Source of the DNA: Pantoea phytobeneficialis
Lineage (GTDB): Bacteria > Pseudomonadota > Gammaproteobacteria > Enterobacterales > Enterobacteriaceae
Length of the DNA stretch: 64,000 bases
NCBI RefSeq assembly: GCF_009728735.1
Contig: NZ_CP024636.1
Location: 2,309,720 to 2,373,719 of the forward strand
Reading direction: 5' to 3'
The first letter of the stretch is position 1. Each line of letters opens with the position of its first letter. Both the position numbers and the translations under genes were made by a program. Of this stretch, positions 1 through 64,000 are shown one piece after another. The notes below the pieces were generated by a model. It was not told where the DNA came from. It saw only the letters and a program-made list of their open reading frames with translations, and did no database searches.

Positions 1-677
1 CGTTCTGGTATCACTTCGCCATTCTGTTCGAAGCCTTGTTTATCCTTACCGCCGTGGACGCCGGTACGCGTGCCTGCCGTTTTATGGTGCAGGATTTGGT
101 CGGCACCGTGGTGCCTTCACTTGCCAATAACCGTTCATGGCTCGGCAATATGGCGGGAACCACCGTGGCTGTTGCGGGTTGGGGTTTCTTTGTCTATCAG
201 GGCGTGGTCGATCCCCTGGGCGGCATCAACACCTTGTGGCCATTGTTCGGTATTGGTAACCAGATGCTGGCGTCGATGGCGCTGATTCTCGGCACCGTGG
301 TGCTGTTTAAGATGAAGAAACAACGTTACGCGTGGGTGACGATTCTGCCAACTGCCTGGTTGTTTATCACCTCAATGACCGCCGGATGGCAAAAGATTTT
401 CCATGAAAAACCGTCGATTGGTTTCCTTGCCCAGGCGAATAAGTTCCGCAAAGGTCTGGATGAGGGCGTGATTATCGCACCCGCGAAAACCGTCGCTGAT
501 ATGCAAACCATCGTGTTCAGCAACCAGATTAACGCCCTGCTGTGCGGTTTCTTCATGCTGGTGGCCGTCACCATGTTGATCGCGGCCTTCTTTGTCATTC
601 GCCGTGCCCTGCGCAGTGACGTGCCGACCGTGCATGAGGCACCGGTGTCGCTGCGTAAGGAGGTGCGTAATGTCTGA
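1..677 (+). CDS. cstA: CstA-family pyruvate/peptide transporter, C-terminal part (5' end outside window)
   Basis: This is the 3' part of a large inner-membrane transporter gene; the reading frame is open from base 3 and the beginning lies outside the window. The visible 225 residues start with FWYHFAILFEALFILT, a conserved CstA/BtsT segment, continue with DAGTRACRFMVQDLVG, and contain several hydrophobic helices. CstA and BtsT are proton-coupled pyruvate or peptide uptake proteins induced on carbon starvation. The stop codon overlaps the start of the next gene (ATGTCTGA), so the two are translationally coupled. The same arrangement occurs in both cstA-ybdD and btsT-yjiX, so which paralogue this is cannot be settled from the fragment. 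Confidence 0.9.
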   Translation, partial: FWYHFAILFEALFILTAVDAGTRACRFMVQDLVGTVVPSLANNRSWLGNMAGTTVAVAGWGFFVYQGVVDPLGGINTLWPLFGIGNQMLASMALILGTVVLFKMKKQRYAWVTILPTAWLFITSMTAGWQKIFHEKPSIGFLAQANKFRKGLDEGVIIAPAKTVADMQTIVFSNQINALLCGFFMLVAVTMLIAAFFVIRRALRSDVPTVHEAPVSLRKEVRNV

Positions 678-954
678 GGCGATTTTAGCCTGGCGTAAAC
701 CGGCCGGGCGCTGGCAGATAAATCAGTGTCTGCCGCTGGGCGAGCCGCCGCGCACCCGCTGGCAAAAAATCTGGCGTGGCTTGCAGCAGAGCTTTCGCTT
801 AATGGTCGGCGTACACGATTATCAAAATTATCTACAGCATATGCGTCTGCATCATCCCGAACAGCCCCCGATGAGTGAACGCGAATTTTATCGTTACTGC
901 CTCGACGCCCGCTTTCCCAGCCAGCCAGGAAAATTGGGTAAGTGCCCGTGTTAA
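670..954 (+). CDS. ybdD: YbdD/YjiX-family small protein with extended N-terminus
   Basis: A 94-residue protein whose C-terminal half (from about residue 36, WRGLQQSFRLMVGVHDYQNY) matches the YbdD/YjiX family that always accompanies CstA/BtsT transporters; YbdD and YjiX of E. coli are only about 65-67 residues. The start ATG overlaps the transporter stop by eight bases, and an AGGAGG-like stretch inside the end of the transporter gene serves as ribosome site. The first 30 or so residues have no counterpart in the E. coli proteins. The C-terminal tail ends KCPC, like the CC-ending tails of the family. Function is unknown; it is thought to assist the transporter. Confidence 0.85.
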   Translation: MSEAILAWRKPAGRWQINQCLPLGEPPRTRWQKIWRGLQQSFRLMVGVHDYQNYLQHMRLHHPEQPPMSEREFYRYCLDARFPSQPGKLGKCPC

Positions 955-962
955 TCCTGTTT

Positions 963-988
963 AGCCCCAAATTTTTGGGGCTTTTTCG
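963..988 (+). terminator. Rho-independent terminator after cstA-ybdD
   Basis: A nine-base-pair stem AGCCCCAAA/TTTGGGGCT (963-971 with 974-982) is followed by a run of T. It lies nine bases after the ybdD stop. Confidence 0.85.
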
Positions 989-1110
989 TGCCATTCATTT
1001 ATCTAAACAAAAATATATTTGGATTGCATCTTGTGCTTACGCAAGAGGATGAATACTGTTGCTAAAATAATGAGATACCGCCTGCTGAGAACTCCCTGGA
1101 GGAAGTTTCC

Positions 1111-3096
1111 ATGACCGATGAACAAGGGCAAACGTTGCTATACACCTTGTTTGGCACCACCAGCCCTCATTGGCGTCTGACTGCGGACAGCGATGCTTTA
1201 CATTTTGCCGAAGAGGAAAATGCCCATACCAATCTGGCCGTTCCGCTAACCCCGGCACAGGCGAGTTTGTTGCGCGCCATGACCGTGATTACCTCCAGCA
1301 TCAACCTGACGCTGTCGCTGCATGGCGTACCGGTGCCGATGCATTTTGTCGGTCGTAAAGTGAACCAGGCGACGTGGGCAGGCACCGCATCAGCCTGGGG
1401 AGACACCTCTTCTGTCGCACGCGATTTGACGCTGGGCCTGTCGTTTGCTGAGCAAGTGGTTTCCGAGGCCAACTCGGTGATCGTTATCCTCGACCAACGA
1501 GGTAACATTCAACGTTTTAATCGGTTAAGTGAAGAATACACTGGCCTGAAAGAACACGAAGTGATTGGCCGTAATGTGTTCCAGCTATTCATGACCAAAC
1601 AGGAAGCCCAGGCCTCCCGCCGCAACATCGCCGGATTTTTTCGCGACGGCAACTCTTACGAAGTGGAACGCTGGATCAAAACCAAGAAAGGTCAGCGACT
1701 GTTTCTGTTTCGTAATAAGTTCGTTCACAGCGGCAGCGGAAAAAATGAAATTTTCCTCATCTGTTCAGGAACGGATATTACCGAGGAGCGCCGGGCCCAG
1801 GAGCGTCTGCGCGTGCTGGCCAACACCGATACGGTGACCGGGTTACCCAATCGCAATGCCATCCATCAGCAAATTAGTCTGGCACTTGAGACGGCGAAAG
1901 GCACGCAAACCGGCGTGGTGTATCTCGACTTAGACAATTTCAAGAAGGTGAATGACGCCTACGGGCACATGTTCGGTGACCAGTTACTTCAGGCGGTTTC
2001 GCTGGCGATCCTTAGCTGCCTCGGCAAAGATCAAACCCTGGCACGCCTCGGCGGTGACGAGTTTGTGGTACTGGCAGAAAATACCAGCCAGGCGGCGCTG
2101 GAAGCGATGGCTTCGCGGATCCTCGAACGGCTGCGTCAGCCTTTTCGCATCGGACTGATTGAGGTTTACAGCGGCTGCTCGCTTGGTATCGCCCTTGCCC
2201 CCTTGCATGGCGAAGACCGTGAAAGCCTGATCCGCAATGCCGATACCGCCATGTATCACGCCAAAGAAAATGGTCGCGGTAAGTTTTGCGTGTTTGCCAG
2301 CGAAATGAATCAACGCGTGTTTGAGTATCTGTGGCTGGATACCAATCTGCGTAAAGCCCTGGACCAGGATCACCTGGTGGTGTATTACCAACCGAAAATC
2401 GACCGTGATGGCGAGGTGCGCAGTGCCGAAGCGCTGGTACGCTGGAATTCGCCGGAGCGTGGCCTGGTGCCACCAGGTGATTTTATTGCTTATGCGGAAG
2501 AATCCGGGCTGATTGTGCCGCTGGGGCGCTGGGTGATGCTGAATGTGTTGCAGCAGGTGATTGCGTGGCGCAAAGAAGGGATCTGGTTGCGGGTGGCCGT
2601 GAATGTTTCAGCCAAGCAATTGATTGATCAGAGTATCTATAGCGATCTGAAGCAGGCCCTGATTGAGAGTGGCATCAAGGATTGCCCGATTGATATCGAA
2701 CTGACTGAAAGCTGCCTGATCGAAAACGAAGCCGATGCACTGAAACTAATGAAACAGTTTCAGGAGCTGGGGGCACAGGTGCATCTTGACGATTTCGGGA
2801 CCGGTTACTCTTCCCTGTCACAGTTGGCGCGAGTACCGATTGACGCCATCAAGCTGGACCAGAGTTTTATTCGTAATATCAATAAGCAACCGGTGGCACA
2901 GTCCCTGGTGCGTGCCATTATGGCTGTGGCCAAAGCCCTGGAGTTGCAGGTGATTGCCGAGGGTATTGAAACCAAAGCCGAAGAAAAATTTGTGATGGCT
3001 AACGGCGTCGATGGGCGTCAGGGTTATTTTTACGCAAAACCAATGCCCGCAGACCAGCTCGGGCATTGGCTGGCTAAGCATCCTGCCCGCGTTTAA
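1111..3096 (+). CDS. rpfR: RpfR/PdeR-type DSF-responsive c-di-GMP enzyme (FI-PAS-GGDEF-EAL)
   Basis: A 661-residue cytoplasmic protein, the same length as E. coli PdeR (YciR). It has an N-terminal region of about 95 residues where RpfR proteins carry the RpfF-interaction domain, a PAS domain (about 113-225), a GGDEF domain with intact RLGGDEF (314-318), and an EAL domain with EAL at 440-442. The downstream EAL signature residues are all present: VNVSAKQL, IELTES, DDFGTGYSSL, IKLDQSF, IAEGIE and QGYFYAKP. Both active sites therefore look competent. No RxxD inhibitory site precedes GGDEF. In Burkholderia and Cronobacter, RpfR binds the DSF fatty acid through PAS and lowers c-di-GMP. The convergent rpfF 15 bases downstream supports that role here rather than a plain PdeR. 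GGAGG stands before the ATG. Confidence 0.88.
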   Translation: MTDEQGQTLLYTLFGTTSPHWRLTADSDALHFAEEENAHTNLAVPLTPAQASLLRAMTVITSSINLTLSLHGVPVPMHFVGRKVNQATWAGTASAWGDTSSVARDLTLGLSFAEQVVSEANSVIVILDQRGNIQRFNRLSEEYTGLKEHEVIGRNVFQLFMTKQEAQASRRNIAGFFRDGNSYEVERWIKTKKGQRLFLFRNKFVHSGSGKNEIFLICSGTDITEERRAQERLRVLANTDTVTGLPNRNAIHQQISLALETAKGTQTGVVYLDLDNFKKVNDAYGHMFGDQLLQAVSLAILSCLGKDQTLARLGGDEFVVLAENTSQAALEAMASRILERLRQPFRIGLIEVYSGCSLGIALAPLHGEDRESLIRNADTAMYHAKENGRGKFCVFASEMNQRVFEYLWLDTNLRKALDQDHLVVYYQPKIDRDGEVRSAEALVRWNSPERGLVPPGDFIAYAEESGLIVPLGRWVMLNVLQQVIAWRKEGIWLRVAVNVSAKQLIDQSIYSDLKQALIESGIKDCPIDIELTESCLIENEADALKLMKQFQELGAQVHLDDFGTGYSSLSQLARVPIDAIKLDQSFIRNINKQPVAQSLVRAIMAVAKALELQVIAEGIETKAEEKFVMANGVDGRQGYFYAKPMPADQLGHWLAKHPARV

Positions 3097-3111
3097 CGCT
3101 GAACTGCGAGA

Positions 3112-3978
3112 TTATCCGGCTTTGCGCAAGGATGCGCTATGACGGTTTTGCAGTTGCACCAGACGTTCCATATAAGCAATGTCTTTCGGTTCCAGCGTGA
3201 AGGCATAATCCACCCAATCTTCCGTTATATCCATCAGTTCCGCCCTTGAGAGTTGCAACACGCGCTGACGTGCTTTAAGCATCGCCCGTATGCCATTCAG
3301 TTTGGGACGTAAAGTGTCGATGAAGGTGCGTGTAGTGCGATAGCTGTCACCAGGCTGGAACACTTTGTCGACCAGACCACGGGTTTCATACCACTCCGCG
3401 CTGTGTGACTCCCCTTCACAAATTAACTCTTCAGCCAGCTTCATCCCCGCGCGGCGCGCCACTAACGAGTATCCGCCCATGCCGGGGAACAGGTTAAACG
3501 CAATTTCCGGGAACCCCATGCGTGCGCTGTTTTGCGCCAGAATAAAGTGGTGCGCCAGGGCGGCTTCAAATCCTCCGCCGAGAGCACTACCCTCGATCAT
3601 TGCCAGCGTCACCGCGCCAGTATCAAAGCCTCGGGCGGCTGAATGGATGCAATCCACGCAGGCACGGGCGTAGGCACGCAGAGCTTCGCGCCGGTTGTTG
3701 CGAATGCATTCAACAAAGAAGCGTAAATCGCCCCCGGCGTTAAACATCTGAGGAACTAACGATCCCGTCACCCAGAAATCAATCGGTAAACCGGAACGCT
3801 GCGCCGCGTAGCTCAGGTTCATGATCTCTTCGATTAACTCGTGGTTGAAACTGGGTCGAGGTTGCGCCCGCAGCATCATCCACATGGTGTGACGCCCTTC
3901 TTCATAATAGGCAGCCAGTTGAGTGGTTTGTCCGACTTCGGTGAACAGTCGGCATGTCGGTTGGTTAATCACTGTCAT
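3112..3978 (-). CDS. rpfF: RpfF-type DSF synthase (crotonase family)
   Basis: A 288-residue crotonase-fold protein. RpfF enzymes act on acyl-carrier-protein substrates, dehydrating 3-hydroxyacyl-ACP and then releasing the cis-2-enoic acid by thioester cleavage, which gives the diffusible signal factor. The diagnostic block MIEGSALGGGFEAAL followed by MGFPEIAFNLFPGMG is present. Glu138 and Glu158 have the same 20-residue spacing as the two catalytic glutamates of Xanthomonas RpfF (141 and 161), and AGGDL at 81-85 fits the oxyanion region. An SD-like GAGGATGAG precedes the ATG. It converges on the c-di-GMP enzyme gene with only 15 bases between stops, the pairing seen for rpfF/rpfR in Burkholderia and Cronobacter. 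The chain length of the product cannot be predicted. Confidence 0.9.
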   Translation of the reverse strand: MTVINQPTCRLFTEVGQTTQLAAYYEEGRHTMWMMLRAQPRPSFNHELIEEIMNLSYAAQRSGLPIDFWVTGSLVPQMFNAGGDLRFFVECIRNNRREALRAYARACVDCIHSAARGFDTGAVTLAMIEGSALGGGFEAALAHHFILAQNSARMGFPEIAFNLFPGMGGYSLVARRAGMKLAEELICEGESHSAEWYETRGLVDKVFQPGDSYRTTRTFIDTLRPKLNGIRAMLKARQRVLQLSRAELMDITEDWVDYAFTLEPKDIAYMERLVQLQNRHSASLRKAG

Positions 3979-4081
3979 AGTCTCATCCTCTAGTTATGTG
4001 ATGCGTTAAACGCAATATCAGCGTAATCCAGAGTGAGGCCAGACCAAATGAGAGATTGATTTATAAAGCAAATTCCAGAGA

Positions 4082-4107
4082 TTTCCCCGACACAGGGGTC
4101 GGGGAAA
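4082..4107 (-). terminator. Hairpin after kdgT
   Basis: A ten-base-pair stem TTTCCCCGAC/GTCGGGGAAA with a six-base loop lies 11 bases past the kdgT stop. The T run behind it on the minus strand is weak, so termination is probable but may be incomplete, and some transcripts could read into rpfF. Confidence 0.6.
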
Positions 4108-4118
4108 GATTAGCGGGC

Positions 4119-5102
4119 TTACTTAATAGCGGCGCGTTGGCCCACCGCAGCATGAAAACGCTTAACGCGGCGTGAATAAAGCGCCGTAATGATCGGCACC
4201 AATACTGAAGTGACAATTACTGATGTGGCCACTAAAGCGGTGGCGGCAGGCGCAACCGGTTTAAACTGCGGCAGCATTTCGGCAATCAACACCGGTGTCG
4301 CTACCGCTGCACCAGCGGTGCTGGAGGCAGCAATACCCGCCGTACCATCGCCGCCACCAATCAAGCGATCCGCCAGGATTAACGGAATGCCGGTGATGAT
4401 GATGACCGTAACGCCAAGCAAAATACCGAGCAAACCGGTTTGGGCAATTACCGCTAAATCAATGGTGTTGCCGAGGGCAAAGGCAAAGAACGGAATCAGG
4501 GTGTGCACCGCCTTACCGAAAAACTCACGTAATTCAGGGTCAAGGTTGCCCAGGGCGAAGCCAACCAGGAATGGCAGAACTGCACCCACGAAGACGTGAG
4601 GTTCAAATGAGGCGATACCTGCGGTGCCCAGAATAACCATAGTCATCAGTGGTCCTGATTCGAGCGACATCAGCACAAACGCGCCCGCCTCCTCTTTCGA
4701 ACCATATTGCTGCATGATTGACGCGTACAGGCCACCATTGGTCATATCCATCGCCGCCACCAGCGCCAGGGTGGAAAGACCGGCGAACATGCCCACTTCA
4801 ACGCCATTTTCAGGCATGACGCGCGAGGCAATCGCAGCAACCACCCAGGCAACGGCGATTTTCGTTAATACCAGGGTGCCGGATTTACGCAGCACGGTAC
4901 CGGTGGCACTGAGTTTGATCGATGCCCCCATACAGAAGAACCACACCGCCAGAATTGGCACGGTGCCGGTCATTAATCCATTGGTAAAGGAACCAAAATA
5001 TTTGCCTGCGCCAGGGGAAAAGGTATGGCAAAGCGCGCCGAGAAACAGCGGGATCAACATCATACCGCCAGGAATTTTATCGATTGCACGTTTAATATGC
5101 AT
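4119..5102 (-). CDS. kdgT: 2-keto-3-deoxygluconate permease
   Basis: A 327-residue integral membrane protein with about ten hydrophobic segments that reads like KdgT throughout (start [19 protein letters not shown], internal [29 protein letters not shown]). KdgT is the proton symporter that takes up 2-keto-3-deoxygluconate, a product of pectin and polyuronate breakdown, which then enters the KdgK/KdgA route. No other kdg gene is in the window. A KdgR-like operator lies 111 bases upstream. The length equals the E. coli protein. Confidence 0.95.
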
Positions 5103-5210
5103 TTGAGTATCACCTGTACTAAGCCAGAGGGAGGTGCGTTATTTGTTGCCGTCAGGCATTACGGGCAAGATACCGGCTCACCACAGGCAAAAAAGTGATC
5201 GCAAATATAT

Positions 5211-5231
5211 TTATGAAACGTTGTTTTATTT
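5211..5231 (-). promoter_or_regulatory. KdgR-like operator upstream of kdgT
   Basis: ATGAAAC-GTT-GTTTTAT (5213-5229) is an inverted repeat with one mismatch and matches the known KdgR box core (ATGAAAC, short spacer, GTTTCAT). It sits in an A+T-rich stretch 111 bases before the kdgT start, as expected for pectin-regulon control. The match is by eye only. Confidence 0.6.
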
Positions 5232-5291
5232 TTATTGGATTATCATTTTATTTTTTGATCAGCGTCGCCATACCAGTTGGTTGAAGGCAAC

Positions 5292-5313
5292 AAAAAAGGC
5301 GCCAGATGGCGCC
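5292..5313 (-). terminator. Rho-independent terminator after araD-like gene
   Basis: Read on the minus strand, GGCGCC-ATCT-GGCGCC is followed directly by six T residues. It starts 34 bases past the stop codon of the epimerase gene. Confidence 0.85.
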
Positions 5314-5346
5314 TGAAAGAGCTGCGCGATCAAGCGCGCCTGTTTA

Positions 5347-6045
5347 TCACTTCTGCCCATACCAGGCGTTTTTGCCGTGTTTGCGCAGGTAATGCAGATC
5401 AAGCAACGTTTGCGAAATCGGTGGGAGTGCCTGGTGTAGTTGCTCGGTATGCAACGCCATATATGCGACCTCCTCCAGCACCACCGCGCTGTGCACTGCC
5501 GCATCCGCATCTTTCCCCCAGGCAAAAGGGCCATGCGAATTCACCAGCACCGCCGGAATCGCGGTGGGCGATATTTCGCGCTTAGCGAAGGTTTCGATAA
5601 TCACCTGTCCGGTATTCCACTCATATTCCTGCTCGATTTCTTCACGCTGCATAGCCCGTGTGCAAGGAATGGTGCCGTAAAAATCATCCGCATGAGTGGT
5701 GCCCCAGGCGAGAATATCCCGCCCTGCCTGCGCCCAGATGGCAGCATGACGTGAATGGGTATGGACTATGCCGCCAATATCCGGCCAGGCGAGGTACAGC
5801 GCGCGATGGGTGGCAGTGTCAGATGAGGGGCGCATCTTACCCTCGACCACTTTCCCGCTTTCCAGCTCCACCACCACCATATCGTCACGTTTCATATCAA
5901 CGTACTTCACCCCGGAAGGTTTGATCACCAGCAGACCGCTTTCACGATCGAGGGCACTGACATTGCCCCAGGTAAAGGTCACCAGGTTATAACGTGGCAG
6001 ATCCAGATTGGCTTCCAGCACCTGTTGTTTCAGCGCTTCCAGCAT
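5347..6045 (-). CDS. araD: L-ribulose-5-phosphate 4-epimerase (AraD/SgbE/UlaF family)
   Basis: A 232-residue class II aldolase-fold enzyme converting L-ribulose 5-phosphate to D-xylulose 5-phosphate. Visible family marks are [32 protein letters not shown], the zinc-binding [21 protein letters not shown] and [11 protein letters not shown], ending [13 protein letters not shown]. The start at 6045 was chosen because [17 protein letters not shown] aligns with the E. coli AraD start and has GGGAG just upstream; the frame stays open 17 codons further up. It stands alone, without araBA or ula genes, so whether it serves arabinose, ascorbate or another pentose route is open. Confidence 0.9.
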
Positions 6046-6348
6046 GTTTTTTCTCCCGTTAGATGTGATGGAGAAATTGTGCAAAGCCTGGCGCAAAAGC
6101 GTTATGGAAGGAATCGCTGTAAAAGCTGCTGAAAGTGGCTGAGGGCGTAAAAATGTGGCGTGAATTCGGAGTTTTCCATCTTCGGAAAAATCCCGTAATG
6201 ATTAGACTGTCTCCAGCCAACCACGGGACGATTTTATTGCCCGGTGATGCGGCTATCACGCTGTTTTTGCATGCGGGCTGCGGATTGCAGGCTCAGGGAT
6301 GAGAACCGTTATGAAACCACAGGGTGAAACGATTGCAGGAAACAACAC

Positions 6349-6358
6349 CTATACTTAA
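6349..6358 (+). promoter_or_regulatory. Sigma-S type -10 element of osmB
   Basis: CTATACTTAA stands 37 bases before the osmB start codon and matches the extended -10 preferred by RpoS (CTATACT). osmB is a known osmotic and stationary-phase gene under RpoS and Rcs control in E. coli. No clear RcsB box was recognised. Confidence 0.55.
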
Positions 6359-6394
6359 AAGGTTGTCCCTGTATGTACAATCAAGGAGAAGTTT

Positions 6395-6610
6395 ATGACA
6401 ACAACAATGAAACGTCTGACCGCCGCCGTGCTGGCTACCACCCTGGTTATTGCCCTGAGCGGTTGTTCAAACTGGTCCAAGCGTGACCGCAATACCGCGA
6501 TTGGTGCGGGTGCGGGTGCAATTGGCGGTTCTATTCTGACTAACGGAAGCGCATTGGGCACCATTGGTGGTGCTGCTGTTGGTGGCATTATCGGCCATCA
6601 GGTTCATTAA
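6395..6610 (+). CDS. osmB: Osmotically inducible lipoprotein OsmB
   Basis: A 71-residue lipoprotein precursor. A signal peptide ends in the lipobox LSGC with lipid-anchoring Cys24, followed by SNWSKRDRNTAIGAGAGAIGG, near identical to E. coli OsmB. The rest is glycine-rich (glycine-zipper-like GGAAVGGIIGHQ). It is an outer-membrane-associated protein of unknown exact role, induced by osmotic stress and stationary phase. A good AAGGAG ribosome site precedes the ATG. It is convergent with yciH, as in E. coli. Confidence 0.95.
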   Translation: MTTTMKRLTAAVLATTLVIALSGCSNWSKRDRNTAIGAGAGAIGGSILTNGSALGTIGGAAVGGIIGHQVH

Positions 6611-6655
6611 TTCCGACTACATAACAAAAGGCTTACGCAGCGCATCTACATAAAC

Positions 6656-6676
6656 AGGCCACTCACCGAGTGGCCT
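6656..6676 (-). terminator. Hairpin between osmB and yciH
   Basis: AGGCCACT/AGTGGCCT is a strong stem with a five-base loop, eight bases past the yciH stop. The tail on the minus strand is GTTTATG and on the plus strand GGTCATTT, so it may act in both directions, imperfectly. Confidence 0.6.
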
Positions 6677-6683
6677 GGTCATT

Positions 6684-7007
6684 TCAACCGCCAGCCAGTT
6701 TGACCTTCATGCCTTTAGCTTCAAGCAGCGATTTCAACAGGTCGCGCTTATCGCCCTGAATCTCAATCACGCCGTCTTTCACCGCCCCACCGCAACCGCA
6801 TTTTTTCTTCAGTTCGGCGGCCAGTTTGGTCAGCGCGTCATCATCGAGATCGACACCGGTGATCAGGCAAACACCTTTACCTTTACGACCACTGGTCTGA
6901 CGTTGAATACGTACGATGCCATCGCCTTTCGGGCGTACAGCTTTCTCTTCGGTTGGCGTAATGCGGCCGGTTTCGGTGGAGTAAACCAGCGGATTGTCCT
7001 GAGCCAT
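6684..7007 (-). CDS. yciH: Translation-initiation-factor-like protein YciH (SUI1/eIF1 family)
   Basis: A 107-residue SUI1-fold protein. The core from about residue 30 reads GIVRIQRQTSGRKGKGVCLITG and then LKKKCGCGGAVKDGVIEIQGD, the standard eIF1/YciH signature. In E. coli, YciH influences start-site fidelity of translation and is linked to stress inhibition of translation. Its ATG overlaps the pyrF stop by one base (TAATG), so the pair is translationally coupled. Confidence 0.96.
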   Translation of the reverse strand: MAQDNPLVYSTETGRITPTEEKAVRPKGDGIVRIQRQTSGRKGKGVCLITGVDLDDDALTKLAAELKKKCGCGGAVKDGVIEIQGDKRDLLKSLLEAKGMKVKLAGG

Positions 7008-7714
7008 TAGCCCTCCTGTAAACTTTGCAGAATCTGTTGCAGGGTGGCGGCAGGATCGGCAGATTGGGTGATCGGACGCCCAATTACCATATAATCCACC
7101 CCTGCCTGCTGCGCCTGCTGTGGCGTCATGATACGACGCTGATCACCCGCGTCACTGCCTGCCGGACGAATTCCTGGTGTCACCAGCTTAAAGTCTTTGC
7201 CAATCACCTGTTTGAAATGTGCCGCTTCCTGTGCGGAGCACACCACGCCGTCAAGGCCACAGTCACGCGTCAGGCATGCCAGACGTTCGGCCTGTGCCGC
7301 AGGAGACAAGGTAATACCAAGCCCTTTCAGATCCTCTTCATCCATGCTGGTGAGTACGGTGACCGCAATCAGCAACGGCGCATCTTTACCGTACGACACC
7401 AGCGCCTCACGCGCTGCGTTCATCATGCGTGCCCCACCACTGGCGTGAACGTTAACCATCCATACGCCAAGGTCTGCTGCCGCCGCAACCGCATGCGCCG
7501 TGGTGTTCGGGATATCGTGGAATTTCAGATCGAGGAAGATTTCGAAACCACGATCCTGCAACGTTTTCACCAGCGTTGGCCCAAACAACGTGAACATCTC
7601 TTTGCCCACTTTCAGGCGGCATTGGCTCGGGTCGATGCGATCAACAAATTGCAGTGCGCTGTCGAGATTATGATAGTCGAGTGCCACCAGAATAGGTGAA
7701 GTGGTAACAGGCAT
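7007..7714 (-). CDS. pyrF: Orotidine 5'-phosphate decarboxylase
   Basis: A 235-residue TIM-barrel enzyme for the last step of UMP synthesis. The active-site motif [12 protein letters not shown] supplies the catalytic Asp-Lys-Asp set, with VALDY near the start and the phosphate-binding VTPGIRP and YMVIGRPIT near the end. Length and sequence match enteric PyrF. It is the first gene of a pyrF-yciH pair. The 200 bases upstream, before the lapB stop, should carry its own promoter. Confidence 0.98.
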
Positions 7715-7899
7715 AACGTTTCCTCAGTTACAGGCACCCGCAGGCGCGTTAGACAAACGGCAAGCATTCTACCTGCGCGACCTGATGACGACAATCACGG
7801 TGCCAGGATTTGTAACCTGTTTGACCGAACCCTGCACGATGCTGGAATGAATAAATAGTTTAGATTTCTAGTATGTTGTAACTATAAAATGACTTTTTT

Positions 7900-7926
7900 T
7901 AGAAAAGACGGCCGTTATTGGCCGTC
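7900..7926 (-). terminator. Terminator overlapping the lapB stop codon
   Basis: On the minus strand GACGGCC-AATAAC-GGCCGTC is followed by TTTTCTAAAAAAAG. The lapB stop (7915-7917) lies in the loop, so the hairpin includes the last codons of the gene. Confidence 0.7.
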
Positions 7927-9084
7927 AAGTCCACGAATCGGTTTCACCGAAGACCAGGTGCGGCAGGAAGGACAATGCCAGTACAACGCATGCGCAGTGA
8001 AACCACATTTCTGGCAGCGATAGCGCGGCTTGGTGCGGATTTGCTCCCCCACCATATCGCGTAACACCATCAGACTCTCTTTTGCCCGACCATCTTCAGC
8101 TTCATGCAGGTGAAAATCCATTAAACGATGGAAAACCCGCATCGTCGGATGACGTTGCAACTGGCGATTAATATAGAGTTGCGCCGCTTCCGGGCCTTGT
8201 TGTTGTTCAAGGATATCGGCGAGATAGAGTTCAGCGACCGCTCCGGTATTCTCATCCACGCAACGTTGCAGGAATTGCGCCCATTGTTCGGGCTGATCCA
8301 GGCGCTGATAACACGTTTCGAGCATTGGCAAGGCTTCACTGACCAACTCTTTATCCTGTTCCAGCACCCGTTGTAAACGTTCGACCGCTTTTGCGTATTC
8401 GCCCTGCTCCATAAAAATGCGGCCGGTCATTATCGACACGCGCGCACTTTGACGATCCGCCGCCTCACCTTTTTTCAGCAGCGTCATGGCCCGTTCAAGA
8501 TCGTCACTGCTGAGTGCCTGCAAAGCGAGTTCGCAGTAGAAATGGGCAATTTCGCCTTTCTGCTTGTCCTTTCCCAGCTTGACCAGTTTTTCCGCCACTT
8601 CAATGGCCTGCTGCCAGTCACTGGTTGCCTGGTGGATCAGCAGCAGTTGCTGCAACGCACCGATACGAAAATCCGTCTCATCCACCAGCTGGCTAAACAT
8701 ATCTTCTGCGCGGTCATACAAACCAGCCGCCATATAATCGCGGCCAAGTTGTTGCACCGCCAGCAGACGCTGGTCATAACTGAGCGATGCACTTTCCATC
8801 AGGGATTGGTGAATGCGGATGGCGCGGTCAACTTCGCCGCGTGAACGGAACAGGTTACCCAGGGTGAGATGGGCTTCGACCGTGCCGCTGTCTTCTTTCA
8901 ACATGTCGAGGAAGAGATCAACGGCTTTGTCCTGCTGATTGGACAGCAGGAAGTTAACCCCCGCAACGTATTCACGCGACAGGCGATTGGCTTCCTGTTG
9001 CTTATCCTGTTGCGCACTGCGTCGGCCCATATACCAACCATACGCCGCAGCCACAGGAAGAAGCAGAAACAGCAATTCAAGCAT
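7915..9084 (-). CDS. lapB: Lipopolysaccharide assembly protein LapB
   Basis: A 389-residue inner-membrane protein, the same length as E. coli LapB (YciM). One N-terminal transmembrane helix (LLFLLLPVAAAYGWYMGRR) is followed by cytoplasmic TPR repeats (about 35-330) and a C-terminal rubredoxin-like metal site with CQKC and CPSC. LapB passes LpxC to the FtsH protease and so limits lipid A synthesis. It follows lapA with six bases between, forming the conserved lapAB operon. Confidence 0.97.
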   Translation of the reverse strand: MLELLFLLLPVAAAYGWYMGRRSAQQDKQQEANRLSREYVAGVNFLLSNQQDKAVDLFLDMLKEDSGTVEAHLTLGNLFRSRGEVDRAIRIHQSLMESASLSYDQRLLAVQQLGRDYMAAGLYDRAEDMFSQLVDETDFRIGALQQLLLIHQATSDWQQAIEVAEKLVKLGKDKQKGEIAHFYCELALQALSSDDLERAMTLLKKGEAADRQSARVSIMTGRIFMEQGEYAKAVERLQRVLEQDKELVSEALPMLETCYQRLDQPEQWAQFLQRCVDENTGAVAELYLADILEQQQGPEAAQLYINRQLQRHPTMRVFHRLMDFHLHEAEDGRAKESLMVLRDMVGEQIRTKPRYRCQKCGFTAHALYWHCPSCRTWSSVKPIRGLDGQ

Positions 9085-9090
9085 CTAAGC

Positions 9091-9396
9091 TTAATCCCGA
9101 CGACCGGCAGAAGGCGACGTTGTCACCGCCGTCGATTGTTCATTCTGTGCCTGCATACGTTTCAGTTTACGCTGCGCGTGTGCCAGCGATACCCGTAAAC
9201 GCAACCAGAACAGGCCACAGATCGCCCATCCCAGCAAGAATCCCGCACCAAACAGAACAGCCAGCAATGTGGAAATACGAAATTCGCCCTGCGCCAGCAG
9301 ATAGTTAAAAGTGATGATTTGGTCGTTATGTGCCCCGAGCGTCACGGAGATGATGAAAATGACCAATACCACGAGAAAAATCAGCAAATATTTCAC
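9091..9396 (-). CDS. lapA: Lipopolysaccharide assembly protein LapA
   Basis: A 101-residue inner-membrane protein of the LapA (YciS) family with two transmembrane helices (about residues 1-20 and 40-65) and a cytoplasmic basic tail (LRVSLAHAQRKLKRMQAQ) that is probably coiled coil. It partners LapB in LPS assembly control and is the first gene of the lapAB operon. The terminal residues are poorly conserved. Confidence 0.95.
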   Translation of the reverse strand: MKYLLIFLVVLVIFIISVTLGAHNDQIITFNYLLAQGEFRISTLLAVLFGAGFLLGWAICGLFWLRLRVSLAHAQRKLKRMQAQNEQSTAVTTSPSAGRRD

Positions 9397-9523
9397 AATG
9401 CATCCTGTCGTGAGGTTATCCAGTAGGAGTATGCCAAAAAAACCGCGCCGATGCTGCTTATCAGCGCATCAAACCGCCTGATTTAGGCAAGTGCAATCAA
9501 TAATATGGGGCCGGATGCAAAAA

Positions 9524-10288
9524 TTACAATCCGTCTTCACGCTGTGCAATCTCTTTTGCCTCTGCTGGCGGCACCGTCAACGGCCCGCAAAAACGTTGTG
9601 CTAACCAGGTCGCCACCGTGACCAGCAACCAGGAGATCAGTGTCGCCATCACCAAATCGCGTGGCCAATGCATCCCTAGCATCAGGCGGCTTCCCATCAC
9701 CAACGTGGCCCAGAAAAATAACACCACAATTGTCAGGGTATGGCGACGGGGCCAGAGCAGACCTATAACCAGCAACGCCCAACTGGCTGCAAACATCGTA
9801 TGGCCGGAAGGAAAAGCGAAGCCGGTTTCAAAAGCCCAATGCTTTTTTAACCATCCTGGTAGTTGCGTATCATCCGCCACCAGTTGCTCTACCAACTTGC
9901 CGCGCTGTTTACGCTTCAATTCATAGAATGCGCTTTCATTGACGCCATGACTTTTTTCCAGCCACACCACATAAGGTCGAGGTTCCTGGACCTGATCTTT
10001 GATGAAGGATTTGGTGTACTGACCGACCAGAATCGCGCCATTCATGATGACAAGCAGCAGGATGGCAGGCTTGAGCCGGAAACGCAGGCACCAGAGTACC
10101 CAGGCACTGAGGATCAGGCTGGTGAGGATTCCCCACGGGCTGGTGACCGTTTCAGTCATCCAGAATAATAGCTTTAACAGCGCACCATTTTCTCCTGGTT
10201 GCCACTGCCAGCCAGAAAGCCAGACGCTCAGCGGCATAATCAGCAACAGAAGCGTGCCAAGGGTGGTGCGTTGTATAATCTTTAACAT
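9524..10288 (-). CDS. pgpB: Phosphatidylglycerophosphatase B (PAP2 family)
   Basis: A 254-residue multispanning membrane phosphatase. The three PAP2 motifs are visible: KDQVQEPRPY, PSGHTMFAASW with the catalytic His, and SRLMLGMHWPRDL. PgpB removes phosphate from phosphatidylglycerol phosphate, undecaprenyl pyrophosphate and related lipids at the periplasmic face. It lies upstream of lapA in the same direction and diverges from ribA, as in E. coli. Confidence 0.96.
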   Translation of the reverse strand: MLKIIQRTTLGTLLLLIMPLSVWLSGWQWQPGENGALLKLLFWMTETVTSPWGILTSLILSAWVLWCLRFRLKPAILLLVIMNGAILVGQYTKSFIKDQVQEPRPYVVWLEKSHGVNESAFYELKRKQRGKLVEQLVADDTQLPGWLKKHWAFETGFAFPSGHTMFAASWALLVIGLLWPRRHTLTIVVLFFWATLVMGSRLMLGMHWPRDLVMATLISWLLVTVATWLAQRFCGPLTVPPAEAKEIAQREDGL

Positions 10289-10514
10289 CCATCGTCCTTA
10301 AAACCGCGCAAAACACTATGTCAGGCATAACTTTAGCTGAAAAAAGAATAACATAACCGTTGCAGCTTGGATAATTGTGCTTTATCACTACAATAACTCT
10401 GACTGATTAACTGCCTGCACCCAGGTTGTGGCACAATATTGTCAGTTTTCGGGCCAATCAGGCCCGTGCGTTATCATGATGATAGCGCATCCTCTGAAGG
10501 TTCTGGAGAGTCAC

Positions 10515-11108
10515 ATGCAGCTTAAACGGGTAGCAGAAGCCAAACTGCCCACGCCCTGGGGAGATTTCCTCATGGTTGGTTTTGAAGAACTGGCAACCGG
10601 TCACGACCATGTCGCGCTGGTCTACGGTGATGTTAGCGACCACAATCCGGTGCTGGCACGCGTCCACTCCGAATGCCTGACCGGTGACGCACTGTTCAGC
10701 CTGCGTTGCGATTGCGGATTTCAGCTGGAAGCCGCGCTGACCGCTATCGCTGAAGAAGGACGTGGTATCCTGCTTTATCATCGTCAGGAAGGTCGTAATA
10801 TCGGCCTGCTAAACAAAATTCGCGCCTACGCCTTGCAGGACAAAGGCTACGATACGGTAGAAGCCAACCATCAGTTAGGTTTTGCCGCCGATGAGCGTGA
10901 TTTCACCCTGTGTGCAGATATGTTCAAACTGCTGGGTGTCAACGAAGTGCGTTTACTGACCAATAACCCACGTAAAGTGGAAATTCTCAGCGAAGCTGGC
11001 ATCAACATCGTTGAGCGCGTCCCGCTGATTGTCGGGCGTAACCCGAAGAACGCGCATTATCTCGATACCAAAGCTGAAAAAATGGGCCATTTGCTGCCGA
11101 AGCAATAA
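10515..11108 (+). CDS. ribA: GTP cyclohydrolase II
   Basis: A 197-residue enzyme for the first committed step of riboflavin synthesis. The zinc ligands are in [16 protein letters not shown], with the active-site stretch [11 protein letters not shown] and the C-terminal [10 protein letters not shown]. The start at 10515 gives the E. coli length (196) and is preceded by GGAGAG; the frame is open further up to 10428, but that would add 29 residues with no counterpart. It diverges from pgpB. No FMN riboswitch was recognised upstream, as expected for ribA rather than ribB. Confidence 0.97.
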
Positions 11109-11112
11109 AACA

Positions 11113-11139
11113 AAGCCGGGAAATTATCCCGGCTTTTTT
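11113..11139. terminator. Bidirectional terminator between ribA and acnA
   Basis: AAGCCGGG/CCCGGCTT stem with T run on the plus side and an A-rich stretch on the other side (T-rich on the minus strand). It separates the convergent ribA and acnA genes. Confidence 0.85.
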
Positions 11140-11140
11140 C

Positions 11141-13822
11141 TTAGTTCAGCATATTACGGATCACGTAGTGCAGAATGCCGTCATTCTGGTAATAGGTCAG
11201 TTCATTGCCGGTATCGATGCGACAACGTGTCTCCAGCGTCTCTGTAGCACCATCCATGCGCGTCAGCGTCACCTTAACTGTACCGCCAGGCTTGAGCTGA
11301 TTCAGGTTCGCCACATCAATGTGTTCCTCTCCGGTTAAGTTGAGCGTTTTACGCGTAACGCCCTGTGGGAACTCCAGCGGCAGAATCCCCATACCAATCA
11401 GATTGGAACGGTGGATACGTTCAAATGACTCGGCAATCACCACACGTACCCCCTGCAATCGTGGCCCCTTGGCTGCCCAGTCACGACTGGATCCCGATCC
11501 ATATTCTTTCCCGGCAATCACCGCGAGCGGAACCCCCTCGGACTGATACTTCATGGCTGCATCGTAGATCGCCAAATGCTCATTAGTGGGGAAATGTTTG
11601 GTGTAACCCCCCTCCACGCCCGGCACCATCTCATTGCGAATACGGATATTGGCAAAGGTACCGCGCATCATCACCTCATGGTTGCCGCGTCTTGATCCAT
11701 ATGAGTTGAAGTCCGTACGTTCCACACCGTGCGCCAGCAGATAACGCCCTGCCGGGCTTTCTGCCTTGATACTTCCCGCCGGGGAGATATGGTCGGTGGT
11801 GACGGAGTCTCCCAGCATCGCCAGAATGCGTGCTCCTTTGATGTCCTGCACCGGTTTCGGTGTTTTTTCCATATCGTCAAAGAACGGAGAAAGTCGGATA
11901 TAGGTTGAATCTTCATCCCAGTCATAGGTGGCCGCTTCACTGACTTTAATCTGCTGCCATTCCGGGGTGCCATCAAACACTTCGGCATACTCTTTGTGGA
12001 ACATATCGCTGGTGACTTTTTGCACATACTCGGCAATTTCTTCCGGCGACGGCCAGATTTCTTTCAGATAAACATCCTTCCCGCGCTGATCCTGACCGAT
12101 GGGATCGTTTTGCAGATTGAGTTTCATGTTGCCCGCCAGCGCATAGGCCACCACCAGCGGTGGCGACGCCAGCCAGTTGGTTTTCACCAGGGGATGGATA
12201 CGACCTTCAAAATTTCGGTTACCCGAGAGCACCGCGCCGACAGTCAGGTCACCCTCTTTAATGGCGCTCTCAATGCTGTCTGGTAATGGCCCGGAGTTAC
12301 CAATGCATGTGGTGCATCCATAACCCACCAGATTAAAACCCAGCTCATCCAGATAGGGCGTAAGTTGCGCCACGGCCAAATAATCGGACACCACTTTAGA
12401 GCCGGGGGCCAGTGACGCTTTGACCCACGGCTTACGCATCAATCCCTTTTCCACCGCTTTTTTCGCCAACAGTCCCGCAGCCATCAGCACACTGGGATTC
12501 GAGGTGTTGGTGCAGGAGGTAATCGCCGCGATCACTACCGCCCCATCATCCAGTTGATGGCTATCCCCCGTCTCACTGTCACGATAGCTGACACTTTTAT
12601 GCGGTTTCTGTGCCTGGTTCACCTCCAGTTCATTACTCGCCGCGAAGGCCGCAGGGACATCCGCCAGAGAGACGCGGTCCTGTGGACGTTTCGGACCGGC
12701 GAGGCTGGATTCAACCTCGTTCATATCCAGCGCCAGCGTGCTGGTGAAGATCGGTTCATCACCTGGATTACGCCACATACCTTGTGCTTTGGCATAGGCT
12801 TCAACCAATTTAATCTGCTCGCTGTCACGTCCTGTCAGCGTCATGTAGCTAAGAGTAATGTCATCTATCGGGAAAAAGCCGCAGGTGGCACCATATTCGG
12901 GAGACATATTGGCGATAGTTGCACGATCAGCCAACGGCAGATCCGCCAGACCATCGCCATAGAATTCAACGAACTTGCCTACAACGCCGTGCTTACGCAG
13001 CATCTGCGTGACGGTCAATACCAGGTCGGTCGCCGTGATCCCTGGCCGCAGTTTGCCGGTCAGTTTAAAACCGACCACGTCGGGAATCAGCATCGATACC
13101 GGCTGGCCGAGCATTGCCGCCTCAGCTTCAATACCGCCAACCCCCCACCCCAATACACCGAGCGCATTGATCATCGTAGTGTGGGAATCGGTGCCAACCA
13201 GGGTATCGGGATACGCTACCTCGTTGCCACCCTGGCTTTCATGCCAGACCGCCTGGCCGAGATATTCCAGATTTACCTGGTGACAAATGCCGGTGCCTGG
13301 CGGCACCACGCGAAAACGATTGAAAGCTTTTTGCCCCCAGCGCAGAAAGACATAACGTTCATGGTTGCGCTCCATCTCCAACCGCACGTTCTCTTCAAAT
13401 GCCTCATCGTCACCAAAATGGTCAACGGTGACAGAATGGTCAATCACCAGGTCAACCGGAGAGAGCGGATTTACTCTGGCGACATCGCCGCCAAGGCGTT
13501 TCACCGCCTCGCGCATTGCCGCCAGGTCAACCACCGCGGGAACGCCGGTAAAATCCTGCATCAGCACGCGCGCCGGACGATAGGCAATTTCACGGTCGGC
13601 GTGCGCATCGTTTTGCCATGCGGCCAGCGCCTGAATATCTTCCGCCGTCACAGAATCGCCATCCTGCCAGCGCAGCAGATTCTCCAGCAGGACTTTCATG
13701 GATTTAGGCAGGCGTTCAAGGGTTCCAAGGTGATGGGATGCTTTTTGCAGGCTGTAGTAGTGATAAGTATGGTTACCAACTTCGAGCGTCTCCCGGCTCT
13801 GCTCGCGCAACGTTAACGACAT
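11141..13822 (-). CDS. acnA: Aconitate hydratase A
   Basis: An 893-residue monomeric aconitase interconverting citrate and isocitrate, of the AcnA/IRP type. The [4Fe-4S] ligands are in [13 protein letters not shown] and [11 protein letters not shown]. Substrate-binding sections [21 protein letters not shown] and [14 protein letters not shown] are intact. E. coli AcnA is 891 residues and is the stress and stationary-phase enzyme, under SoxRS, Fur, CRP and ArcA control. GAGGAG precedes the ATG. It stands alone downstream of the three-gene small-protein cluster, from which a terminator separates it. Confidence 0.98.
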
Positions 13823-13927
13823 AGCTCCTCCTCATGGGTTTCTCTTAACCTCAGTAACCGCAAGGTTTAGCTTAAAGATAGACCACATTTTCGTTAACGT
13901 TTTGATAACAACACGAATTGACACATT

Positions 13928-13969
13928 GATCCAAAAACAAAAATGCCCTGGATATTGGCCAGGGCATTT
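13928..13969 (-). terminator. Terminator after ymiC
   Basis: AAATGCCCTGG/CCAGGGCATTT is an 11-base-pair stem. On the minus strand it is followed by TTTTGTTTTTGG. It separates the small-protein cluster from acnA; A-rich flanks on the far side may let it act both ways. Confidence 0.8.
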
Positions 13970-13997
13970 AAAAAAAGAAATAATTTGAGTTATTAAA

Positions 13998-14093
13998 TTA
14001 CATCATCGTCCACACGGCAGCAGCCCAAACAGCGAATGAAAAGGCATATACGCTGAACCATGACAGGGTAATTGTACTATTCATTGAGTTCAT
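13998..14093 (-). CDS. ymiC: YmiC-like 31-residue membrane protein
   Basis: A very small gene. Translation starts MNSMNSTITLSWFSVYAFSF and ends AVWAAAVWTMM, a single hydrophobic helix rich in Trp and Ala. GGGAGGGAG stands eight to ten bases before the ATG. The position (between the YciX-like gene and acnA) and the 31-residue length agree with E. coli YmiC. Function is unknown; it is presumably an inner-membrane miniprotein. A strong terminator follows. Confidence 0.7.
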   Translation of the reverse strand: MNSMNSTITLSWFSVYAFSFAVWAAAVWTMM

Positions 14094-14266
14094 TAAGTCA
14101 CTCCCTCCCGGATTCCGGGTAAAAAAGGGCTACGGTCTTCAGCCTTAGCTGATGACACCATTTTTTATATGCTGAGTGTTATAGGAAGGGCGTTCAAATT
14201 GCCCACCGGATAACCCGGTAAAGAGAAGGACTATTCGTCTATATAAAGAACTGAACGCAGACTGCG

Positions 14267-14446
14267 TTATTTGGACTTCGGATCCATGAATGATTCAATA
14301 AAACCGCGCTGCTTTTCACTCAGTTCCCAGGATGCCGGTATCGCTACATCTTGTTCTGTGCTGGCAACGTCTTTCGCTTTACACGCAGGCGTGTTGGGCT
14401 GACGTGCAGAAACCGGAGATTTACGACTGAGTGTATTTGCCCACAT
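14267..14446 (-). CDS. yciX: YciX-like 59-residue small protein
   Basis: A 59-residue hydrophilic protein starting MWANTLSRKS and ending WELSEKQRGFIESFMDPKSK. It starts three bases after the stop of the YmiA gene (TAAGCCATG), so the two are almost certainly one transcript. Its place between ymiA and ymiC corresponds to yciX of E. coli; sequence identity was not checked. The middle part is Pro/Ala/Thr-rich and probably unstructured, and only the C-terminal 20 residues look like a conserved helix. Confidence 0.65.
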   Translation of the reverse strand: MWANTLSRKSPVSARQPNTPACKAKDVASTEQDVAIPASWELSEKQRGFIESFMDPKSK

Positions 14447-14449
14447 GGC

Positions 14450-14608
14450 TTAACCCCACATACGCCAAATCATTAATGCCACCACTACCCAGAACAAGGC
14501 TGAAGCAGCGAAGACAGTCAACCAGGCTTTGCGACGGATGTTCCCTGAACGCTCAACCTTGGTGCTTTTAGCCCGGAAGTCCGGTTGTACAGTTAATCTC
14601 GTAGCCAT
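14450..14608 (-). CDS. ymiA: YmiA-family small membrane protein
   Basis: A 52-residue protein with a basic N-terminal half and a C-terminal transmembrane helix. The segment RRKAWLTVFAASALFWVVVA followed by LMIWRMWG closely resembles the E. coli YmiA end (RKAWL, SALFWVVVALLIW). It is the first gene of the ymiA-yciX-ymiC cluster between cysB and acnA, as in E. coli. Function is unknown; it is probably in the inner membrane with its tail outward. Confidence 0.85.
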   Translation of the reverse strand: MATRLTVQPDFRAKSTKVERSGNIRRKAWLTVFAASALFWVVVALMIWRMWG

Positions 14609-15103
14609 AGTTTTTGATAATCACTCTCAATAAAACGATTGTTAACATCGATTAAGATTTAGGACGAATCCTAAACGCCTTAAGTCCAAAAATCCAGTTA
14701 TTTTTATTGAGCACAACGATTAATGCTATTTATCAAAACACCGAAAAATGATGAGATAAATTTAATAACTAAGCAAACTATTAATTAAAAACTAACTTTG
14801 TAAATTTGGGTTAAATCAAAATTAGATCCATTCTAAATTCAAGTTTAAATTAGCGAGGCAGCTAAAAAGCCCTTCGCCATCAACTCTTAACTGGAGTATG
14901 GGAATATTCCTGGGATCACGCAAAGCGGTAAAGTAAAAAATGTGTACTAATTCGCATTTAACAACTAACAATGAAAAAACATGTGACCGATGTTTCATTT
15001 ACATAAAATTAATCTAATTTTTGAGCTACCAATGGCGCTAAGCAACGGCAAAAAAAACAAAGGGTGCCCAATGGGCACCCTGTTAACATAATGAGTTTAC
15101 AGG
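14609..15103 (-). other. A+T-rich non-coding interval between cysB and ymiA
   Basis: Almost 500 bases, strongly A+T-rich, without a convincing reading frame. It should hold the promoter of the ymiA cluster and the cysB terminator at its right end. The composition, with many A and T runs, suggests curved DNA and possible H-NS binding. No known operator was recognised. Confidence 0.6.
15050..15081 (-). terminator. Rho-independent terminator after cysB
   Basis: On the minus strand AGGGTGCCCA/TGGGCACCCT is followed by TTGTTTTTTTTG, a textbook terminator 22 bases past the cysB stop. Confidence 0.9.
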
Positions 15104-16147
<1,044 letters not shown>

Positions 16148-16234
16148 TCAGGGAAAGCGTGTCAGCGAAACGTAAAATCTATAACCACTATATCAGTTAA
16201 AGAAAGAATGTAGAACGATTAGCTATAAGGATGG

Positions 16235-16260
16235 TGAAAAGGCCAGCTGACGCTGGCCTT
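16235..16260 (-). terminator. Rho-independent terminator after topA
   Basis: AAGGCCAGC/GCTGGCCTT stem, eight bases past the topA stop. On the minus strand it runs into TTTTC. Confidence 0.8.
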
Positions 16261-16267
16261 GGGGGGA

Positions 16268-18868
16268 TTACTTCTTCGCTTCCTGCCAACTGCCATCGAT
16301 ATAGAAGGCAGACCAACCGGTCGCTTTGCCCTCTTTCTCCGAAGCAACATACTGTTGTTTCGTTTTACGGCTAAAACGCACCATGGTTTTGTTGCCTTCC
16401 GGATCGGCTGCCGGCGCTTCCGCCAGGTACTTCAGTTTCTCAGGCAGGCGATCGGCGAAACGCTGCAACTCTTCCACCAGTGGTGCACGGGTTTCGCGTG
16501 ATTTCGGGAAGGTGTTGGCTGCGAGGAACACGCCAGCAGCACCGTCACGCAACACAAAATAAGCGTCTGACTTCTCACACGGCAGTTCTGGCAACGGGAC
16601 CGGATCTTCCTTCGGCGGTGCCACTTCACCATTACGCAGGATTTTACGGGTATTTTTACACTCGTCGTTGGTACAGGCCATGTACTTACCAAAACGCCCC
16701 ATTTTCAGGTGCATTTCCGAGCCACATTTTTCACACTCAACAATCGGGCCGTCGTACCCTTTGATACGGAACTCACCTTGCTCGATCTCGTAGCCGTCAC
16801 ATTCCGGGTTATTACCGCAGACGTGCAACTTGCGCTGATTATCAATCAGATAGCTGTCCATCGCGGTGCCGCATTTCTGGCAACGACGACGGGCGCGCAA
16901 CGCGTTGGTTTCGGCGTCGTCACCTTCCAGCACGTTGAGTACTTCATTTTCCGGGATCAGGTTGATGGTTTGCTTGCAACGCTCTTTCGGCGGCAAGGCA
17001 TAACCTGAACAGCCAAGGAACACGCCGGTGCTGGCAGTACGAATCCCCATCTTACGTCCACAGGTTGGACAATCGATAGATGTCAGCACCATCTGGTTCG
17101 GCTGCATGCCGCCCTCTTCCGGTTCTTTTTCCGCCTGGTCCAGCTGCTGGCTAAAATCGCTAAAGAACGAATCCAGCACGCCCTTCCATTCAGCCTGATT
17201 ATTCGCGACCTGGTCGAGGCTGTCTTCCATATGGGCTGTGAAATCGTAGTTCATCAGCTCGCGGAAGTTTTCTTCCAGACGATCGGTCACAATCTCACCC
17301 ATCTTCTCGGCATAGAAACGGCGGTTTTCTACCCGCACATAACCACGATCCTGGATGGTCGAGATAATCGAAGCGTAGGTCGAAGGACGACCAATACCGC
17401 GTTTTTCCAGTTCACGTACCAGCGAAGCTTCGCTGAAACGGGCTGGCGGTTTGGTGAAATGCTGGCTTGGCAGCACTTCTTTGAGATCCAGCACATCACC
17501 CACGTTTACCGGTGGCAGCGTCAAATCTTCATCATTTTTACGCAGCGCGGGCATCACGCGCGTCCAGCCGTCAAAACGCAGTGTGCGTCCTTTGGCTTTC
17601 AGTTTGAAATCACCTGCGCCAACGGTCAGGGTGGTGGAATCATACTGCGCCGGTACCATCTGACAGGCGACAAACTGACGCCAAATCAGCTGATACAGTT
17701 TCTGCGCATCTGTTTCCATATCTTTAAGTTGGTCTGCTGCCACAGCCACATCAGAAGGACGAATCGCTTCGTGCGCTTCCTGCGAGTTATCTTTGCTGGC
17801 GTAGGTATTTGGCGCATCCGGCAGATATTTGGCACCGAAGTTTTTATCGATATAACCGCGTGCCATAGCAATGGCATCCTGACTCAGGTTGGTGGAGTCA
17901 GTACGCATATAAGTAATGTGGCCCGCTTCATACAGACGCTGTGCCATCATCATGGTTTTCTTCACCCCGAAGCCGAGACGCGTGCTGGCCGCCTGTTGCA
18001 ACGTGGAAGTGATAAAGGGCGCAGAAGGTTTGCTGCTGGTCGGTTTGTCTTCACGGTCCAGTACGTCGTAACGCGCTTTTTGCAGCAACGCCACCGCGGC
18101 ATAGGTTTGCTCGCGGTTAACCGGACGGAACGCCTTGTCACCCTGATGAGTCACCTGCATAGCCAGTGCATCACCTTTCGGCGTCACCAGGTCAGCATCA
18201 ACTTCCCAGTATTCTTCCGGAACGAAGGCTTTGATTTCACGTTCGCGCTCAACCACCAGGCGCACTGCCACCGACTGCACACGTCCGGCAGAGAGGCCTC
18301 GGGCGATTTTTTTCCACAGCAGCGGAGAAACCATATAACCCACCACGCGGTCCATAAAACGGCGCGCCTGTTGGGCATTAACACGTTCGATATTCAGTTC
18401 GCCAGGCTTCTCAAACGCCTGACGAATCGCATTTTTGGTGATTTCGTTAAACACCACGCGGCTGAAACGCTTGTCATCACCACCGATCACTTCCCGCAGG
18501 TGCCAGGCAATGGCTTCCCCTTCGCGGTCAAGGTCGGTTGCGAGATAGATATGGTCAGCATCGGCAGCCAGGCTTTTTAGCTCAGAGACCACTTTCTCTT
18601 TGCCTGGCAGAATTTGATAATCTGCCTGCCAGCCATGCCAGGGATCCACGCCCATACGGTTGACCAGCGCGGCTTTTTCGTCTTTTTTGACCTTTTTGCC
18701 AGCCGGTTTCGCTTTTTCCCCATCGGCAGTTTTACGGGCAGTTGAACCACTGGTCGGCAAATCACGGATATGACCGACGCTGGATTTCACCACGTAGTCA
18801 TTACCGAGGTATTTATTGATTGTTTTGGCCTTTGCCGGGGACTCAACGATGACGAGTGCTTTACCCAT
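16268..18868 (-). CDS. topA: DNA topoisomerase I
   Basis: An 866-residue type IA topoisomerase that relaxes negative supercoils. The Toprim domain starts [19 protein letters not shown] with [13 protein letters not shown]. The catalytic tyrosine sits in [13 protein letters not shown]. Three C4 zinc motifs follow in the C-terminal third ([27 protein letters not shown]), then zinc-ribbon-like tail repeats. The length is one residue from E. coli TopA (865). The gene lies between cysB and the divergent yciN, as in E. coli. Confidence 0.98.
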
Positions 18869-19238
18869 ATGTACCTTTACCTAATTGAAACGTCCTGATA
18901 AACGGGAGAGGATTGAAGACCCTAAAACCCAATGGGTTCAATATTGCTGCCACTGTTTCACTTTTCAAGGCAACCGGGACAATCTCAGGTCAGATTGCAT
19001 CGACTTATGCAACTTTATGATTAGGAGCGAGTTTTCCATCTGACAATATCACACATCCCAGTGTGATCTCCCTGAAATCTGAATCGCCCACACTCTACCT
19101 GATAAAATCCGTTACGCAACTTAATTAGCATCCTGGTTAATTTTGCGCCAACTTAACACTCCCGCGCGGGTTTGCACCTTATGCTCACTGGCAAGTAATA
19201 TAGAAGGAGAAAAGAGGCTGTCAAAAAAGGAGTGAATA
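18869..19238. other. topA-yciN divergent intergenic region
   Basis: 370 bases holding the promoters of topA (leftward) and yciN (rightward). E. coli topA has several supercoiling-sensitive promoters here, but none could be placed with confidence. An inverted repeat ATCACAC-ATCCCA-GTGTGAT is present at 19048-19067. No reading frame is convincing. Confidence 0.5.
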
Positions 19239-19487
19239 ATGTCAGCATTTACGGAATCCATTTCGCGCCAGGCGTTACTGGAAAAGGCCAATCAACTGAT
19301 CAAAGAACACGATGATTATTTTGCCGGTATGGAAGCGACTGATGTCATCCAGCAACGCGATGTGCTGGTGTTTCGCGGCCCGTTGTTTCTCGATAACGAC
19401 GAGTTACCGACCGCCAAAACCACCGCGGTATTTAACGTGTTTAAATACCTGGCTATCACCTTCTCGTCCCAGTATCACCTTGAATAA
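19239..19487 (+). CDS. yciN: YciN family protein
   Basis: An 82-residue protein that resembles E. coli YciN (83 residues) throughout, with RQALLEKANQLIKEHDDYFAGM and ATDVIQQRDVLVFRGPLFLD. Function is unknown. An AAGGAG ribosome site lies before the ATG. It is transcribed away from topA and toward sohB, as in E. coli. Confidence 0.93.
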   Translation: MSAFTESISRQALLEKANQLIKEHDDYFAGMEATDVIQQRDVLVFRGPLFLDNDELPTAKTTAVFNVFKYLAITFSSQYHLE

Positions 19488-19505
19488 AACGGCTTATCAG
19501 CTGTG

Positions 19506-19541
19506 ATACGTAGCAGCGCGATAAATCGTGCCGCTACGTAT
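19506..19541. terminator. Long imperfect palindrome between yciN and sohB
   Basis: ATACGTAGC and GCTACGTAT form the outer stem and GCGCGAT/ATCGTGC the inner stem, giving a 36-base hairpin between two convergent genes. There is no clear T run on either side, so a terminator role is likely but not certain. Confidence 0.5.
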
Positions 19542-19546
19542 GTGCT

Positions 19547-20593
19547 TTACAGCAGCGGCTTATTACCACGCTGCCACATTTTCAGAATCAGTCGTTCTGC
19601 GGCAAGACTGGCGCTATGGGTCATACGATCGATCATTTTACGTTTGCGCGCATAATGCACACCCAGCACGGTGAAGCGTTCCATCTGATTGATAATCAGC
19701 GCATCGCTGGTGCCAATCTCATCCACCAGCCCCAGTTCCAGCGCCTGGCGCCCGTACCAATGTTCACCCGTAGCGACTTTTTCCACATCCAGCCCTGGGC
19801 GCATCTGATGGACAAAATTTTTGAACAGCAGATGAGTTTCATTCAGGTCTTCACGAAACTTGTCACGCCCTTCATCGGTATTTTCACCGAACAAAGTCAG
19901 GGTGCGCTTATATTGCCCGGCGGTATGCAGTTCAACATCAATATCGTTTCGCTTTAGCAGGCGATTAAAATTAGGGATCTGCGCCACTACCCCGATTGAG
20001 CCGATGATTGAGAAAGGTGCGGCAACGATACGATCGGCCACGCACGCCATCATATAACCGCCGCTGGCCGCTACCTTATCTACCGCTGCTGTCAGCGTCA
20101 GGCCAGCATCGCGCAGACGTTGCAGCTGCGAAGCCGCCAGGCCGTAGCCGTGCACCACACCGCCCGGGCTTTCCAGCTTCAGCAGCACCTCATCGCCAGG
20201 CGTTGCCACCGCCAGCACAGCGGAGATCTCTTCACGCAACGAACTGACTTCTCCGGCGTCCATGCTGCCTTTAAATTCCAGCACGTAAAGCGTCGGCTTT
20301 TCGGTCTCCGTCACGCCTGTTTTCGCCTGTCGTTTGGCGAGTTTGGCTTTTTGTTTCTCTTCTTTTTTATGTTGCTTCAACCAAACTTTTTGCGCTTGCG
20401 GTTTCATCTTCGCCAACTGCAAATCTTCTTTCATCTGGCGGTAGTCTTCATCCAGATGGGTTAAGCGCAGCTGACCACCGCTGTGACGTTTCCGCATCGC
20501 CGCATTGAGCACAATCAGAACAATAGCTGCGATCGTCACCACTAAGGTGACGGCCTTGGCCAGAAATAATCCATAACTGGAGAGTAAATCCAT
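19547..20593 (-). CDS. sohB: Probable inner-membrane protease SohB (S49 family)
   Basis: A 348-residue protein with an N-terminal transmembrane helix (about 10-30), a basic coiled segment (about 75-95) and an SppA-like serine protease domain. Motifs include ESPGGVVHGYGLAASQL and AASGGYMMACVADRI, which holds the catalytic Ser-Gly-Gly, with a partner Lys further on, typical of S49 peptidases. SohB suppresses htrA (degP) loss in E. coli. It is close to the E. coli length (349). Confidence 0.95.
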   Translation of the reverse strand: MDLLSSYGLFLAKAVTLVVTIAAIVLIVLNAAMRKRHSGGQLRLTHLDEDYRQMKEDLQLAKMKPQAQKVWLKQHKKEEKQKAKLAKRQAKTGVTETEKPTLYVLEFKGSMDAGEVSSLREEISAVLAVATPGDEVLLKLESPGGVVHGYGLAASQLQRLRDAGLTLTAAVDKVAASGGYMMACVADRIVAAPFSIIGSIGVVAQIPNFNRLLKRNDIDVELHTAGQYKRTLTLFGENTDEGRDKFREDLNETHLLFKNFVHQMRPGLDVEKVATGEHWYGRQALELGLVDEIGTSDALIINQMERFTVLGVHYARKRKMIDRMTHSASLAAERLILKMWQRGNKPLL

Positions 20594-20769
20594 TCTGCCG
20601 CCTTATTAAACAGTGAATTACAAACAAAGCCCGAGTTTACCCGCTTTAGTGGCATTCGTCGCCTGAATTGCCCGCGGGTGGCACAGAAAGCGCGGTTGAG
20701 CGATTGCGCCAGACCGCAAATTAAGGCATAAAGCCAAAAAACCTTCTGACCTGTGCAAAGGACATCGCT

Positions 20770-21534
20770 GTGCATTATCAACCGAAAAGCGATCTGCTTG
20801 AAAACCGTATTATCCTGGTAACCGGCGCTTCAGACGGTATTGGCCGTGAAGCCGCGTTAACCTATGCGCGCTATGGCGCGCAGGTGATCCTGCTGGGGCG
20901 CAACCCGCACACCTTGCAGCAAACTGAACTGGCGATTAATCAGCTGCAAAAAAAACCGGCATCCACCCTGCTGCTGGATTTTGCCCATGCCACGCCTGAG
21001 AGCTGCCAGCAACTGGCGCAACAACTGGCACAGCAAGTGCCGCGCCTCGACGGGGTGCTGCACAACGCGGGCATCCTCGGTGAGATTGTCCCCCTGGCAG
21101 AGCTGGAGCCGCATATCTGGCGTCAGGTGATGCAGATTAACCTTGATGCTACCTTCTACCTCACTCAGGCCCTGCTGCCATTGCTGCTGAAATCCGATGC
21201 CGGATCGCTGATCTTTACCACCTCGAGCGTCGGTCGCGTTGGTCGCTCCGGTTGGGGGGCGTATGCGGTATCGAAATTCGCCACCGAGGGGATGATGCAG
21301 GTGCTGGCAGATGAATACAAAAACCGCCATTTACGGGTGAACTGCATCAATCCCGGCGGCACCCGCACCAAAATGCGCGCCAGTGCCTTCCCGCAGGAAG
21401 ATGCCAGCCTGCTGAAAACCCCGGCGGATTTGATGCCGTTGTATCTTTATTTAATGGGTGATGACAGCCGCCGCAAGACTGGCATCAGTTTTGATGCTCA
21501 GCCAGGACGCAAACCCGGACCGGCCAGCGCATGA
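20770..21534 (+). CDS. yciK: Short-chain dehydrogenase/reductase YciK
   Basis: A 254-residue SDR enzyme. The nucleotide site is TGASDGIGREAA, the NAG motif is HNAGILG, and the catalytic residues are Ser in FTTSSVGR and Tyr/Lys in GAYAVSKFA. The start is GTG at 20770, giving the E. coli YciK start HYQPKSDLL. The substrate is unknown. The gene overlaps btuR by four bases (ATGA), so the two are translationally coupled, as in E. coli. Confidence 0.95.
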   Translation: MHYQPKSDLLENRIILVTGASDGIGREAALTYARYGAQVILLGRNPHTLQQTELAINQLQKKPASTLLLDFAHATPESCQQLAQQLAQQVPRLDGVLHNAGILGEIVPLAELEPHIWRQVMQINLDATFYLTQALLPLLLKSDAGSLIFTTSSVGRVGRSGWGAYAVSKFATEGMMQVLADEYKNRHLRVNCINPGGTRTKMRASAFPQEDASLLKTPADLMPLYLYLMGDDSRRKTGISFDAQPGRKPGPASA

Positions 21535-22121
21535 GTGAACAACGACATCAACAACGTCAGCAGCGTTTGAAAGAACAGGTTGATGCACGCATCAAAGCGG
21601 CGAATGAGGTGCGCGGCATTCTGATGGTGTTTACCGGCAATGGCAAAGGCAAGACCACCGCCGCGTTTGGCACAGCCCTGCGCGCTTGTGGTCACGGTAA
21701 AAAAGTTGCTGCTATTCAGTTCATTAAAGGTGAATGGCCCAACGGCGAGCGTAATCTGCTGGAACAGCACGGAGTGGAATTCCAGGTGATGGCGACCGGC
21801 TTTACCTGGGAAACCCAGAACCGGGCGACCGATACCGCCGCTTGCCAGCAGGTGTGGCAACATGCAAAACGTATGCTGGCGGATCCGCAACTGGATTTAG
21901 TGATTCTGGATGAGATCACTTACATGGTTAGCATGGATTATCTGGATCTGGATGAACTGGTCGCCGCATTGCAGCAACGGCCCGCGGGACAGAGCGTGAT
22001 CATTACCGGCCGCGGCTGCCATCGCAGCTTAACCGAGCTGGCGGATACCGTGACGGAAATGCGTCCGGTGAAACACGCCTTTGATGCCGGGATTCAGGCC
22101 CAGCAGGGTATTGACTGGTAA
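21531..22121 (+). CDS. btuR: Cob(I)yrinic acid a,c-diamide adenosyltransferase
   Basis: A 196-residue corrinoid adenosyltransferase of the BtuR/CobA type, which puts the adenosyl group on cobalamin and its precursors. The P-loop-like FTGNGKGKTTAAFGTALRA, the KGEWPNGERNLL segment and LVILDEITYMV are intact. The length equals the E. coli protein. No cobalamin synthesis genes are nearby, so salvage of imported corrinoid is the likely use. Confidence 0.97.
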   Translation: MSEQRHQQRQQRLKEQVDARIKAANEVRGILMVFTGNGKGKTTAAFGTALRACGHGKKVAAIQFIKGEWPNGERNLLEQHGVEFQVMATGFTWETQNRATDTAACQQVWQHAKRMLADPQLDLVILDEITYMVSMDYLDLDELVAALQQRPAGQSVIITGRGCHRSLTELADTVTEMRPVKHAFDAGIQAQQGIDW

Positions 22122-22125
22122 AAAA

Positions 22126-22148
22126 GACGCCGGGCTGGCGTCCTTTTT
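22126..22148. terminator. Terminator between btuR and rluB
   Basis: GACGCC-GGGCT-GGCGTC is flanked by A run on the left and CTTTTTAT on the right, fitting termination of both convergent genes. Confidence 0.8.
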
Positions 22149-22152
22149 ATTC

Positions 22153-23025
22153 TCAGGCGCCGCGTTTGCTGCTACGGCGTGGTGAGTTGCTCACCTGGCT
22201 GTGCCGCTTCACCGCACGGCGGATCTGGTTGGCTTTGGTACGACGGCGATCTTTCTCCACCGCAACTTTGGTCACCGTCTCTTCCGGCATCCCCACCAGG
22301 GTACGCAGATAGTTCACCGCCGGTAATTCCAGCTCCATCCAGCCACCGCGCGGCAGCCCCTTCGGCAGTTGGATATCACCATAACGCACACGCATCAGGC
22401 GGCTCACCTGCACGCCTACCGCTTCCCATAAACGACGAACTTCACGGTTACGTCCTTCGGTCAGCGTGACGTTGTACCACTGGTTGATCCCTTCACCACC
22501 TGCAAAACGCAGGGTTTTGAACGCAGCAGGACCGTCTTCCAGTTGCACGCCCTTGCTCAGTTGACGAATTTTATCGTCGCCCACTTCACCGAACACGCGC
22601 ACGGCATATTCACGCTCGACTTCACGGCTGGGATGCATCAGGCGGTTCGCCAGTTCCCCGTCGGTGGTGAACAGCAGCAAGCCACAGGTGTTCACGTCCA
22701 GACGGCCAACGGCAATCCAGCGGGAACCGCGCAGGCGCGGCAGACGATCAAACACCGTCGGACGACCTTCCGGATCGTTACGCGTACAGAGTTCGCCTTC
22801 AGGTTTGTAGTAGGCTAACACCCGGCATACTTCGGTGGTGGATTCAGCGATGGACACCAGATGCCCATCGATGCGGATTTTCAGGGATTTGTCGCTTTCG
22901 ATGCGATCGCCCAGCGTCGCCAGTTTGCCGTCAACGCTGACGCGTCCGGCTGAAATCATGGTTTCGATTTCACGGCGCGAGCCATGACCGGCGCGCGCTA
23001 ACACTTTCTGTAATTTCTCGCTCAT
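22153..23025 (-). CDS. rluB: 23S rRNA pseudouridine(2605) synthase RluB
   Basis: A 290-residue RsuA-family enzyme. An N-terminal S4 domain (about 1-60, [20 protein letters not shown]) precedes the catalytic domain with [20 protein letters not shown], where the Asp is catalytic, and [17 protein letters not shown]. The start at 23025 agrees with the E. coli start (MSEKLQKV) and gives 290 residues; an in-frame start 72 bases upstream would add an unrelated leader. The basic tail ([20 protein letters not shown]) is as in E. coli. Confidence 0.96.
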
Positions 23026-23834
23026 TGAGCAGCCTCGTTGTCGCCTTCCCAGGCGTCGTGGTAAGAAGGTACAGATACAGGGATTACCAGTTCCCATATC
23101 GGAATTCGGATTAACCGCCAGACCTTCAGGCGGCCCGCGATTTTACACTAAGCATAGCAGCGTTAAAACCTTTTACTTTTCTGCCGATAACAATGGTCGC
23201 GCAGATTTCCATCACCCTGGGGTCAAAAATCCCATCCATTCGCCAGACTAATAAATCACATTCTGCGCTACGCAGCGACTTTGACTCAACCCTCTGAATT
23301 TTTGTCTTTTTAGCTTAAGACTTTCCTGGCTTAAACCGACCTCACTTAAACAAACTGATACATTAGCCAGACTCAAGGCTCATATCGCAGCAGAGCTATC
23401 TGTACTTATGATAAAGTGCCATTTCAAAGACCAAGCCTTAAGGCAAAAACAGGATAAAACTCCACTCAAAAAGGTTAAGTAAGTTTCGTAAGCGCATTAA
23501 ATGTAAATCCTCAGCCAAATAATATCGTGGATTGGATTATATCTATATTTTCCGATTTATTTGATAAAGGTTAAATTTCTGAATTGTTCTGAATTAAAAA
23601 TTGTGTAAAATTTGAGCCTGAAATCCAGTGCATCGTAAAAATAAAAAAATTAAGCCTTACTTTTTATTATCGATTTACCAACAAATCATTAACGAGCACT
23701 GTGAAATTTCATTGATATTATAAACCGGCGCGCGCGGGAGCTGTTGCGTTAATTCATTCAGGTACGAATTAAACTTGCATGCCAAAAATCTTCACCAGGG
23801 ATTTTGCCGGCATGCCTGAATAAAGATGACTATT
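23026..23834. other. Long A+T-rich interval between rluB and the trypsin-like lipoprotein gene
   Basis: About 800 bases that must hold divergent promoters for rluB and the lipoprotein gene. A+T content is high in its right two thirds, apart from a G+C-rich patch CCGGCGCGCGCGGGAG near 23725. No reading frame, tRNA or known operator was found. E. coli has yciO close to rluB at this place, so the interval and the next gene look like an insertion. Confidence 0.5.
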
Positions 23835-24491
23835 ATGAGAACGTCACTGCTTTGGCCTGCGCTCGCCGCGCTGGCACTGAGCGGTTGTTCCGTGGGCCAT
23901 ACTGAGTACAGCCGTGCGGCGCTGCAACACGTTGATATGAGCGTGACCGGCATCCCGACTGTACTGGGTTTAGGTGTCCTTGGCACAACCATTCCCTTAA
24001 CGCCAGAATACAGCCTGACCGCCGCGCACGTTGCAACCACTGCCGTCCAGCGTGTGAAGGCTTATCATCCGTATTGTGATGTGGCAATTATTTATCACAA
24101 GAACGATCCCAGTACCCTGGTTAAATTCCGCAAAAGCAACATTGGCGAACCGATTAAGATGTACGGTTACAGTTTTGTTTCTGCCATGCCAGTGGAATCA
24201 AGTGGCGTTAATTTAGCGCGCACTGCAATTAACAATCGCTGGAATAAAAAACCTTGTGTCGCAATGGCAACCAATGCCGGTGTTGTACAGGGAATGTCGG
24301 GCGGCGCGGTTTATAATGCAGACCAGACGATGGCCGGCGTTATTGTCGGCTATAGCCACCGGATTGATAATATTCGTAGCGGTCAGGCAGTGTTGAAAGA
24401 TGTGTCGCTGTATATTCCGTACGGTGAATTCAGGAGCTGGCTGGAGAGAAATATTGGTCAGACACCCGACAGCGCGCCTGACCACACATAA
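23835..24491 (+). CDS. Trypsin-fold serine protease, predicted lipoprotein
   Basis: A 218-residue precursor. A short signal peptide ends in the lipobox ALSGC, so Cys18 would carry lipid. The mature part shows a chymotrypsin-type triad: His65 in LTAAHVATT, Asp82 in YCDVAIIY, and Ser155 in GMSGGAVYN, in the right order and spacing. Cys81 and Cys141 could form a disulfide. The start at 23835 was chosen because it gives a compact signal peptide and has AAAG nine bases upstream; an ATG nine bases earlier is in frame. The gene is absent at this site in E. coli and ends directly against yciO. The target is unknown; periplasmic side of the outer membrane is likely. Confidence 0.8.
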   Translation: MRTSLLWPALAALALSGCSVGHTEYSRAALQHVDMSVTGIPTVLGLGVLGTTIPLTPEYSLTAAHVATTAVQRVKAYHPYCDVAIIYHKNDPSTLVKFRKSNIGEPIKMYGYSFVSAMPVESSGVNLARTAINNRWNKKPCVAMATNAGVVQGMSGGAVYNADQTMAGVIVGYSHRIDNIRSGQAVLKDVSLYIPYGEFRSWLERNIGQTPDSAPDHT

Positions 24492-25112
24492 TTACTGGAA
24501 CGGGCGAATATCGCCCACCCCTTCACGCACGATGACCGGAGCATCGCTGGTGAGATCGATAACCGTGGTCGGCTGCTGTCCCAGCGTGCCGCCATCGATG
24601 ATCAGATCCACCAGCTTGCCGATGCTGTGCTGAATCTCTTCCGGATCGGATTCGGTGAAATCGTTGCCTGGCAGCATCAGCGAGGTCGACATCATCGGTT
24701 CGTTGAGCGCTTCCAGCAGTGCCAGAGCCACCGGGTTCGACGGCACACGCAGACCAATGGTCTTACGTTTGTCGTTCATCAGGCGACGCGGCACCTCTTT
24801 GGTCGCTTTCAGAATAAAGGTGTAGCTTCCCGGCGTGTTGTTTTTAATGATGCGAAACGCCGAGTTGTCCACCTGTGAATAGGTCGAAAGCTCCGATAAA
24901 TCACGGCACATCAGGGTAAAGTTGTGATGCCCATCCAGCTGACGAATGCGGCAAATACGCTCCATGGCATTTTTCTCTTCGAGACGGCAGCCCAGCGCGT
25001 AACCGGAATCGGTCGGATAGACAATCACCCCACCTTTGTTGAGATAGTCAACCGCCTGGTTGACCAGACGCGGTTGCGGATTTTCCGGATGAATATGGAA
25101 CAATTGACTCAT
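24492..25112 (-). CDS. yciO: YciO, YrdC/Sua5-type protein
   Basis: A 206-residue protein of the YrdC/Sua5 family, the same length as E. coli YciO. Characteristic stretches are GGVIVYPTDSGYALGC, NFTLMCRDLSELSTYS, GSYTFILKATKEVPRR and TIGLRVPSNPVA. TsaC/YrdC and Sua5 make threonylcarbamoyl-AMP for tRNA t6A; the role of YciO is weaker or redundant. It is followed leftward directly by the convergent protease gene, with no room for a terminator, and lies 12 bases downstream of rnm. Confidence 0.95.
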   Translation of the reverse strand: MSQLFHIHPENPQPRLVNQAVDYLNKGGVIVYPTDSGYALGCRLEEKNAMERICRIRQLDGHHNFTLMCRDLSELSTYSQVDNSAFRIIKNNTPGSYTFILKATKEVPRRLMNDKRKTIGLRVPSNPVALALLEALNEPMMSTSLMLPGNDFTESDPEEIQHSIGKLVDLIIDGGTLGQQPTTVIDLTSDAPVIVREGVGDIRPFQ

Positions 25113-25124
25113 AAAAACCTCATA

Positions 25125-26009
25125 TCACCTGTCGCTGGGGTTCAGCTCAGGCGCAAGCACGGGAAAGCGTTCCCAGATCGGTTCCACACCGCCTGGTAAC
25201 CACAGCTTGCGACCCAGTTCGATCCACGGACAGGGTTGGTGAAAATCAGATCCCTGCGACGCTGCCAGCTGATGTTCGCGGGCATACGTTGCCAGCTGGC
25301 TACGTTCGTTTGGTGCCTGCTGGCATTGCGCCACTTCCATTGCATCGCCACCTGCATCCGTGAAATGGGCGATCAGTCGTCTCAGCCATTTGCCGGAAAG
25401 ACCGTAACGTCCGGGGTGTGCCAGCACGGCAAAGCCACCAGAATCATGAATTGCATCAATGGCTTGTTTAATTGTACACCATTGCGGAGGCACATAACCG
25501 GTTTTCCCACGCGCCAGGTAGTTCTTAAACACCTGGGCAAGGTTATCCGCTTTCCCGATTTCAACCAGATAGCGGGCAAAATGGCCGCGCGTGATCACCC
25601 CACCCTGTGCCAGACGCTGCGCTCCGTCCAGCGCACCAGGAATTCGTGCGCGCTCCAGCCGTTCGGCGATCAGCAGCGCCCGTTGCTCACGGCAGTGATG
25701 TTGCTGCGCCAGGAATTGGGTCAGTGCCAGATGCTGGCAGTCGACATGCAATCCGACAATATGGATTTCATGATTTTCCCATAACGTTGAGGCTTCCAGC
25801 CCGGCGACCACTTTAAGCGGCAAGTTCTGCTGCGCTACCGTTTGTTGCGCTTCCGCCACCCCGGCAACGGTATCGTGATCGGTAATGGCGAGCACGCCGA
25901 CACGCATCTCCACTGCACGCTGCACCAGCGCCGCAGGGGTCAGCACGCCGTCAGAAGCCAGCGTATGGCTGTGTAAATCGTAAAGGGGAAAACGGGGAAT
26001 GTCCGACAA
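25125..26009 (-). CDS. rnm: 5'-3' exoribonuclease Rnm (YciV/TrpH, PHP domain)
   Basis: A 294-residue PHP-domain phosphoesterase. Metal-binding motifs are YDLHSHTLASDG, ITDHDTVAG, the ENHEIHIVGLHVD stretch, HPGRYGLSGKW and SQGSDFHQPCPW. In E. coli, Rnm (RNase AM) trims the 5' ends of 5S, 23S and 16S rRNA. The start chosen is the TTG at 26009: it has GGAG six bases before it and makes the N-terminus (xSD, then seven residues, then YDLHSHT) the same length as in E. coli. An ATG at 26030 is in frame but lacks a ribosome site. It diverges from the trp promoter. Confidence 0.93.
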   Translation of the reverse strand: MSDIPRFPLYDLHSHTLASDGVLTPAALVQRAVEMRVGVLAITDHDTVAGVAEAQQTVAQQNLPLKVVAGLEASTLWENHEIHIVGLHVDCQHLALTQFLAQQHHCREQRALLIAERLERARIPGALDGAQRLAQGGVITRGHFARYLVEIGKADNLAQVFKNYLARGKTGYVPPQWCTIKQAIDAIHDSGGFAVLAHPGRYGLSGKWLRRLIAHFTDAGGDAMEVAQCQQAPNERSQLATYAREHQLAASQGSDFHQPCPWIELGRKLWLPGGVEPIWERFPVLAPELNPSDR

Positions 26010-26077
26010 GGATAGCTCCAGCAACTGCATAAACCGGCAGGCATGATACCGATTTTGCCCTTAACTGAAAAAGGGTA

Positions 26078-26116
26078 TTGACTTTTTTCAGCCGAACCAG
26101 TTAACTAGTACACAAG
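26078..26116 (+). promoter_or_regulatory. trp promoter and TrpR operator
   Basis: A -35 TTGACT (26078-26083) and a -10 TTAACT (26101-26106) are 17 bases apart. The -10 is embedded in CGAACCAGTTAACTAGTACACAAG (26093-26116), which matches the TrpR operator of E. coli apart from two bases. Tryptophan-bound TrpR would block polymerase binding. Confidence 0.92.
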
Positions 26117-26140
26117 TTCACACGTAACGGGTATTTAATC

Positions 26141-26224
26141 ATGGCTGTTGTTCACACGCATTCAAATGGTTGGTGGCGCGATGTTCCCGAACACGGGCGA
26201 CGTCGTCGTGCACAACTTGCGTAA
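26141..26224 (+). CDS. trpL: trp operon leader peptide
   Basis: A 27-codon leader: MAVVHTHSNGWWRDVPEHGRRRRAQLA with tandem Trp codons at 26171-26176. Stalling at these codons when tryptophanyl-tRNA is scarce lets the downstream RNA avoid the attenuator. It is longer than the 14-residue E. coli leader, but the paired Trp codons near residue 11 are kept. Confidence 0.93.
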   Translation: MAVVHTHSNGWWRDVPEHGRRRRAQLA

Positions 26225-26242
26225 ACGCTGTGCAGATACCTG

Positions 26243-26269
26243 AGCCCGCCACCGAGCGGGCTTTTTTTT
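26243..26269 (+). terminator. trp attenuator
   Basis: AGCCCGC-CACCGA-GCGGGCT followed by eight T residues lies 18 bases after the leader-peptide stop and just before trpE. This is the 3:4 terminator of a classic trp attenuator. Confidence 0.93.
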
Positions 26270-26292
26270 GAGCTAAATTCAGAGAATTCATC

Positions 26293-27855
26293 ATGCCAAA
26301 TGCGAAACCTACATTGAAGTTGATTACCGGCACCGCGCCCTATCGCGAAGATCCGGCCGCAGTGTTTCATCAATTATGCGGCGCACGTCCGGCAACCCTG
26401 CTGCTTGAATCCGCCGATATCGACAGCAAACGTAACCTGAAAAGCCTGTTAATCGTGGATAGCGCCCTGCGTATCAGCGCTACCGGCAATGTGGTCACTG
26501 TTCAGGCACTGTCTGAGAATGGCCGCTCATTGCTGGCGCTGCTGGATGAAGCATTACCGCAGGCGGTGCAGATTGCTGTACGTCCCGATGGCCGTGAGCT
26601 GCACTTCCCGCAACCCCAGGATTTACAGGATGAAGATTCGCGCCTGAAAGCGTTGTCGGTGTTTGACGCGTTACGTCTGATTCCGCAACTGGTGCAAAGC
26701 CCGGAGGAAGAGCGTGAGGCGATGTTCCTCGGTGGATTATTCGCCTATGACCTGGTGGCCGGTTTCGAAGAATTACCTGAGCTTCGCAATGATCAGCGCT
26801 GCCCGGATTACTGCTTCTATCTGGCAGAAACCTTGCTGGTGATTGACCATCAGACGCGCAGTGCTCGCCTACAGGCCAGCCTGTTCTGCCCTTCCACCAG
26901 CGAGTTCCAGCGTCTGCAAAGTCGTGTCGAACAGTTGCGTGGACAGATGACACAGCCCGCACCCGCCTTGCCGGTGCAAACCGTAGAACATATGGCCCTC
27001 AGCACCAACCAAAGCGATGAGGTCTATTGCAACGTGGTGAGCCAGATGCAGGAAGCCATTCGCATTGGTGAGATCTTCCAGGTGGTGCCATCGCGTCGTT
27101 TCTCGTTGCCTTGCCCGTCACCGCTGGCGGCCTATGACACGCTGAAAAACAGCAACCCCAGCCCGTATATGTTCTTTATGCAGGACCAGGATTTCGCGCT
27201 GTTCGGTGCCTCGCCGGAAAGCTCGCTGAAATACGATGCCACCAGTCGTCAGATTGAAATCTACCCAATCGCCGGTACACGCCCGCGTGGCCGTCATGCC
27301 GATGGCTCGCTGGATCGCGATCTGGACAGCCGTATCGAGCTTGAAATGCGTACCGACCATAAAGAGCTGGCCGAACATCTGATGCTGGTCGATCTGGCGC
27401 GTAACGATCTGGCACGCATCTGTGTGCCGGGCAGCCGCTATGTCGCCGATCTGACCAGCGTTGACCGCTACACCTATGTGATGCATCTGGTTTCCCGCGT
27501 GGTGGGTACGTTACGTCATGACCTGGATGTGCTGCATGCCTATCGTGCGGTGATGAACATGGGCACCCTGAGCGGCGCGCCTAAAGTGCGTGCCATGCAA
27601 CTGATTGCCAACGCCGAAGGCACCCGTCGCGGCAGCTATGGCGGTGCGGTCGGTTACTTCACTGCGCACGGCGACCTCGACACTTGTATCGTCATTCGTT
27701 CTGCCTGGGTGGAAGATGGCGTCGCCACGGTGCAAGCCGGTGCCGGTATCGTGTTGGATTCTCAGCCTCAGGCGGAAGCCGATGAAAGCCGTAATAAAGC
27801 CCGCGCGGTGCTGCGCGCGATTGCCACCGCCCATCACTGCAAGGAGATTTTCTGA
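26293..27855 (+). CDS. trpE: Anthranilate synthase component I
   Basis: A 520-residue chorismate-using enzyme, the same length as E. coli TrpE. The feedback site [10 protein letters not shown] near residue 35 is present, which makes tryptophan inhibition likely. The catalytic domain carries [36 protein letters not shown] and [12 protein letters not shown]. It works with TrpG, whose gene follows with a one-base overlap (TGATG). Confidence 0.98.
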
Positions 27856-28436
27856 TGGCCGATATCCTGCTGCTCGATAATATCGACTCCTTTACTTACA
27901 ACCTCGTTGATCAGCTGCGGACCTTCGGCCACAACGTGGTGATCTACCGTAATAACCTGCCAGCGGAGCTGTTGGTTGAACGCTTACAGCAGATGGAAAA
28001 CCCGGTGCTGATGCTGTCTCCCGGACCGGGCGCGCCGAAAGATGCCGGTTGTATGCCGGAACTGTTGCGCACCCTGCGTGGCCGCCTGCCGATTATCGGT
28101 ATCTGCCTCGGCCATCAGGCGATTGTTGAAGCCTATGGCGGCCAGGTAGGTCAGGCCGGTGAAATTCTGCATGGTAAAGCGTCCTCCATTACCCATGACG
28201 GGATTGGCATGTTTGCCGGTCTGAGCAATCCCCTGCCCGTCGCGCGCTATCACTCACTGGTGGGGAGCAATACCCCAGCCGAGCTGACGGTGAACGCCAG
28301 CTACAACGGCATGGTGATGGCGGTACGTCACGATGCCGATCGCGTATGCGGCTTCCAGTTCCATCCTGAATCTATTCTGACCACCCAAGGCGCACGTTTG
28401 TTAGAGCAGACGCTGGCCTGGGCGCTGGCGAAGTAA
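27855..28436 (+). CDS. trpG: Anthranilate synthase component II (glutamine amidotransferase)
   Basis: A 193-residue class I glutamine amidotransferase that supplies ammonia to TrpE. The catalytic Cys is in GICLGHQAI and His/Glu are in [22 protein letters not shown] opens the protein. In E. coli and Salmonella this domain is fused to TrpD; here a stop codon and an 11-13 base gap with its own ribosome site separate them, as in Serratia, Erwinia and Pantoea. Confidence 0.97.
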
Positions 28437-28449
28437 TAGGGAGATAATG

Positions 28450-29448
28450 ATGCAAGCTATTCTGGAAAAACTTTATCAGGCCCAGACGCTGACTCAGGCA
28501 GAAAGCCATCAGCTGTTTAGCGCCATTATTACCGGCCAACTGGAACCGACCCAACTGGCGGCTGCGCTGATTGCCATGAAAGTGCGTGGCGAGCGCCCGG
28601 AAGAGATCGCCGGTGCTGCGTCAGCGCTGCTGGAAGATGCCAAACCCTTCCCGCGCCCGGATTACACCTTTGCCGATATCGTTGGCACCGGTGGTGATGG
28701 CAGCAACAGCATTAATATCTCCACCGCCAGCGCCTTTGTTGCGGCGACCTGTGGCCTGAAAGTCGCCAAGCATGGCAACCGCAGCGTATCGAGCAAATCC
28801 GGTTCGTCCGACCTGCTGGCGGCGTTTGGCATCAATCTGGACATGCCGCCAGAGCAAGCGCGCCAGGCGCTGGATGATCTGAACGTCTGTTTCCTGTTCG
28901 CGCCGCAATATCACAGCGGTTTCCGTCACGCGATGCCGGTACGTCAGCAACTGAAAACCCGCACCCTGTTCAACGTACTCGGTCCGTTGATTAACCCGGC
29001 GCGTCCACCGCTGGCGGTGATCGGCGTGTACAGCCCGGAGCTGGTGCTGCCGATTGCCCAGACGTTGAAAGTGCTCGGCTACCAGCGCGCCGCCGTGGTG
29101 CACGGTGGCGGAATGGACGAAGTGGCGTTGCATAGCCCAACCCAGGTGGCGGAGTTGCGTGACGGCGAAATTACCGGCTATCAGCTGACGCCAGATGACT
29201 TTGGTTTCCGCTTCCACGACAAAGAAGCGCTGGCGGGCGGTACACCGGAAGAAAACCGTGACATTCTGACGCGTTTACTCCAGGGTAAAGGCCAGCAAGC
29301 GCACGAGGAAGCCGTTGCGGTGAACGTGGCGATGTTGCTGAAAGTATTTGGTAATGAAGATTTGCGTGACAACGCACAACGCGCCATCACCGCCATTCGC
29401 AGCGGTCAGGCCTATGAACGCGTTGTCGCACTGGCAGCGAGAGGATGA
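28450..29448 (+). CDS. trpD: Anthranilate phosphoribosyltransferase
   Basis: A 332-residue enzyme that joins anthranilate to phosphoribosyl pyrophosphate. The PRPP motif [21 protein letters not shown] and [17 protein letters not shown] are intact, with HGGGMDE further on. Two adjacent ATG codons exist (28447 and 28450); the second is taken because GGGAG then has six bases of spacing. It is a free-standing protein here, not fused to TrpG. Confidence 0.97.
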
Positions 29449-29449
29449 G

Positions 29450-30817
29450 ATGAGCATTAAGGGAACCGTGTTAGAAAAAATTGTGCTGGATAAAGCCGTC
29501 TGGGTCGAGGCGCGTAAAGCGCAGCAGCCGCTGACCACTTTCCAGAACAGCCTGCAACCGGCCGAACGCCATTTTTACGATGCGCTGCGCGGTACACGAA
29601 CTGCCTTTATTCTGGAATGCAAAAAGGCGTCACCGTCGAAGGGACTGATTCGCGAGGACTTTGATCCCGCGACCATCGCCGGTATTTATCGGAACTATGC
29701 CTCCGCCGTTTCCGTATTGACCGATGAAAAATACTTCCAGGGCAACTTCGAGTTTCTGCCCATCGTCAGTGCGGCGATCACGCAACCGGTGCTGTGCAAA
29801 GATTTTATCATCGACCCTTATCAGATCTACCTGGCGCGTCATTACCAGGCCGATGCCATTCTGTTGATGCTGTCGGTGTTGGATGACGAGCAGTACCGCC
29901 AACTGGCCGCGGTGGCCCACAGCCTGAAAATGGGTGTGCTGACCGAGGTTAGCAACGAAGAAGAGCTGGAACGCGCCATCGCGCTGGAAGCCAAAGTGGT
30001 AGGCATCAATAACCGCGACCTGCGCGACCTGTCGATTGACCTGAATCGTACACGCCAGCTTGCCCCACGCCTCAGCCACGGCGTAACAGTGATTAGTGAG
30101 TCCGGCATTCATAACTATGCACAGATCCGTGAACTCAGCCATTTTGCCAATGGTTTCCTGATTGGTTCGGCGCTGATGGAAGAAGATGACCTCAACGCAG
30201 GCGTGCGTCGCGTATTGTTGGGTGACAACAAGGTGTGTGGCCTGACCCGTGCGGAAGACGCGCGCAGCGCCCATGAGGCCGGTGCCATTTATGGTGGGGT
30301 GATTTTTGCCGCAGGCTCGCCACGTCAGGTGAGTACGCAACAGGCGCAGGCGGTGATCGCCGCTGCACCGTTGAAATACGTTGGCGTGTTTCGCAATCAG
30401 GGCATAAGTGACATTGTCACGCAAGTCACTGCGCTCAACCTGTTCGCCGTCCAGTTGCATGGCGATGAAAACCCGGCATTTGTTGCCGAACTGCGTCAGG
30501 CATTGCCGGAAACCGTACAGATCTGGAAAGCGCTGAGTATCAAAGATACGCTCCCTGCGCGCGACTGGCCGCATGTTGACCGCTATGTATTGGATAATGG
30601 TCAGGGCGGTACCGGCCAGCGTTTTGACTGGTCACTGTTGCAGGGACAGGATCTCAGCAATGTGCTGCTGGCGGGCGGATTAAGCGCCGACAACTGTGTC
30701 GAAGCGGCACAACTGGGTTGCGCCGGTCTGGACTTCAATTCTGGTGTGGAATCGTCGCCGGGCATTAAAGATGCCAGCAAAATTGCCGCAGTGTTCCGCA
30801 CCTTACGCGCCTATTAA
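29450..30817 (+). CDS. trpC: Bifunctional indole-3-glycerol-phosphate synthase / phosphoribosylanthranilate isomerase
   Basis: A 455-residue fusion of TrpC (about 1-255) and TrpF (about 256-455), as in E. coli. TrpC marks are FILECKKASPSKG, LCKDFIIDPYQI and TVISESGI; TrpF marks are KVCGLTRAEDA, VGVFRNQ, VQLHGDE and VLDNGQGGTGQRFDW. The start at 29450 follows the trpD stop by one base and gives the E. coli-like N-terminus; the same frame is open upstream inside trpD but has no role. A hairpin follows the stop, before trpB. Confidence 0.97.
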   Translation: MSIKGTVLEKIVLDKAVWVEARKAQQPLTTFQNSLQPAERHFYDALRGTRTAFILECKKASPSKGLIREDFDPATIAGIYRNYASAVSVLTDEKYFQGNFEFLPIVSAAITQPVLCKDFIIDPYQIYLARHYQADAILLMLSVLDDEQYRQLAAVAHSLKMGVLTEVSNEEELERAIALEAKVVGINNRDLRDLSIDLNRTRQLAPRLSHGVTVISESGIHNYAQIRELSHFANGFLIGSALMEEDDLNAGVRRVLLGDNKVCGLTRAEDARSAHEAGAIYGGVIFAAGSPRQVSTQQAQAVIAAAPLKYVGVFRNQGISDIVTQVTALNLFAVQLHGDENPAFVAELRQALPETVQIWKALSIKDTLPARDWPHVDRYVLDNGQGGTGQRFDWSLLQGQDLSNVLLAGGLSADNCVEAAQLGCAGLDFNSGVESSPGIKDASKIAAVFRTLRAY

Positions 30818-30825
30818 TTTCTCTT

Positions 30826-30842
30826 GCCCGCCGGGAGCGGGC
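30826..30842 (+). other. Intercistronic hairpin between trpC and trpB
   Basis: GCCCGC-CGGGA-GCGGGC between the trpC stop and the trpB ribosome site. It has the same six-base stem as the trp attenuator but no T run, so it should not terminate; it could guard the mRNA end or tune polarity. Confidence 0.6.
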
Positions 30843-30862
30843 TGGATAAGGAAGATGAGAAG

Positions 30863-32053
30863 ATGACGTTACTGAATCCCTATTTTGGCGAGTTTGGCGG
30901 GCAATATGTGCCGCAAATCCTGATGCCCGCTCTGCGTCAGCTGGAAGCGGCATTTGTCGAAGCCCAGCGCGATCCGGATTTTCAGGCCGAATTTACTGAC
31001 CTGCTGAAAAACTATGCCGGTCGCCCCACGGCGCTGACGCTGTGCCGCAACCTGACCAAAGGCACCAAAACCCGCCTGTATCTGAAGCGTGAAGATTTGC
31101 TGCACGGCGGCGCGCACAAAACTAACCAGGTGCTTGGTCAAGCATTGCTGGCAAAGCGCATGGGCAAAAATGAAATCATCGCGGAAACCGGTGCGGGTCA
31201 GCACGGCGTCGCCTCTGCCCTGGCCTGTGCGCTGTTGGGTATGAAGTGCCGCATTTATATGGGCGCGAAAGACGTGGAGCGCCAGTCACCTAATGTGTTC
31301 CGTATGCGCCTGATGGGTGCAGAGGTGATCCCGGTGCACAGCGGCTCCGCCACGCTGAAAGATGCCTGTAACGAGGCGTTGCGTGACTGGTCCGGCAGCT
31401 ATGAAACCGCACACTACATGCTCGGCACCGCGGCAGGTCCACACCCCTTCCCGACCATTGTGCGCGAGTTCCAGCGTATGATTGGCGAAGAGACCAAAGC
31501 GCAGATTCTGGAAAAAGAAGGTCGCTTACCGGATGCAGTTCTGGCATGTGTCGGCGGTGGCTCGAATGCCATCGGCATGTTCGCTGACTTTATCGATGAA
31601 ACCAGCGTTGGTCTGATCGGCGTTGAACCGGCAGGTCACGGTATCGAAACCGGTGAGCATGGCGCACCGCTCAAGCATGGCCGAGTAGGCATCTACTTCG
31701 GCATGAAAGCGCCGATGATGCAGACCGAAGAAGGCCAGATTGAGGAGTCGTACTCTATCTCGGCGGGTCTTGATTTCCCGTCGGTGGGACCACAACACGC
31801 CCATCTCAACAGCATTGGTCGTGCTGAATATGTGTCGATCACCGACGACGAAGCACTGGACGCCTTTAAGCAACTCTCCCGTGCCGAGGGGATTATCCCG
31901 GCACTGGAGTCTTCACACGCCCTCGCCCATGCGTTGAAGATGATCCGTGAAAACCCGGAAAAAGAGCAGTTGCTGGTGGTTAACCTGTCTGGCCGCGGCG
32001 ATAAAGACATTTTTACCGTTCACGATATTTTGAAAGCGAAGGGAGAGATCTGA
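30863..32053 (+). CDS. trpB: Tryptophan synthase beta chain
   Basis: A 396-residue PLP enzyme that joins indole and serine. The PLP lysine is in [12 protein letters not shown], with [25 protein letters not shown] and the C-terminal LSGRGDKDI. The start at 30863 gives the E. coli length (397 with one extra residue); an in-frame start 39 bases upstream would add a leader absent from the family. The gene overlaps trpA by one base (TGATGG), matching the obligate TrpA2B2 complex. Confidence 0.98.
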
Positions 32054-32856
32054 TGGAACGTTACAATCAGCTGTTTAAACGTCTGTCGGCGAACAAAGAA
32101 GGTGCGTTCGTTCCTTTCGTCACGCTGGGCGATCCGTCGCCAGAGATGTCGCTGAAGATTATTGATGCGCTGGTCGCGGGTGGTGCCGATGCGCTGGAAT
32201 TAGGCATTCCGTTCTCCGATCCGCTGGCCGATGGTCCGACCATCCAGAACGCCACTTTGCGCGCTTTTGCCGCCGGAACCACCACCGCACAATGCTTTGA
32301 AATTTTGGCAGCCGTACGCCAGAAATACCCTGAGCTGCCAATTGGCCTGTTGATGTACGCCAACCTGGTGTTCAGCAAAGGGATCGATAACTTCTACGCC
32401 CAGTGCGCAGCCGTTGGTGTCGATTCCGTCCTGGTGGCCGATGTGCCGGTGGAAGAATCCGCCCCGTTCCGTCAGGCGGCAATGCGCCACAATGTGGCAC
32501 CGATCTTTATCTGCCCGCCGAACGCCGATGATGATCTGCTGCGTGAAATTGCTTCGCATGGCCGTGGTTATACTTACCTGCTGTCACGCGCCGGAGTGAC
32601 CGGTTCTGAAAACCGTGCCCATGTGCCGTTGCAGCACCTGATCGACAAATTGCGTGAATACCATGCTGCTCCGCCGTTGCAGGGCTTTGGTATCTCTGAA
32701 CCGGGTCAGGTGAAAGAAGCCGTCAGCGCCGGTGCTGCCGGTGCCATTTCTGGTTCTGCTATTGTGAAGATTATTGAACGTAATCAACATCAACCAGAGA
32801 CGTTGCTGAGCGAACTGCAAGCCTTTGTCAGCAATCTGAAGGCCGCAACCCGTTAA
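32053..32856 (+). CDS. trpA: Tryptophan synthase alpha chain
   Basis: A 267-residue TIM barrel that splits indole-3-glycerol phosphate and passes indole through a tunnel to TrpB. The catalytic Glu is in [18 protein letters not shown], with the Asp in [11 protein letters not shown], and [10 protein letters not shown] binds phosphate. It is the last gene of the trp operon; a hairpin follows. Confidence 0.98.
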
Positions 32857-32862
32857 TCGCCC

Positions 32863-32892
32863 CGCCTTATCTGCCGCACGGCGGATAAGGCG
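32863..32892. terminator. Hairpin after trpA
   Basis: CGCCTTATC and GATAAGGCG pair around an inner GCCG/CGGC, giving a long hairpin seven bases after trpA and six before the end of the convergent next gene. The T run is poor (TTCTCC), so Rho may be needed, as at E. coli trp t. Confidence 0.65.
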
Positions 32893-32898
32893 TTCTCC

Positions 32899-33339
32899 CT
32901 ACTCCAGTTGAAAGGTTTGCTCATCACCAGAGCCATCCGGATAAACCAGCCTGAGAGTGAGATTGTCTTCGCTGATACGCCAGGTGATCTTCTCATCGTC
33001 CGGACCGATGCGCCAACGTGCATCACTGTCGGGATTATCCGCCATCCAAATCACCCGATCCTCCTGTAAACGACAACGAATCGCCCAGCGCGAATGATCC
33101 GATGGACGCAGATAATGCACCCAGGCAACGCCCTGTTCGTCGACGTTGTCCAGTTGCATGATGCGGAAATTACGCCCGAAGCTAATGGCGGCGGTCGCCT
33201 TACAGATGGTGCCCAGGTGCGGATTAATCAGCCGGGATTCCGCCTGCGCGTGTGGCACCGGCAATGTCTGGCTGGCAAAAAGTTGTAACCAGGAAAGGTA
33301 GCCAACGGTGGCGATGATCAGGATAAGGGTTTTTTTCAT
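32899..33339 (-). CDS. Hypothetical secreted or membrane-anchored protein
   Basis: A 146-residue protein that I do not recognise. It starts MKKTLILIIATVGYLSWLQL, a signal peptide or anchor, with no lipobox Cys. The mature part is Trp-rich and looks all-beta (WVHYLRPSDHSRWAIRCR, DRVIWMADNPDSDARWRIG, ITWRISEDNLTLRLVY), with two Cys that could form a disulfide. The start at 33339 has AGGGA upstream; the frame is open 24 codons further. It lies alone between trpA and the BON lipoprotein gene, in the first accessory block. Confidence 0.75.
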   Translation of the reverse strand: MKKTLILIIATVGYLSWLQLFASQTLPVPHAQAESRLINPHLGTICKATAAISFGRNFRIMQLDNVDEQGVAWVHYLRPSDHSRWAIRCRLQEDRVIWMADNPDSDARWRIGPDDEKITWRISEDNLTLRLVYPDGSGDEQTFQLE

Positions 33340-33540
33340 TGTTTGATCCCTGAAGGCAGCGGCTGAGGTGTTCACAGCGTAACCGATTGCCAAATAAAGC
33401 AATGGGATCAATAAGTGGCAAAAAACGCCATATTCCGTGTTTTTTCCACCCGGTCATTTGACCATTCCCAACCGCCACACCACACTTTAATCGCACCGTC
33501 ACATCGCGGTGAAACATCATGTATGACAAGGAGATAACCG

Positions 33541-33855
33541 ATGAATTTGTTCAAAGTCGTTGCAGGATTGCTGATGGCTGCGGTGATGGCGCTGGCACTC
33601 AGCGCATGTGCACCTACGTCAACGCAGGAAGGAACCGGGGGTTACATCGATGACACGGTGATTACCACCAAGGTGAAAACAGAGTTGTTGAAAGATGACT
33701 CGCTGAAATCCACGGAGATCAATGTGGAAACTTTCAAAGGGCGCGTACAGTTGAGTGGATTCGTCAGTTCACCGCAAATGGCGAACCGTGCCGTGGCGGT
33801 GACACGCACCGTCGCCGGTGTTAAATCTGTCGTAAATAATATGCAAATCAAATAA
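33541..33855 (+). CDS. BON-domain lipoprotein (OsmY/DolP-like)
   Basis: A 104-residue precursor. The lipobox ALSAC places lipid on Cys23, followed by one BON domain (about 38-104: YIDDTVITTKVKTELLKDD, GRVQLSGFVSS, VAGVKSVVNNMQIK). BON domains bind phospholipid and are found in OsmY and DolP, which protect the envelope. A single BON domain with a lipid anchor is common in enteric stress proteins. AAGGAGATAACC precedes the ATG. Confidence 0.9.
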   Translation: MNLFKVVAGLLMAAVMALALSACAPTSTQEGTGGYIDDTVITTKVKTELLKDDSLKSTEINVETFKGRVQLSGFVSSPQMANRAVAVTRTVAGVKSVVNNMQIK

Positions 33856-33858
33856 GTT

Positions 33859-33889
33859 ATCGGGCGACTATCTGGTCGCCCGATTTTAT
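33859..33889 (+). terminator. Rho-independent terminator after BON lipoprotein gene
   Basis: ATCGGGCGAC-TATCTG-GTCGCCCGAT followed by TTTATT, three bases after the stop codon. Confidence 0.88.
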
Positions 33890-34060
33890 TGCACTACATC
33901 TTAATATTATCAGGACATTTCTAAATCAACCCGTCTTCTTTCTCATCCTTTGATTATTTTATCCCGTCTGTGTCGTTTTTATAATTCACACGAAAAAAGG
34001 TGATAACCACCGTTTCTTGTTAATCACACAGCAAATGAATAATCAAAAGGATATTCCCTG

Positions 34061-35731
34061 ATGAAACTTAAACATCGGACGTTGCTATCTTTAGTAATTG
34101 GTAGCATCTGTGCTGGCTCCGTACCCAGTGTATTTGGTCATGGTGGCTTAGTTGAGCCACCAGCACGTCAGTATTATTGCAATCAAAACCAGAATCTTGA
34201 TGTCTGCAAAAAAGCCTCCGCAGAAAGCAATGATGGTGGTCAGTCGATTTATACCTGGCAAGAGTTGACAGGTTTTGTTGGTGGTAATCACAGCGCAGAA
34301 CAAGCCAGAAAAGAGATCCCCAGCACCCTCATTTGCTCAGGTACCGATAAAGGGAGAGGATTCAGTTCACCGCGCGCCGAATGGCACACCACGCTGATCA
34401 AGCCAGACAGCAACGGTAAGGTCAAAATGCGTTATGGCTATACGCAACCTCATGACCCTTCATGGATTGAATTCTATATCAGTAAAAAAGGGTACAATCC
34501 GGCAGAGAAAGCCCTGGGCTGGGACGATGTGGAGTTACTGGATACCGTTGTTTCTTCCAAAGCAACTCAAAAAAGACCAGGAGACGTTCCGGGCGCTTAC
34601 TCCAGCTACGAGGATTTTAATATCACCATTCCGGCAGACCGTACCGGCCGTGCCGTGATTTTTTCACGCTGGCAGCGTAATGACCCCGCTGGTGAAGGCT
34701 TTTACAACTGTAGTGATGTGATAATCGATCAGCCAGGAAGTGGTGAATTACCGACTGAACCCGAGAATCCGGGTGGTGAGGATGGCGGTCAAACTACCGA
34801 TTGGTTTGAATACAGTAAATTTGCCCACGAGCACAAACCGGTAGCCGGTGAATATGTTCACTTCCGTTTGATGGGTGGCACTAAAGGTACCAACCTGGTT
34901 GATATTAAAAAAGAGATCACTGCCGCTAACGTTAATGATAAATGGATTGCTGAGCTGGCAACTGAAATTAACACCAACCATTCCAATTTTGTTCTGATCG
35001 GTAAGCAAAGCACCAGCGGCAGTATTTCATTTGACCCAACCGATCTTCGTAATAATGGTATCTTCTTACAAGATAATATGCAGTCAGTTGTTATGACTGT
35101 TGAAAAAGCAACGAATGCACCGGTTGCGGTGGCAGGGACCAACTTTACCGTTGAGAGCAATAAAGAATCCCGTAATTATCCACTGGATGGCTCTGCCAGT
35201 AAGAATGCGGATACCTATAAGTGGACGATTGTCTCGGGTCACGATATCGGCGCAATGCAAACCCTGGACAATGGAGCATGGGTGCAGAGCGTCAGCACAG
35301 CGAAAGCCCGTGCGCTGATCAAACCTGGCACAAGCGGTAAGGTTACCTACCGCCTGACAGTGAAAAAAGGTGATAAAACCGATAGCAGTGATATCACTGT
35401 GACGGTAAAAGCGACAGAAACCAAACCGATCGCCAATCTGGAAATTCAGGGTAACGACACCATTTCAACAGGAAACCTGCGTGCAACCCTGAGTGCGGCC
35501 AATTCAACCTTACCGGGTAATGCTTCACTCGATACCGCTAAGTTTGAGTGGTCGGTGCTGAACAACGCGAATAAGATTGTGTTCAAACATCGCCATGGTC
35601 AGATTGCGACTCTCGATTATCCGGCCTCAGTAGTAATGGAAGATTTCGATGTTGACGTTCAGGTAAAAATTACCGACCCCAACACGGGCCTTTCTTCAAC
35701 TGCCACCCAGACGGTTAAAGTTCGCCGTTAA
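34061..35731 (+). CDS. AA10 lytic polysaccharide monooxygenase (chitin/cellulose-active)
   Basis: A 556-residue secreted protein. A signal peptide ends VFG and exposes His27 as the mature N-terminus (HGGLVEPPARQYYC), the required start of the copper histidine brace. The second copper His is probably His131 in GYTQPHDPSWIEFYI, and the axial Phe is probably Phe214 in GEGFYNCSDV. The AA10 domain covers about 27-225, followed by a Gly/Pro/Glu linker, a middle domain (about 245-350) and two Ig/PKD-like domains (about 355-455 and 460-556). These enzymes cut crystalline chitin or cellulose by oxidation. No typical CBM5 tail is seen. AAAGGA lies before the start. Confidence 0.9.
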   Translation: MKLKHRTLLSLVIGSICAGSVPSVFGHGGLVEPPARQYYCNQNQNLDVCKKASAESNDGGQSIYTWQELTGFVGGNHSAEQARKEIPSTLICSGTDKGRGFSSPRAEWHTTLIKPDSNGKVKMRYGYTQPHDPSWIEFYISKKGYNPAEKALGWDDVELLDTVVSSKATQKRPGDVPGAYSSYEDFNITIPADRTGRAVIFSRWQRNDPAGEGFYNCSDVIIDQPGSGELPTEPENPGGEDGGQTTDWFEYSKFAHEHKPVAGEYVHFRLMGGTKGTNLVDIKKEITAANVNDKWIAELATEINTNHSNFVLIGKQSTSGSISFDPTDLRNNGIFLQDNMQSVVMTVEKATNAPVAVAGTNFTVESNKESRNYPLDGSASKNADTYKWTIVSGHDIGAMQTLDNGAWVQSVSTAKARALIKPGTSGKVTYRLTVKKGDKTDSSDITVTVKATETKPIANLEIQGNDTISTGNLRATLSAANSTLPGNASLDTAKFEWSVLNNANKIVFKHRHGQIATLDYPASVVMEDFDVDVQVKITDPNTGLSSTATQTVKVRR

Positions 35732-35740
35732 TCACCTGTC

Positions 35741-35768
35741 ACACGCCTTGTAATTATCAAGGCGTGTT
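35741..35768 (+). terminator. Hairpin after the LPMO gene
   Basis: ACACGCCTTG-TAATTAT-CAAGGCGTGT followed by TGATTATC. The T run is short, so termination may be partial and leave some read-through to the next gene. Confidence 0.6.
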
Positions 35769-35779
35769 GATTATCTCAT

Positions 35780-35803
35780 CGCCTCCGGTTTCGTCAGGAG
35801 GCG
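35780..35803 (+). other. Second hairpin before the small secreted protein gene
   Basis: CGCCTCC-GGTTTCGTCA-GGAGGCG pairs just before the small secreted protein gene. The hairpin would hide the GGAGG that stands two to three bases before an ATG at 35805, a start that is therefore unlikely. Confidence 0.45.
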
Positions 35804-35822
35804 AATGCTCAGGAAGTCGTAT

Positions 35823-36173
35823 ATGACAAGGACAATTAAGGTTCTTTGCCTTGTGCCTTCAGCACTGCTGCTATGCTCGCTGTTTTCTCAGGCAGTACAA
35901 TCTGCCCCTCTGCCACTGGTATGGGGAATAAAAGAGCAAAGACTGACGGTGACGAATAACGGTAAAGTGCCGATCCAACTCGACAAAGATATCAAACTGC
36001 TTCCGGATGATGCGCTTGTGGCGTTGAATGAAACCACAGTACTTCCGGGACAAACCGTCATCGTCTACGGTGCCTGTCCACACCATCTGCCGCTGCAAAA
36101 AGAGGTGATGTTTACGCCAATGACAGCCGATGGACAGCAGGAAGCATCGCAAACGTTGCCGCTTACCCACTGA
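35823..36173 (+). CDS. Small secreted protein downstream of LPMO, unknown function
   Basis: A 116-residue precursor with a clear signal peptide (about 1-27, ending VQSA). The mature part looks like a single all-beta, Ig-like domain: LVWGIKEQRLTVTNNGKVPI, LDKDIKLLPDDALVAL, TTVLPGQTVIVYGACP. This resembles half of a periplasmic pilus-type chaperone, but no chaperone signature is complete. The start at 35823 was chosen over 35805 because AGGAA has seven bases of spacing. It follows the LPMO gene by 91 bases in the same direction, so co-function is possible but unproved. Confidence 0.75.
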   Translation: MTRTIKVLCLVPSALLLCSLFSQAVQSAPLPLVWGIKEQRLTVTNNGKVPIQLDKDIKLLPDDALVALNETTVLPGQTVIVYGACPHHLPLQKEVMFTPMTADGQQEASQTLPLTH

Positions 36174-36181
36174 TATTCAGA

Positions 36182-36207
36182 CCAGGTCGCCATATATGGC
36201 GACCTGG
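36182..36207. terminator. Terminator between the small secreted gene and ompW
   Basis: CCAGGTCGCC-ATATAT-GGCGACCTGG is a perfect ten-base-pair stem between two convergent genes. T runs are short on both sides. Confidence 0.65.
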
Positions 36208-36227
36208 AACTGTCATCCCATCGCCAA

Positions 36228-36860
36228 TCAGAAACGATAACCGACACCAAAGAAGAACACCCAGGGATCGATACGGGTATCAATATTCTGTTGTTGTCCA
36301 TTCGCTTTAAATTTTACGGTGGTATCGATATCCATGTACCACAGTGAAGCATTCAGCATCCAGTCGCGGTTGATTTGATAATCTACGCCCACCTGACCCG
36401 CCGCTCCCCAGGAATCTTTCACGCTAAGGTCGGTCAGACCCGCATCACGACCGGTCTGGTTGAATTTGGCATCATAAAATGTGGTGTAGTTTATACCCAC
36501 ACCCACATAGGGACGGAATTGGCTTTTACTGTCGAAGAAATAATATTGCGCCATCAAGGTGGGTGGCAACTGGCGTACTGTTGCCAGATTACCCGTTGGT
36601 CCCAGACCAACCTTATGACGGAATGGCGTCGCAGCCAACAACTCGACACCGATGTTATCGGTGGCCATATAGGTAAAAGTCAGACCCAGTTGCGTATCAT
36701 TACTCACGTTAAAACCGCCCATACCCAGCACATTGTCAGAGCCTTCGGTCGGACGTACTGTCGCGCTACCCGCACGCATAAAGAAGTCACCCGCCTCATG
36801 GGCCAGTGCCAATTGTGGGATCGCCAGTGCCACCAGCAGCGCGCATTTTGCCAGTCTCAT
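36228..36860 (-). CDS. ompW: Outer membrane protein W
   Basis: A 210-residue eight-stranded beta-barrel precursor. The signal peptide ends QLALA before HEAGDFFMRAGSATVRP, the usual OmpW N-terminus, and the barrel ends in FFFGVGYRF with terminal Phe. GGAG precedes the ATG at 36860; the frame is open 17 codons upstream without function. In E. coli, ompW is induced in anaerobiosis through FNR; a perfect FNR box lies 120 bases upstream. Confidence 0.97.
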   Translation of the reverse strand: MRLAKCALLVALAIPQLALAHEAGDFFMRAGSATVRPTEGSDNVLGMGGFNVSNDTQLGLTFTYMATDNIGVELLAATPFRHKVGLGPTGNLATVRQLPPTLMAQYYFFDSKSQFRPYVGVGINYTTFYDAKFNQTGRDAGLTDLSVKDSWGAAGQVGVDYQINRDWMLNASLWYMDIDTTVKFKANGQQQNIDTRIDPWVFFFGVGYRF

Positions 36861-36979
36861 ATTCACTCCTTTGCCAGAATTGTTGATGTTATTGATCAGC
36901 GTTGGTGGCAAAGATCTAACGCTTTTTCAGGCAAAATGCATGTGAATCAATTCAAATAAATCACTTATAAAACAATGAA

Positions 36980-36993
36980 TTGATTCAGATCAA
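36980..36993. promoter_or_regulatory. FNR box between ompW and the YkgJ gene
   Basis: TTGAT-TCAG-ATCAA is a perfect FNR palindrome. It is 120 bases before the ompW start on the minus strand and 116 bases before the YkgJ-family start on the plus strand. ompW is the known FNR target. Confidence 0.75.
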
Positions 36994-37108
36994 TTTTGGC
37001 CTTACACAGCGTAATAAAAATCCCCTTGCGAAAATTTCACAGCGTGACTACTTTGCTATTTCTCTTCCGTTGATTTTGGTTCGATGCTTAGGAGAAGCGG
37101 GCGATCAA

Positions 37109-37525
37109 ATGAGCGATTCACTTAACCCTTGTATGACCTGTGGCGCCTGCTGCGCCCATTTCCGTGTTTCTTTCTATTGGGCCGAAGCTGACGATGCGGG
37201 CGGCCTTGTTCCCGTTGAATTAACCGAACCCCTCAGCCTGTTGATGCGGAATATGCGCGGCACTAACGTACGCGAACCGCGTTGTGTGGCATTGCAGGGC
37301 GAGATCGGCGGCTGCGTCTCTTGCGGCATTTATCAACACCGTCCTTCCCCTTGCCGTGAATTTGAGATGTCGGGTGAACATGGCGTGCTGAACGAAGCCT
37401 GCGATCGGGCCAGAGCGCGCTATGGTTTACCTGCTCTTTTTCACCCTTCTTTACCTGAGATGACAGAAAGATGTCCTAATCCGGGTGCCAGCCTGCCCGC
37501 AGAACATGTACAATCGCCGGGTTAA
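37109..37525 (+). CDS. YkgJ-family cysteine-cluster protein
   Basis: A 138-residue protein of the CxxCxxCC family, often annotated as a putative zinc- or iron-binding protein. The N-terminal cluster is [17 protein letters not shown], with more Cys at [17 protein letters not shown] and SPCREFE. The start at 37109 gives the usual MSDxLxPCMTCG beginning; AGGAG lies 14 bases upstream, which is long. The role is unknown. E. coli ykgJ is at another location, so this position between ompW and yciC differs. Confidence 0.85.
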
Positions 37526-37537
37526 TTAACCCGGTTT
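37517..37537 (+). terminator. Palindromic hairpin before yciC
   Basis: CCGGGTTAATTAACCCGG is an 18-base perfect palindrome covering the end of the YkgJ-family gene and its stop, followed by TTTCTCC. It probably ends that transcript. Confidence 0.65.
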
Positions 37538-37552
37538 CTCCAAGGAGTGTAC

Positions 37553-38287
37553 ATGTCTATCACGGCAAGCTCGTTATACCGTGACACAGGAAATTTTCTG
37601 CGCCATCAGCTGATTACCATTGTGCTGATGGCGTTGCTTACCTCATTTATAACCGTGATTATCGGCCACGCCCTGACGCCTGGTGCTGACCAGTTGTCGC
37701 TGTTGAGTCAGAGCGATGACAGCGCTTCTTCGCTGTTTGAACTGGTACAGAATATGTCGCCGGAACAGCAGCGTATTTTGCTGCGCGCCTCAGCGGCAGG
37801 CACCTTCGCGGCGCTGGTGGGAAATACCTTGTTATTAGGCGGTATGCTGTGCCTGATCCCGATGGTATCAAGCGGTCAGCGTGTGAGCGCGCTGCGTGCC
37901 ATCGGTGCTTCAGCACCAACGCTGCCCAAATTGCTGCTGCAAACCTTTTTAATCACCCTGCTGGTGCAACTCGGCTTTATGGTGCTGATGGTGCCAGGGG
38001 TGATGCTGGCGATCCTGCTATCGCTGGCACCGGTGATGCTGGTCAATGAGAAGATGGGTGTGATGAGTGCGATGCGCGCCAGTATGCGCATGGCATGGAA
38101 AAATATGAAACTGATCGCGCCGGCCATTATTGTCTGGCTGCTGGCGAAAATTGCGCTGATGTTCTTTTTCTCCTCGCTGACGGTACTGCCCGCCAATGTC
38201 GCGTCTGTGGTTTTGAACGCGTTGGGGAACATGGTTTCCGCCATCCTGATTATCTACCTGTACCGGCTGTATATGCTGTTACGTTAA
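37553..38287 (+). CDS. yciC: YciC, UPF0259 inner-membrane protein
   Basis: A 244-residue membrane protein with about six hydrophobic segments, matching UPF0259 family member YciC. It begins [20 protein letters not shown] and has [14 protein letters not shown] in a cytoplasmic loop. AAGGAG precedes the ATG at 37553; a GTG six bases upstream is in frame but poorer. Function is unknown. It heads the conserved yciC-yciB-yciA group. Confidence 0.94.
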
Positions 38288-38338
38288 CCTTATGGCGCTC
38301 GTTGAGCGCCTGAATTAACGCCCCTGACTGGATATTCT

Positions 38339-38878
38339 ATGAAGCAGTTACTCGATTTTCTCCCTTTGGTCGTGTTCTTCGTTTTCTACAAGCTTTACGA
38401 CATTTTTGTCGCTTCGGGCGCGCTGGTGGTTGCCACGGGTATCGCGCTAATCGCCAGTTGGGTGCTGTACCGCAAACTGGAAAAAATGACCATCATCACC
38501 TTCGTACTGGTTGCCGTGTTTGGCACGCTGACGCTGGTGTTCCATAACGATGAATTTATCAAATGGAAAGTGACGGTGATTTACTCTCTGTTTGCGCTGG
38601 CGTTGCTCTACAGCCAATGGTTTATGCAGCAACCGCTGATTCAAAGCATGCTGGGTAAAGAGTTGCAGCTCCCGGATTCGGTCTGGCGTCGTCTGAATAT
38701 TGCCTGGGCGATTTTCTTCCTCGCCTGTGGCATGGCGAATATTTATGTTGCATTTTGGTTATCACAGGAGTTTTGGGTTAACTTTAAGGTGTTTGGTCTG
38801 ACAGGTCTTACCCTGCTGTTTACCCTGTTAAGTGGCGCATACATCTGGCGACACATGCCACAACAAGAAGAAAAATAA
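38339..38878 (+). CDS. yciB: Inner-membrane septation protein YciB
   Basis: A 179-residue protein with five transmembrane segments, the same length as E. coli YciB (IspZ). It begins [22 protein letters not shown] and contains [22 protein letters not shown] and [13 protein letters not shown]. It is linked to septum and envelope integrity. A terminator follows, then yciA. Confidence 0.97.
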
Positions 38879-38887
38879 TCTCTGATG

Positions 38888-38908
38888 CCCGGCTCTGCCG
38901 GGTTTTTT
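38888..38908 (+). terminator. Rho-independent terminator between yciB and yciA
   Basis: CCCGGC-TCT-GCCGGG followed by six T residues, nine bases after the yciB stop. Confidence 0.88.
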
Positions 38909-38944
38909 GGCGCTTGCCGCCTCACCTGCATAAGAACTGAAGCA

Positions 38945-39361
38945 ATGGACGAAAAACATAAATTGCCGCAAGGCGAAATGGTGCTGCGCACGCTGGCGAT
39001 GCCAGCAGATACCAACGCCAACGGTGATATTTTTGGCGGCTGGCTGATGTCGCAGATGGATATGGGCGGTGCCATCCTGGCAAAAGAGATTGCTGAGGGC
39101 CGTGTCGCAACAGTACGGGTGGATGGCATGAGTTTCCTGAAACCCGTTGCGGTAGGTGATGTGGTGAGCTGCTATTGCCGCTGCATTCGCACCGGTAACA
39201 GCTCGATGACCATCAACGTGGAAGTGTGGATCAAAAAAGTCTCGTCGGAACCGATTGGTCAGACATATTGTGCGACCCAAGCGGTGTTTATTTATGTCGC
39301 TATTGATAACTCCGGCAAGTCACGACCACTGCCACCGGGTAAAGCCAATCTGAGTGATTAA
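38945..39361 (+). CDS. yciA: Acyl-CoA thioesterase YciA
   Basis: A 138-residue hot-dog-fold acyl-CoA thioesterase. The motif TLAMPADTNANGDIFGGWLMSQMD contains the active-site Asn and Asp, and ILAKEIAEGRVATVRVDGMSF follows. The start at 38945 gives the E. coli N-terminus (132 residues there); an earlier in-frame start would run through the terminator. It is convergent with tonB. Confidence 0.96.
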   Translation: MDEKHKLPQGEMVLRTLAMPADTNANGDIFGGWLMSQMDMGGAILAKEIAEGRVATVRVDGMSFLKPVAVGDVVSCYCRCIRTGNSSMTINVEVWIKKVSSEPIGQTYCATQAVFIYVAIDNSGKSRPLPPGKANLSD

Positions 39362-39368
39362 CAGCGCT

Positions 39369-39396
39369 AAAAAAAGCGGTCATTGACCGCTTTTTT
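39369..39396. terminator. Bidirectional terminator between yciA and tonB
   Basis: AAAAAAGCGGTCA and TGACCGCTTTTTT form a symmetric hairpin with A run on one side and T run on the other, for both convergent genes. Confidence 0.92.
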
Positions 39397-39397
39397 C

Positions 39398-40141
39398 TTA
39401 TTCGATATTCGCGCCACCGTTGATGCGGAACACGATATTCATCGTCAGGTTGGTGCCGGGACGCCCTGGCTGATAGCGCCATTTCTTCATCGCCTGCTTC
39501 ACTTCACGTTCAAACATGTTGCGCGGTTCCGCAGACAGAATCTGAATGTTATCGACACGACCGTCACTATCCACATCGAACTGTACCCGCACCCGTCCCT
39601 CAACGCGCAGCGCGAAGGCGCGTGCCGGATAGGCTGGCTTACTGACACTCATCGCTTTCGGACCATCAGAAACCGAAGGCGTGGAGGTTGGCGTGGTTCG
39701 CGGTGCGGTCGTCGGGCGCGTCTGGGTAGTTGGGGCGTCAGTTTTCACCGGAGCCTGCGGCTTCGCCTCTTCGCGTGGTTTCACCTCACGTTTCGGCTCA
39801 TGCTTCTTCTCTACCTTCGGCTTGGGTTTTGGCTTCGGCTCAGGTTTTGGAATCGGGATCGGAACTGGCTCGGCTTTTGGTGGTTCCGGCGCGACTTCTG
39901 GTACTGGCTCAGGAGTGGGTTCTGGCTCTGGTGGCGGCGGGGTCTGCACGGTTGGCGCAGGTTCAGGCTGCACTTCAGGCGCCACCATTGTAACGCTGAT
40001 CGGTTGGGATGCTTTCGGAACCTCAATGACCTGATGAAACGATGCATAAAGAATGCCGGCAATTACCGTACCGTGAAGAACCACAGATAACAGCACAGAA
40101 ACCGGGGTACGTTTGGGAAAAGGCGTAGTCAGCGTCGTCAT
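39398..40141 (-). CDS. tonB: Energy transducer TonB
   Basis: A 247-residue protein that passes proton-motive energy from ExbB/ExbD to outer-membrane receptors. An N-terminal membrane anchor (about 14-35, SVLLSVVLHGTVIAGILYAS) carries the conserved Ser and His. A long Pro-rich rod of EP then KP repeats spans about 60-115. The C-terminal domain (about 160-245) has YPARAFALRVEGRVRVQFDV and NMFEREVKQAMKKWRYQPG. The start at 40141 was chosen to fit the E. coli beginning; ATGs at 40150 and 40156 are in frame, and no strong ribosome site decides. Confidence 0.95.
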   Translation of the reverse strand: MTTLTTPFPKRTPVSVLLSVVLHGTVIAGILYASFHQVIEVPKASQPISVTMVAPEVQPEPAPTVQTPPPPEPEPTPEPVPEVAPEPPKAEPVPIPIPKPEPKPKPKPKVEKKHEPKREVKPREEAKPQAPVKTDAPTTQTRPTTAPRTTPTSTPSVSDGPKAMSVSKPAYPARAFALRVEGRVRVQFDVDSDGRVDNIQILSAEPRNMFEREVKQAMKKWRYQPGRPGTNLTMNIVFRINGGANIE

Positions 40142-40170
40142 AACAGTCATGTTCATTGAGTGAAGCGCAG

Positions 40171-40200
40171 ATTTTAAATGCAAATAGCAATCAGTTTCAA
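40171..40200 (-). promoter_or_regulatory. tonB promoter with Fur-like site
   Basis: On the minus strand, TTGAAA (-35) and TAAAAT (-10) are 18 bases apart. Between them TGATTGCTATTTGCA has a rough Fur-type symmetry, and the stretch resembles the E. coli tonB promoter as remembered. Iron repression is therefore likely but the box is imperfect. Confidence 0.55.
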
Positions 40201-40345
40201 CAAGCAGAGTTAAGTGTTTACCGTAAATGCCTTTTTTAGCCTCATTTGCGCTGGATGGCAGTGGGATTATCTTTCGTTTGCACTCTGATTAACGATCACT
40301 TAACGTGTTCGGCAAATCAGACCAGTCTAACGGGAGTTCCCTATC

Positions 40346-40642
40346 GTGCTTTATGTCATTTATGCGGAAGACAATGCTGACTCGCTCGAAAAACGCACCG
40401 CTGTACGCCCTGCCCATCTGGCACGTCTGCAATTGTTGCAGGATGAAGGGCGTTTGATTGTGGCTGGCCCAATGCCCGCCGTCGACAGCAACGATCCTGG
40501 CGCGGCCGGTTTTACCGGTTCTACGGTTATTGCAGAGTTCCCGTCACTGGAAGCGGCACAATCCTGGGCCAATGACGACCCTTATATCGCGGCGGGCGTG
40601 TACAAGCAGGTGGCAGTAAAGCCGTTTAAACGGGTATTCTAA
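40346..40642 (+). CDS. yciI: YciI family protein
   Basis: A 98-residue ferredoxin-like alpha/beta-barrel protein with E. coli YciI length and sequence: [26 protein letters not shown] and [17 protein letters not shown]. The start is GTG at 40346, with GGGAG upstream. Function is unknown; members are possible small dehydratases. It diverges from tonB, as in E. coli. Confidence 0.95.
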
Positions 40643-40665
40643 ATATACCTTTACGATAAAGAACA

Positions 40666-40692
40666 AACGGTTGCATGTAAATTGCAACCGTT
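40666..40692 (+). terminator. Rho-independent terminator after yciI
   Basis: AACGGTTGCA-TGTAAAT-TGCAACCGTT followed by CATTTTG, 24 bases past the stop. Confidence 0.75.
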
Positions 40693-40842
40693 CATTTTGA
40701 AAGATACGCAATAAGCACCTTGCTAATTATTTATAATAAAATAATTATCAGAAAAATTAAAATACAATAAAAAATAATAAACACGAAAACCATACTCATT
40801 TGCTACTATGAATTCATCTCAACACACATCGGAGATGTAATC

Positions 40843-41586
40843 ATGGTTATACGCATGATCATCTGCTTTGCTTTCCTTTTTTCATCATCGACATTTACGC
40901 ATGCAGAGCAAAAGAAGATAACAATTTATTCAGATGGTGTTTCCTGCCCTGCAAATTGCGATGCACATGTTGTCTTTGATAAGCGAATGAATGGTACTGA
41001 ATTCGCTTACAAGCCAAATACTCAATATGAACCGTGTAAACCTAACAGCGAATGTCGTATTTGTCTGGAGTCAGGAGGGAAGCAATGCTTGAATGTAATG
41101 TATCGCGGACCTGGTCCCCACAAAAACACGTTCGATTTCACACCTGCATTCTACATACAAGCTTGTGGTAAAAACCCAACGCAAAGACTATTACTTGAGA
41201 TGTGCTCATCTATGCAAAAGAGTGCAAGTAGACTCAACACAAGAATCAATTGCATACAAAACCCCAGCAAAGATGTTTGTGTAAACATTATGATGAGTGC
41301 AAATAAGGAAAAAACCAAAGATACTGAGAAATATAAACAATGTCTCACCCAGGGCGAGACATCTTATAATCGAGGGGTAACTAAGGTAGATATGCGGTCA
41401 GAAAAGTGTGCCTATGAACGCTATGGTACGGGAAAAAATAGCGATGGTAAAACATGGAGAAAATTATTACCCGCCGCATGCAGAAATAACACTTATGTTG
41501 GAAGAGATGGTTTAGACTGTTGTAGTGGTAATACTCTGACAGATGGCCCGTTAGCCCATGAGTGCACCATTTATTATCCTAAGTAA
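40843..41586 (+). CDS. Cysteine-rich secreted protein, low GC, unknown function
   Basis: A 247-residue precursor that I do not recognise. The signal peptide ends at about residue 21 (THAEQ). The mature part holds some 16 cysteines (SCPANCD, EPCKPNSECRIC, ACGK, DCCS and others), pointing to several disulfides and a periplasmic or extracellular place. The coding sequence and its flanks are much richer in A+T than the neighbours, a sign of horizontal gain. GGAG stands eight bases before the ATG. E. coli carries kch in this interval instead. Confidence 0.8.
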   Translation: MVIRMIICFAFLFSSSTFTHAEQKKITIYSDGVSCPANCDAHVVFDKRMNGTEFAYKPNTQYEPCKPNSECRICLESGGKQCLNVMYRGPGPHKNTFDFTPAFYIQACGKNPTQRLLLEMCSSMQKSASRLNTRINCIQNPSKDVCVNIMMSANKEKTKDTEKYKQCLTQGETSYNRGVTKVDMRSEKCAYERYGTGKNSDGKTWRKLLPAACRNNTYVGRDGLDCCSGNTLTDGPLAHECTIYYPK

Positions 41587-41646
41587 TGGCATGAGCTTAT
41601 TGAAATTGTGGTGAAACCACAGTTCGGTTCCGCAACCATTTTCTGG

Positions 41647-41684
41647 AGAAAAGAGGGGGTGATATTTATCACCCCCTCTTTTCT
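41647..41684. terminator. Perfect 38-base palindrome, bidirectional terminator
   Basis: Two 18-base arms (AGAAAAGAGGGGGTGATA and its complement) pair around a two-base loop. The arms end in A or T rich sequence, so it can stop transcripts from both convergent genes. Confidence 0.88.
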
Positions 41685-41711
41685 ATTATGGGTAAATGTG
41701 CTGAGGGACAG

Positions 41712-42182
41712 TTAATCAAAAACGCCATTTATAATTGCAGTCACCACCGCAGTACTTAGCGCAATAAGAACAAGGTCGTCACCAACAATACGCCATTCAT
41801 AACCTGGATAGTAAGGCAGTTCACTGAGCATTGATTTGGGAACATACCGCTTCGCGATTCCTGGCGGTAACGGTTTACCTCTCGCCAGATTTTTCGCAAT
41901 TCCCGGAGGCAACGACTTATAACCCGTCATCCCCATATCAATGGCTAAACCTCTTGCAAATGAAAATGAAACTTCGGTGTCTGCATTACGTGGATTTTTT
42001 CCTTTTACACCCGAACTATAACTGCTGTCATTATATCCTTTCTTACTATTCCCACTATTGTTTGCGTGTCCATTCCCATTGCCGTGTCCATTGCCATTAC
42101 CCGGATTTGCAAATACATATGTGGATGACAACATTAGACATAATGTTGTAACGAGAAGATTTGACTTGATTTTGTTTAACAT
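41712..42182 (-). CDS. CigR-family (anti-virulence regulator-like) protein
   Basis: A 156-residue precursor. A signal peptide ends VFA at about residue 25, followed by a Gly/Asn/His-rich stretch (NPGNGNGHGNGNGHANN). The core has the repeated motif LPPGIAKNLARGKPLPPGIAKR, the hallmark of CigR and RcnB-like proteins. A hydrophobic C-terminal segment (LVLIALSTAVVTAIINGVF) looks like a membrane helix. CigR of Salmonella is encoded in SPI-3 and dampens virulence. The start at 42182 has GGAAG upstream; the frame is open 21 codons further. It lies with the cysteine-rich gene in an A+T-rich block. Confidence 0.82.
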   Translation of the reverse strand: MLNKIKSNLLVTTLCLMLSSTYVFANPGNGNGHGNGNGHANNSGNSKKGYNDSSYSSGVKGKNPRNADTEVSFSFARGLAIDMGMTGYKSLPPGIAKNLARGKPLPPGIAKRYVPKSMLSELPYYPGYEWRIVGDDLVLIALSTAVVTAIINGVFD

Positions 42183-42324
42183 GATATTGCTTCCAGAGGG
42201 GCTTTTTATAAAGTTATCCCTGGAACTACTAAACTGCAATTTCATGCAATCCTAAATGCGACCACAACAACGCTGATACAATAAAGAATCGATACCGATC
42301 ACATTAAGAGATACAAAATTGGAA

Positions 42325-42348
42325 AACAGCGCGGTTAATCGCGCTGTT
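42325..42348. terminator. Terminator after yciY
   Basis: AACAGCGCG-GTTAAT-CGCGCTGTT lies 45 bases past the yciY stop. On the minus strand it runs into TTCCAATTTTG; on the plus strand TATTATTC follows. Confidence 0.65.
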
Positions 42349-42392
42349 TATTATTCATCCGAACATCAGATGCCTGTGTTAACGCTTGCTTG

Positions 42393-42566
42393 TCAGGCAT
42401 TCTGGGTGATAAACAGGATGGAGCGGCGATGCTGCTGCGCGACCTGATGACGAATAGCGTGAATACGCTTGTAACGACGTGATTGCCCTTCCAGCCAGCG
42501 CGCACGACGACGCTGCACCTGACGTAACATTCTCCAGCGAGCCACTTCATTTCTGCTTCGTCTCAT
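42393..42566 (-). CDS. yciY: YciY, small basic protein
   Basis: A 57-residue, strongly basic protein, the same length as E. coli YciY. It starts MRRSRNEVARWRML and continues RARWLEGQSRRYKRIHAIR, which matches the E. coli pattern of RSR-EV-RWRM, then RWLEGQSRR and IH-IR. GAGAGGATGTG precedes the ATG. Its place next to clsA is conserved. Function is unknown; the charge suggests nucleic-acid or lipid contact. Confidence 0.85.
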   Translation of the reverse strand: MRRSRNEVARWRMLRQVQRRRARWLEGQSRRYKRIHAIRHQVAQQHRRSILFITQNA

Positions 42567-42728
42567 CACATCCTCTCAGACAGGCTAATCACCGGCACGC
42601 ATTATAGTGATCTGCCATAAAATGCCAATTCGAATCGCTTATCGTTACCCCGTTATGATTAAAGGTTTCGCTACCGTTCAGCAACACGTAAACTTTGCTC
42701 ATCAAAGCGCGAACGGGACGTCCACTTA

Positions 42729-44189
42729 ATGACCACATTTTATACCCTTATCAGTTGGTTGCTGCTTTTTGGCTACTGGTTGCTTATCGCCGGGGTGACG
42801 CTGCGTATTCTGATGAAACGCCGTGCCGTCACCTCCGCAATGGCCTGGTTGCTGATCATTTATATTCTGCCGCTGGTGGGTATCATTGCGTATTTGTCAT
42901 TTGGTGAACTGCATCTGGGTAAACGCCGTGCGGAACGCGCGCGCACCATGTGGCCTTCTACCGCCAAATGGCTGAACGACCTGAAACAATGTCGCCATAT
43001 TTTTGCCACCGAACATAGCGACGTGGCGCTGTCGCTGTTTCAGCTTTGTCATCACCGCCAGGGCATCGCCGGGGTTAAAGGTAACCAGTTGCAGTTGCTG
43101 ACCAACTCCGACGATGTCATGCATGCGTTAATTCGCGACATCCAACTGGCACGCCATAACATCGAGATGGTGTTTTATATCTGGCAACCCGGCGGTCTCG
43201 CCGATGAAGTGGCAGAATCGCTGATGGCCGCCTCACGCCGTGGTGTCCATTGCCGCCTGATGCTCGACTCCGCAGGCAGCGTCGCCTTCTTCCGTAGCCC
43301 GTGGGTCGGCATGATGCGCAATGCCGGTATCGACGTGGTGGAAGCGTTACAGGTCAGCCTGCTGCGTGTATTCCTGCGCCGGATGGATTTGCGTCAGCAT
43401 CGCAAAGTAGTGTTGATTGATAACTACATCGCGTACACCGGCAGCATGAACCTGGTCGATCCGCGCTTCTTTAAACAAGATGCTGGAGTCGGTCAATGGA
43501 TTGATGTGATGGCACGTATGGAAGGCCCGGTGGCGACCACCATGGGGATTGTCTACTCGTGCGACTGGGAGATTGAAACCGGCAAACGTATCCTGCCCCC
43601 GGCACCCGATACCAATATCATGCCGTTTGAGAAAGAGAGTGGCCACACCATTCAGGTGATCGCTTCTGGTCCAGGATTCCCCGAGGACATGATTCATCAG
43701 GCGTTGCTGACTGCCGTTTACTCGGCTCGTCATCAGTTGATCATGACCACGCCGTATTTCGTGCCGAGCGATGACTTGCTGCATGCCATTTGTACCGCTG
43801 CACTGCGCGGGGTCGAGGTCAGCATTGTGGTGCCACGCCATAATGATTCGCTGCTGGTGGGCTGGGCCAGTCGTGCCTTTTTCACCGAGCTGCTGGAGGC
43901 GGGGGTGAAGATTTACCAGTTTGAAGATGGCCTGCTGCATACCAAAAGCGTGCTGGTTGATGGTCAGCTCAGCCTGGTGGGTACGGTGAATCTGGATATG
44001 CGCAGCCTGTGGCTCAATTTTGAGATTACTTTGGTGGTGGATGACGCCGGTTTTGGTAGCGATCTCGCCTGCGTACAGGATGATTACATCGCGCGTTCAC
44101 GCCTGCTGGATGGCGCTCGCTGGGCAAAACGTGCCTGGTGGCAACGCATCGTCGAACGACTGTTTTACTTCTTCAGTCCTTTACTGTAA
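42729..44189 (+). CDS. clsA: Cardiolipin synthase A
   Basis: A 486-residue inner-membrane phospholipase D family enzyme that joins two phosphatidylglycerols into cardiolipin. Two N-terminal transmembrane helices (about 3-25 and 35-58) precede two HKD motifs: [19 protein letters not shown] and [20 protein letters not shown]. The length equals E. coli ClsA. No strong ribosome site precedes the ATG, in contrast to its neighbours. Confidence 0.97.
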
Positions 44190-44225
44190 AACGAGCGGAA
44201 ATATTTACCGCCGCAGGGCACGCCA

Positions 44226-44555
44226 ATGACTATGGATTTAAATAACCGCCTTACCGAAGATGAAACGCTGGAGCAGGCTTACGATATTTTTCTTGAGCTG
44301 GCAGGCGACAATCTCGATCCCGCAGATATCATTTTGTTCAACCTGCAATTTGAGGAACGCGGTGGCGCAGAGCTGTTCGATCCGTCAGAAGACTGGCAGG
44401 AGCATGTCGATTTTGACCTGAACCCTGACTTTTTCTCTGAGGTGGTGATTGGTCTCGGTGAAGCCGATGGTGAGCCGATTACCGATGTGTTCGCGCGTAT
44501 TCTGCTGTGCCGCGAGAAAGACCACAAGTTGTGCCATATTCTCTGGCGCGAATGA
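44226..44555 (+). CDS. yciU: YciU, dsDNA-mimic family protein
   Basis: A 109-residue very acidic protein ([50 protein letters not shown]), the HI1450/YciU family proposed to mimic double-stranded DNA. Length and sequence match E. coli YciU. It follows clsA by 36 bases in the same direction and converges on oppF. Confidence 0.95.
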
Positions 44556-44571
44556 TCGCAGCACGATAATG

Positions 44572-44595
44572 AACGCCGGGCACTTGCCCGGCGTT
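44572..44595. terminator. Terminator between yciU and oppF
   Basis: AACGCCGGGC-ACTT-GCCCGGCGTT is a ten-base-pair stem between convergent genes, followed on the plus strand by GTGTTTT. Confidence 0.78.
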
Positions 44596-44600
44596 GTGTT

Positions 44601-45602
44601 TTATAGCGGATCGACCTTCAGACAAGACACCGCATGACGGAAGCTGCCTTCCAGCAATGGACGCGTTTTGGCACACTCCGGCCCGGCTATCGGACAACGA
44701 GTGCGGAATACGCAACCTGATGGCGGATTGATCGGCGACGGCAGTTCCCCTTCCAGTAGCTGAATCTGTTTGTTCTTCTCCAGATCCGGGTCGGGAATCG
44801 GCACCGCTGACATCAACGCACGCGTATACGGGTGCTGCGGATTGCTGTAGACCTCATCGTAAGTCCCCAGCTCCACCGCATGACCGAGATACATCACCAA
44901 CACACGGTCAGAAATGTGTTTAACCACCGCCAGATCGTGCGCGATGAAGATCAGCGACAGCCCCATCTCACGTTGCAGCTGCTGCAACAGGTTCACCACC
45001 TGCGCCTGAATCGACACATCGAGCGCAGAAACGGGTTCATCACAAATAATCAGCTTCGGTTCGAGGATCAACGCACGCGCAATGCCGATACGTTGACACT
45101 GACCGCCCGAAAACTCATGCGGATAACGGTTGATGAGGTTGGGCAGCAGGCCAACCTTCATCATCATGTTTTTGACCTTGTCCTTCACTTCCTGACGCGG
45201 CATCTTCGGATGATAGGTGCGCAGCGGCTCCGCAATGATATCGCCGATGGTCATACGCGGGTTGAGCGACGCCAGCGGGTCCTGGAAGATCATCTGGATA
45301 TCACTGCGCGCTTTGCGCCACTCTTCCTGACTCTGTCCCAGCAAATCGCGTCCCAGCCATGCCACACGACCATCAGTGGCCTTCACCAACCCGATGATTG
45401 CGCGTGCCAGCGTCGATTTACCACAGCCGGATTCACCCACCACGCCGAGGGTTTCCCCCTCGTACAGGCGCAGGCTCACGCCATCCACCGCCTTCAGGGT
45501 TTTGGCGGGTTGCCAGAACCACTGCTTGCCATCTTTGATATCGAAATGCACCTTCAGATCGGCGATTTCCAGTAACACTTTTTTCTCAGCTACGGCGTTC
45601 AT
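44601..45602 (-). CDS. oppF: Oligopeptide ABC transporter ATPase OppF
   Basis: A 333-residue ATP-binding subunit. Walker [15 protein letters not shown], signature [16 protein letters not shown] and Walker [13 protein letters not shown] are intact, and a C-terminal oligopeptide-transporter tail has Cys-rich [12 protein letters not shown] typical of the family. It overlaps oppD by four bases and is the last gene of the operon. Confidence 0.98.
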
Positions 45603-46612
45603 ACTAACTCCTCCACCGGCTTGAAGCAGGCGCGCAGACGACCTTCACCAAAAGGTTCCAGTGCCGGGACTTTGGCACAGACATCCATCGCATGCGGGCA
45701 TCGCGGTTGGAACGGACAGCCCTGCGGCAGACGCAACAGGTTGGGCGGGTTACCCGGAATCGTCATCAGCGACTCCCCTTCGGCATCGAGACGCGGTACC
45801 GCGCTCAGCAGACCAATCGAGTACGGATGCGCCGGTTGATAGAACACATCACGCGCCCGGCCATACTCCATAGTACGCCCGGCATACATCACCAGCACCT
45901 TGTCGCAGATCCCGGCAACCACGCCCAGATCGTGCGTAATCATGATGATCGCCGTGTTGAACTCGCGCTTCAGTTCGTTCAGCAGCGTCATGATTTGCGC
46001 CTGTACCGTCACGTCTAATGCGGTGGTGGGTTCATCGGCAATCAATAATTTCGGACGACACAGCAACGCCATAGCAATCATTACGCGCTGGCGCATCCCG
46101 CCTGAGAATTCATGCGGATACATTTTCATGCGTTTGCGTGCTTCCGGCATTTTTACCGCATCCAGCATACGCACTGACTCTTCAAACGCCTGGGCGTTGC
46201 TCATCCCTTTATGCAGCTTCAGTACTTCCATCAGCTGTTCGCCAACGCGCATGTAAGGGTTCAGCGAGGTCATCGGGTCCTGGAAGATCATCGCGATCTG
46301 CTCGGCGCGCAGTTTATTCAGCGTATTTTCCGGCAGGTTGAGGATCTCCTGGCCGTTAAATTTGGCAGATCCGCCAATGCGACCGTTTTTCGCCAGCAGC
46401 CCCATCAGCGCAAACGCGGTCTGCGATTTACCGGAACCCGACTCGCCAACGATACCGAGGGTTTCACCGGCTCGCAGCGAGAAGTTGAGATCGTTGACCG
46501 CAGTGACATCGCCATCGTGCGTACCAAAGGTGACACGCAGATCTTTAACATCTAACAACAGGTTGCTTCCCGCACGGGCCGCCATTGCTGGCTGAAATTC
46601 ATGAATGGTCAT
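45599..46612 (-). CDS. oppD: Oligopeptide ABC transporter ATPase OppD
   Basis: A 337-residue ATP-binding subunit, the same length as E. coli OppD. Walker A GESGSGKSQTAFAL, signature EFSGGMRQRVMIAMAL, Walker B LLIADEPTTALD and the tail FQPRCPHAMDVC are present. The start at 46612 has GAGGAG upstream and gives the E. coli length; an in-frame TTG lies 15 bases before it. It starts 12 bases after the oppC stop codon's first base. Confidence 0.98.
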   Translation of the reverse strand: MTIHEFQPAMAARAGSNLLLDVKDLRVTFGTHDGDVTAVNDLNFSLRAGETLGIVGESGSGKSQTAFALMGLLAKNGRIGGSAKFNGQEILNLPENTLNKLRAEQIAMIFQDPMTSLNPYMRVGEQLMEVLKLHKGMSNAQAFEESVRMLDAVKMPEARKRMKMYPHEFSGGMRQRVMIAMALLCRPKLLIADEPTTALDVTVQAQIMTLLNELKREFNTAIIMITHDLGVVAGICDKVLVMYAGRTMEYGRARDVFYQPAHPYSIGLLSAVPRLDAEGESLMTIPGNPPNLLRLPQGCPFQPRCPHAMDVCAKVPALEPFGEGRLRACFKPVEELV

Positions 46613-46623
46613 CGGGAAACTCC

Positions 46624-47532
46624 TCAACGATCTTTCGGGTCGAGGGCATCACGCAGGCCATCGCCGATAAAGTTAAAACAGAACAACGTGATCACAAGGA
46701 AACCCGCCGGGAACATCAGCAACCAGGGGGAAACTTCCATCGAGTTTGCCCCGTCGCTTAACAACGCCCCCCAACTGCTCAGCGGCTCCTGCGTACCCAG
46801 GCCGAGGAAGCTGAGGAAGGATTCGAACAGGATCATGCTGGGTACCAGCAGCGAGGCATACACCACCACCACCCCGAGGACGTTAGGTACGATATGGCGC
46901 AACACGATGTTCATCGTTGATACCCCACCAACCTGCGCGGCTTCGATAAACTCTTTGCGTTTCAGGCCCAGGGTTTGCCCGCGCACGATACGTGCCATAT
47001 CCAGCCACGACACCATGCCGATGGCGACAAAAATCAGCAGGATATTACGGCCAAAGAAGGTCACCAGCAGAATGACGAAGAACATAAACGGGAAGGAGTT
47101 GAGGATCTCCAGAATACGCATCATCACCGAGTCGGTTTTACCGCCAAGATAACCGGCAGCCGAACCGTACAAGGTGCCGACCAGCACCGCAATCAACGCA
47201 GAGGCAATCCCCACCATCAGCGAGATACGGCCACCGATGGCCACGCGCACCAGCAGATCACGCCCGGAAGAGTCGGTACCGAACCAGTGACCCGAAGTGG
47301 TATCCGGCGGAGCCGACATCATGCCCCAATCGGTATCGTCGTAGCGGAATTGCGACAGCATCGGCGCAAAAATCACAAACAGCGCGATCAGCACCAGCAC
47401 CAGCAAACTGAGTAGCGCGGCGCGGTTATGAATAAAGCGACGACGCGCATCCTGCCACAGGCTGCGCCCTTCCACTTCCAGCTTTTCACTGAAGGCATCC
47501 AGAGCTTCGCTGTTTTTCTTACTTAACATCAT
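46624..47532 (-). CDS. oppC: Oligopeptide ABC transporter permease OppC
   Basis: A 302-residue permease with six transmembrane segments, the same length as E. coli OppC. The EAA loop reads EFIEAAQVGGVSTMNIVLRHIVPN. It begins MMLSKKNSEALDAFSEKLE, as in E. coli. It lies 15 bases after oppB. Confidence 0.98.
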   Translation of the reverse strand: MMLSKKNSEALDAFSEKLEVEGRSLWQDARRRFIHNRAALLSLLVLVLIALFVIFAPMLSQFRYDDTDWGMMSAPPDTTSGHWFGTDSSGRDLLVRVAIGGRISLMVGIASALIAVLVGTLYGSAAGYLGGKTDSVMMRILEILNSFPFMFFVILLVTFFGRNILLIFVAIGMVSWLDMARIVRGQTLGLKRKEFIEAAQVGGVSTMNIVLRHIVPNVLGVVVVYASLLVPSMILFESFLSFLGLGTQEPLSSWGALLSDGANSMEVSPWLLMFPAGFLVITLFCFNFIGDGLRDALDPKDR

Positions 47533-47547
47533 GGGCGAACTCCGGCG

Positions 47548-48468
47548 TCAGTAGCGAATCTTCGGATCGATAACGGCATACAGCACGTCAACGACCGCGT
47601 TAAACACAATAGTCAGCACACCAACCAGAATGGTCAGGCTCATCACCAGCGAATAGTCACGGTTCAACGCACCATTCACAAACAGCTGACCAATACCCGG
47701 CAGGCCGTAAATCGACTCGATCACCATTGAACCGGTGATGATACCGACGAAAGCCGGTCCCATATAGGAGATGACGGGCAGCAGTGCCGGTTTCAGCGCA
47801 TGACGCAGCACGATACGACGCAGCGGCAGCCCCTTCGCCCGCGCGGTGCGGATAAAGTTGGAGTGCATCACTTCAATCATTGAACCACGCGTGATACGTG
47901 CGATGCTGGCGATATACGCTAACGACAGCGCTACCATCGGCAGCAGCATATATTGCAGTTGCCCACCATTCCAGCCGCCGCCAGGCAGCCAGCGCAGGGT
48001 GATGGCGAAGATCAGCACCAGCAATGGCGCTACCACAAAACTGGGTATCACCACGCCGGTCATGGCGACCCCCATCACCGCGTAATCCCATAAACTGTTC
48101 TGTTTTAACGCGGCTATCACGCCCGCCGCAATGCCCAGCACCATTGCCAGCACAAAGGCGGCAAGCCCGAGCTTGGCTGATACCGGGAAGGCATGTCCCA
48201 CCAGATAGTTAACGCTGTAATCCTTATATTTAAAGGAGGGACCAAAGTCGCCGTGCGCCAACTGGATCAGGTAATCAACGTACTGTTTGCCGATGGGGTC
48301 GTTGAGATGATATTTGGCTTCGATATTGGCCATGACTTCGGGCGCCAGGGTACGCTCACCGGTAAAGGGGCTGCCGGGGGCCAGTCTCATCATAAAGAAG
48401 GAGATGGTGATTAGAACAAAGAGCGTCGGAATCGCTTCAAGAATCCGGCGCAGGATGAATTTTAACAT
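47548..48468 (-). CDS. oppB: Oligopeptide ABC transporter permease OppB
   Basis: A 306-residue permease with six transmembrane segments. The EAA loop is RTARAKGLPLRRIVLRHALKPALLP, and MLKFILRRILEAIPTLF opens the protein. It forms the channel with OppC and follows oppA after a hairpin that probably lowers downstream expression. Confidence 0.98.
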   Translation of the reverse strand: MLKFILRRILEAIPTLFVLITISFFMMRLAPGSPFTGERTLAPEVMANIEAKYHLNDPIGKQYVDYLIQLAHGDFGPSFKYKDYSVNYLVGHAFPVSAKLGLAAFVLAMVLGIAAGVIAALKQNSLWDYAVMGVAMTGVVIPSFVVAPLLVLIFAITLRWLPGGGWNGGQLQYMLLPMVALSLAYIASIARITRGSMIEVMHSNFIRTARAKGLPLRRIVLRHALKPALLPVISYMGPAFVGIITGSMVIESIYGLPGIGQLFVNGALNRDYSLVMSLTILVGVLTIVFNAVVDVLYAVIDPKIRY

Positions 48469-48504
48469 TGCCGTACCTACCAGGCTGTTGCTTCACAAAG
48501 TAAT

Positions 48505-48525
48505 GGGCGGTGCCGCAGCACCGCC
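48505..48525 (-). other. Intercistronic hairpin between oppA and oppB
   Basis: GGCGGTGC-CGCA-GCACCGCC lies between the oppA stop and oppB start, without a T run on the minus strand. It likely protects the oppA transcript end and makes oppA more abundant than oppBCDF. Confidence 0.6.
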
Positions 48526-48548
48526 TCTGTCTGATAGCCTGTGTGCTA

Positions 48549-50189
48549 TTAGTGTTTAATTATATAAAAGTTCTTATCGAGGGTTTTATCCAGCGGATCT
48601 TTGCCGGTGTAACCACCCACATAGGTTTTCACCAGACGCGCGTTCACGTAGTAGTAAACCGGCACGATGGTGCTGTCTTTATCCAGGATCTGCTCGGCTT
48701 TCTGATAATCGGCAGCACGACCTTTGGCGTCAGGCGCTTTAATTGCGTCTTTGATCACCTTGTCAAATTCTGCGCTCTTATAATGCGAGGTGTTACTGCT
48801 GCTGTCAGATACCATGATGTTCAGGAACGACGTTGGTTCGTTATAGTCTGCACACCAGGCGGCACGGGACACATCAAAGTTGCCCTGATGACGGGTATCC
48901 AGGAAGGTTTTCCACTCCTGGTTTTCCAGTTTGATGTTCACGCCAATGTTTTTCTTCCAGATAGATGCCGCTGCGATCGCCAGTTTTTTATGCAGATCGG
49001 AGGTGTTGTACAGCAGGTTAAACGTCAGCGGTTTATCAGCGGTATAACCGGCTTCAGCCAGCAGTTTCTTCGCTTCTGCGTTACGTTTTTCCTGTGACCA
49101 CTTGAACCAGTCTGGCGGCAGAATCTCCATGCCATCGGTGGCTGGCGGGGTGAAGCTGTAGGCTGGCTGCTGGCCCTGTGCCAGAACTTTGTTCACCATG
49201 ATGTCGCGATCAAGGCCGAGTTTCAGCGCAGCACGCACACGCGGGTCAGTGAACGGTGCTTTCTGGTTGTTAATTTCGTAGTAGTAAGTACACAGATACG
49301 GATCTACATGCAGTTCTTTCGGGTTATCACGTTGCAGCTTTTTGAACAGCTCGATCGGCATGTTGTTGTAAGTCATGTCGCTGCCGTTCTCGGAGAAGAA
49401 ACGGTTCACATCACTGACTTCTGAGTTGATCGGCAGGAAAGTGACCTTGTTCAGCACGGTATGTGCGTTGTCCCAATATTCCGGGTTACGTACCAGCGTA
49501 ATACGCTCGTTGATCACATGGTCCTGTAATTTAAAGGCGCCGTTACCCACCCAGTTTTGCGGCTGCGTCCACTGGTCGCCAAATTTTTCAATTGCCGGTT
49601 TGTACACCGGAGACATCACGGAGTTGATCAGCAGTTTGTCGAAATAAGGCACCGGCTCGCTGAGGGTCACTTCCAGCGTATGATCGTCAAGCGCTTTCAC
49701 GCCCAGATCGGTAATCGGTTTTTTACCGGCAATGATGTCATCAACGTTGGCGATGTGACCATATTGCGGATAGCTGGCGTACGGTGACGCGGTTTTGGGA
49801 TCAACCAGACGCTCCCAGCTGTAAACGAAGTCCTGTGCTGTTACCGGCGCGCCATTGGACCATTTGGCATTTTTACGCAGATGGAAAGTCCAGACTTTAA
49901 AGTCTTTATTTTCCCAGCTTTCAGCAACACCCGGAACCGGTTTGCCATCGCTGTCGCTGACCAACAGACCTTCATACAGATCGCGCGCCACGTTGTCTTC
50001 CGGCACACCCTCAATTTTATGCGGGTCCAGAGATTGGACCTCGTCGCCATTACCGCGCACCAGCTCCTGCTTTGCTGCCAATTCAACGCCTGCTGGCACA
50101 TTTGCTGCCAGCGCGGCATTCCCTGCCAGCGCGCCAATCGCCGCAACCACACCTAAGGCGATCAGGCTTTTTTTCGTGATGTTGTTCAT
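48549..50189 (-). CDS. oppA: Periplasmic oligopeptide-binding protein OppA
   Basis: A 546-residue precursor with a signal peptide ending ALAANVPAG. The mature protein shows DEVQSLDPHKIEGVPEDNVARDLYEGL, ARWSNG-like KWSNGAPVTAQDFVYSW and the peptide-binding RAAWCADYNEPTSFLN, all typical of OppA. It binds peptides of two to five residues and delivers them to OppBCDF. A second, related binding protein lies immediately upstream. Confidence 0.97.
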   Translation of the reverse strand: MNNITKKSLIALGVVAAIGALAGNAALAANVPAGVELAAKQELVRGNGDEVQSLDPHKIEGVPEDNVARDLYEGLLVSDSDGKPVPGVAESWENKDFKVWTFHLRKNAKWSNGAPVTAQDFVYSWERLVDPKTASPYASYPQYGHIANVDDIIAGKKPITDLGVKALDDHTLEVTLSEPVPYFDKLLINSVMSPVYKPAIEKFGDQWTQPQNWVGNGAFKLQDHVINERITLVRNPEYWDNAHTVLNKVTFLPINSEVSDVNRFFSENGSDMTYNNMPIELFKKLQRDNPKELHVDPYLCTYYYEINNQKAPFTDPRVRAALKLGLDRDIMVNKVLAQGQQPAYSFTPPATDGMEILPPDWFKWSQEKRNAEAKKLLAEAGYTADKPLTFNLLYNTSDLHKKLAIAAASIWKKNIGVNIKLENQEWKTFLDTRHQGNFDVSRAAWCADYNEPTSFLNIMVSDSSSNTSHYKSAEFDKVIKDAIKAPDAKGRAADYQKAEQILDKDSTIVPVYYYVNARLVKTYVGGYTGKDPLDKTLDKNFYIIKH

Positions 50190-50351
50190 TATTACGCTCC
50201 AGTTTTATTATCGTCACCGGGAAGTTAACACCGCCCGGCGTACCCCGTATCCGGGAGATCTCCGCCCTGTCTGGTCAGAGATCGCAATCACCTTTTCAGG
50301 TGTTGCCACGGTAACGTGCCGCCCGACTGTAGCGCCGGATCAGCCCATTAC

Positions 50352-51986
50352 TCAATGTTTCTTTATGTAATAGTATTTCAGATTGATGAGATCCTGCGGG
50401 TCCTGGCCGGTAAAGCCCCCCACCCAAGGTTTCACCAGTCGCACGCTGACACGGTAATAGACCGGAATGATCGCCGAGTCTTTATCCAGTTGCGTCTCAG
50501 CCTGTTGATAAAGCGCCGCACGCGCTGCCGCATCCGGCACCGTGAGGGTTTTATTCATCAACTGGTCAAAAACCGGGCTGCTGTAAAACGCGGTGTTAAT
50601 TGAAGCACCAGTCAGCAACATATTCAGAAAGGTCGATGGTTCGTTGTAATCAGCGCACCAGGTCGCGCGCACCACGTCGTATTGCGCCTGATGACGTGTT
50701 TCGAGTAGCGTTTTCCACTCCTGATTCTGTAGCGTCACCACCGCACCAAGGTTTTTCTGCCACATAGAAGCCGCAGCAATCGCCTGTTTTTTATTTTGCT
50801 CGGAGGTGTTGTACAACAGCGTGAAACGCAGCGGGTGCTGATCATTAAAGCCGGCTTCAGCCAACAGCTTTTTGGCTGCGGCATTCCGTTCCGCCTGCGT
50901 CTGCTTAAACCAGGCGGGCGGGGAAAGCGTGATGCCATCGGTAAACGGCGGCGTCAGGCTATACGCGGGAATTTGCCCCTGCCCCATTACTTTCTGCGCG
51001 ATGATGTCACGATCCAGCGTCAGCTTCAGCGCAGTACGCACCCGTGCATCGGTAAACGGTGCTTTCTTGTTATTGATTTCGTAATAGAAGGTGCACAGTA
51101 GCGGGCTGACTTTGACCTCATCACCCAGGTCCTGCTGCAATTTATGGAACATATCGGGCGGCACAACGCTGTTGGTCATGTCCGTGCCGCCGCTGCGATA
51201 GCGATTAACGTCGCTGTTTTCCGACGACAAGGGCAGATAAACACCCTCTTCAATCACCGTGTGGGCGTTGTCCCAGTACAGTGGATTACGCTTTACCACG
51301 ATTTTTTCATTCACCACCCACTGGCTCAGGGTATAAGGACCATTACTGACGTAGTGTTCAGGCTGAGTCCATTGTTCGCCCCACTGCTCCACCGCCGGAC
51401 GATAAACCGGCTTCATCGCAGTGTTGGCGACCATTGAAAGGAAATAGGGAACCGGTTCAGAGAGCGTAACCTGGAAATGACGGGCATCCAGTGCTTTGAC
51501 GCCCAGCGCTGTAGGTTTGGCTTTCCCCGACATCACCGCATCAATATTCTCCACATGCGCCGCCTGTAAATAGCTGGCATAGGGGGAAGCGGTTTTGGGA
51601 TCAGCCAGACGCTGCCAACTGTAGACAAAATCCTGCGCCGTTACGGGTTCACCGTTGCTCCAGCGCGCGTTATCACGCAGGGTAAAGGTCCAGACGCGTC
51701 CCTGATCGTTCTGCCACTTTTCCGCGACGCCGGGCACAATCTTCCCGTTGTTGTCAGTGTTGACCAGACCATCAAGCAGGCTTTGGATCACATTGGATTC
51801 CGGTACGCCTTCGATTTTTTGCGGATCAAGGGACGCCACTTCGCTGCCATTATTAATCACAATGCGCTGGGTGTCGGATAATTGTGTCCCCACAGGAATC
51901 TCAGCCGCCTGGCTTTGGCTAAACAAACCCCACAGGCAAAAGGCGAGAGGTGAAAACGCCGTGACCTTCGCTACCTTCCATTTCAT
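50352..51986 (-). CDS. Second OppA-like peptide-binding protein (oppA paralogue)
   Basis: A 544-residue precursor with a signal peptide ending SQAAE. It is clearly an OppA paralogue: NGSEVASLDPQKIEGVPESN, ARWSNGEPVTAQDFVYSWQRL, LLYNTSEQNKKQAIAAASMW and RATWCADYNEPSTFLNML, and ends VKPWVGGFTGQDPQDLINLKYYYIKKH. The CADYNEP stretch is OppA-type rather than MppA-type (MppA has VGDYNEP). It lies 162 bases upstream of oppA in the same direction and so is a tandem duplicate. The ATG at 51986 was used; a TTG precedes it. Confidence 0.93.
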   Translation of the reverse strand: MKWKVAKVTAFSPLAFCLWGLFSQSQAAEIPVGTQLSDTQRIVINNGSEVASLDPQKIEGVPESNVIQSLLDGLVNTDNNGKIVPGVAEKWQNDQGRVWTFTLRDNARWSNGEPVTAQDFVYSWQRLADPKTASPYASYLQAAHVENIDAVMSGKAKPTALGVKALDARHFQVTLSEPVPYFLSMVANTAMKPVYRPAVEQWGEQWTQPEHYVSNGPYTLSQWVVNEKIVVKRNPLYWDNAHTVIEEGVYLPLSSENSDVNRYRSGGTDMTNSVVPPDMFHKLQQDLGDEVKVSPLLCTFYYEINNKKAPFTDARVRTALKLTLDRDIIAQKVMGQGQIPAYSLTPPFTDGITLSPPAWFKQTQAERNAAAKKLLAEAGFNDQHPLRFTLLYNTSEQNKKQAIAAASMWQKNLGAVVTLQNQEWKTLLETRHQAQYDVVRATWCADYNEPSTFLNMLLTGASINTAFYSSPVFDQLMNKTLTVPDAAARAALYQQAETQLDKDSAIIPVYYRVSVRLVKPWVGGFTGQDPQDLINLKYYYIKKH

Positions 51987-52379
51987 CAACAGAAATCAAC
52001 CCTAAACATAAACCTGATAGCGTGTAAGCAAGAACCGTACACATTTTTGACTATCAGATAAAAAAATTGTGATGGTCCGAAAATTATCAGAACAAATACC
52101 CGCACGCCAAAGCTAAACCGCAAAAATGTTAGCTAATTCTCTTTTATCACGTCCTGGTGAGAAGGAAAAGTGTTAATTCTTAACCAGAATTATCACATAA
52201 TTCATTGATTTTAATTTATTTATATCAATTTTTGCTGACATTATGCGCATGCGCGACTGGCTTATATCTTAAATGCGTTATATGCCATTAGTTAGCATTC
52301 CAATGGCATATAAATTCACTAAAATAACCACATACAGAGGTTTTATTTATATCATTGGCAATTATGCCAGATATGATGC

Positions 52380-52395
52380 TGTGATAATTATCACA
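52380..52395 (-). promoter_or_regulatory. CRP-type site upstream of the opp operon
   Basis: TGTGA-TAATTA-TCACA is a perfect match to the CRP half sites with the right six-base spacer. It is 394 bases before the second oppA start, so it would serve a distal promoter; FNR does not fit. Confidence 0.6.
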
Positions 52396-52487
52396 ATAAA
52401 AAACGAGAATCACACAAGGGAAGGAGACGGCAGTAGCAAAATTGATATCAGCACTGCGCTGTTAAGCACGATGAATAAAAGCACTTA

Positions 52488-52519
52488 AATGGTGCAATAT
52501 TTTACCTGATTGCACCATT
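52488..52519 (-). terminator. Hairpin downstream of ychE
   Basis: AATGGTGCAAT and ATTGCACCATT pair over 11 bases with a ten-base loop, 43 bases past the ychE stop. On the minus strand TAAGTGCTTTTATTC follows, so it may terminate ychE. Confidence 0.5.
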
Positions 52520-52561
52520 CAGGATCATCCATTGATGACGTGAGAAAAATTAAGCCAATTT

Positions 52562-53209
52562 TTAACTTAATAAACCAGGGAAAATGGCTTTTAGTCCGGT
52601 GACTACAAATTCAATTCCTAACGCCATCAACAGCAAACCCATAATACGGGTAATAACGTTGATTCCGGTCTGGCCAAGTACGCGAACCATTAACGGTGCC
52701 GCTCGAAACAACAGCCAACAGCAAAAGGCGAATATGGCAATAGCGACGGTGAATCCCAGCAGATTTTGCCAGTTGTGATACCGGGTACTCCAGACGATGG
52801 TGGAACTGATGGCGCCGGGACCGGCCATCAGCGGCAATGCCAGAGGCACCACACCAATGCTTTCGCGAATCGCGGTTTCTGATTTCTCCTGCTTGTTCTG
52901 CTTATCCTCACCCAACTTACCGCTGATCATCGACATGGCAATGGTCACCACCAGGATGCCACCAGCAATGCGGAAGGAATCAATGGAGATGCCGAACAGA
53001 TGCAAAATCGCATCACCAAGAAACAGCGAGGTCCACAGGATGATCGCCACTGCAAGGTTAGCCGTAAGATTGGTTTTATTGCGCTCCGCAGCCCCCTGGT
53101 AGCTGGTCATGCTGATAAACACCGGAATGATGCCCACCGGGTTCACCAGGGCGAACAAACCGACAAAAAACTTAATATAGCCGGATAGATCAAGTAGCAC
53201 GGGGGTCAC
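52562..53209 (-). CDS. ychE: YchE, MarC-family inner-membrane protein
   Basis: A 215-residue protein with six transmembrane segments, the same length as E. coli YchE. Distinctive text is FFVGLFALVNPVGIIPVFISM, SMISGKLGEDKQNKQEKSE and VVPLALPLMAGPGAISSTIVW. The start is GTG, with GGAG six bases upstream. MarC-family proteins have no proven substrate. Its place between adhE and oppA is conserved. Confidence 0.96.
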   Translation of the reverse strand: MTPVLLDLSGYIKFFVGLFALVNPVGIIPVFISMTSYQGAAERNKTNLTANLAVAIILWTSLFLGDAILHLFGISIDSFRIAGGILVVTIAMSMISGKLGEDKQNKQEKSETAIRESIGVVPLALPLMAGPGAISSTIVWSTRYHNWQNLLGFTVAIAIFAFCCWLLFRAAPLMVRVLGQTGINVITRIMGLLLMALGIEFVVTGLKAIFPGLLS

Positions 53210-53645
53210 AGTCAGCTCCAGAAATGGTCACAGTGAAAATCGCGCTTAATGTAGTGCAAAAGCCGGGAGAAAAACCAGTGGTTTAAGCAGAAAACTATGC
53301 TGCTTTTTTACCTTTAATCCAGTGCATCTGACTGGCGTTAATGGTGAGTTACCACTTTGCTGCTGAGCAGTCGTCATTTTGTGGCGCCCGCGATTACTTT
53401 ACTTGCGAAAGTGGGTGCTGAAAGGTGTCAGCTTGGGGCAAAATTGATCTGCATCATAATTCTCCTACCTCATCGGGGGTAATCTTACCCCATCGAAACA
53501 GAATCCTGAGGCTTTAGTATCCAGACCGGAAAACCTTTTTAGTAAGCAACTGCGAGTTCCCTCGCTTCTCCTGACCAGTGCACGACTATACTTCTGGATC
53601 CAGGCTTGTTTACTAAAAAAGTTTAACTTCCTTCAGGAGAACACC
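53210..53645 (+). other. adhE upstream region
   Basis: 436 bases between divergent ychE and adhE. E. coli adhE has a long 5' leader with several promoters here. An FNR-like site lies at 53444-53457. The ribosome site CAGGAG stands seven bases before the adhE ATG. No reading frame was found. Confidence 0.5.
53444..53457 (+). promoter_or_regulatory. FNR-like site upstream of adhE
   Basis: TTGAT-CTGC-ATCAT matches the FNR box at nine of ten positions. It is 189 bases before the adhE start. Anaerobic control of adhE in E. coli involves NADH/NAD balance, Cra, Fis and NarL, with FNR indirect, so this is tentative. Confidence 0.4.
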
Positions 53646-56333
53646 ATGGCCGTAACTAATGTCGCCGAACTTAATGCACTGGTAGAACGTGTTAAAAAGG
53701 CACAGCGTGAATACGCCAACTTTAGTCAGGAACAAGTTGATGCAATCTTCCGTGCTGCCGCGCTCGCTGCTGCTGATGCACGTATCCCTCTGGCTAAGAT
53801 GGCCGTTGCCGAATCCGGCATGGGCATCATTGAAGATAAAGTAATCAAAAACCACTTTGCTTCCGAATATATCTACAACGCTTATAAAGATGAAAAAACC
53901 TGTGGTGTGCTCGAAACTGATGACACTTTCGGGACTATCACCATCGCTGAACCTATCGGCCTGATTTGCGGTATTGTTCCAACCACCAACCCGACCTCTA
54001 CCGCCATCTTCAAAGCACTGATTAGCCTGAAAACACGTAACGGTATTATCTTCTCACCACATCCGCGTGCTAAGGATGCCACCAACAAAGCCGCAGATAT
54101 CGTGTTGCAGGCAGCTATCGCCGCAGGCGCACCGAAAGACATTATCGGCTGGATCGATGCCCCGTCTGTTGAGCTGTCAAATCAGCTGATGCATCACCCG
54201 GATATCAACCTGATCCTGGCAACCGGTGGACCGGGCATGGTGAAAGCCGCTTACAGCTCAGGTAAACCTGCCATTGGTGTGGGTGCCGGTAATACCCCGG
54301 TAGTGGTGGACGAAACAGCGGATATTAAACGTGCTGTTGCTTCCATACTGATGTCCAAAACCTTTGATAACGGTGTGATCTGTGCTTCTGAACAGTCAGT
54401 GATTGTCGTTGACTCCGTTTATGAAGCAGTGCGTGAGCGTTTTGCCACCCACGGCGGCTATCTGTTGCAGGGTAAAGAGCTGAAAGCCGTTCAGGATATC
54501 ATCCTGAAAAATGGCGCACTGAATGCCGCCATTGTTGGACAGCCAGCGCCTAAAATTGCGGAAATGGCCGGTATCACCGTCCCGGCTAACACCAAAATCC
54601 TGATTGGTGAAGTAAAACTGGTTGATGAATCAGAACCTTTCGCGCATGAAAAATTGTCCCCGACTCTGGCGATGTATCGTGCCAAAGATTTCGAAGACGC
54701 GGTGGGTAAAGCGGAAAAACTGGTTGCTATGGGCGGTATCGGCCACACCTCCTGTCTCTATACCGACCAGGATAACCAGGGTGAGCGCGTACACTACTTC
54801 GGCGACAAGATGAAAACGGCGCGTATTCTGATCAATACCCCGGCCTCACAGGGTGGTATCGGTGACCTGTATAACTTCAAACTGGCTCCGTCACTCACGC
54901 TCGGTTGCGGTTCATGGGGCGGTAACTCCATTTCTGAAAACGTGGGACCCAAACATCTCATCAACAAGAAAACCGTGGCCAAGCGAGCTGAAAATATGTT
55001 GTGGCATAAACTTCCGAAGTCCATCTACTTCCGTCGTGGTTCTCTGCCAATTGCACTCGAAGAAGTGGCAACGGATGGGGCCAAACGCGCCTTCATCGTT
55101 ACTGACCGTTTCCTGTTCAACAATGGCTATGCTGACCAGGTCACCCGCGTGCTGAAATCACACGGTATCGAGACTGAAGTGTTCTTCGAAGTCGAAGCTG
55201 ACCCAACGCTCAGCATTGTGCGCAAAGGCGCTGAGCAGATGAACAGCTTTAAACCTGACGTGATTATCGCCCTGGGTGGTGGTTCACCGATGGATGCGGC
55301 AAAAATCATGTGGGTGATGTATGAACATCCGGAAACCCATTTTGAAGAACTGGCCCTGCGCTTTATGGACATCCGTAAACGTATCTACAAATTCCCGAAA
55401 ATGGGTGTGAAAGCACGCATGATCGCCATCACCACCACTTCCGGTACCGGTTCTGAAGTAACGCCGTTTGCTGTGGTAACGGATGACGCGACCGGTCAGA
55501 AATACCCACTGGCTGACTATGCGCTGACTCCGGATATGGCAATTGTCGATGCGAACCTGGTGATGGATATGCCGCGTTCACTCTGCGCCTTCGGTGGCCT
55601 GGATGCGGTAACCCATTCGCTGGAAGCCTACGTTTCCGTCCTTGCCAATGAATACTCTGACGGCCAGGCGCTCCAGGCACTGAAACTGCTGAAAGAGAAT
55701 CTGCCAGCCAGTTATAAAGAAGGTGCGAAAAACCCGGTAGCGCGTGAGCGTGTGCACAATGCGGCCACCATCGCCGGTATCGCGTTTGCTAACGCCTTCC
55801 TTGGTGTATGTCACTCAATGGCCCACAAACTGGGTTCTGAGTTCCATATTCCACATGGTCTGGCGAACGCCCTGCTGATTTGTAACGTCATTCGCTACAA
55901 CGCCAATGACAACCCAACCAAGCAGACCGCCTTCAGCCAGTATGACCGCCCGCAGGCACGTCGTCGTTACGCTGAAATCGCTGATCATCTGGGTCTGAGT
56001 GCCGATGGCGACCGTACCGCGCAGAAAATTGAGAAATTGCTGGCGTGGCTGGAAGAGATGAAAACCCAGTTGGGTATTCCGACCTCAATTCGTGAAGCCG
56101 GGGTACAGGAAGCCGATTTCCTCGCGAAAGTGGATAAGCTGGCTGACGATGCCTTCGATGACCAGTGTACCGGTGCGAACCCGCGTTATCCGCTGATTGC
56201 TGAGCTGAAACAAATCATGCTGGATACCTTCTACGGCCGTGAGTTTGTCGAAGCGACAGCCGAAGTGGCGGAAGCCGTTGACTTACAACCGGTGAAAGTG
56301 GTGAAAGCAGAGAAAAAAACCAAAAAAGCCTGA
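53646..56333 (+). CDS. adhE: Bifunctional acetaldehyde-CoA/alcohol dehydrogenase
   Basis: An 895-residue fusion enzyme that forms spirosome filaments. The N-terminal aldehyde dehydrogenase part (about 1-440) has the catalytic Cys in DNGVICASEQSVIV and GAGNTPVVVDE. The C-terminal iron alcohol dehydrogenase part (about 450-870) has GGGSPMDAAK and the iron-binding LDAVTHSLEAYVS and FLGVCHSMAHKLGSEFHIPHG. It reduces acetyl-CoA to ethanol in fermentation. Close to E. coli AdhE (891). Confidence 0.98.
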   Translation: MAVTNVAELNALVERVKKAQREYANFSQEQVDAIFRAAALAAADARIPLAKMAVAESGMGIIEDKVIKNHFASEYIYNAYKDEKTCGVLETDDTFGTITIAEPIGLICGIVPTTNPTSTAIFKALISLKTRNGIIFSPHPRAKDATNKAADIVLQAAIAAGAPKDIIGWIDAPSVELSNQLMHHPDINLILATGGPGMVKAAYSSGKPAIGVGAGNTPVVVDETADIKRAVASILMSKTFDNGVICASEQSVIVVDSVYEAVRERFATHGGYLLQGKELKAVQDIILKNGALNAAIVGQPAPKIAEMAGITVPANTKILIGEVKLVDESEPFAHEKLSPTLAMYRAKDFEDAVGKAEKLVAMGGIGHTSCLYTDQDNQGERVHYFGDKMKTARILINTPASQGGIGDLYNFKLAPSLTLGCGSWGGNSISENVGPKHLINKKTVAKRAENMLWHKLPKSIYFRRGSLPIALEEVATDGAKRAFIVTDRFLFNNGYADQVTRVLKSHGIETEVFFEVEADPTLSIVRKGAEQMNSFKPDVIIALGGGSPMDAAKIMWVMYEHPETHFEELALRFMDIRKRIYKFPKMGVKARMIAITTTSGTGSEVTPFAVVTDDATGQKYPLADYALTPDMAIVDANLVMDMPRSLCAFGGLDAVTHSLEAYVSVLANEYSDGQALQALKLLKENLPASYKEGAKNPVARERVHNAATIAGIAFANAFLGVCHSMAHKLGSEFHIPHGLANALLICNVIRYNANDNPTKQTAFSQYDRPQARRRYAEIADHLGLSADGDRTAQKIEKLLAWLEEMKTQLGIPTSIREAGVQEADFLAKVDKLADDAFDDQCTGANPRYPLIAELKQIMLDTFYGREFVEATAEVAEAVDLQPVKVVKAEKKTKKA

Positions 56334-56344
56334 GTTTGAATAAT

Positions 56345-56372
56345 AAAAAAACCCGCCTCGGCGGGTTTTTTT
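56345..56372. terminator. Bidirectional terminator between adhE and tdk
   Basis: AACCCGCC-TC-GGCGGGTT is flanked by an A run on the left and a T run on the right, serving both convergent genes. Confidence 0.92.
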
Positions 56373-56384
56373 ATGTATGCAATT

Positions 56385-57005
56385 TTATAATTCGGGCTGG
56401 CGATTACCGTATATGGCTTTTAATGATCCTTCATCAATCGCCTGTTTATAATGTTTACGGCAGACAGATATATATCGCTCATTTCCACCGATCACCACCT
56501 GCTCACCTTCACTAAAAGGCTTACCGCTGGCGTCGAGGCGTAAAACCATGCTGGCTTTACGTCCACAATGGCAGATGGTTTTCAGCTCAACCAACTTATC
56601 AGCCCATGCCAACAGATATTGGCTACCGACAAATAATTCGCCACGGAAATCGGTGCGTAATCCATAGCACAGCACCGGAATATCCATATTGTCGACCACA
56701 TCCGACAACGCCCTGACCTGCTCGCGCGTCAGAAACTGGCTTTCGTCGACCAATACACAATGAAGCGGTTGACGGGCATGTTCTGCGGCTATTTCCACAT
56801 CGAGTTGAGTTTCTGCATTATATAAGCAGGCAGGTGATGACAGACCGATACGTGAACTTACCTTGCCCGCACCAAAGCGATCGTCAATTTCAGCGGTATA
56901 GACCAGGGTGCGCATACCACGCTCCTGATAATTATAGGATGACTGTAGCAGCGCCGTTGATTTGCCCGCGTTCATCGCTGAGTAATAAAAATAGAGTTGA
57001 GCCAT
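56385..57005 (-). CDS. tdk: Thymidine kinase
   Basis: A 206-residue type II thymidine kinase. The P-loop is [20 protein letters not shown], the Walker B stretch is [11 protein letters not shown], and the zinc Cys are in [10 protein letters not shown] and [11 protein letters not shown]. It salvages thymidine to dTMP. E. coli Tdk has 205 residues. It diverges from hns. Confidence 0.98.
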
Positions 57006-57423
57006 TGGTAAATCTCTTCAGGGCCAAAATCAGATGCGCGCAAGTCTACCATAAAGGTATCACGCTGTAGCGTAGGATTGTTTTTATCATTTGCTCAAAT
57101 TAACAGCATAAGTTCACTTAACAGAATGCCGCTTGAGCACGCAAATAGCACTCAATGATAAAGGAGTGGCCATGCCGACTTTTTATTCATTTTTATTCCT
57201 TTAGCGGATCAACTGCATGCCTTCACCGCACCTTTGAACCACAAACTTTAAGGGCTATCGAATACAATGTGACAAGTTAAATAGACTACATCTGTCGCTA
57301 AAAATGCCTTCTGCGTTTTAATTTACGTTTTACTTTTTAATCAGGCTATTGCAGTTATTTTTTTCCGCCACTATTATGAGCTGGCAGAACAACTCCCATT
57401 AAATATATTTTGAGATTAGGACA
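57006..57423 (+). other. hns upstream region
   Basis: 418 bases between tdk and hns, strongly A+T-rich, as expected for the curved, self-regulated hns promoter. A ten-codon frame with a good AAGGAG site is at 57172-57204. No clear operator could be placed. Confidence 0.5.
57172..57204 (+). CDS. Possible ten-residue leader peptide upstream of hns
   Basis: MPTFYSFLFL preceded by AAGGAG with five bases of spacing. The frame is very short, hydrophobic and lies 220 bases before hns. It might be a chance frame; no known leader of this kind was recalled. Only the ribosome site supports it. Confidence 0.25.
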   Translation: MPTFYSFLFL

Positions 57424-57831
57424 ATGAGCGAAGCACTTAAAATTCTTAATAATATCCGTACATTGCGCGCACAGGCTCGGGAATGCACTCTGGAAACTCT
57501 GGAAGAGATGCTGGAGAAACTCGAAGTTGTGGTGAATGAACGTCGTGAAGAAGAGTCTCATGCGCAAGCAGAAAATGCCGAGCGTACGCGTAAACTCGAA
57601 CAATATCGTGAGATGCTGATTGCTGATGGTATCGACCCGAATGAGTTATTGCAGGCTTTATCAGAAACTAAAGTTGCGGGTAAAACCAAGCGCGCAGCTC
57701 GTCCGGCAAAATATCAGTATGTTGACGAAAATGGTGAAACCCGTACCTGGACTGGTCAGGGTCGTACACCAGCCGTGATTAAAAAAGCGATTGAAGAACA
57801 AGGCAAACAGTTGGACGATTTCCTGCTGTAA
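57424..57831 (+). CDS. hns: Nucleoid-associated silencer H-NS
   Basis: A 135-residue protein (E. coli 137). The N-terminal coiled oligomerisation region (about 1-65, [21 protein letters not shown] and [12 protein letters not shown]), a flexible linker (about 70-90) and the DNA-binding domain with [21 protein letters not shown] are all present. It silences A+T-rich foreign DNA, including likely the low-GC blocks in this window. Confidence 0.98.
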
Positions 57832-57890
57832 CCCCACCAGTGCTTAGCAATTTTTGTGATTACACACCCATTTGGTGAATTCACCAGGTA

Positions 57891-57919
57891 AAAAAAGGAA
57901 GCCTGAGGCTTCCTTTTTT
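57891..57919. terminator. Bidirectional terminator between hns and the epimerase gene
   Basis: GGAAGCCT-G-AGGCTTCC is flanked by a run of A and a run of T. A separate palindrome TGGTGAATTCACCA lies just before at 57872-57885. Confidence 0.9.
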
Positions 57920-57928
57920 CATGCATGA

Positions 57929-58936
57929 TTACGAGTGGTAAAATTCACGATACCAGTTAACAAATTGCTGCACGCCTTCAGCGACGCTGGTTTGTGGCCG
58001 GAAATTGATCGCATCATACAATGGTTGCGTATCCGCGCTGGTCTCCAGCACATCTCCCGGCTGCATCGGCATCAAATTCTTATTTGCTTCGATGCCCAGG
58101 GCATTCTCCAGTGCCTTGATATAATCCATCAGGCTCACTGGCTGGCTATTCCCGATGTTATACACGCGATAAGGTGCTGAACTGCTTGCTGGCGTTCCGG
58201 TCTCCACCGTCCATTGCTCATCGGGTTGCGGAATCACATCCTGCAAACGCACAATGGCCTCGGCAATATCATCAATGTAGGTGAAGTCGCGTTTCATTTG
58301 CCCGTTGTTGTAAACATCAATGCGCTCACCTGCCAGCATTGCGCGCGTAAATTTAAACAACGCCATATCAGGACGTCCCCACGGACCGTATACCGTGAAG
58401 AAACGTAAACCTGTAGTGGGCAATTGGTAGAGATGCGAATAGGTGTGCGACATCAGCTCATTAGCTTTTTTGGTCGCCGCATAAAGTGAAACAGGATGGT
58501 CAACCGAATCATCAGTTGAAAAAGGCATTTTGCGGTTCAGACCATAAACTGAACTGGACGAGGCGTAAAGCAAATGCCCAATTTTATGGTGGCGACAACC
58601 TTCAAGAATATTCAGGTGCCCGATCAAGTTTGCATCGGCATAGGCATGTGGATTTTCTATGGAATATCGCACCCCTGCCTGCGCGCCTAAATGAATAACC
58701 CGGTCGAAACCTTGCTGCTCAAATAAAGAAGAAATGGCCTGGCGATCTGCCAGGTCCATTTTGCTAAAGCTGAATGCGGGATGTTGCGCTATCTGGTCAA
58801 GGCGGGCTTGTTTCAAGCCGACATCATAATAGTCATTAAGGTTGTCGATGCCGACAACCTGGTGACCGGCAGCCAGCAGACGCTGACTCACATGAAATCC
58901 AATAAAACCTGCTACACCGGTAACCAGAAACTTCAT
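57929..58936 (-). CDS. UDP-glucuronate 4-epimerase-type NAD-dependent epimerase
   Basis: A 335-residue extended SDR enzyme. The NAD site is VTGVAGFIGFHVSQRLL, with YASSSSVYGLN (Ser) and the catalytic YAATKKANEL (Tyr-x3-Lys). The text HPVSLYAATKKANELMSHTYSHLY and FFTVYGPWGRPDMALFKFT is typical of GalA-forming UDP-glucuronate 4-epimerases. It starts 15 bases after ugd and would convert UDP-glucuronate to UDP-galacturonate for EPS or LPS. It is absent at this site in E. coli. Confidence 0.9.
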   Translation of the reverse strand: MKFLVTGVAGFIGFHVSQRLLAAGHQVVGIDNLNDYYDVGLKQARLDQIAQHPAFSFSKMDLADRQAISSLFEQQGFDRVIHLGAQAGVRYSIENPHAYADANLIGHLNILEGCRHHKIGHLLYASSSSVYGLNRKMPFSTDDSVDHPVSLYAATKKANELMSHTYSHLYQLPTTGLRFFTVYGPWGRPDMALFKFTRAMLAGERIDVYNNGQMKRDFTYIDDIAEAIVRLQDVIPQPDEQWTVETGTPASSSAPYRVYNIGNSQPVSLMDYIKALENALGIEANKNLMPMQPGDVLETSADTQPLYDAINFRPQTSVAEGVQQFVNWYREFYHS

Positions 58937-58950
58937 ACATCCCTCATCTA

Positions 58951-60291
58951 TTACGCAATTTGAATTGAAGCCCCGCGGCCGATTGCATAATAAACGAAAC
59001 CGCGTTTGCTGATACGCTCCGGATCATACAGGTTACGACCATCAAAAATCACGGGTTGTTTTAATGCTGTTTTAATCACATCAAAATCAGGGGCACGGAA
59101 GTTTTGCCATTCAGTGCAAATCACCAGGCCATCAGCTCCCTGCAACGCCGCTTCTTTGGTACCCATAAGCTTCAGGTCGCTACGGTGTCCGTAGATACGC
59201 TGTGCTTCATCCATCGCTTCCGGATCGAACGCCTGAACGGTAGCACCTGCTTCCCATAACGTTTCAATCAGTACACGGCTGGAGGCTTCACGCATATCAT
59301 CGGTATTCGGTTTAAATGCCAGCCCCCACAGAGCAAACGTTTTACCACGCAAATCATCGCCGAAGTGACGTTTGATAAAGCCAGGCAGCTTGCTTTTCTG
59401 CGAGTCATTCACATCTTCAACCGCCTGCAACAGACGGGGTTTGTAACCGATAGACTCTGCTGTGCGGATCAGCGCCTGCACATCTTTCGGGAAACAGGAA
59501 CCACCGTAGCCACAGCCCGGATAGATAAAGTGGTAGCCAATACGGGAATCAGAACCGATACCCTGACGCACCTTCTCAATATCCGCACCCAGTCGTTCAG
59601 CCAGGTTAGACATCTCGTTCATAAAGCTGATTTTGGTGGCAAGCATGCAGTTTGCTGCGTATTTGGTCAGCTCTGCACTACGGATGTCCATCAAAATCAT
59701 ACGATCGTGATTACGGTTGAACGGCTCATACAGCTCGCGTAACAGCTCGACCACGTCGTCATTGTCGGTGCCAATAACAATGCGCTCAGGACGCATGCAG
59801 TCATTAACCGCTGCACCTTCCTTGAGGAATTCCGGGTTTGAAACCACATCAAACGCGATATTAGCATCACGTTTTTTCAGGGTTTCGGTCATCACTGCGC
59901 GCACTTTATCAGCAGTACCGACCGGTACTGTCGACTTATCGATAACCACTTTGTGATCATTCATATGTTGCGCAATGGTACGCGCAACCGCAGTCACATA
60001 TTTCAGATCGGCAGAACCGTCCTCATCCGGGGGCGTCCCCACCGCGATGAACTGCATCACACCGTGGTTGACACCCTCTTCCGCGTTGGTGCTGAACTTA
60101 AGGCGACCTGCCTCATAGTTCGACATCACCAGCGGGGTTAAACCGGGTTCATAAATCGGAATGATGCCTTTTTTCAGGTTTTCGACTTTTTTCGCGTCGA
60201 CATCAATACAGAGAACGTCATGTCCGACTTCGGCTAACACCGCAGCCTGAACCAGACCGACATAGCCGATACCAAATACAGTGACTTTCAT
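58951..60291 (-). CDS. ugd: UDP-glucose 6-dehydrogenase
   Basis: A 446-residue enzyme oxidising UDP-glucose to UDP-glucuronate with NAD. The NAD site [19 protein letters not shown], the catalytic Cys in [17 protein letters not shown] and [12 protein letters not shown] are present. It is the longer type, unlike the 388-residue E. coli Ugd. It lies 23 bases after galU and just before the epimerase, so the three form a sugar-nucleotide operon. UDP-glucuronate also feeds lipid A and capsule modification. Confidence 0.96.
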
Positions 60292-60314
60292 TGAATTATC
60301 CTGTTTTTAATGGA

Positions 60315-61223
60315 TTACTTTTTGTTTCCTACAGCGCCTTCAAGCCATTGGGTGAAATCTTTACCCAGAACCGGATGACGAACACCGTATTCAACAAAAG
60401 CCTGCATATAACCCAATTTGTTACCGCAGTCGTGGCTCACACCTTTCAGGTGGTAAGCTTCAACGGTCTCTTTTTCCATCAGCATGGCAATGGAGTCAGT
60501 CAGCTGAACTTCACCACCTGCACCCGGAGGGGTTTTTGCCAGCAAAGGCCAGATGTCAGCAGACAGTACATAACGCCCCACTACCGCCAGATTTGACGGG
60601 GCTTCAGCGGCTTTCGGCTTCTCAACCACACCGACCATCGGTGCGCTTTGACCCGGAGCCAGATCGGCACCTTTGCAGTCAACCACGCCGTATGCCGTCA
60701 CGTCGGCAACCGGCTCAACCATAATCTGGCTACGGCCACTTTCTTCATAGCGAGACAGCATTTCTGCCAGGTTGTCTTTCGTCGGGTCGGACTCGTACTC
60801 ATCGATGATCACGTCCGGCAGAATGACTGCAACCGGCTCATCACCAACCAGCGGGTGTGCACACATCACAGCGTGGCCCAGACCTTTGGCGATGCCCTGA
60901 CGAACCTGCATGATGGTGACATGCGGTGGGCAAATAGACTGGATTTCATCCAGCAGCTGACGCTTAACACGTTTTTCCAGCATCGACTCCAGCTCAAAAC
61001 TGGTATCAAAGTGGTTCTCGATGGCGTTTTTAGAGGAATGGGTGACCAGCACGATCTCATTAATGCCGGCAGCGATACACTCGTTCACGACATACTGGAT
61101 CAACGGCTTATCAACCAGCGGTAACATTTCTTTCGGGATAGCTTTGGTGGCTGGCAGCATACGCGTGCCCAGGCCAGCTACAGGGATTACCGCTTTTTTT
61201 ACTTTTGACTTAAAGGCAGACAT
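60315..61223 (-). CDS. galU: UTP-glucose-1-phosphate uridylyltransferase
   Basis: A 302-residue enzyme making UDP-glucose. The nucleotidyl-transferase signature [35 protein letters not shown] is present, with [20 protein letters not shown] and VVEKPKA. The ATG at 61223 gives the E. coli length and has AGAGG upstream; a TTG just before is in frame. It heads the galU-ugd-epimerase group. In E. coli galU is directly next to hns. Confidence 0.97.
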
Positions 61224-61417
61224 CAAGATACCTCTCTTATAGGCCGCTCAAGTTAATACTTGATATGTCGGTTTAAAAATCGAAATTGAGTATATCAGTT
61301 ACTCTTTGACGGATTTATCCTGGATGAAGTTAATCCGCGGAATTTAAGACTATTACCCAAGTGTAAAGCTAAGCCCTGGTCCTGTCTTCAACCCGCGAAA
61401 AATATAAATGTAATCGT

Positions 61418-62434
61418 TTATTCTTCAGCCGATAACATCAGGCGGAGTCGGCCACCAGCGCCCCATACATGGCACTGCCAGGACTCGGCACGTTGGCTAA
61501 TTTGATTAAGATGCGTACTCCCCATAGTGCCAAGCGGTACGCCATTACTGAGTTGAATTTGATGGGTGTTAATGTGCAGGGTGGCATTCAGACCGGCTGA
61601 CACCAGAATAAGGTTTTTCAGCTGCCGATGGTAATAACCGACCAGCAGCGGGAATTGACCATTAAGGTTTGCCTGCCGCAACAACATATTGACCTGGCGC
61701 AGCAGACCATTTAACTCGGGCAACCGCTGCTTTTGACCGGAAAGTTGTTCCTGCAACAAGCCATTGAATAACGCACGCAGCAACAAGGCCGCCAGTACGC
61801 CATTATCGCCCGCCCGGGTGACGTCCAGACAATAAAACGCCAGATCTTTATCTGACAGGGCAGCAATATCCAACACCAGGCCAGGCTGTTCTGCCATAGT
61901 GAGTTGTCGGTAATTGATTCGGCAATTGGCAATATTTTGTTGGACCGGAGGCTGCAATTGTTTCAGTAACTTTGCCGCCGCCAGAGGATCGCTCACCAGC
62001 GCATCCCAGTCCTGAAAAAGTTGTTCGTCTTCCTCAACTTTTGAGGTAAACATCGAAGGATAGAGACATTCGTACACCGCTTCGCGAAAACGATCGAGAT
62101 TTCTCAGCGGTTTAAGCAGTACATCCTGAACGCCAAGGCGTAACACATGGGCAATATCCGCCATGTTCTGGGTAGCGGATATGATGAGGATTGGCACGCT
62201 GTTACCCCGGCTGCGGATGCGTTCCACGAACTGAATTCCACCCATACGCGGCATTTCCAGATCGCATATGACCAGATCAACCGCCTGTGCGGTGAGCAGC
62301 GTCAGCCCATCAAGACCATCTCCGGCCTGCATGGTCTGCGCGCCAAGACTGATTAAAAAGTTATCAAGCAACGAACGGAAAACGACCTCATCTTCGACAA
62401 TGAGTATCTTTTTGCCGATTAGCGGTTTTTCCAT
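61418..62434 (-). CDS. rssB: Response regulator RssB, RpoS adaptor for ClpXP
   Basis: A 338-residue protein (E. coli 337). The receiver domain (about 1-125) has the phospho-Asp in DLVICDLEMPRMGG, with ILIVEDE and LKPLRN. The C-terminal part is a degenerate PP2C-like domain (YRQLTMAEQPGLVLDIAAL, SNGVPLGTMGS). It hands RpoS to ClpXP. The start at 62434 has GGGGAGAGA upstream; an earlier frame start adds a foreign leader. It lies 102 bases after rssA, which is transcribed in the same direction. Confidence 0.97.
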   Translation of the reverse strand: MEKPLIGKKILIVEDEVVFRSLLDNFLISLGAQTMQAGDGLDGLTLLTAQAVDLVICDLEMPRMGGIQFVERIRSRGNSVPILIISATQNMADIAHVLRLGVQDVLLKPLRNLDRFREAVYECLYPSMFTSKVEEDEQLFQDWDALVSDPLAAAKLLKQLQPPVQQNIANCRINYRQLTMAEQPGLVLDIAALSDKDLAFYCLDVTRAGDNGVLAALLLRALFNGLLQEQLSGQKQRLPELNGLLRQVNMLLRQANLNGQFPLLVGYYHRQLKNLILVSAGLNATLHINTHQIQLSNGVPLGTMGSTHLNQISQRAESWQCHVWGAGGRLRLMLSAEE

Positions 62435-62536
62435 TCTCTCCCCCTGCGTACCAGACATTTCAATAGTGGTTCATAAAACGCAGTTGTGCCTTTCAGAATT
62501 AACCGAAGTCACAACACCTGTGAATGAACAACCTGA

Positions 62537-63442
62537 CTATCTGCTACGGACCAGCGGTAATAGTTCATCCATTTTTTTCTCGACGGCGGCCTTGCCTGCC
62601 GCAATGGCCTCTTCAGCCCGGTGAAAGTCCAGCGTAGAAATTTGCGGACAAAAGGGTTGAATCAGCACATCCGGCGGATCGCCTGCCATACGATTGCGCT
62701 TCAGGCGATTTTCCAGCACCTGGATGGAGGTCGACATAATCTCCATGGCACCAGGCGTTTGATTTGCACGACGCTGGGTAAGTCCCAGTAGTCGCTGACG
62801 TAATTTTTTACCCCAGCTCAATGCTTCTGCTGCCGCCTGCTCCTCACCACTCTGCGGCGTCACTGACAGTAAATCCTGCTGCATCAGATGCGCATCATGC
62901 TGGAGATCGACAGCAATCACGATGTCAGCCCCTAACGCACGCGTAAGCGAAATGGGTACCGGGTTGACCACCGCACCATCGACCAGCCAGTACCCATTGT
63001 AGCCAACGGGTGGTAATAAGCCTGGCATACTGCATGATGCGCGTACCGCCTGATGCAGGTCGCCATCGGTTAACCACAACTCACGACCGGTACTAAGATT
63101 GGTGGCAACGACACCGAAAGGTTTTTCGCATTGCTCAATTAATTCATGGGGTATCAGCTGCCGAACATGGCTGAACACGCGATCACCGCGCAATAGCCCG
63201 CCACGTTGCCATGAAAGGTCCATCAGGCGAATCACATCCCAGTAGCGAAAGGCGCTGACCCAGCGTTCCATCATACCAAGACGGCCACTGACATACGCTG
63301 ATCCCACCAGCGCCCCCACCGAACAGCCGGCAACCACATCAATCTCCACCCCGGCCCGTTCTAACGCATTGATCACGCCAATATGCGACCAGCCTTTGGC
63401 GGCACCTGAACCCAGGGCCAGCCCGATCCTCACCTTTCTCAT
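62537..63442 (-). CDS. rssA: Patatin-like phospholipase family protein RssA
   Basis: A 301-residue patatin-fold protein, the same length as E. coli RssA. The oxyanion stretch LGSGAAKGWSHIGVI, the nucleophile Ser in VAGCSVGALVGS and the catalytic Asp in YWLVDGAVVNPVP are present. The start at 63442 gives MRKVRIGLALGSG with AGGTGAG upstream; the frame is open further up without meaning. The role is unclear; it is encoded just upstream of rssB in the same direction. Confidence 0.96.
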   Translation of the reverse strand: MRKVRIGLALGSGAAKGWSHIGVINALERAGVEIDVVAGCSVGALVGSAYVSGRLGMMERWVSAFRYWDVIRLMDLSWQRGGLLRGDRVFSHVRQLIPHELIEQCEKPFGVVATNLSTGRELWLTDGDLHQAVRASCSMPGLLPPVGYNGYWLVDGAVVNPVPISLTRALGADIVIAVDLQHDAHLMQQDLLSVTPQSGEEQAAAEALSWGKKLRQRLLGLTQRRANQTPGAMEIMSTSIQVLENRLKRNRMAGDPPDVLIQPFCPQISTLDFHRAEEAIAAGKAAVEKKMDELLPLVRSR

Positions 63443-63536
63443 CTCACCTCGGGATTTACCTGGTACGTAGCTTCGCGCCCGACAGTCAGCTACCATAGCG
63501 CGCAATCTTTAACTTTAATCACCTTGTGGAGATGAC

Positions 63537-63992
63537 GTGTCCGAAACGTGCCCCTGCTGTAGCGGAAAGCAGTATAGCCTATGTTGCCAACCCTTTCTGA
63601 CCGGGCAGGCTACCCCGGCAAGCGCCGAACAGCTGATGCGCTCACGCTACACGGCATACGTGGAGAAAAACGCGGCATGGTTGGTCACAACCTGGCACTC
63701 CAGCCAACGTGTGGCCGAACTTGAGACGTTATTATCTGAAAGTTTTTCCGGTACTGAATGGCTGGGCCTGAATGTAACCCGTTGTAATCAGGGAAGCCAT
63801 CAGAATGAAGCATTCGTGACCTTTTTTGCGCGATACCTCGAAAAAGGACGCACATCGGCCATCTATGAATGTTCACGCTTTCTTCGTGAGGATCAACGCT
63901 GGTACTATGTGGACGGAACAACGCCCCCGCTGGGGCGAAACGATCGCTGTCCTTGTGGCTCCGATAAAAAATACAAAAAATGTTGTGGCTGA
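63537..63992 (+). CDS. ychJ: YchJ, SEC-C motif protein
   Basis: A 151-residue protein (E. coli 152) with zinc-binding Cys motifs at both ends: [17 protein letters not shown] at the start and [19 protein letters not shown] at the end (SEC-C type), around an NTF2-like middle ([19 protein letters not shown]). The start is GTG at 63537 with GGAG six bases upstream. Function is unknown. It diverges from rssA, as in E. coli. Confidence 0.94.
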
Positions 63993-64000
63993 TGTGGACA

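Follow-up and report, generated by a model that had tools for sequence, protein, structure and literature searches.

The stretch of Pantoea DNA analysed here (the window, 64,000 nucleotides) very probably carries a complete quorum-sensing module of the Burkholderia/Cronobacter RpfF/RpfR type. The RpfF/RpfR (BDSF) system has been described previously in Burkholderia and Cronobacter, and the kind of system is not new; what is added here is the comparison of the receptor with the presence of rpfF across genomes. That comparison, made on sequences, suggests that receptors in genomes without the synthase gene are prone to lose the parts that bind the signal. On balance we lean towards the reading that RpfR/PdeR acts as a signal receptor only as long as the synthase gene adjoins it, rpfF having been lost repeatedly in the Enterobacteriaceae, after which the DSF pocket and the FI docking domain wear and the c-di-GMP enzyme stays intact.

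The rpfR/rpfF pair and its proteins

The original prediction of convergent rpfR and rpfF genes with 15 bases between their stop codons was borne out by the open reading frame calls (Table 1). Across its first 9 kb the window shares 99.05% identity with Pantoea sp. AS-PWVM4 (L187), which makes its source a Pantoea of this or a very closely related species. YjiX (Pfam Sel_put) lies to the left of the pair and KdgT, followed by an AraD-type epimerase, to the right (Pfam/NCBIfam). The left flank presumably also carries a cstA-like 3′ end, and from the translations we take yciH and pyrF to be further right-hand neighbours. In E. coli K-12, four annotated genes separate pdeR from yciH-pyrF, and rnb lies on the other side of pdeR.

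Table 1. Features of the rpfR/rpfF pair, in window coordinates.
Feature	Position	Strand	Remarks
rpfR (pdeR homologue), FI-PAS-GGDEF-EAL receptor enzyme	1111..3096	+	661 aa; intact ORF
FI (RpfF-interaction) domain, RpfR residues 1-95	1111..1395	+	6dga match, E 5.7e-28
PAS domain, RpfR residues 115-224	1453..1782	+	6dgg match, E 7.7e-58
BDSF-contact codons S169, N172, Y183, R187, N202	1615-1617, 1624-1626, 1657-1659, 1669-1671, 1714-1716	+	role from PMC6361424
GGDEF domain, RpfR residues 236-392	1816..2286	+	motif at 2050-2064; without RxxD I-site
EAL phosphodiesterase domain, RpfR residues 410-650	2338..3060	+	catalytic motifs intact
Gap between rpfR and rpfF stop codons	3097..3111	.	15 nt; terminator-like site absent
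rpfF, DSF (BDSF-type) synthase, crotonase fold	3112..3978	-	288 aa; homology-based
rpfF catalytic codons E138, E158	3565-3567, 3505-3507	-	

All four domains of the predicted RpfR/PdeR-type architecture were found, in the order FI-PAS-GGDEF-EAL. Pfam recognised PAS, GGDEF and EAL, and the FI domain emerged from a search of PDB sequences, in which RpfR residues 1-95 matched residues 1-95 of 6dga from end to end; 6dga was the sole match to this part at E up to 1. Dissimilarity of these residues to known FI domains had been named in advance as part of the ground for rejecting the rpfR/rpfF identification; similarity was found, and the identification was not refuted on this count. The PAS domain matched the RpfR PAS chain 6dgg, the GGDEF-EAL part matched many solved enzymes, and the whole protein passed the NCBIfam PdeR equivalog NF007474 (1206.9 bits; cut-off 782). 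Residue 305, where we would expect the Arg of an I-site RxxD, is Gly in the window RpfR and is Arg in 0 of 138 RpfR/PdeR proteins, in agreement with the claimed absence of an I-site. To judge from their catalytic motifs, which are intact, both GGDEF and EAL look active, as had been proposed (GGDEF at 314-318, EAL at 440, ELTE at 530, DDFGTGYSS at 560, KLD at 581, AEGIE at 616 and QGY at 637). In the C. turicensis RpfR structure BDSF is held by S169, N172, Y183, R187 and N202 (PMC6361424), and all five are kept at the same numbers in the window RpfR.

RpfF residues 4-285 match the RpfF structures 6dgn and 5fus (B. cenocepacia; PMC6361424) at E about 1e-129. Glu138 and Glu158, with their 20-residue spacing the basis for predicting an RpfF-type DSF synthase, are both present and are kept in 96/96 full-length RpfF proteins of the family. 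The same is true of F44 and F88, the two Phe of RpfF that shift in the complex (PMC6361424). The score of the window RpfF lies below the cut-off of the NCBIfam RpfF equivalog NF053515 (177.1; cut-off 550), which bars filing it as a Xanthomonas-branch RpfF but not as a Burkholderia-type RpfF: NF053515 seems to describe the Xanthomonas type, because the nearest solved structure here is B. cenocepacia RpfF. The broader crotonase model NF006452 accepts the protein (411; cut-off 177) and labels it only "crotonase/enoyl-CoA hydratase family protein", so that automatic annotation can easily overlook this branch of BDSF synthases. A more distant match, at E 2.9e-43, is the "RpfF protein" of 3m6m, which we take to come from Xanthomonas. 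The Xanthomonas RpfF/RpfC/RpfG system has a related DSF synthase, and there the signal is received by a hybrid histidine kinase paired with an HD-GYP regulator (PMC4698668).

The pair had been likened to those of Burkholderia and Cronobacter, and it shares their proteins, domains and key residues. RpfF and RpfR of B. cenocepacia are 64.6% and 56.2% identical to those of the window, and their genes have the same convergent layout, as PMC6361424 states and as we saw directly in the B. cenocepacia record; GtrR and BerB are partners in the Burkholderia system. Cronobacter turicensis, a relative within the Enterobacterales, is the source of the FI and PAS crystal structures; mutation of either gene raises c-di-GMP there, and the outputs studied are biofilm, proteolysis and virulence (PMC4698668).

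Every checked sequence element of the circuit is kept in the window proteins, which are therefore best read as forming that circuit here too. By analogy, RpfF would dehydrate 3-hydroxyacyl-ACP and cleave the thioester to give a free cis-2-enoic acid, most likely cis-2-dodecenoic acid (BDSF), and the FI domain of RpfR would dock on RpfF and restrain signal synthesis. We infer the product, the direction of the c-di-GMP effect and the FI-RpfF contact from relatives, where BDSF produced by RpfF is bound by PAS and boosts phosphodiesterase activity, and where FI acts as an inhibitor of RpfF (PMC6361424). The net effect on c-di-GMP had been called open; it is less open than that, as c-di-GMP in C. 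turicensis was 3.9-fold up in an rpfR mutant and 3.4-fold up in an rpfF mutant (PMC4698668), and RpfR of B. cenocepacia acts on balance as a phosphodiesterase and can also make c-di-GMP when its EAL domain is inactivated (PMC9684580).

According to PMC4698668, a biosensor detected no signal from wild-type C. turicensis. For P. agglomerans 299R with an empty vector, Table 1 of PMC4958263 gives a weak ion at the BDSF mass (635 counts, against 1460 with added RpfF), and the text of that paper reports the ion only with XfRpfF and absent from empty-vector 299R. A native rpfF could account for the empty-vector ion, if 299R carries one. Two named P. agglomerans records (L208, L213) contain rpfF, and this species should not be taken for granted as a surrogate host free of the signal in DSF studies.

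Distribution and spacing of the pair

Among 394 genomes of the order (thresholds E up to 1e-40 for RpfF and 1e-160 for RpfR), RpfF was found in 30, of which 21 belong to the window's family and the other 9, with distant proteins (34-38% identical), to another family, and RpfR in 25, all in the window's family. One of the nine other-family genomes has its distant RpfF beside another gene (L025, 1429-2313 and 2414-3781); this neighbour is presumably hybrid-kinase-like with receiver and Hpt-like parts, a layout that we take to resemble Xanthomonas RpfF/RpfC. The survey of 392 genomes of the window's family (rpfF at E up to 1e-80) gave rpfF in 99 and rpfR in 140, 3 of the latter partial; 41 had rpfR without rpfF. 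Each of the 99 rpfF genomes had rpfR on the same contig and convergent, rpfF never occurring without rpfR, and among 317 confirmed loci in named genomes, of which 80 were kept, rpfR was convergent in 80/80. Because all 99 rpfF genomes of the survey and all 80 kept loci have it, the pairing is beyond chance. A 2026 review also lists Pantoea among the genera with RpfF homologues (PMC12838280). Two further sequences were noted: a second full-length rpfF in one genome, 72% identical to the window's and about 283 kb from rpfR (G629:C7:1005864-1006727), and a crotonase on an E. coli plasmid, 29.6% identical over 86% of the RpfF query (NZ_CP060058.1, 22295-23044).

The spacing of the pair varied. The distance between the two matches was at most 137 nt in 91/99 genomes, 317 and 395 nt in two, and 1.4-6.3 kb in six; in the 96 genomes with both genes readable in full the spacing ranged from -4 to 6267 nt, the stop codons overlapping by 4 nt in 35. 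The three widely spaced loci that were read have unrelated genes between rpfR and rpfF with the pair still convergent (L176, 2889-8494; L177, 2443-3795; L074, 2357-3523). We take the inserted genes to be a fimbrial operon in the first, a small decarboxylase-like gene with a LysR regulator in the second and a kinase-like gene in the third.

These distances bear on the suggestion that the layout is chiefly an antisense device, in which the two transcripts control one another through their overlapping 3′ ends and the protein circuit takes second place. The gap of only 15 nt in the window and the 4-nt overlap of stop codons elsewhere favour it, as does the position of terminator-like sites, which are absent on the + strand from the rpfR stop up to 5200 and on the - strand come nearest past the rpfF stop at 2101; the terminator scan as a whole, however, was near its shuffle background (8 found; mean 5.7, sd 1.7) and therefore carries little information. 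Against it stand the variable spacing, the genes inserted in the three loci read and the 8/99 genomes with more than 300 nt between the matches, and we consider this explanation very unlikely. The predicted transcript overlap is plausible in the window, and where stop codons overlap a few bases of it are unavoidable, but it is no conserved requirement, and the variable spacing rules it out as the conserved purpose of the layout. A search of window positions 1-9000 against Rfam gave no family at the gathering score, and so no known RNA element.

Receptors with and without rpfF

Receptors from the 99 rpfF-bearing genomes were compared with 39 from genomes lacking rpfF (38 from the family survey, together with K-12 PdeR). 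All five pocket residues were unchanged in 99/99 of the former and in 17/39 of the latter, leaving 22/39 altered; in the named rpfF loci S/N/Y/R/N was kept in 80/80. Changes in the rpfF-less receptors fell at S169 (to Ala in 7), N172 (11), Y183 (2) and R187 (to Leu in 3, including K-12 PdeR), with none at N202. As the B. cenocepacia record has Phe at the position of the window's Y183, a change there alone is weak evidence. Ala mutants at the residues matching S169, N172, R187 and N202 raised c-di-GMP in B. cenocepacia (PMC6361424), and the natural S169A is one of these tested substitutions. The catalytic positions GGDEF (314-318), EAL (440-442), D560, D561, K581 and Q637 were kept in both groups, except for one A441S among the rpfF-bearing receptors. 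On the gene tree, 10 pocket changes map to rpfF-less branches; at site 169, two reconstructions are equally short, and one of them also places one S-to-A and one A-to-S change on deeper rpfF-bearing branches.

The same pattern was seen for whole domains. Positions invariant among rpfF-bearing receptors were broken in at least one rpfF-less receptor at 8/15 positions of FI, 22/59 of PAS and 16/129 of GGDEF+EAL (Fisher test against GGDEF+EAL, p 0.0006 for FI and 0.0002 for PAS). As a control, 39 or slightly more rpfF-bearing genomes were withheld by genus, 1000 times. The broken fraction of FI was 0.53, compared with a hold-out mean of 0.11 and maximum of 0.29, and that of PAS 0.37, compared with 0.06 and 0.13; the catalytic fraction, 0.12, lay within the hold-out range (mean 0.09, maximum 0.17; 66/1000 as high). 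Relative to the catalytic part, the FI value was reached in 0/1000 hold-outs and the PAS value in 1/1000.

Branch-rate tests agree in direction, and the effect is smaller when the control is local. With all rpfF-bearing branches as control, the FI rate on loss stems was 4.21, compared with 1.29 in matched draws. With rpfF-bearing branches of the same clade as control, all rpfF-less branches gave 3.59 vs 2.54 for FI (0/20000 draws as high) and 1.11 vs 0.74 for PAS (4/20000), and the loss stems alone gave 3.70 vs 2.41 for FI (23/20000) and a non-significant 1.05 vs 0.80 for PAS (2692/20000). The loss clade lay above its rpfF-bearing sister in 9/12 clades for FI and 10/12 for PAS. An independent-pairs test found only 3 pairs on well-supported branches, a number at which significance is unreachable; the pocket state never ran the other way. 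Within genera (22 with rpfF, 7 without), median dN over catalytic dS was 0.056 with rpfF and 0.095 without for FI (p 0.14), and 0.014 and 0.019 for PAS (p 0.20), neither difference being significant; FI in rpfF-less genera remains under purifying selection, and hence its constraint is relaxed, not abandoned.

We infer that the direction of change was loss of rpfF, not gain, with 10 to 12 losses depending on the gene tree. Searches with tblastn of about 3.5 kb past rpfR in each of the 38 rpfF-less loci gave no rpfF remnant at E 1e-2. When one of these genomes (G188) was aligned with a same-genus genome by blastn in pieces, about 57 nt from the 3′ end of rpfF seemed to be left, which suggests a near-precise deletion. 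Two genomes (G687 and G749) carry rpfF only in part. Single-genome losses within otherwise rpfF-bearing genera numbered five, and the pocket was intact in three (G188, G633, G743). Among the titles and abstract starts searched, most subscription journals being outside the scope, we found no paper on decay of the pocket or FI in rpfF-less genomes, and prior notice is possible.

E. coli PdeR and the role of the receptor

PdeR of E. coli K-12 (YciR, Gmr) is homologous to RpfR, has its domains in the same order and keeps the GGDEF and EAL motifs intact, but it has no adjacent rpfF and has Leu at Arg187. It is closer to the window RpfR than is the B. cenocepacia protein in the other domains (70-81% vs 56-61% identity) and less close in FI (40% vs 51%, residues outside the local alignment being counted as different). 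The claim that E. coli has the pdeR gene with no rpfF beside it held: none is annotated in the K-12 neighbourhood, tblastn of RpfF on 13 kb around K-12 pdeR gave no match, and E. coli has been described as without a DSF synthase (PMC6361424). A two-gene DNA query matched 5372/5426 E. coli genomes, the five matches listed being pdeR, and reached 80% coverage in 0/5426, in a DNA search that a diverged rpfF could escape. The small ORF YmiD (L178, 5648-5776), which overlaps the 3′ end of K-12 pdeR on the opposite strand, in the place of rpfF, was considered as an rpfF remnant and rejected, its sequence and a sensitive tblastn showing no relation.

E. coli PdeR offers another explanation, namely that RpfR is mainly a PdeR "trigger enzyme" acting on curli via DgcM, MlrA and CsgD, and that the neighbouring RpfF is a metabolic crotonase with no connection to it. 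The window RpfR does pass the PdeR equivalog model, and the window's genome encodes an MlrA-like protein (55% identity). Searches of that genome nevertheless yielded neither CsgD (E 1e-20) nor DgcM (E 1e-55), so that membership of the PdeR cascade, with DgcM as partner and CsgD as target, failed there at these thresholds; RpfF is nearest to a BDSF synthase, RpfR keeps its FI domain and PAS pocket, and rpfF is paired with rpfR in 99/99 genomes. We therefore give this explanation very little credence. In 44 genomes, one each for 44 of the 46 rpfR-bearing genera, CsgD was found in 28 (18/32 with rpfF, 10/12 without), DgcM in 12 (6/32 and 6/12) and an MlrA-like protein in 43. Since neither CsgD nor DgcM was found in the Pantoea genome, the output of the RpfF/RpfR circuit there probably differs from the E. 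coli PdeR curli pathway.

An intact BDSF-type circuit is thus placed in a Pantoea genome in which CsgD and DgcM were not found. If the reading of a receptor dependent on its adjoining synthase gene is true, the window's RpfR shows the ancestral state, and E. coli PdeR, instead of being a conserved DSF sensor, would be a DSF receptor that was orphaned and became a trigger enzyme blind to the signal. The pocket residues may then predict which PdeR proteins can or cannot bind BDSF. For E. coli PdeR, Waldron et al. speculated that the fatty acid sensed is C12:0 (PMC6361424), and the comparative result makes it testable whether this protein senses any fatty acid.
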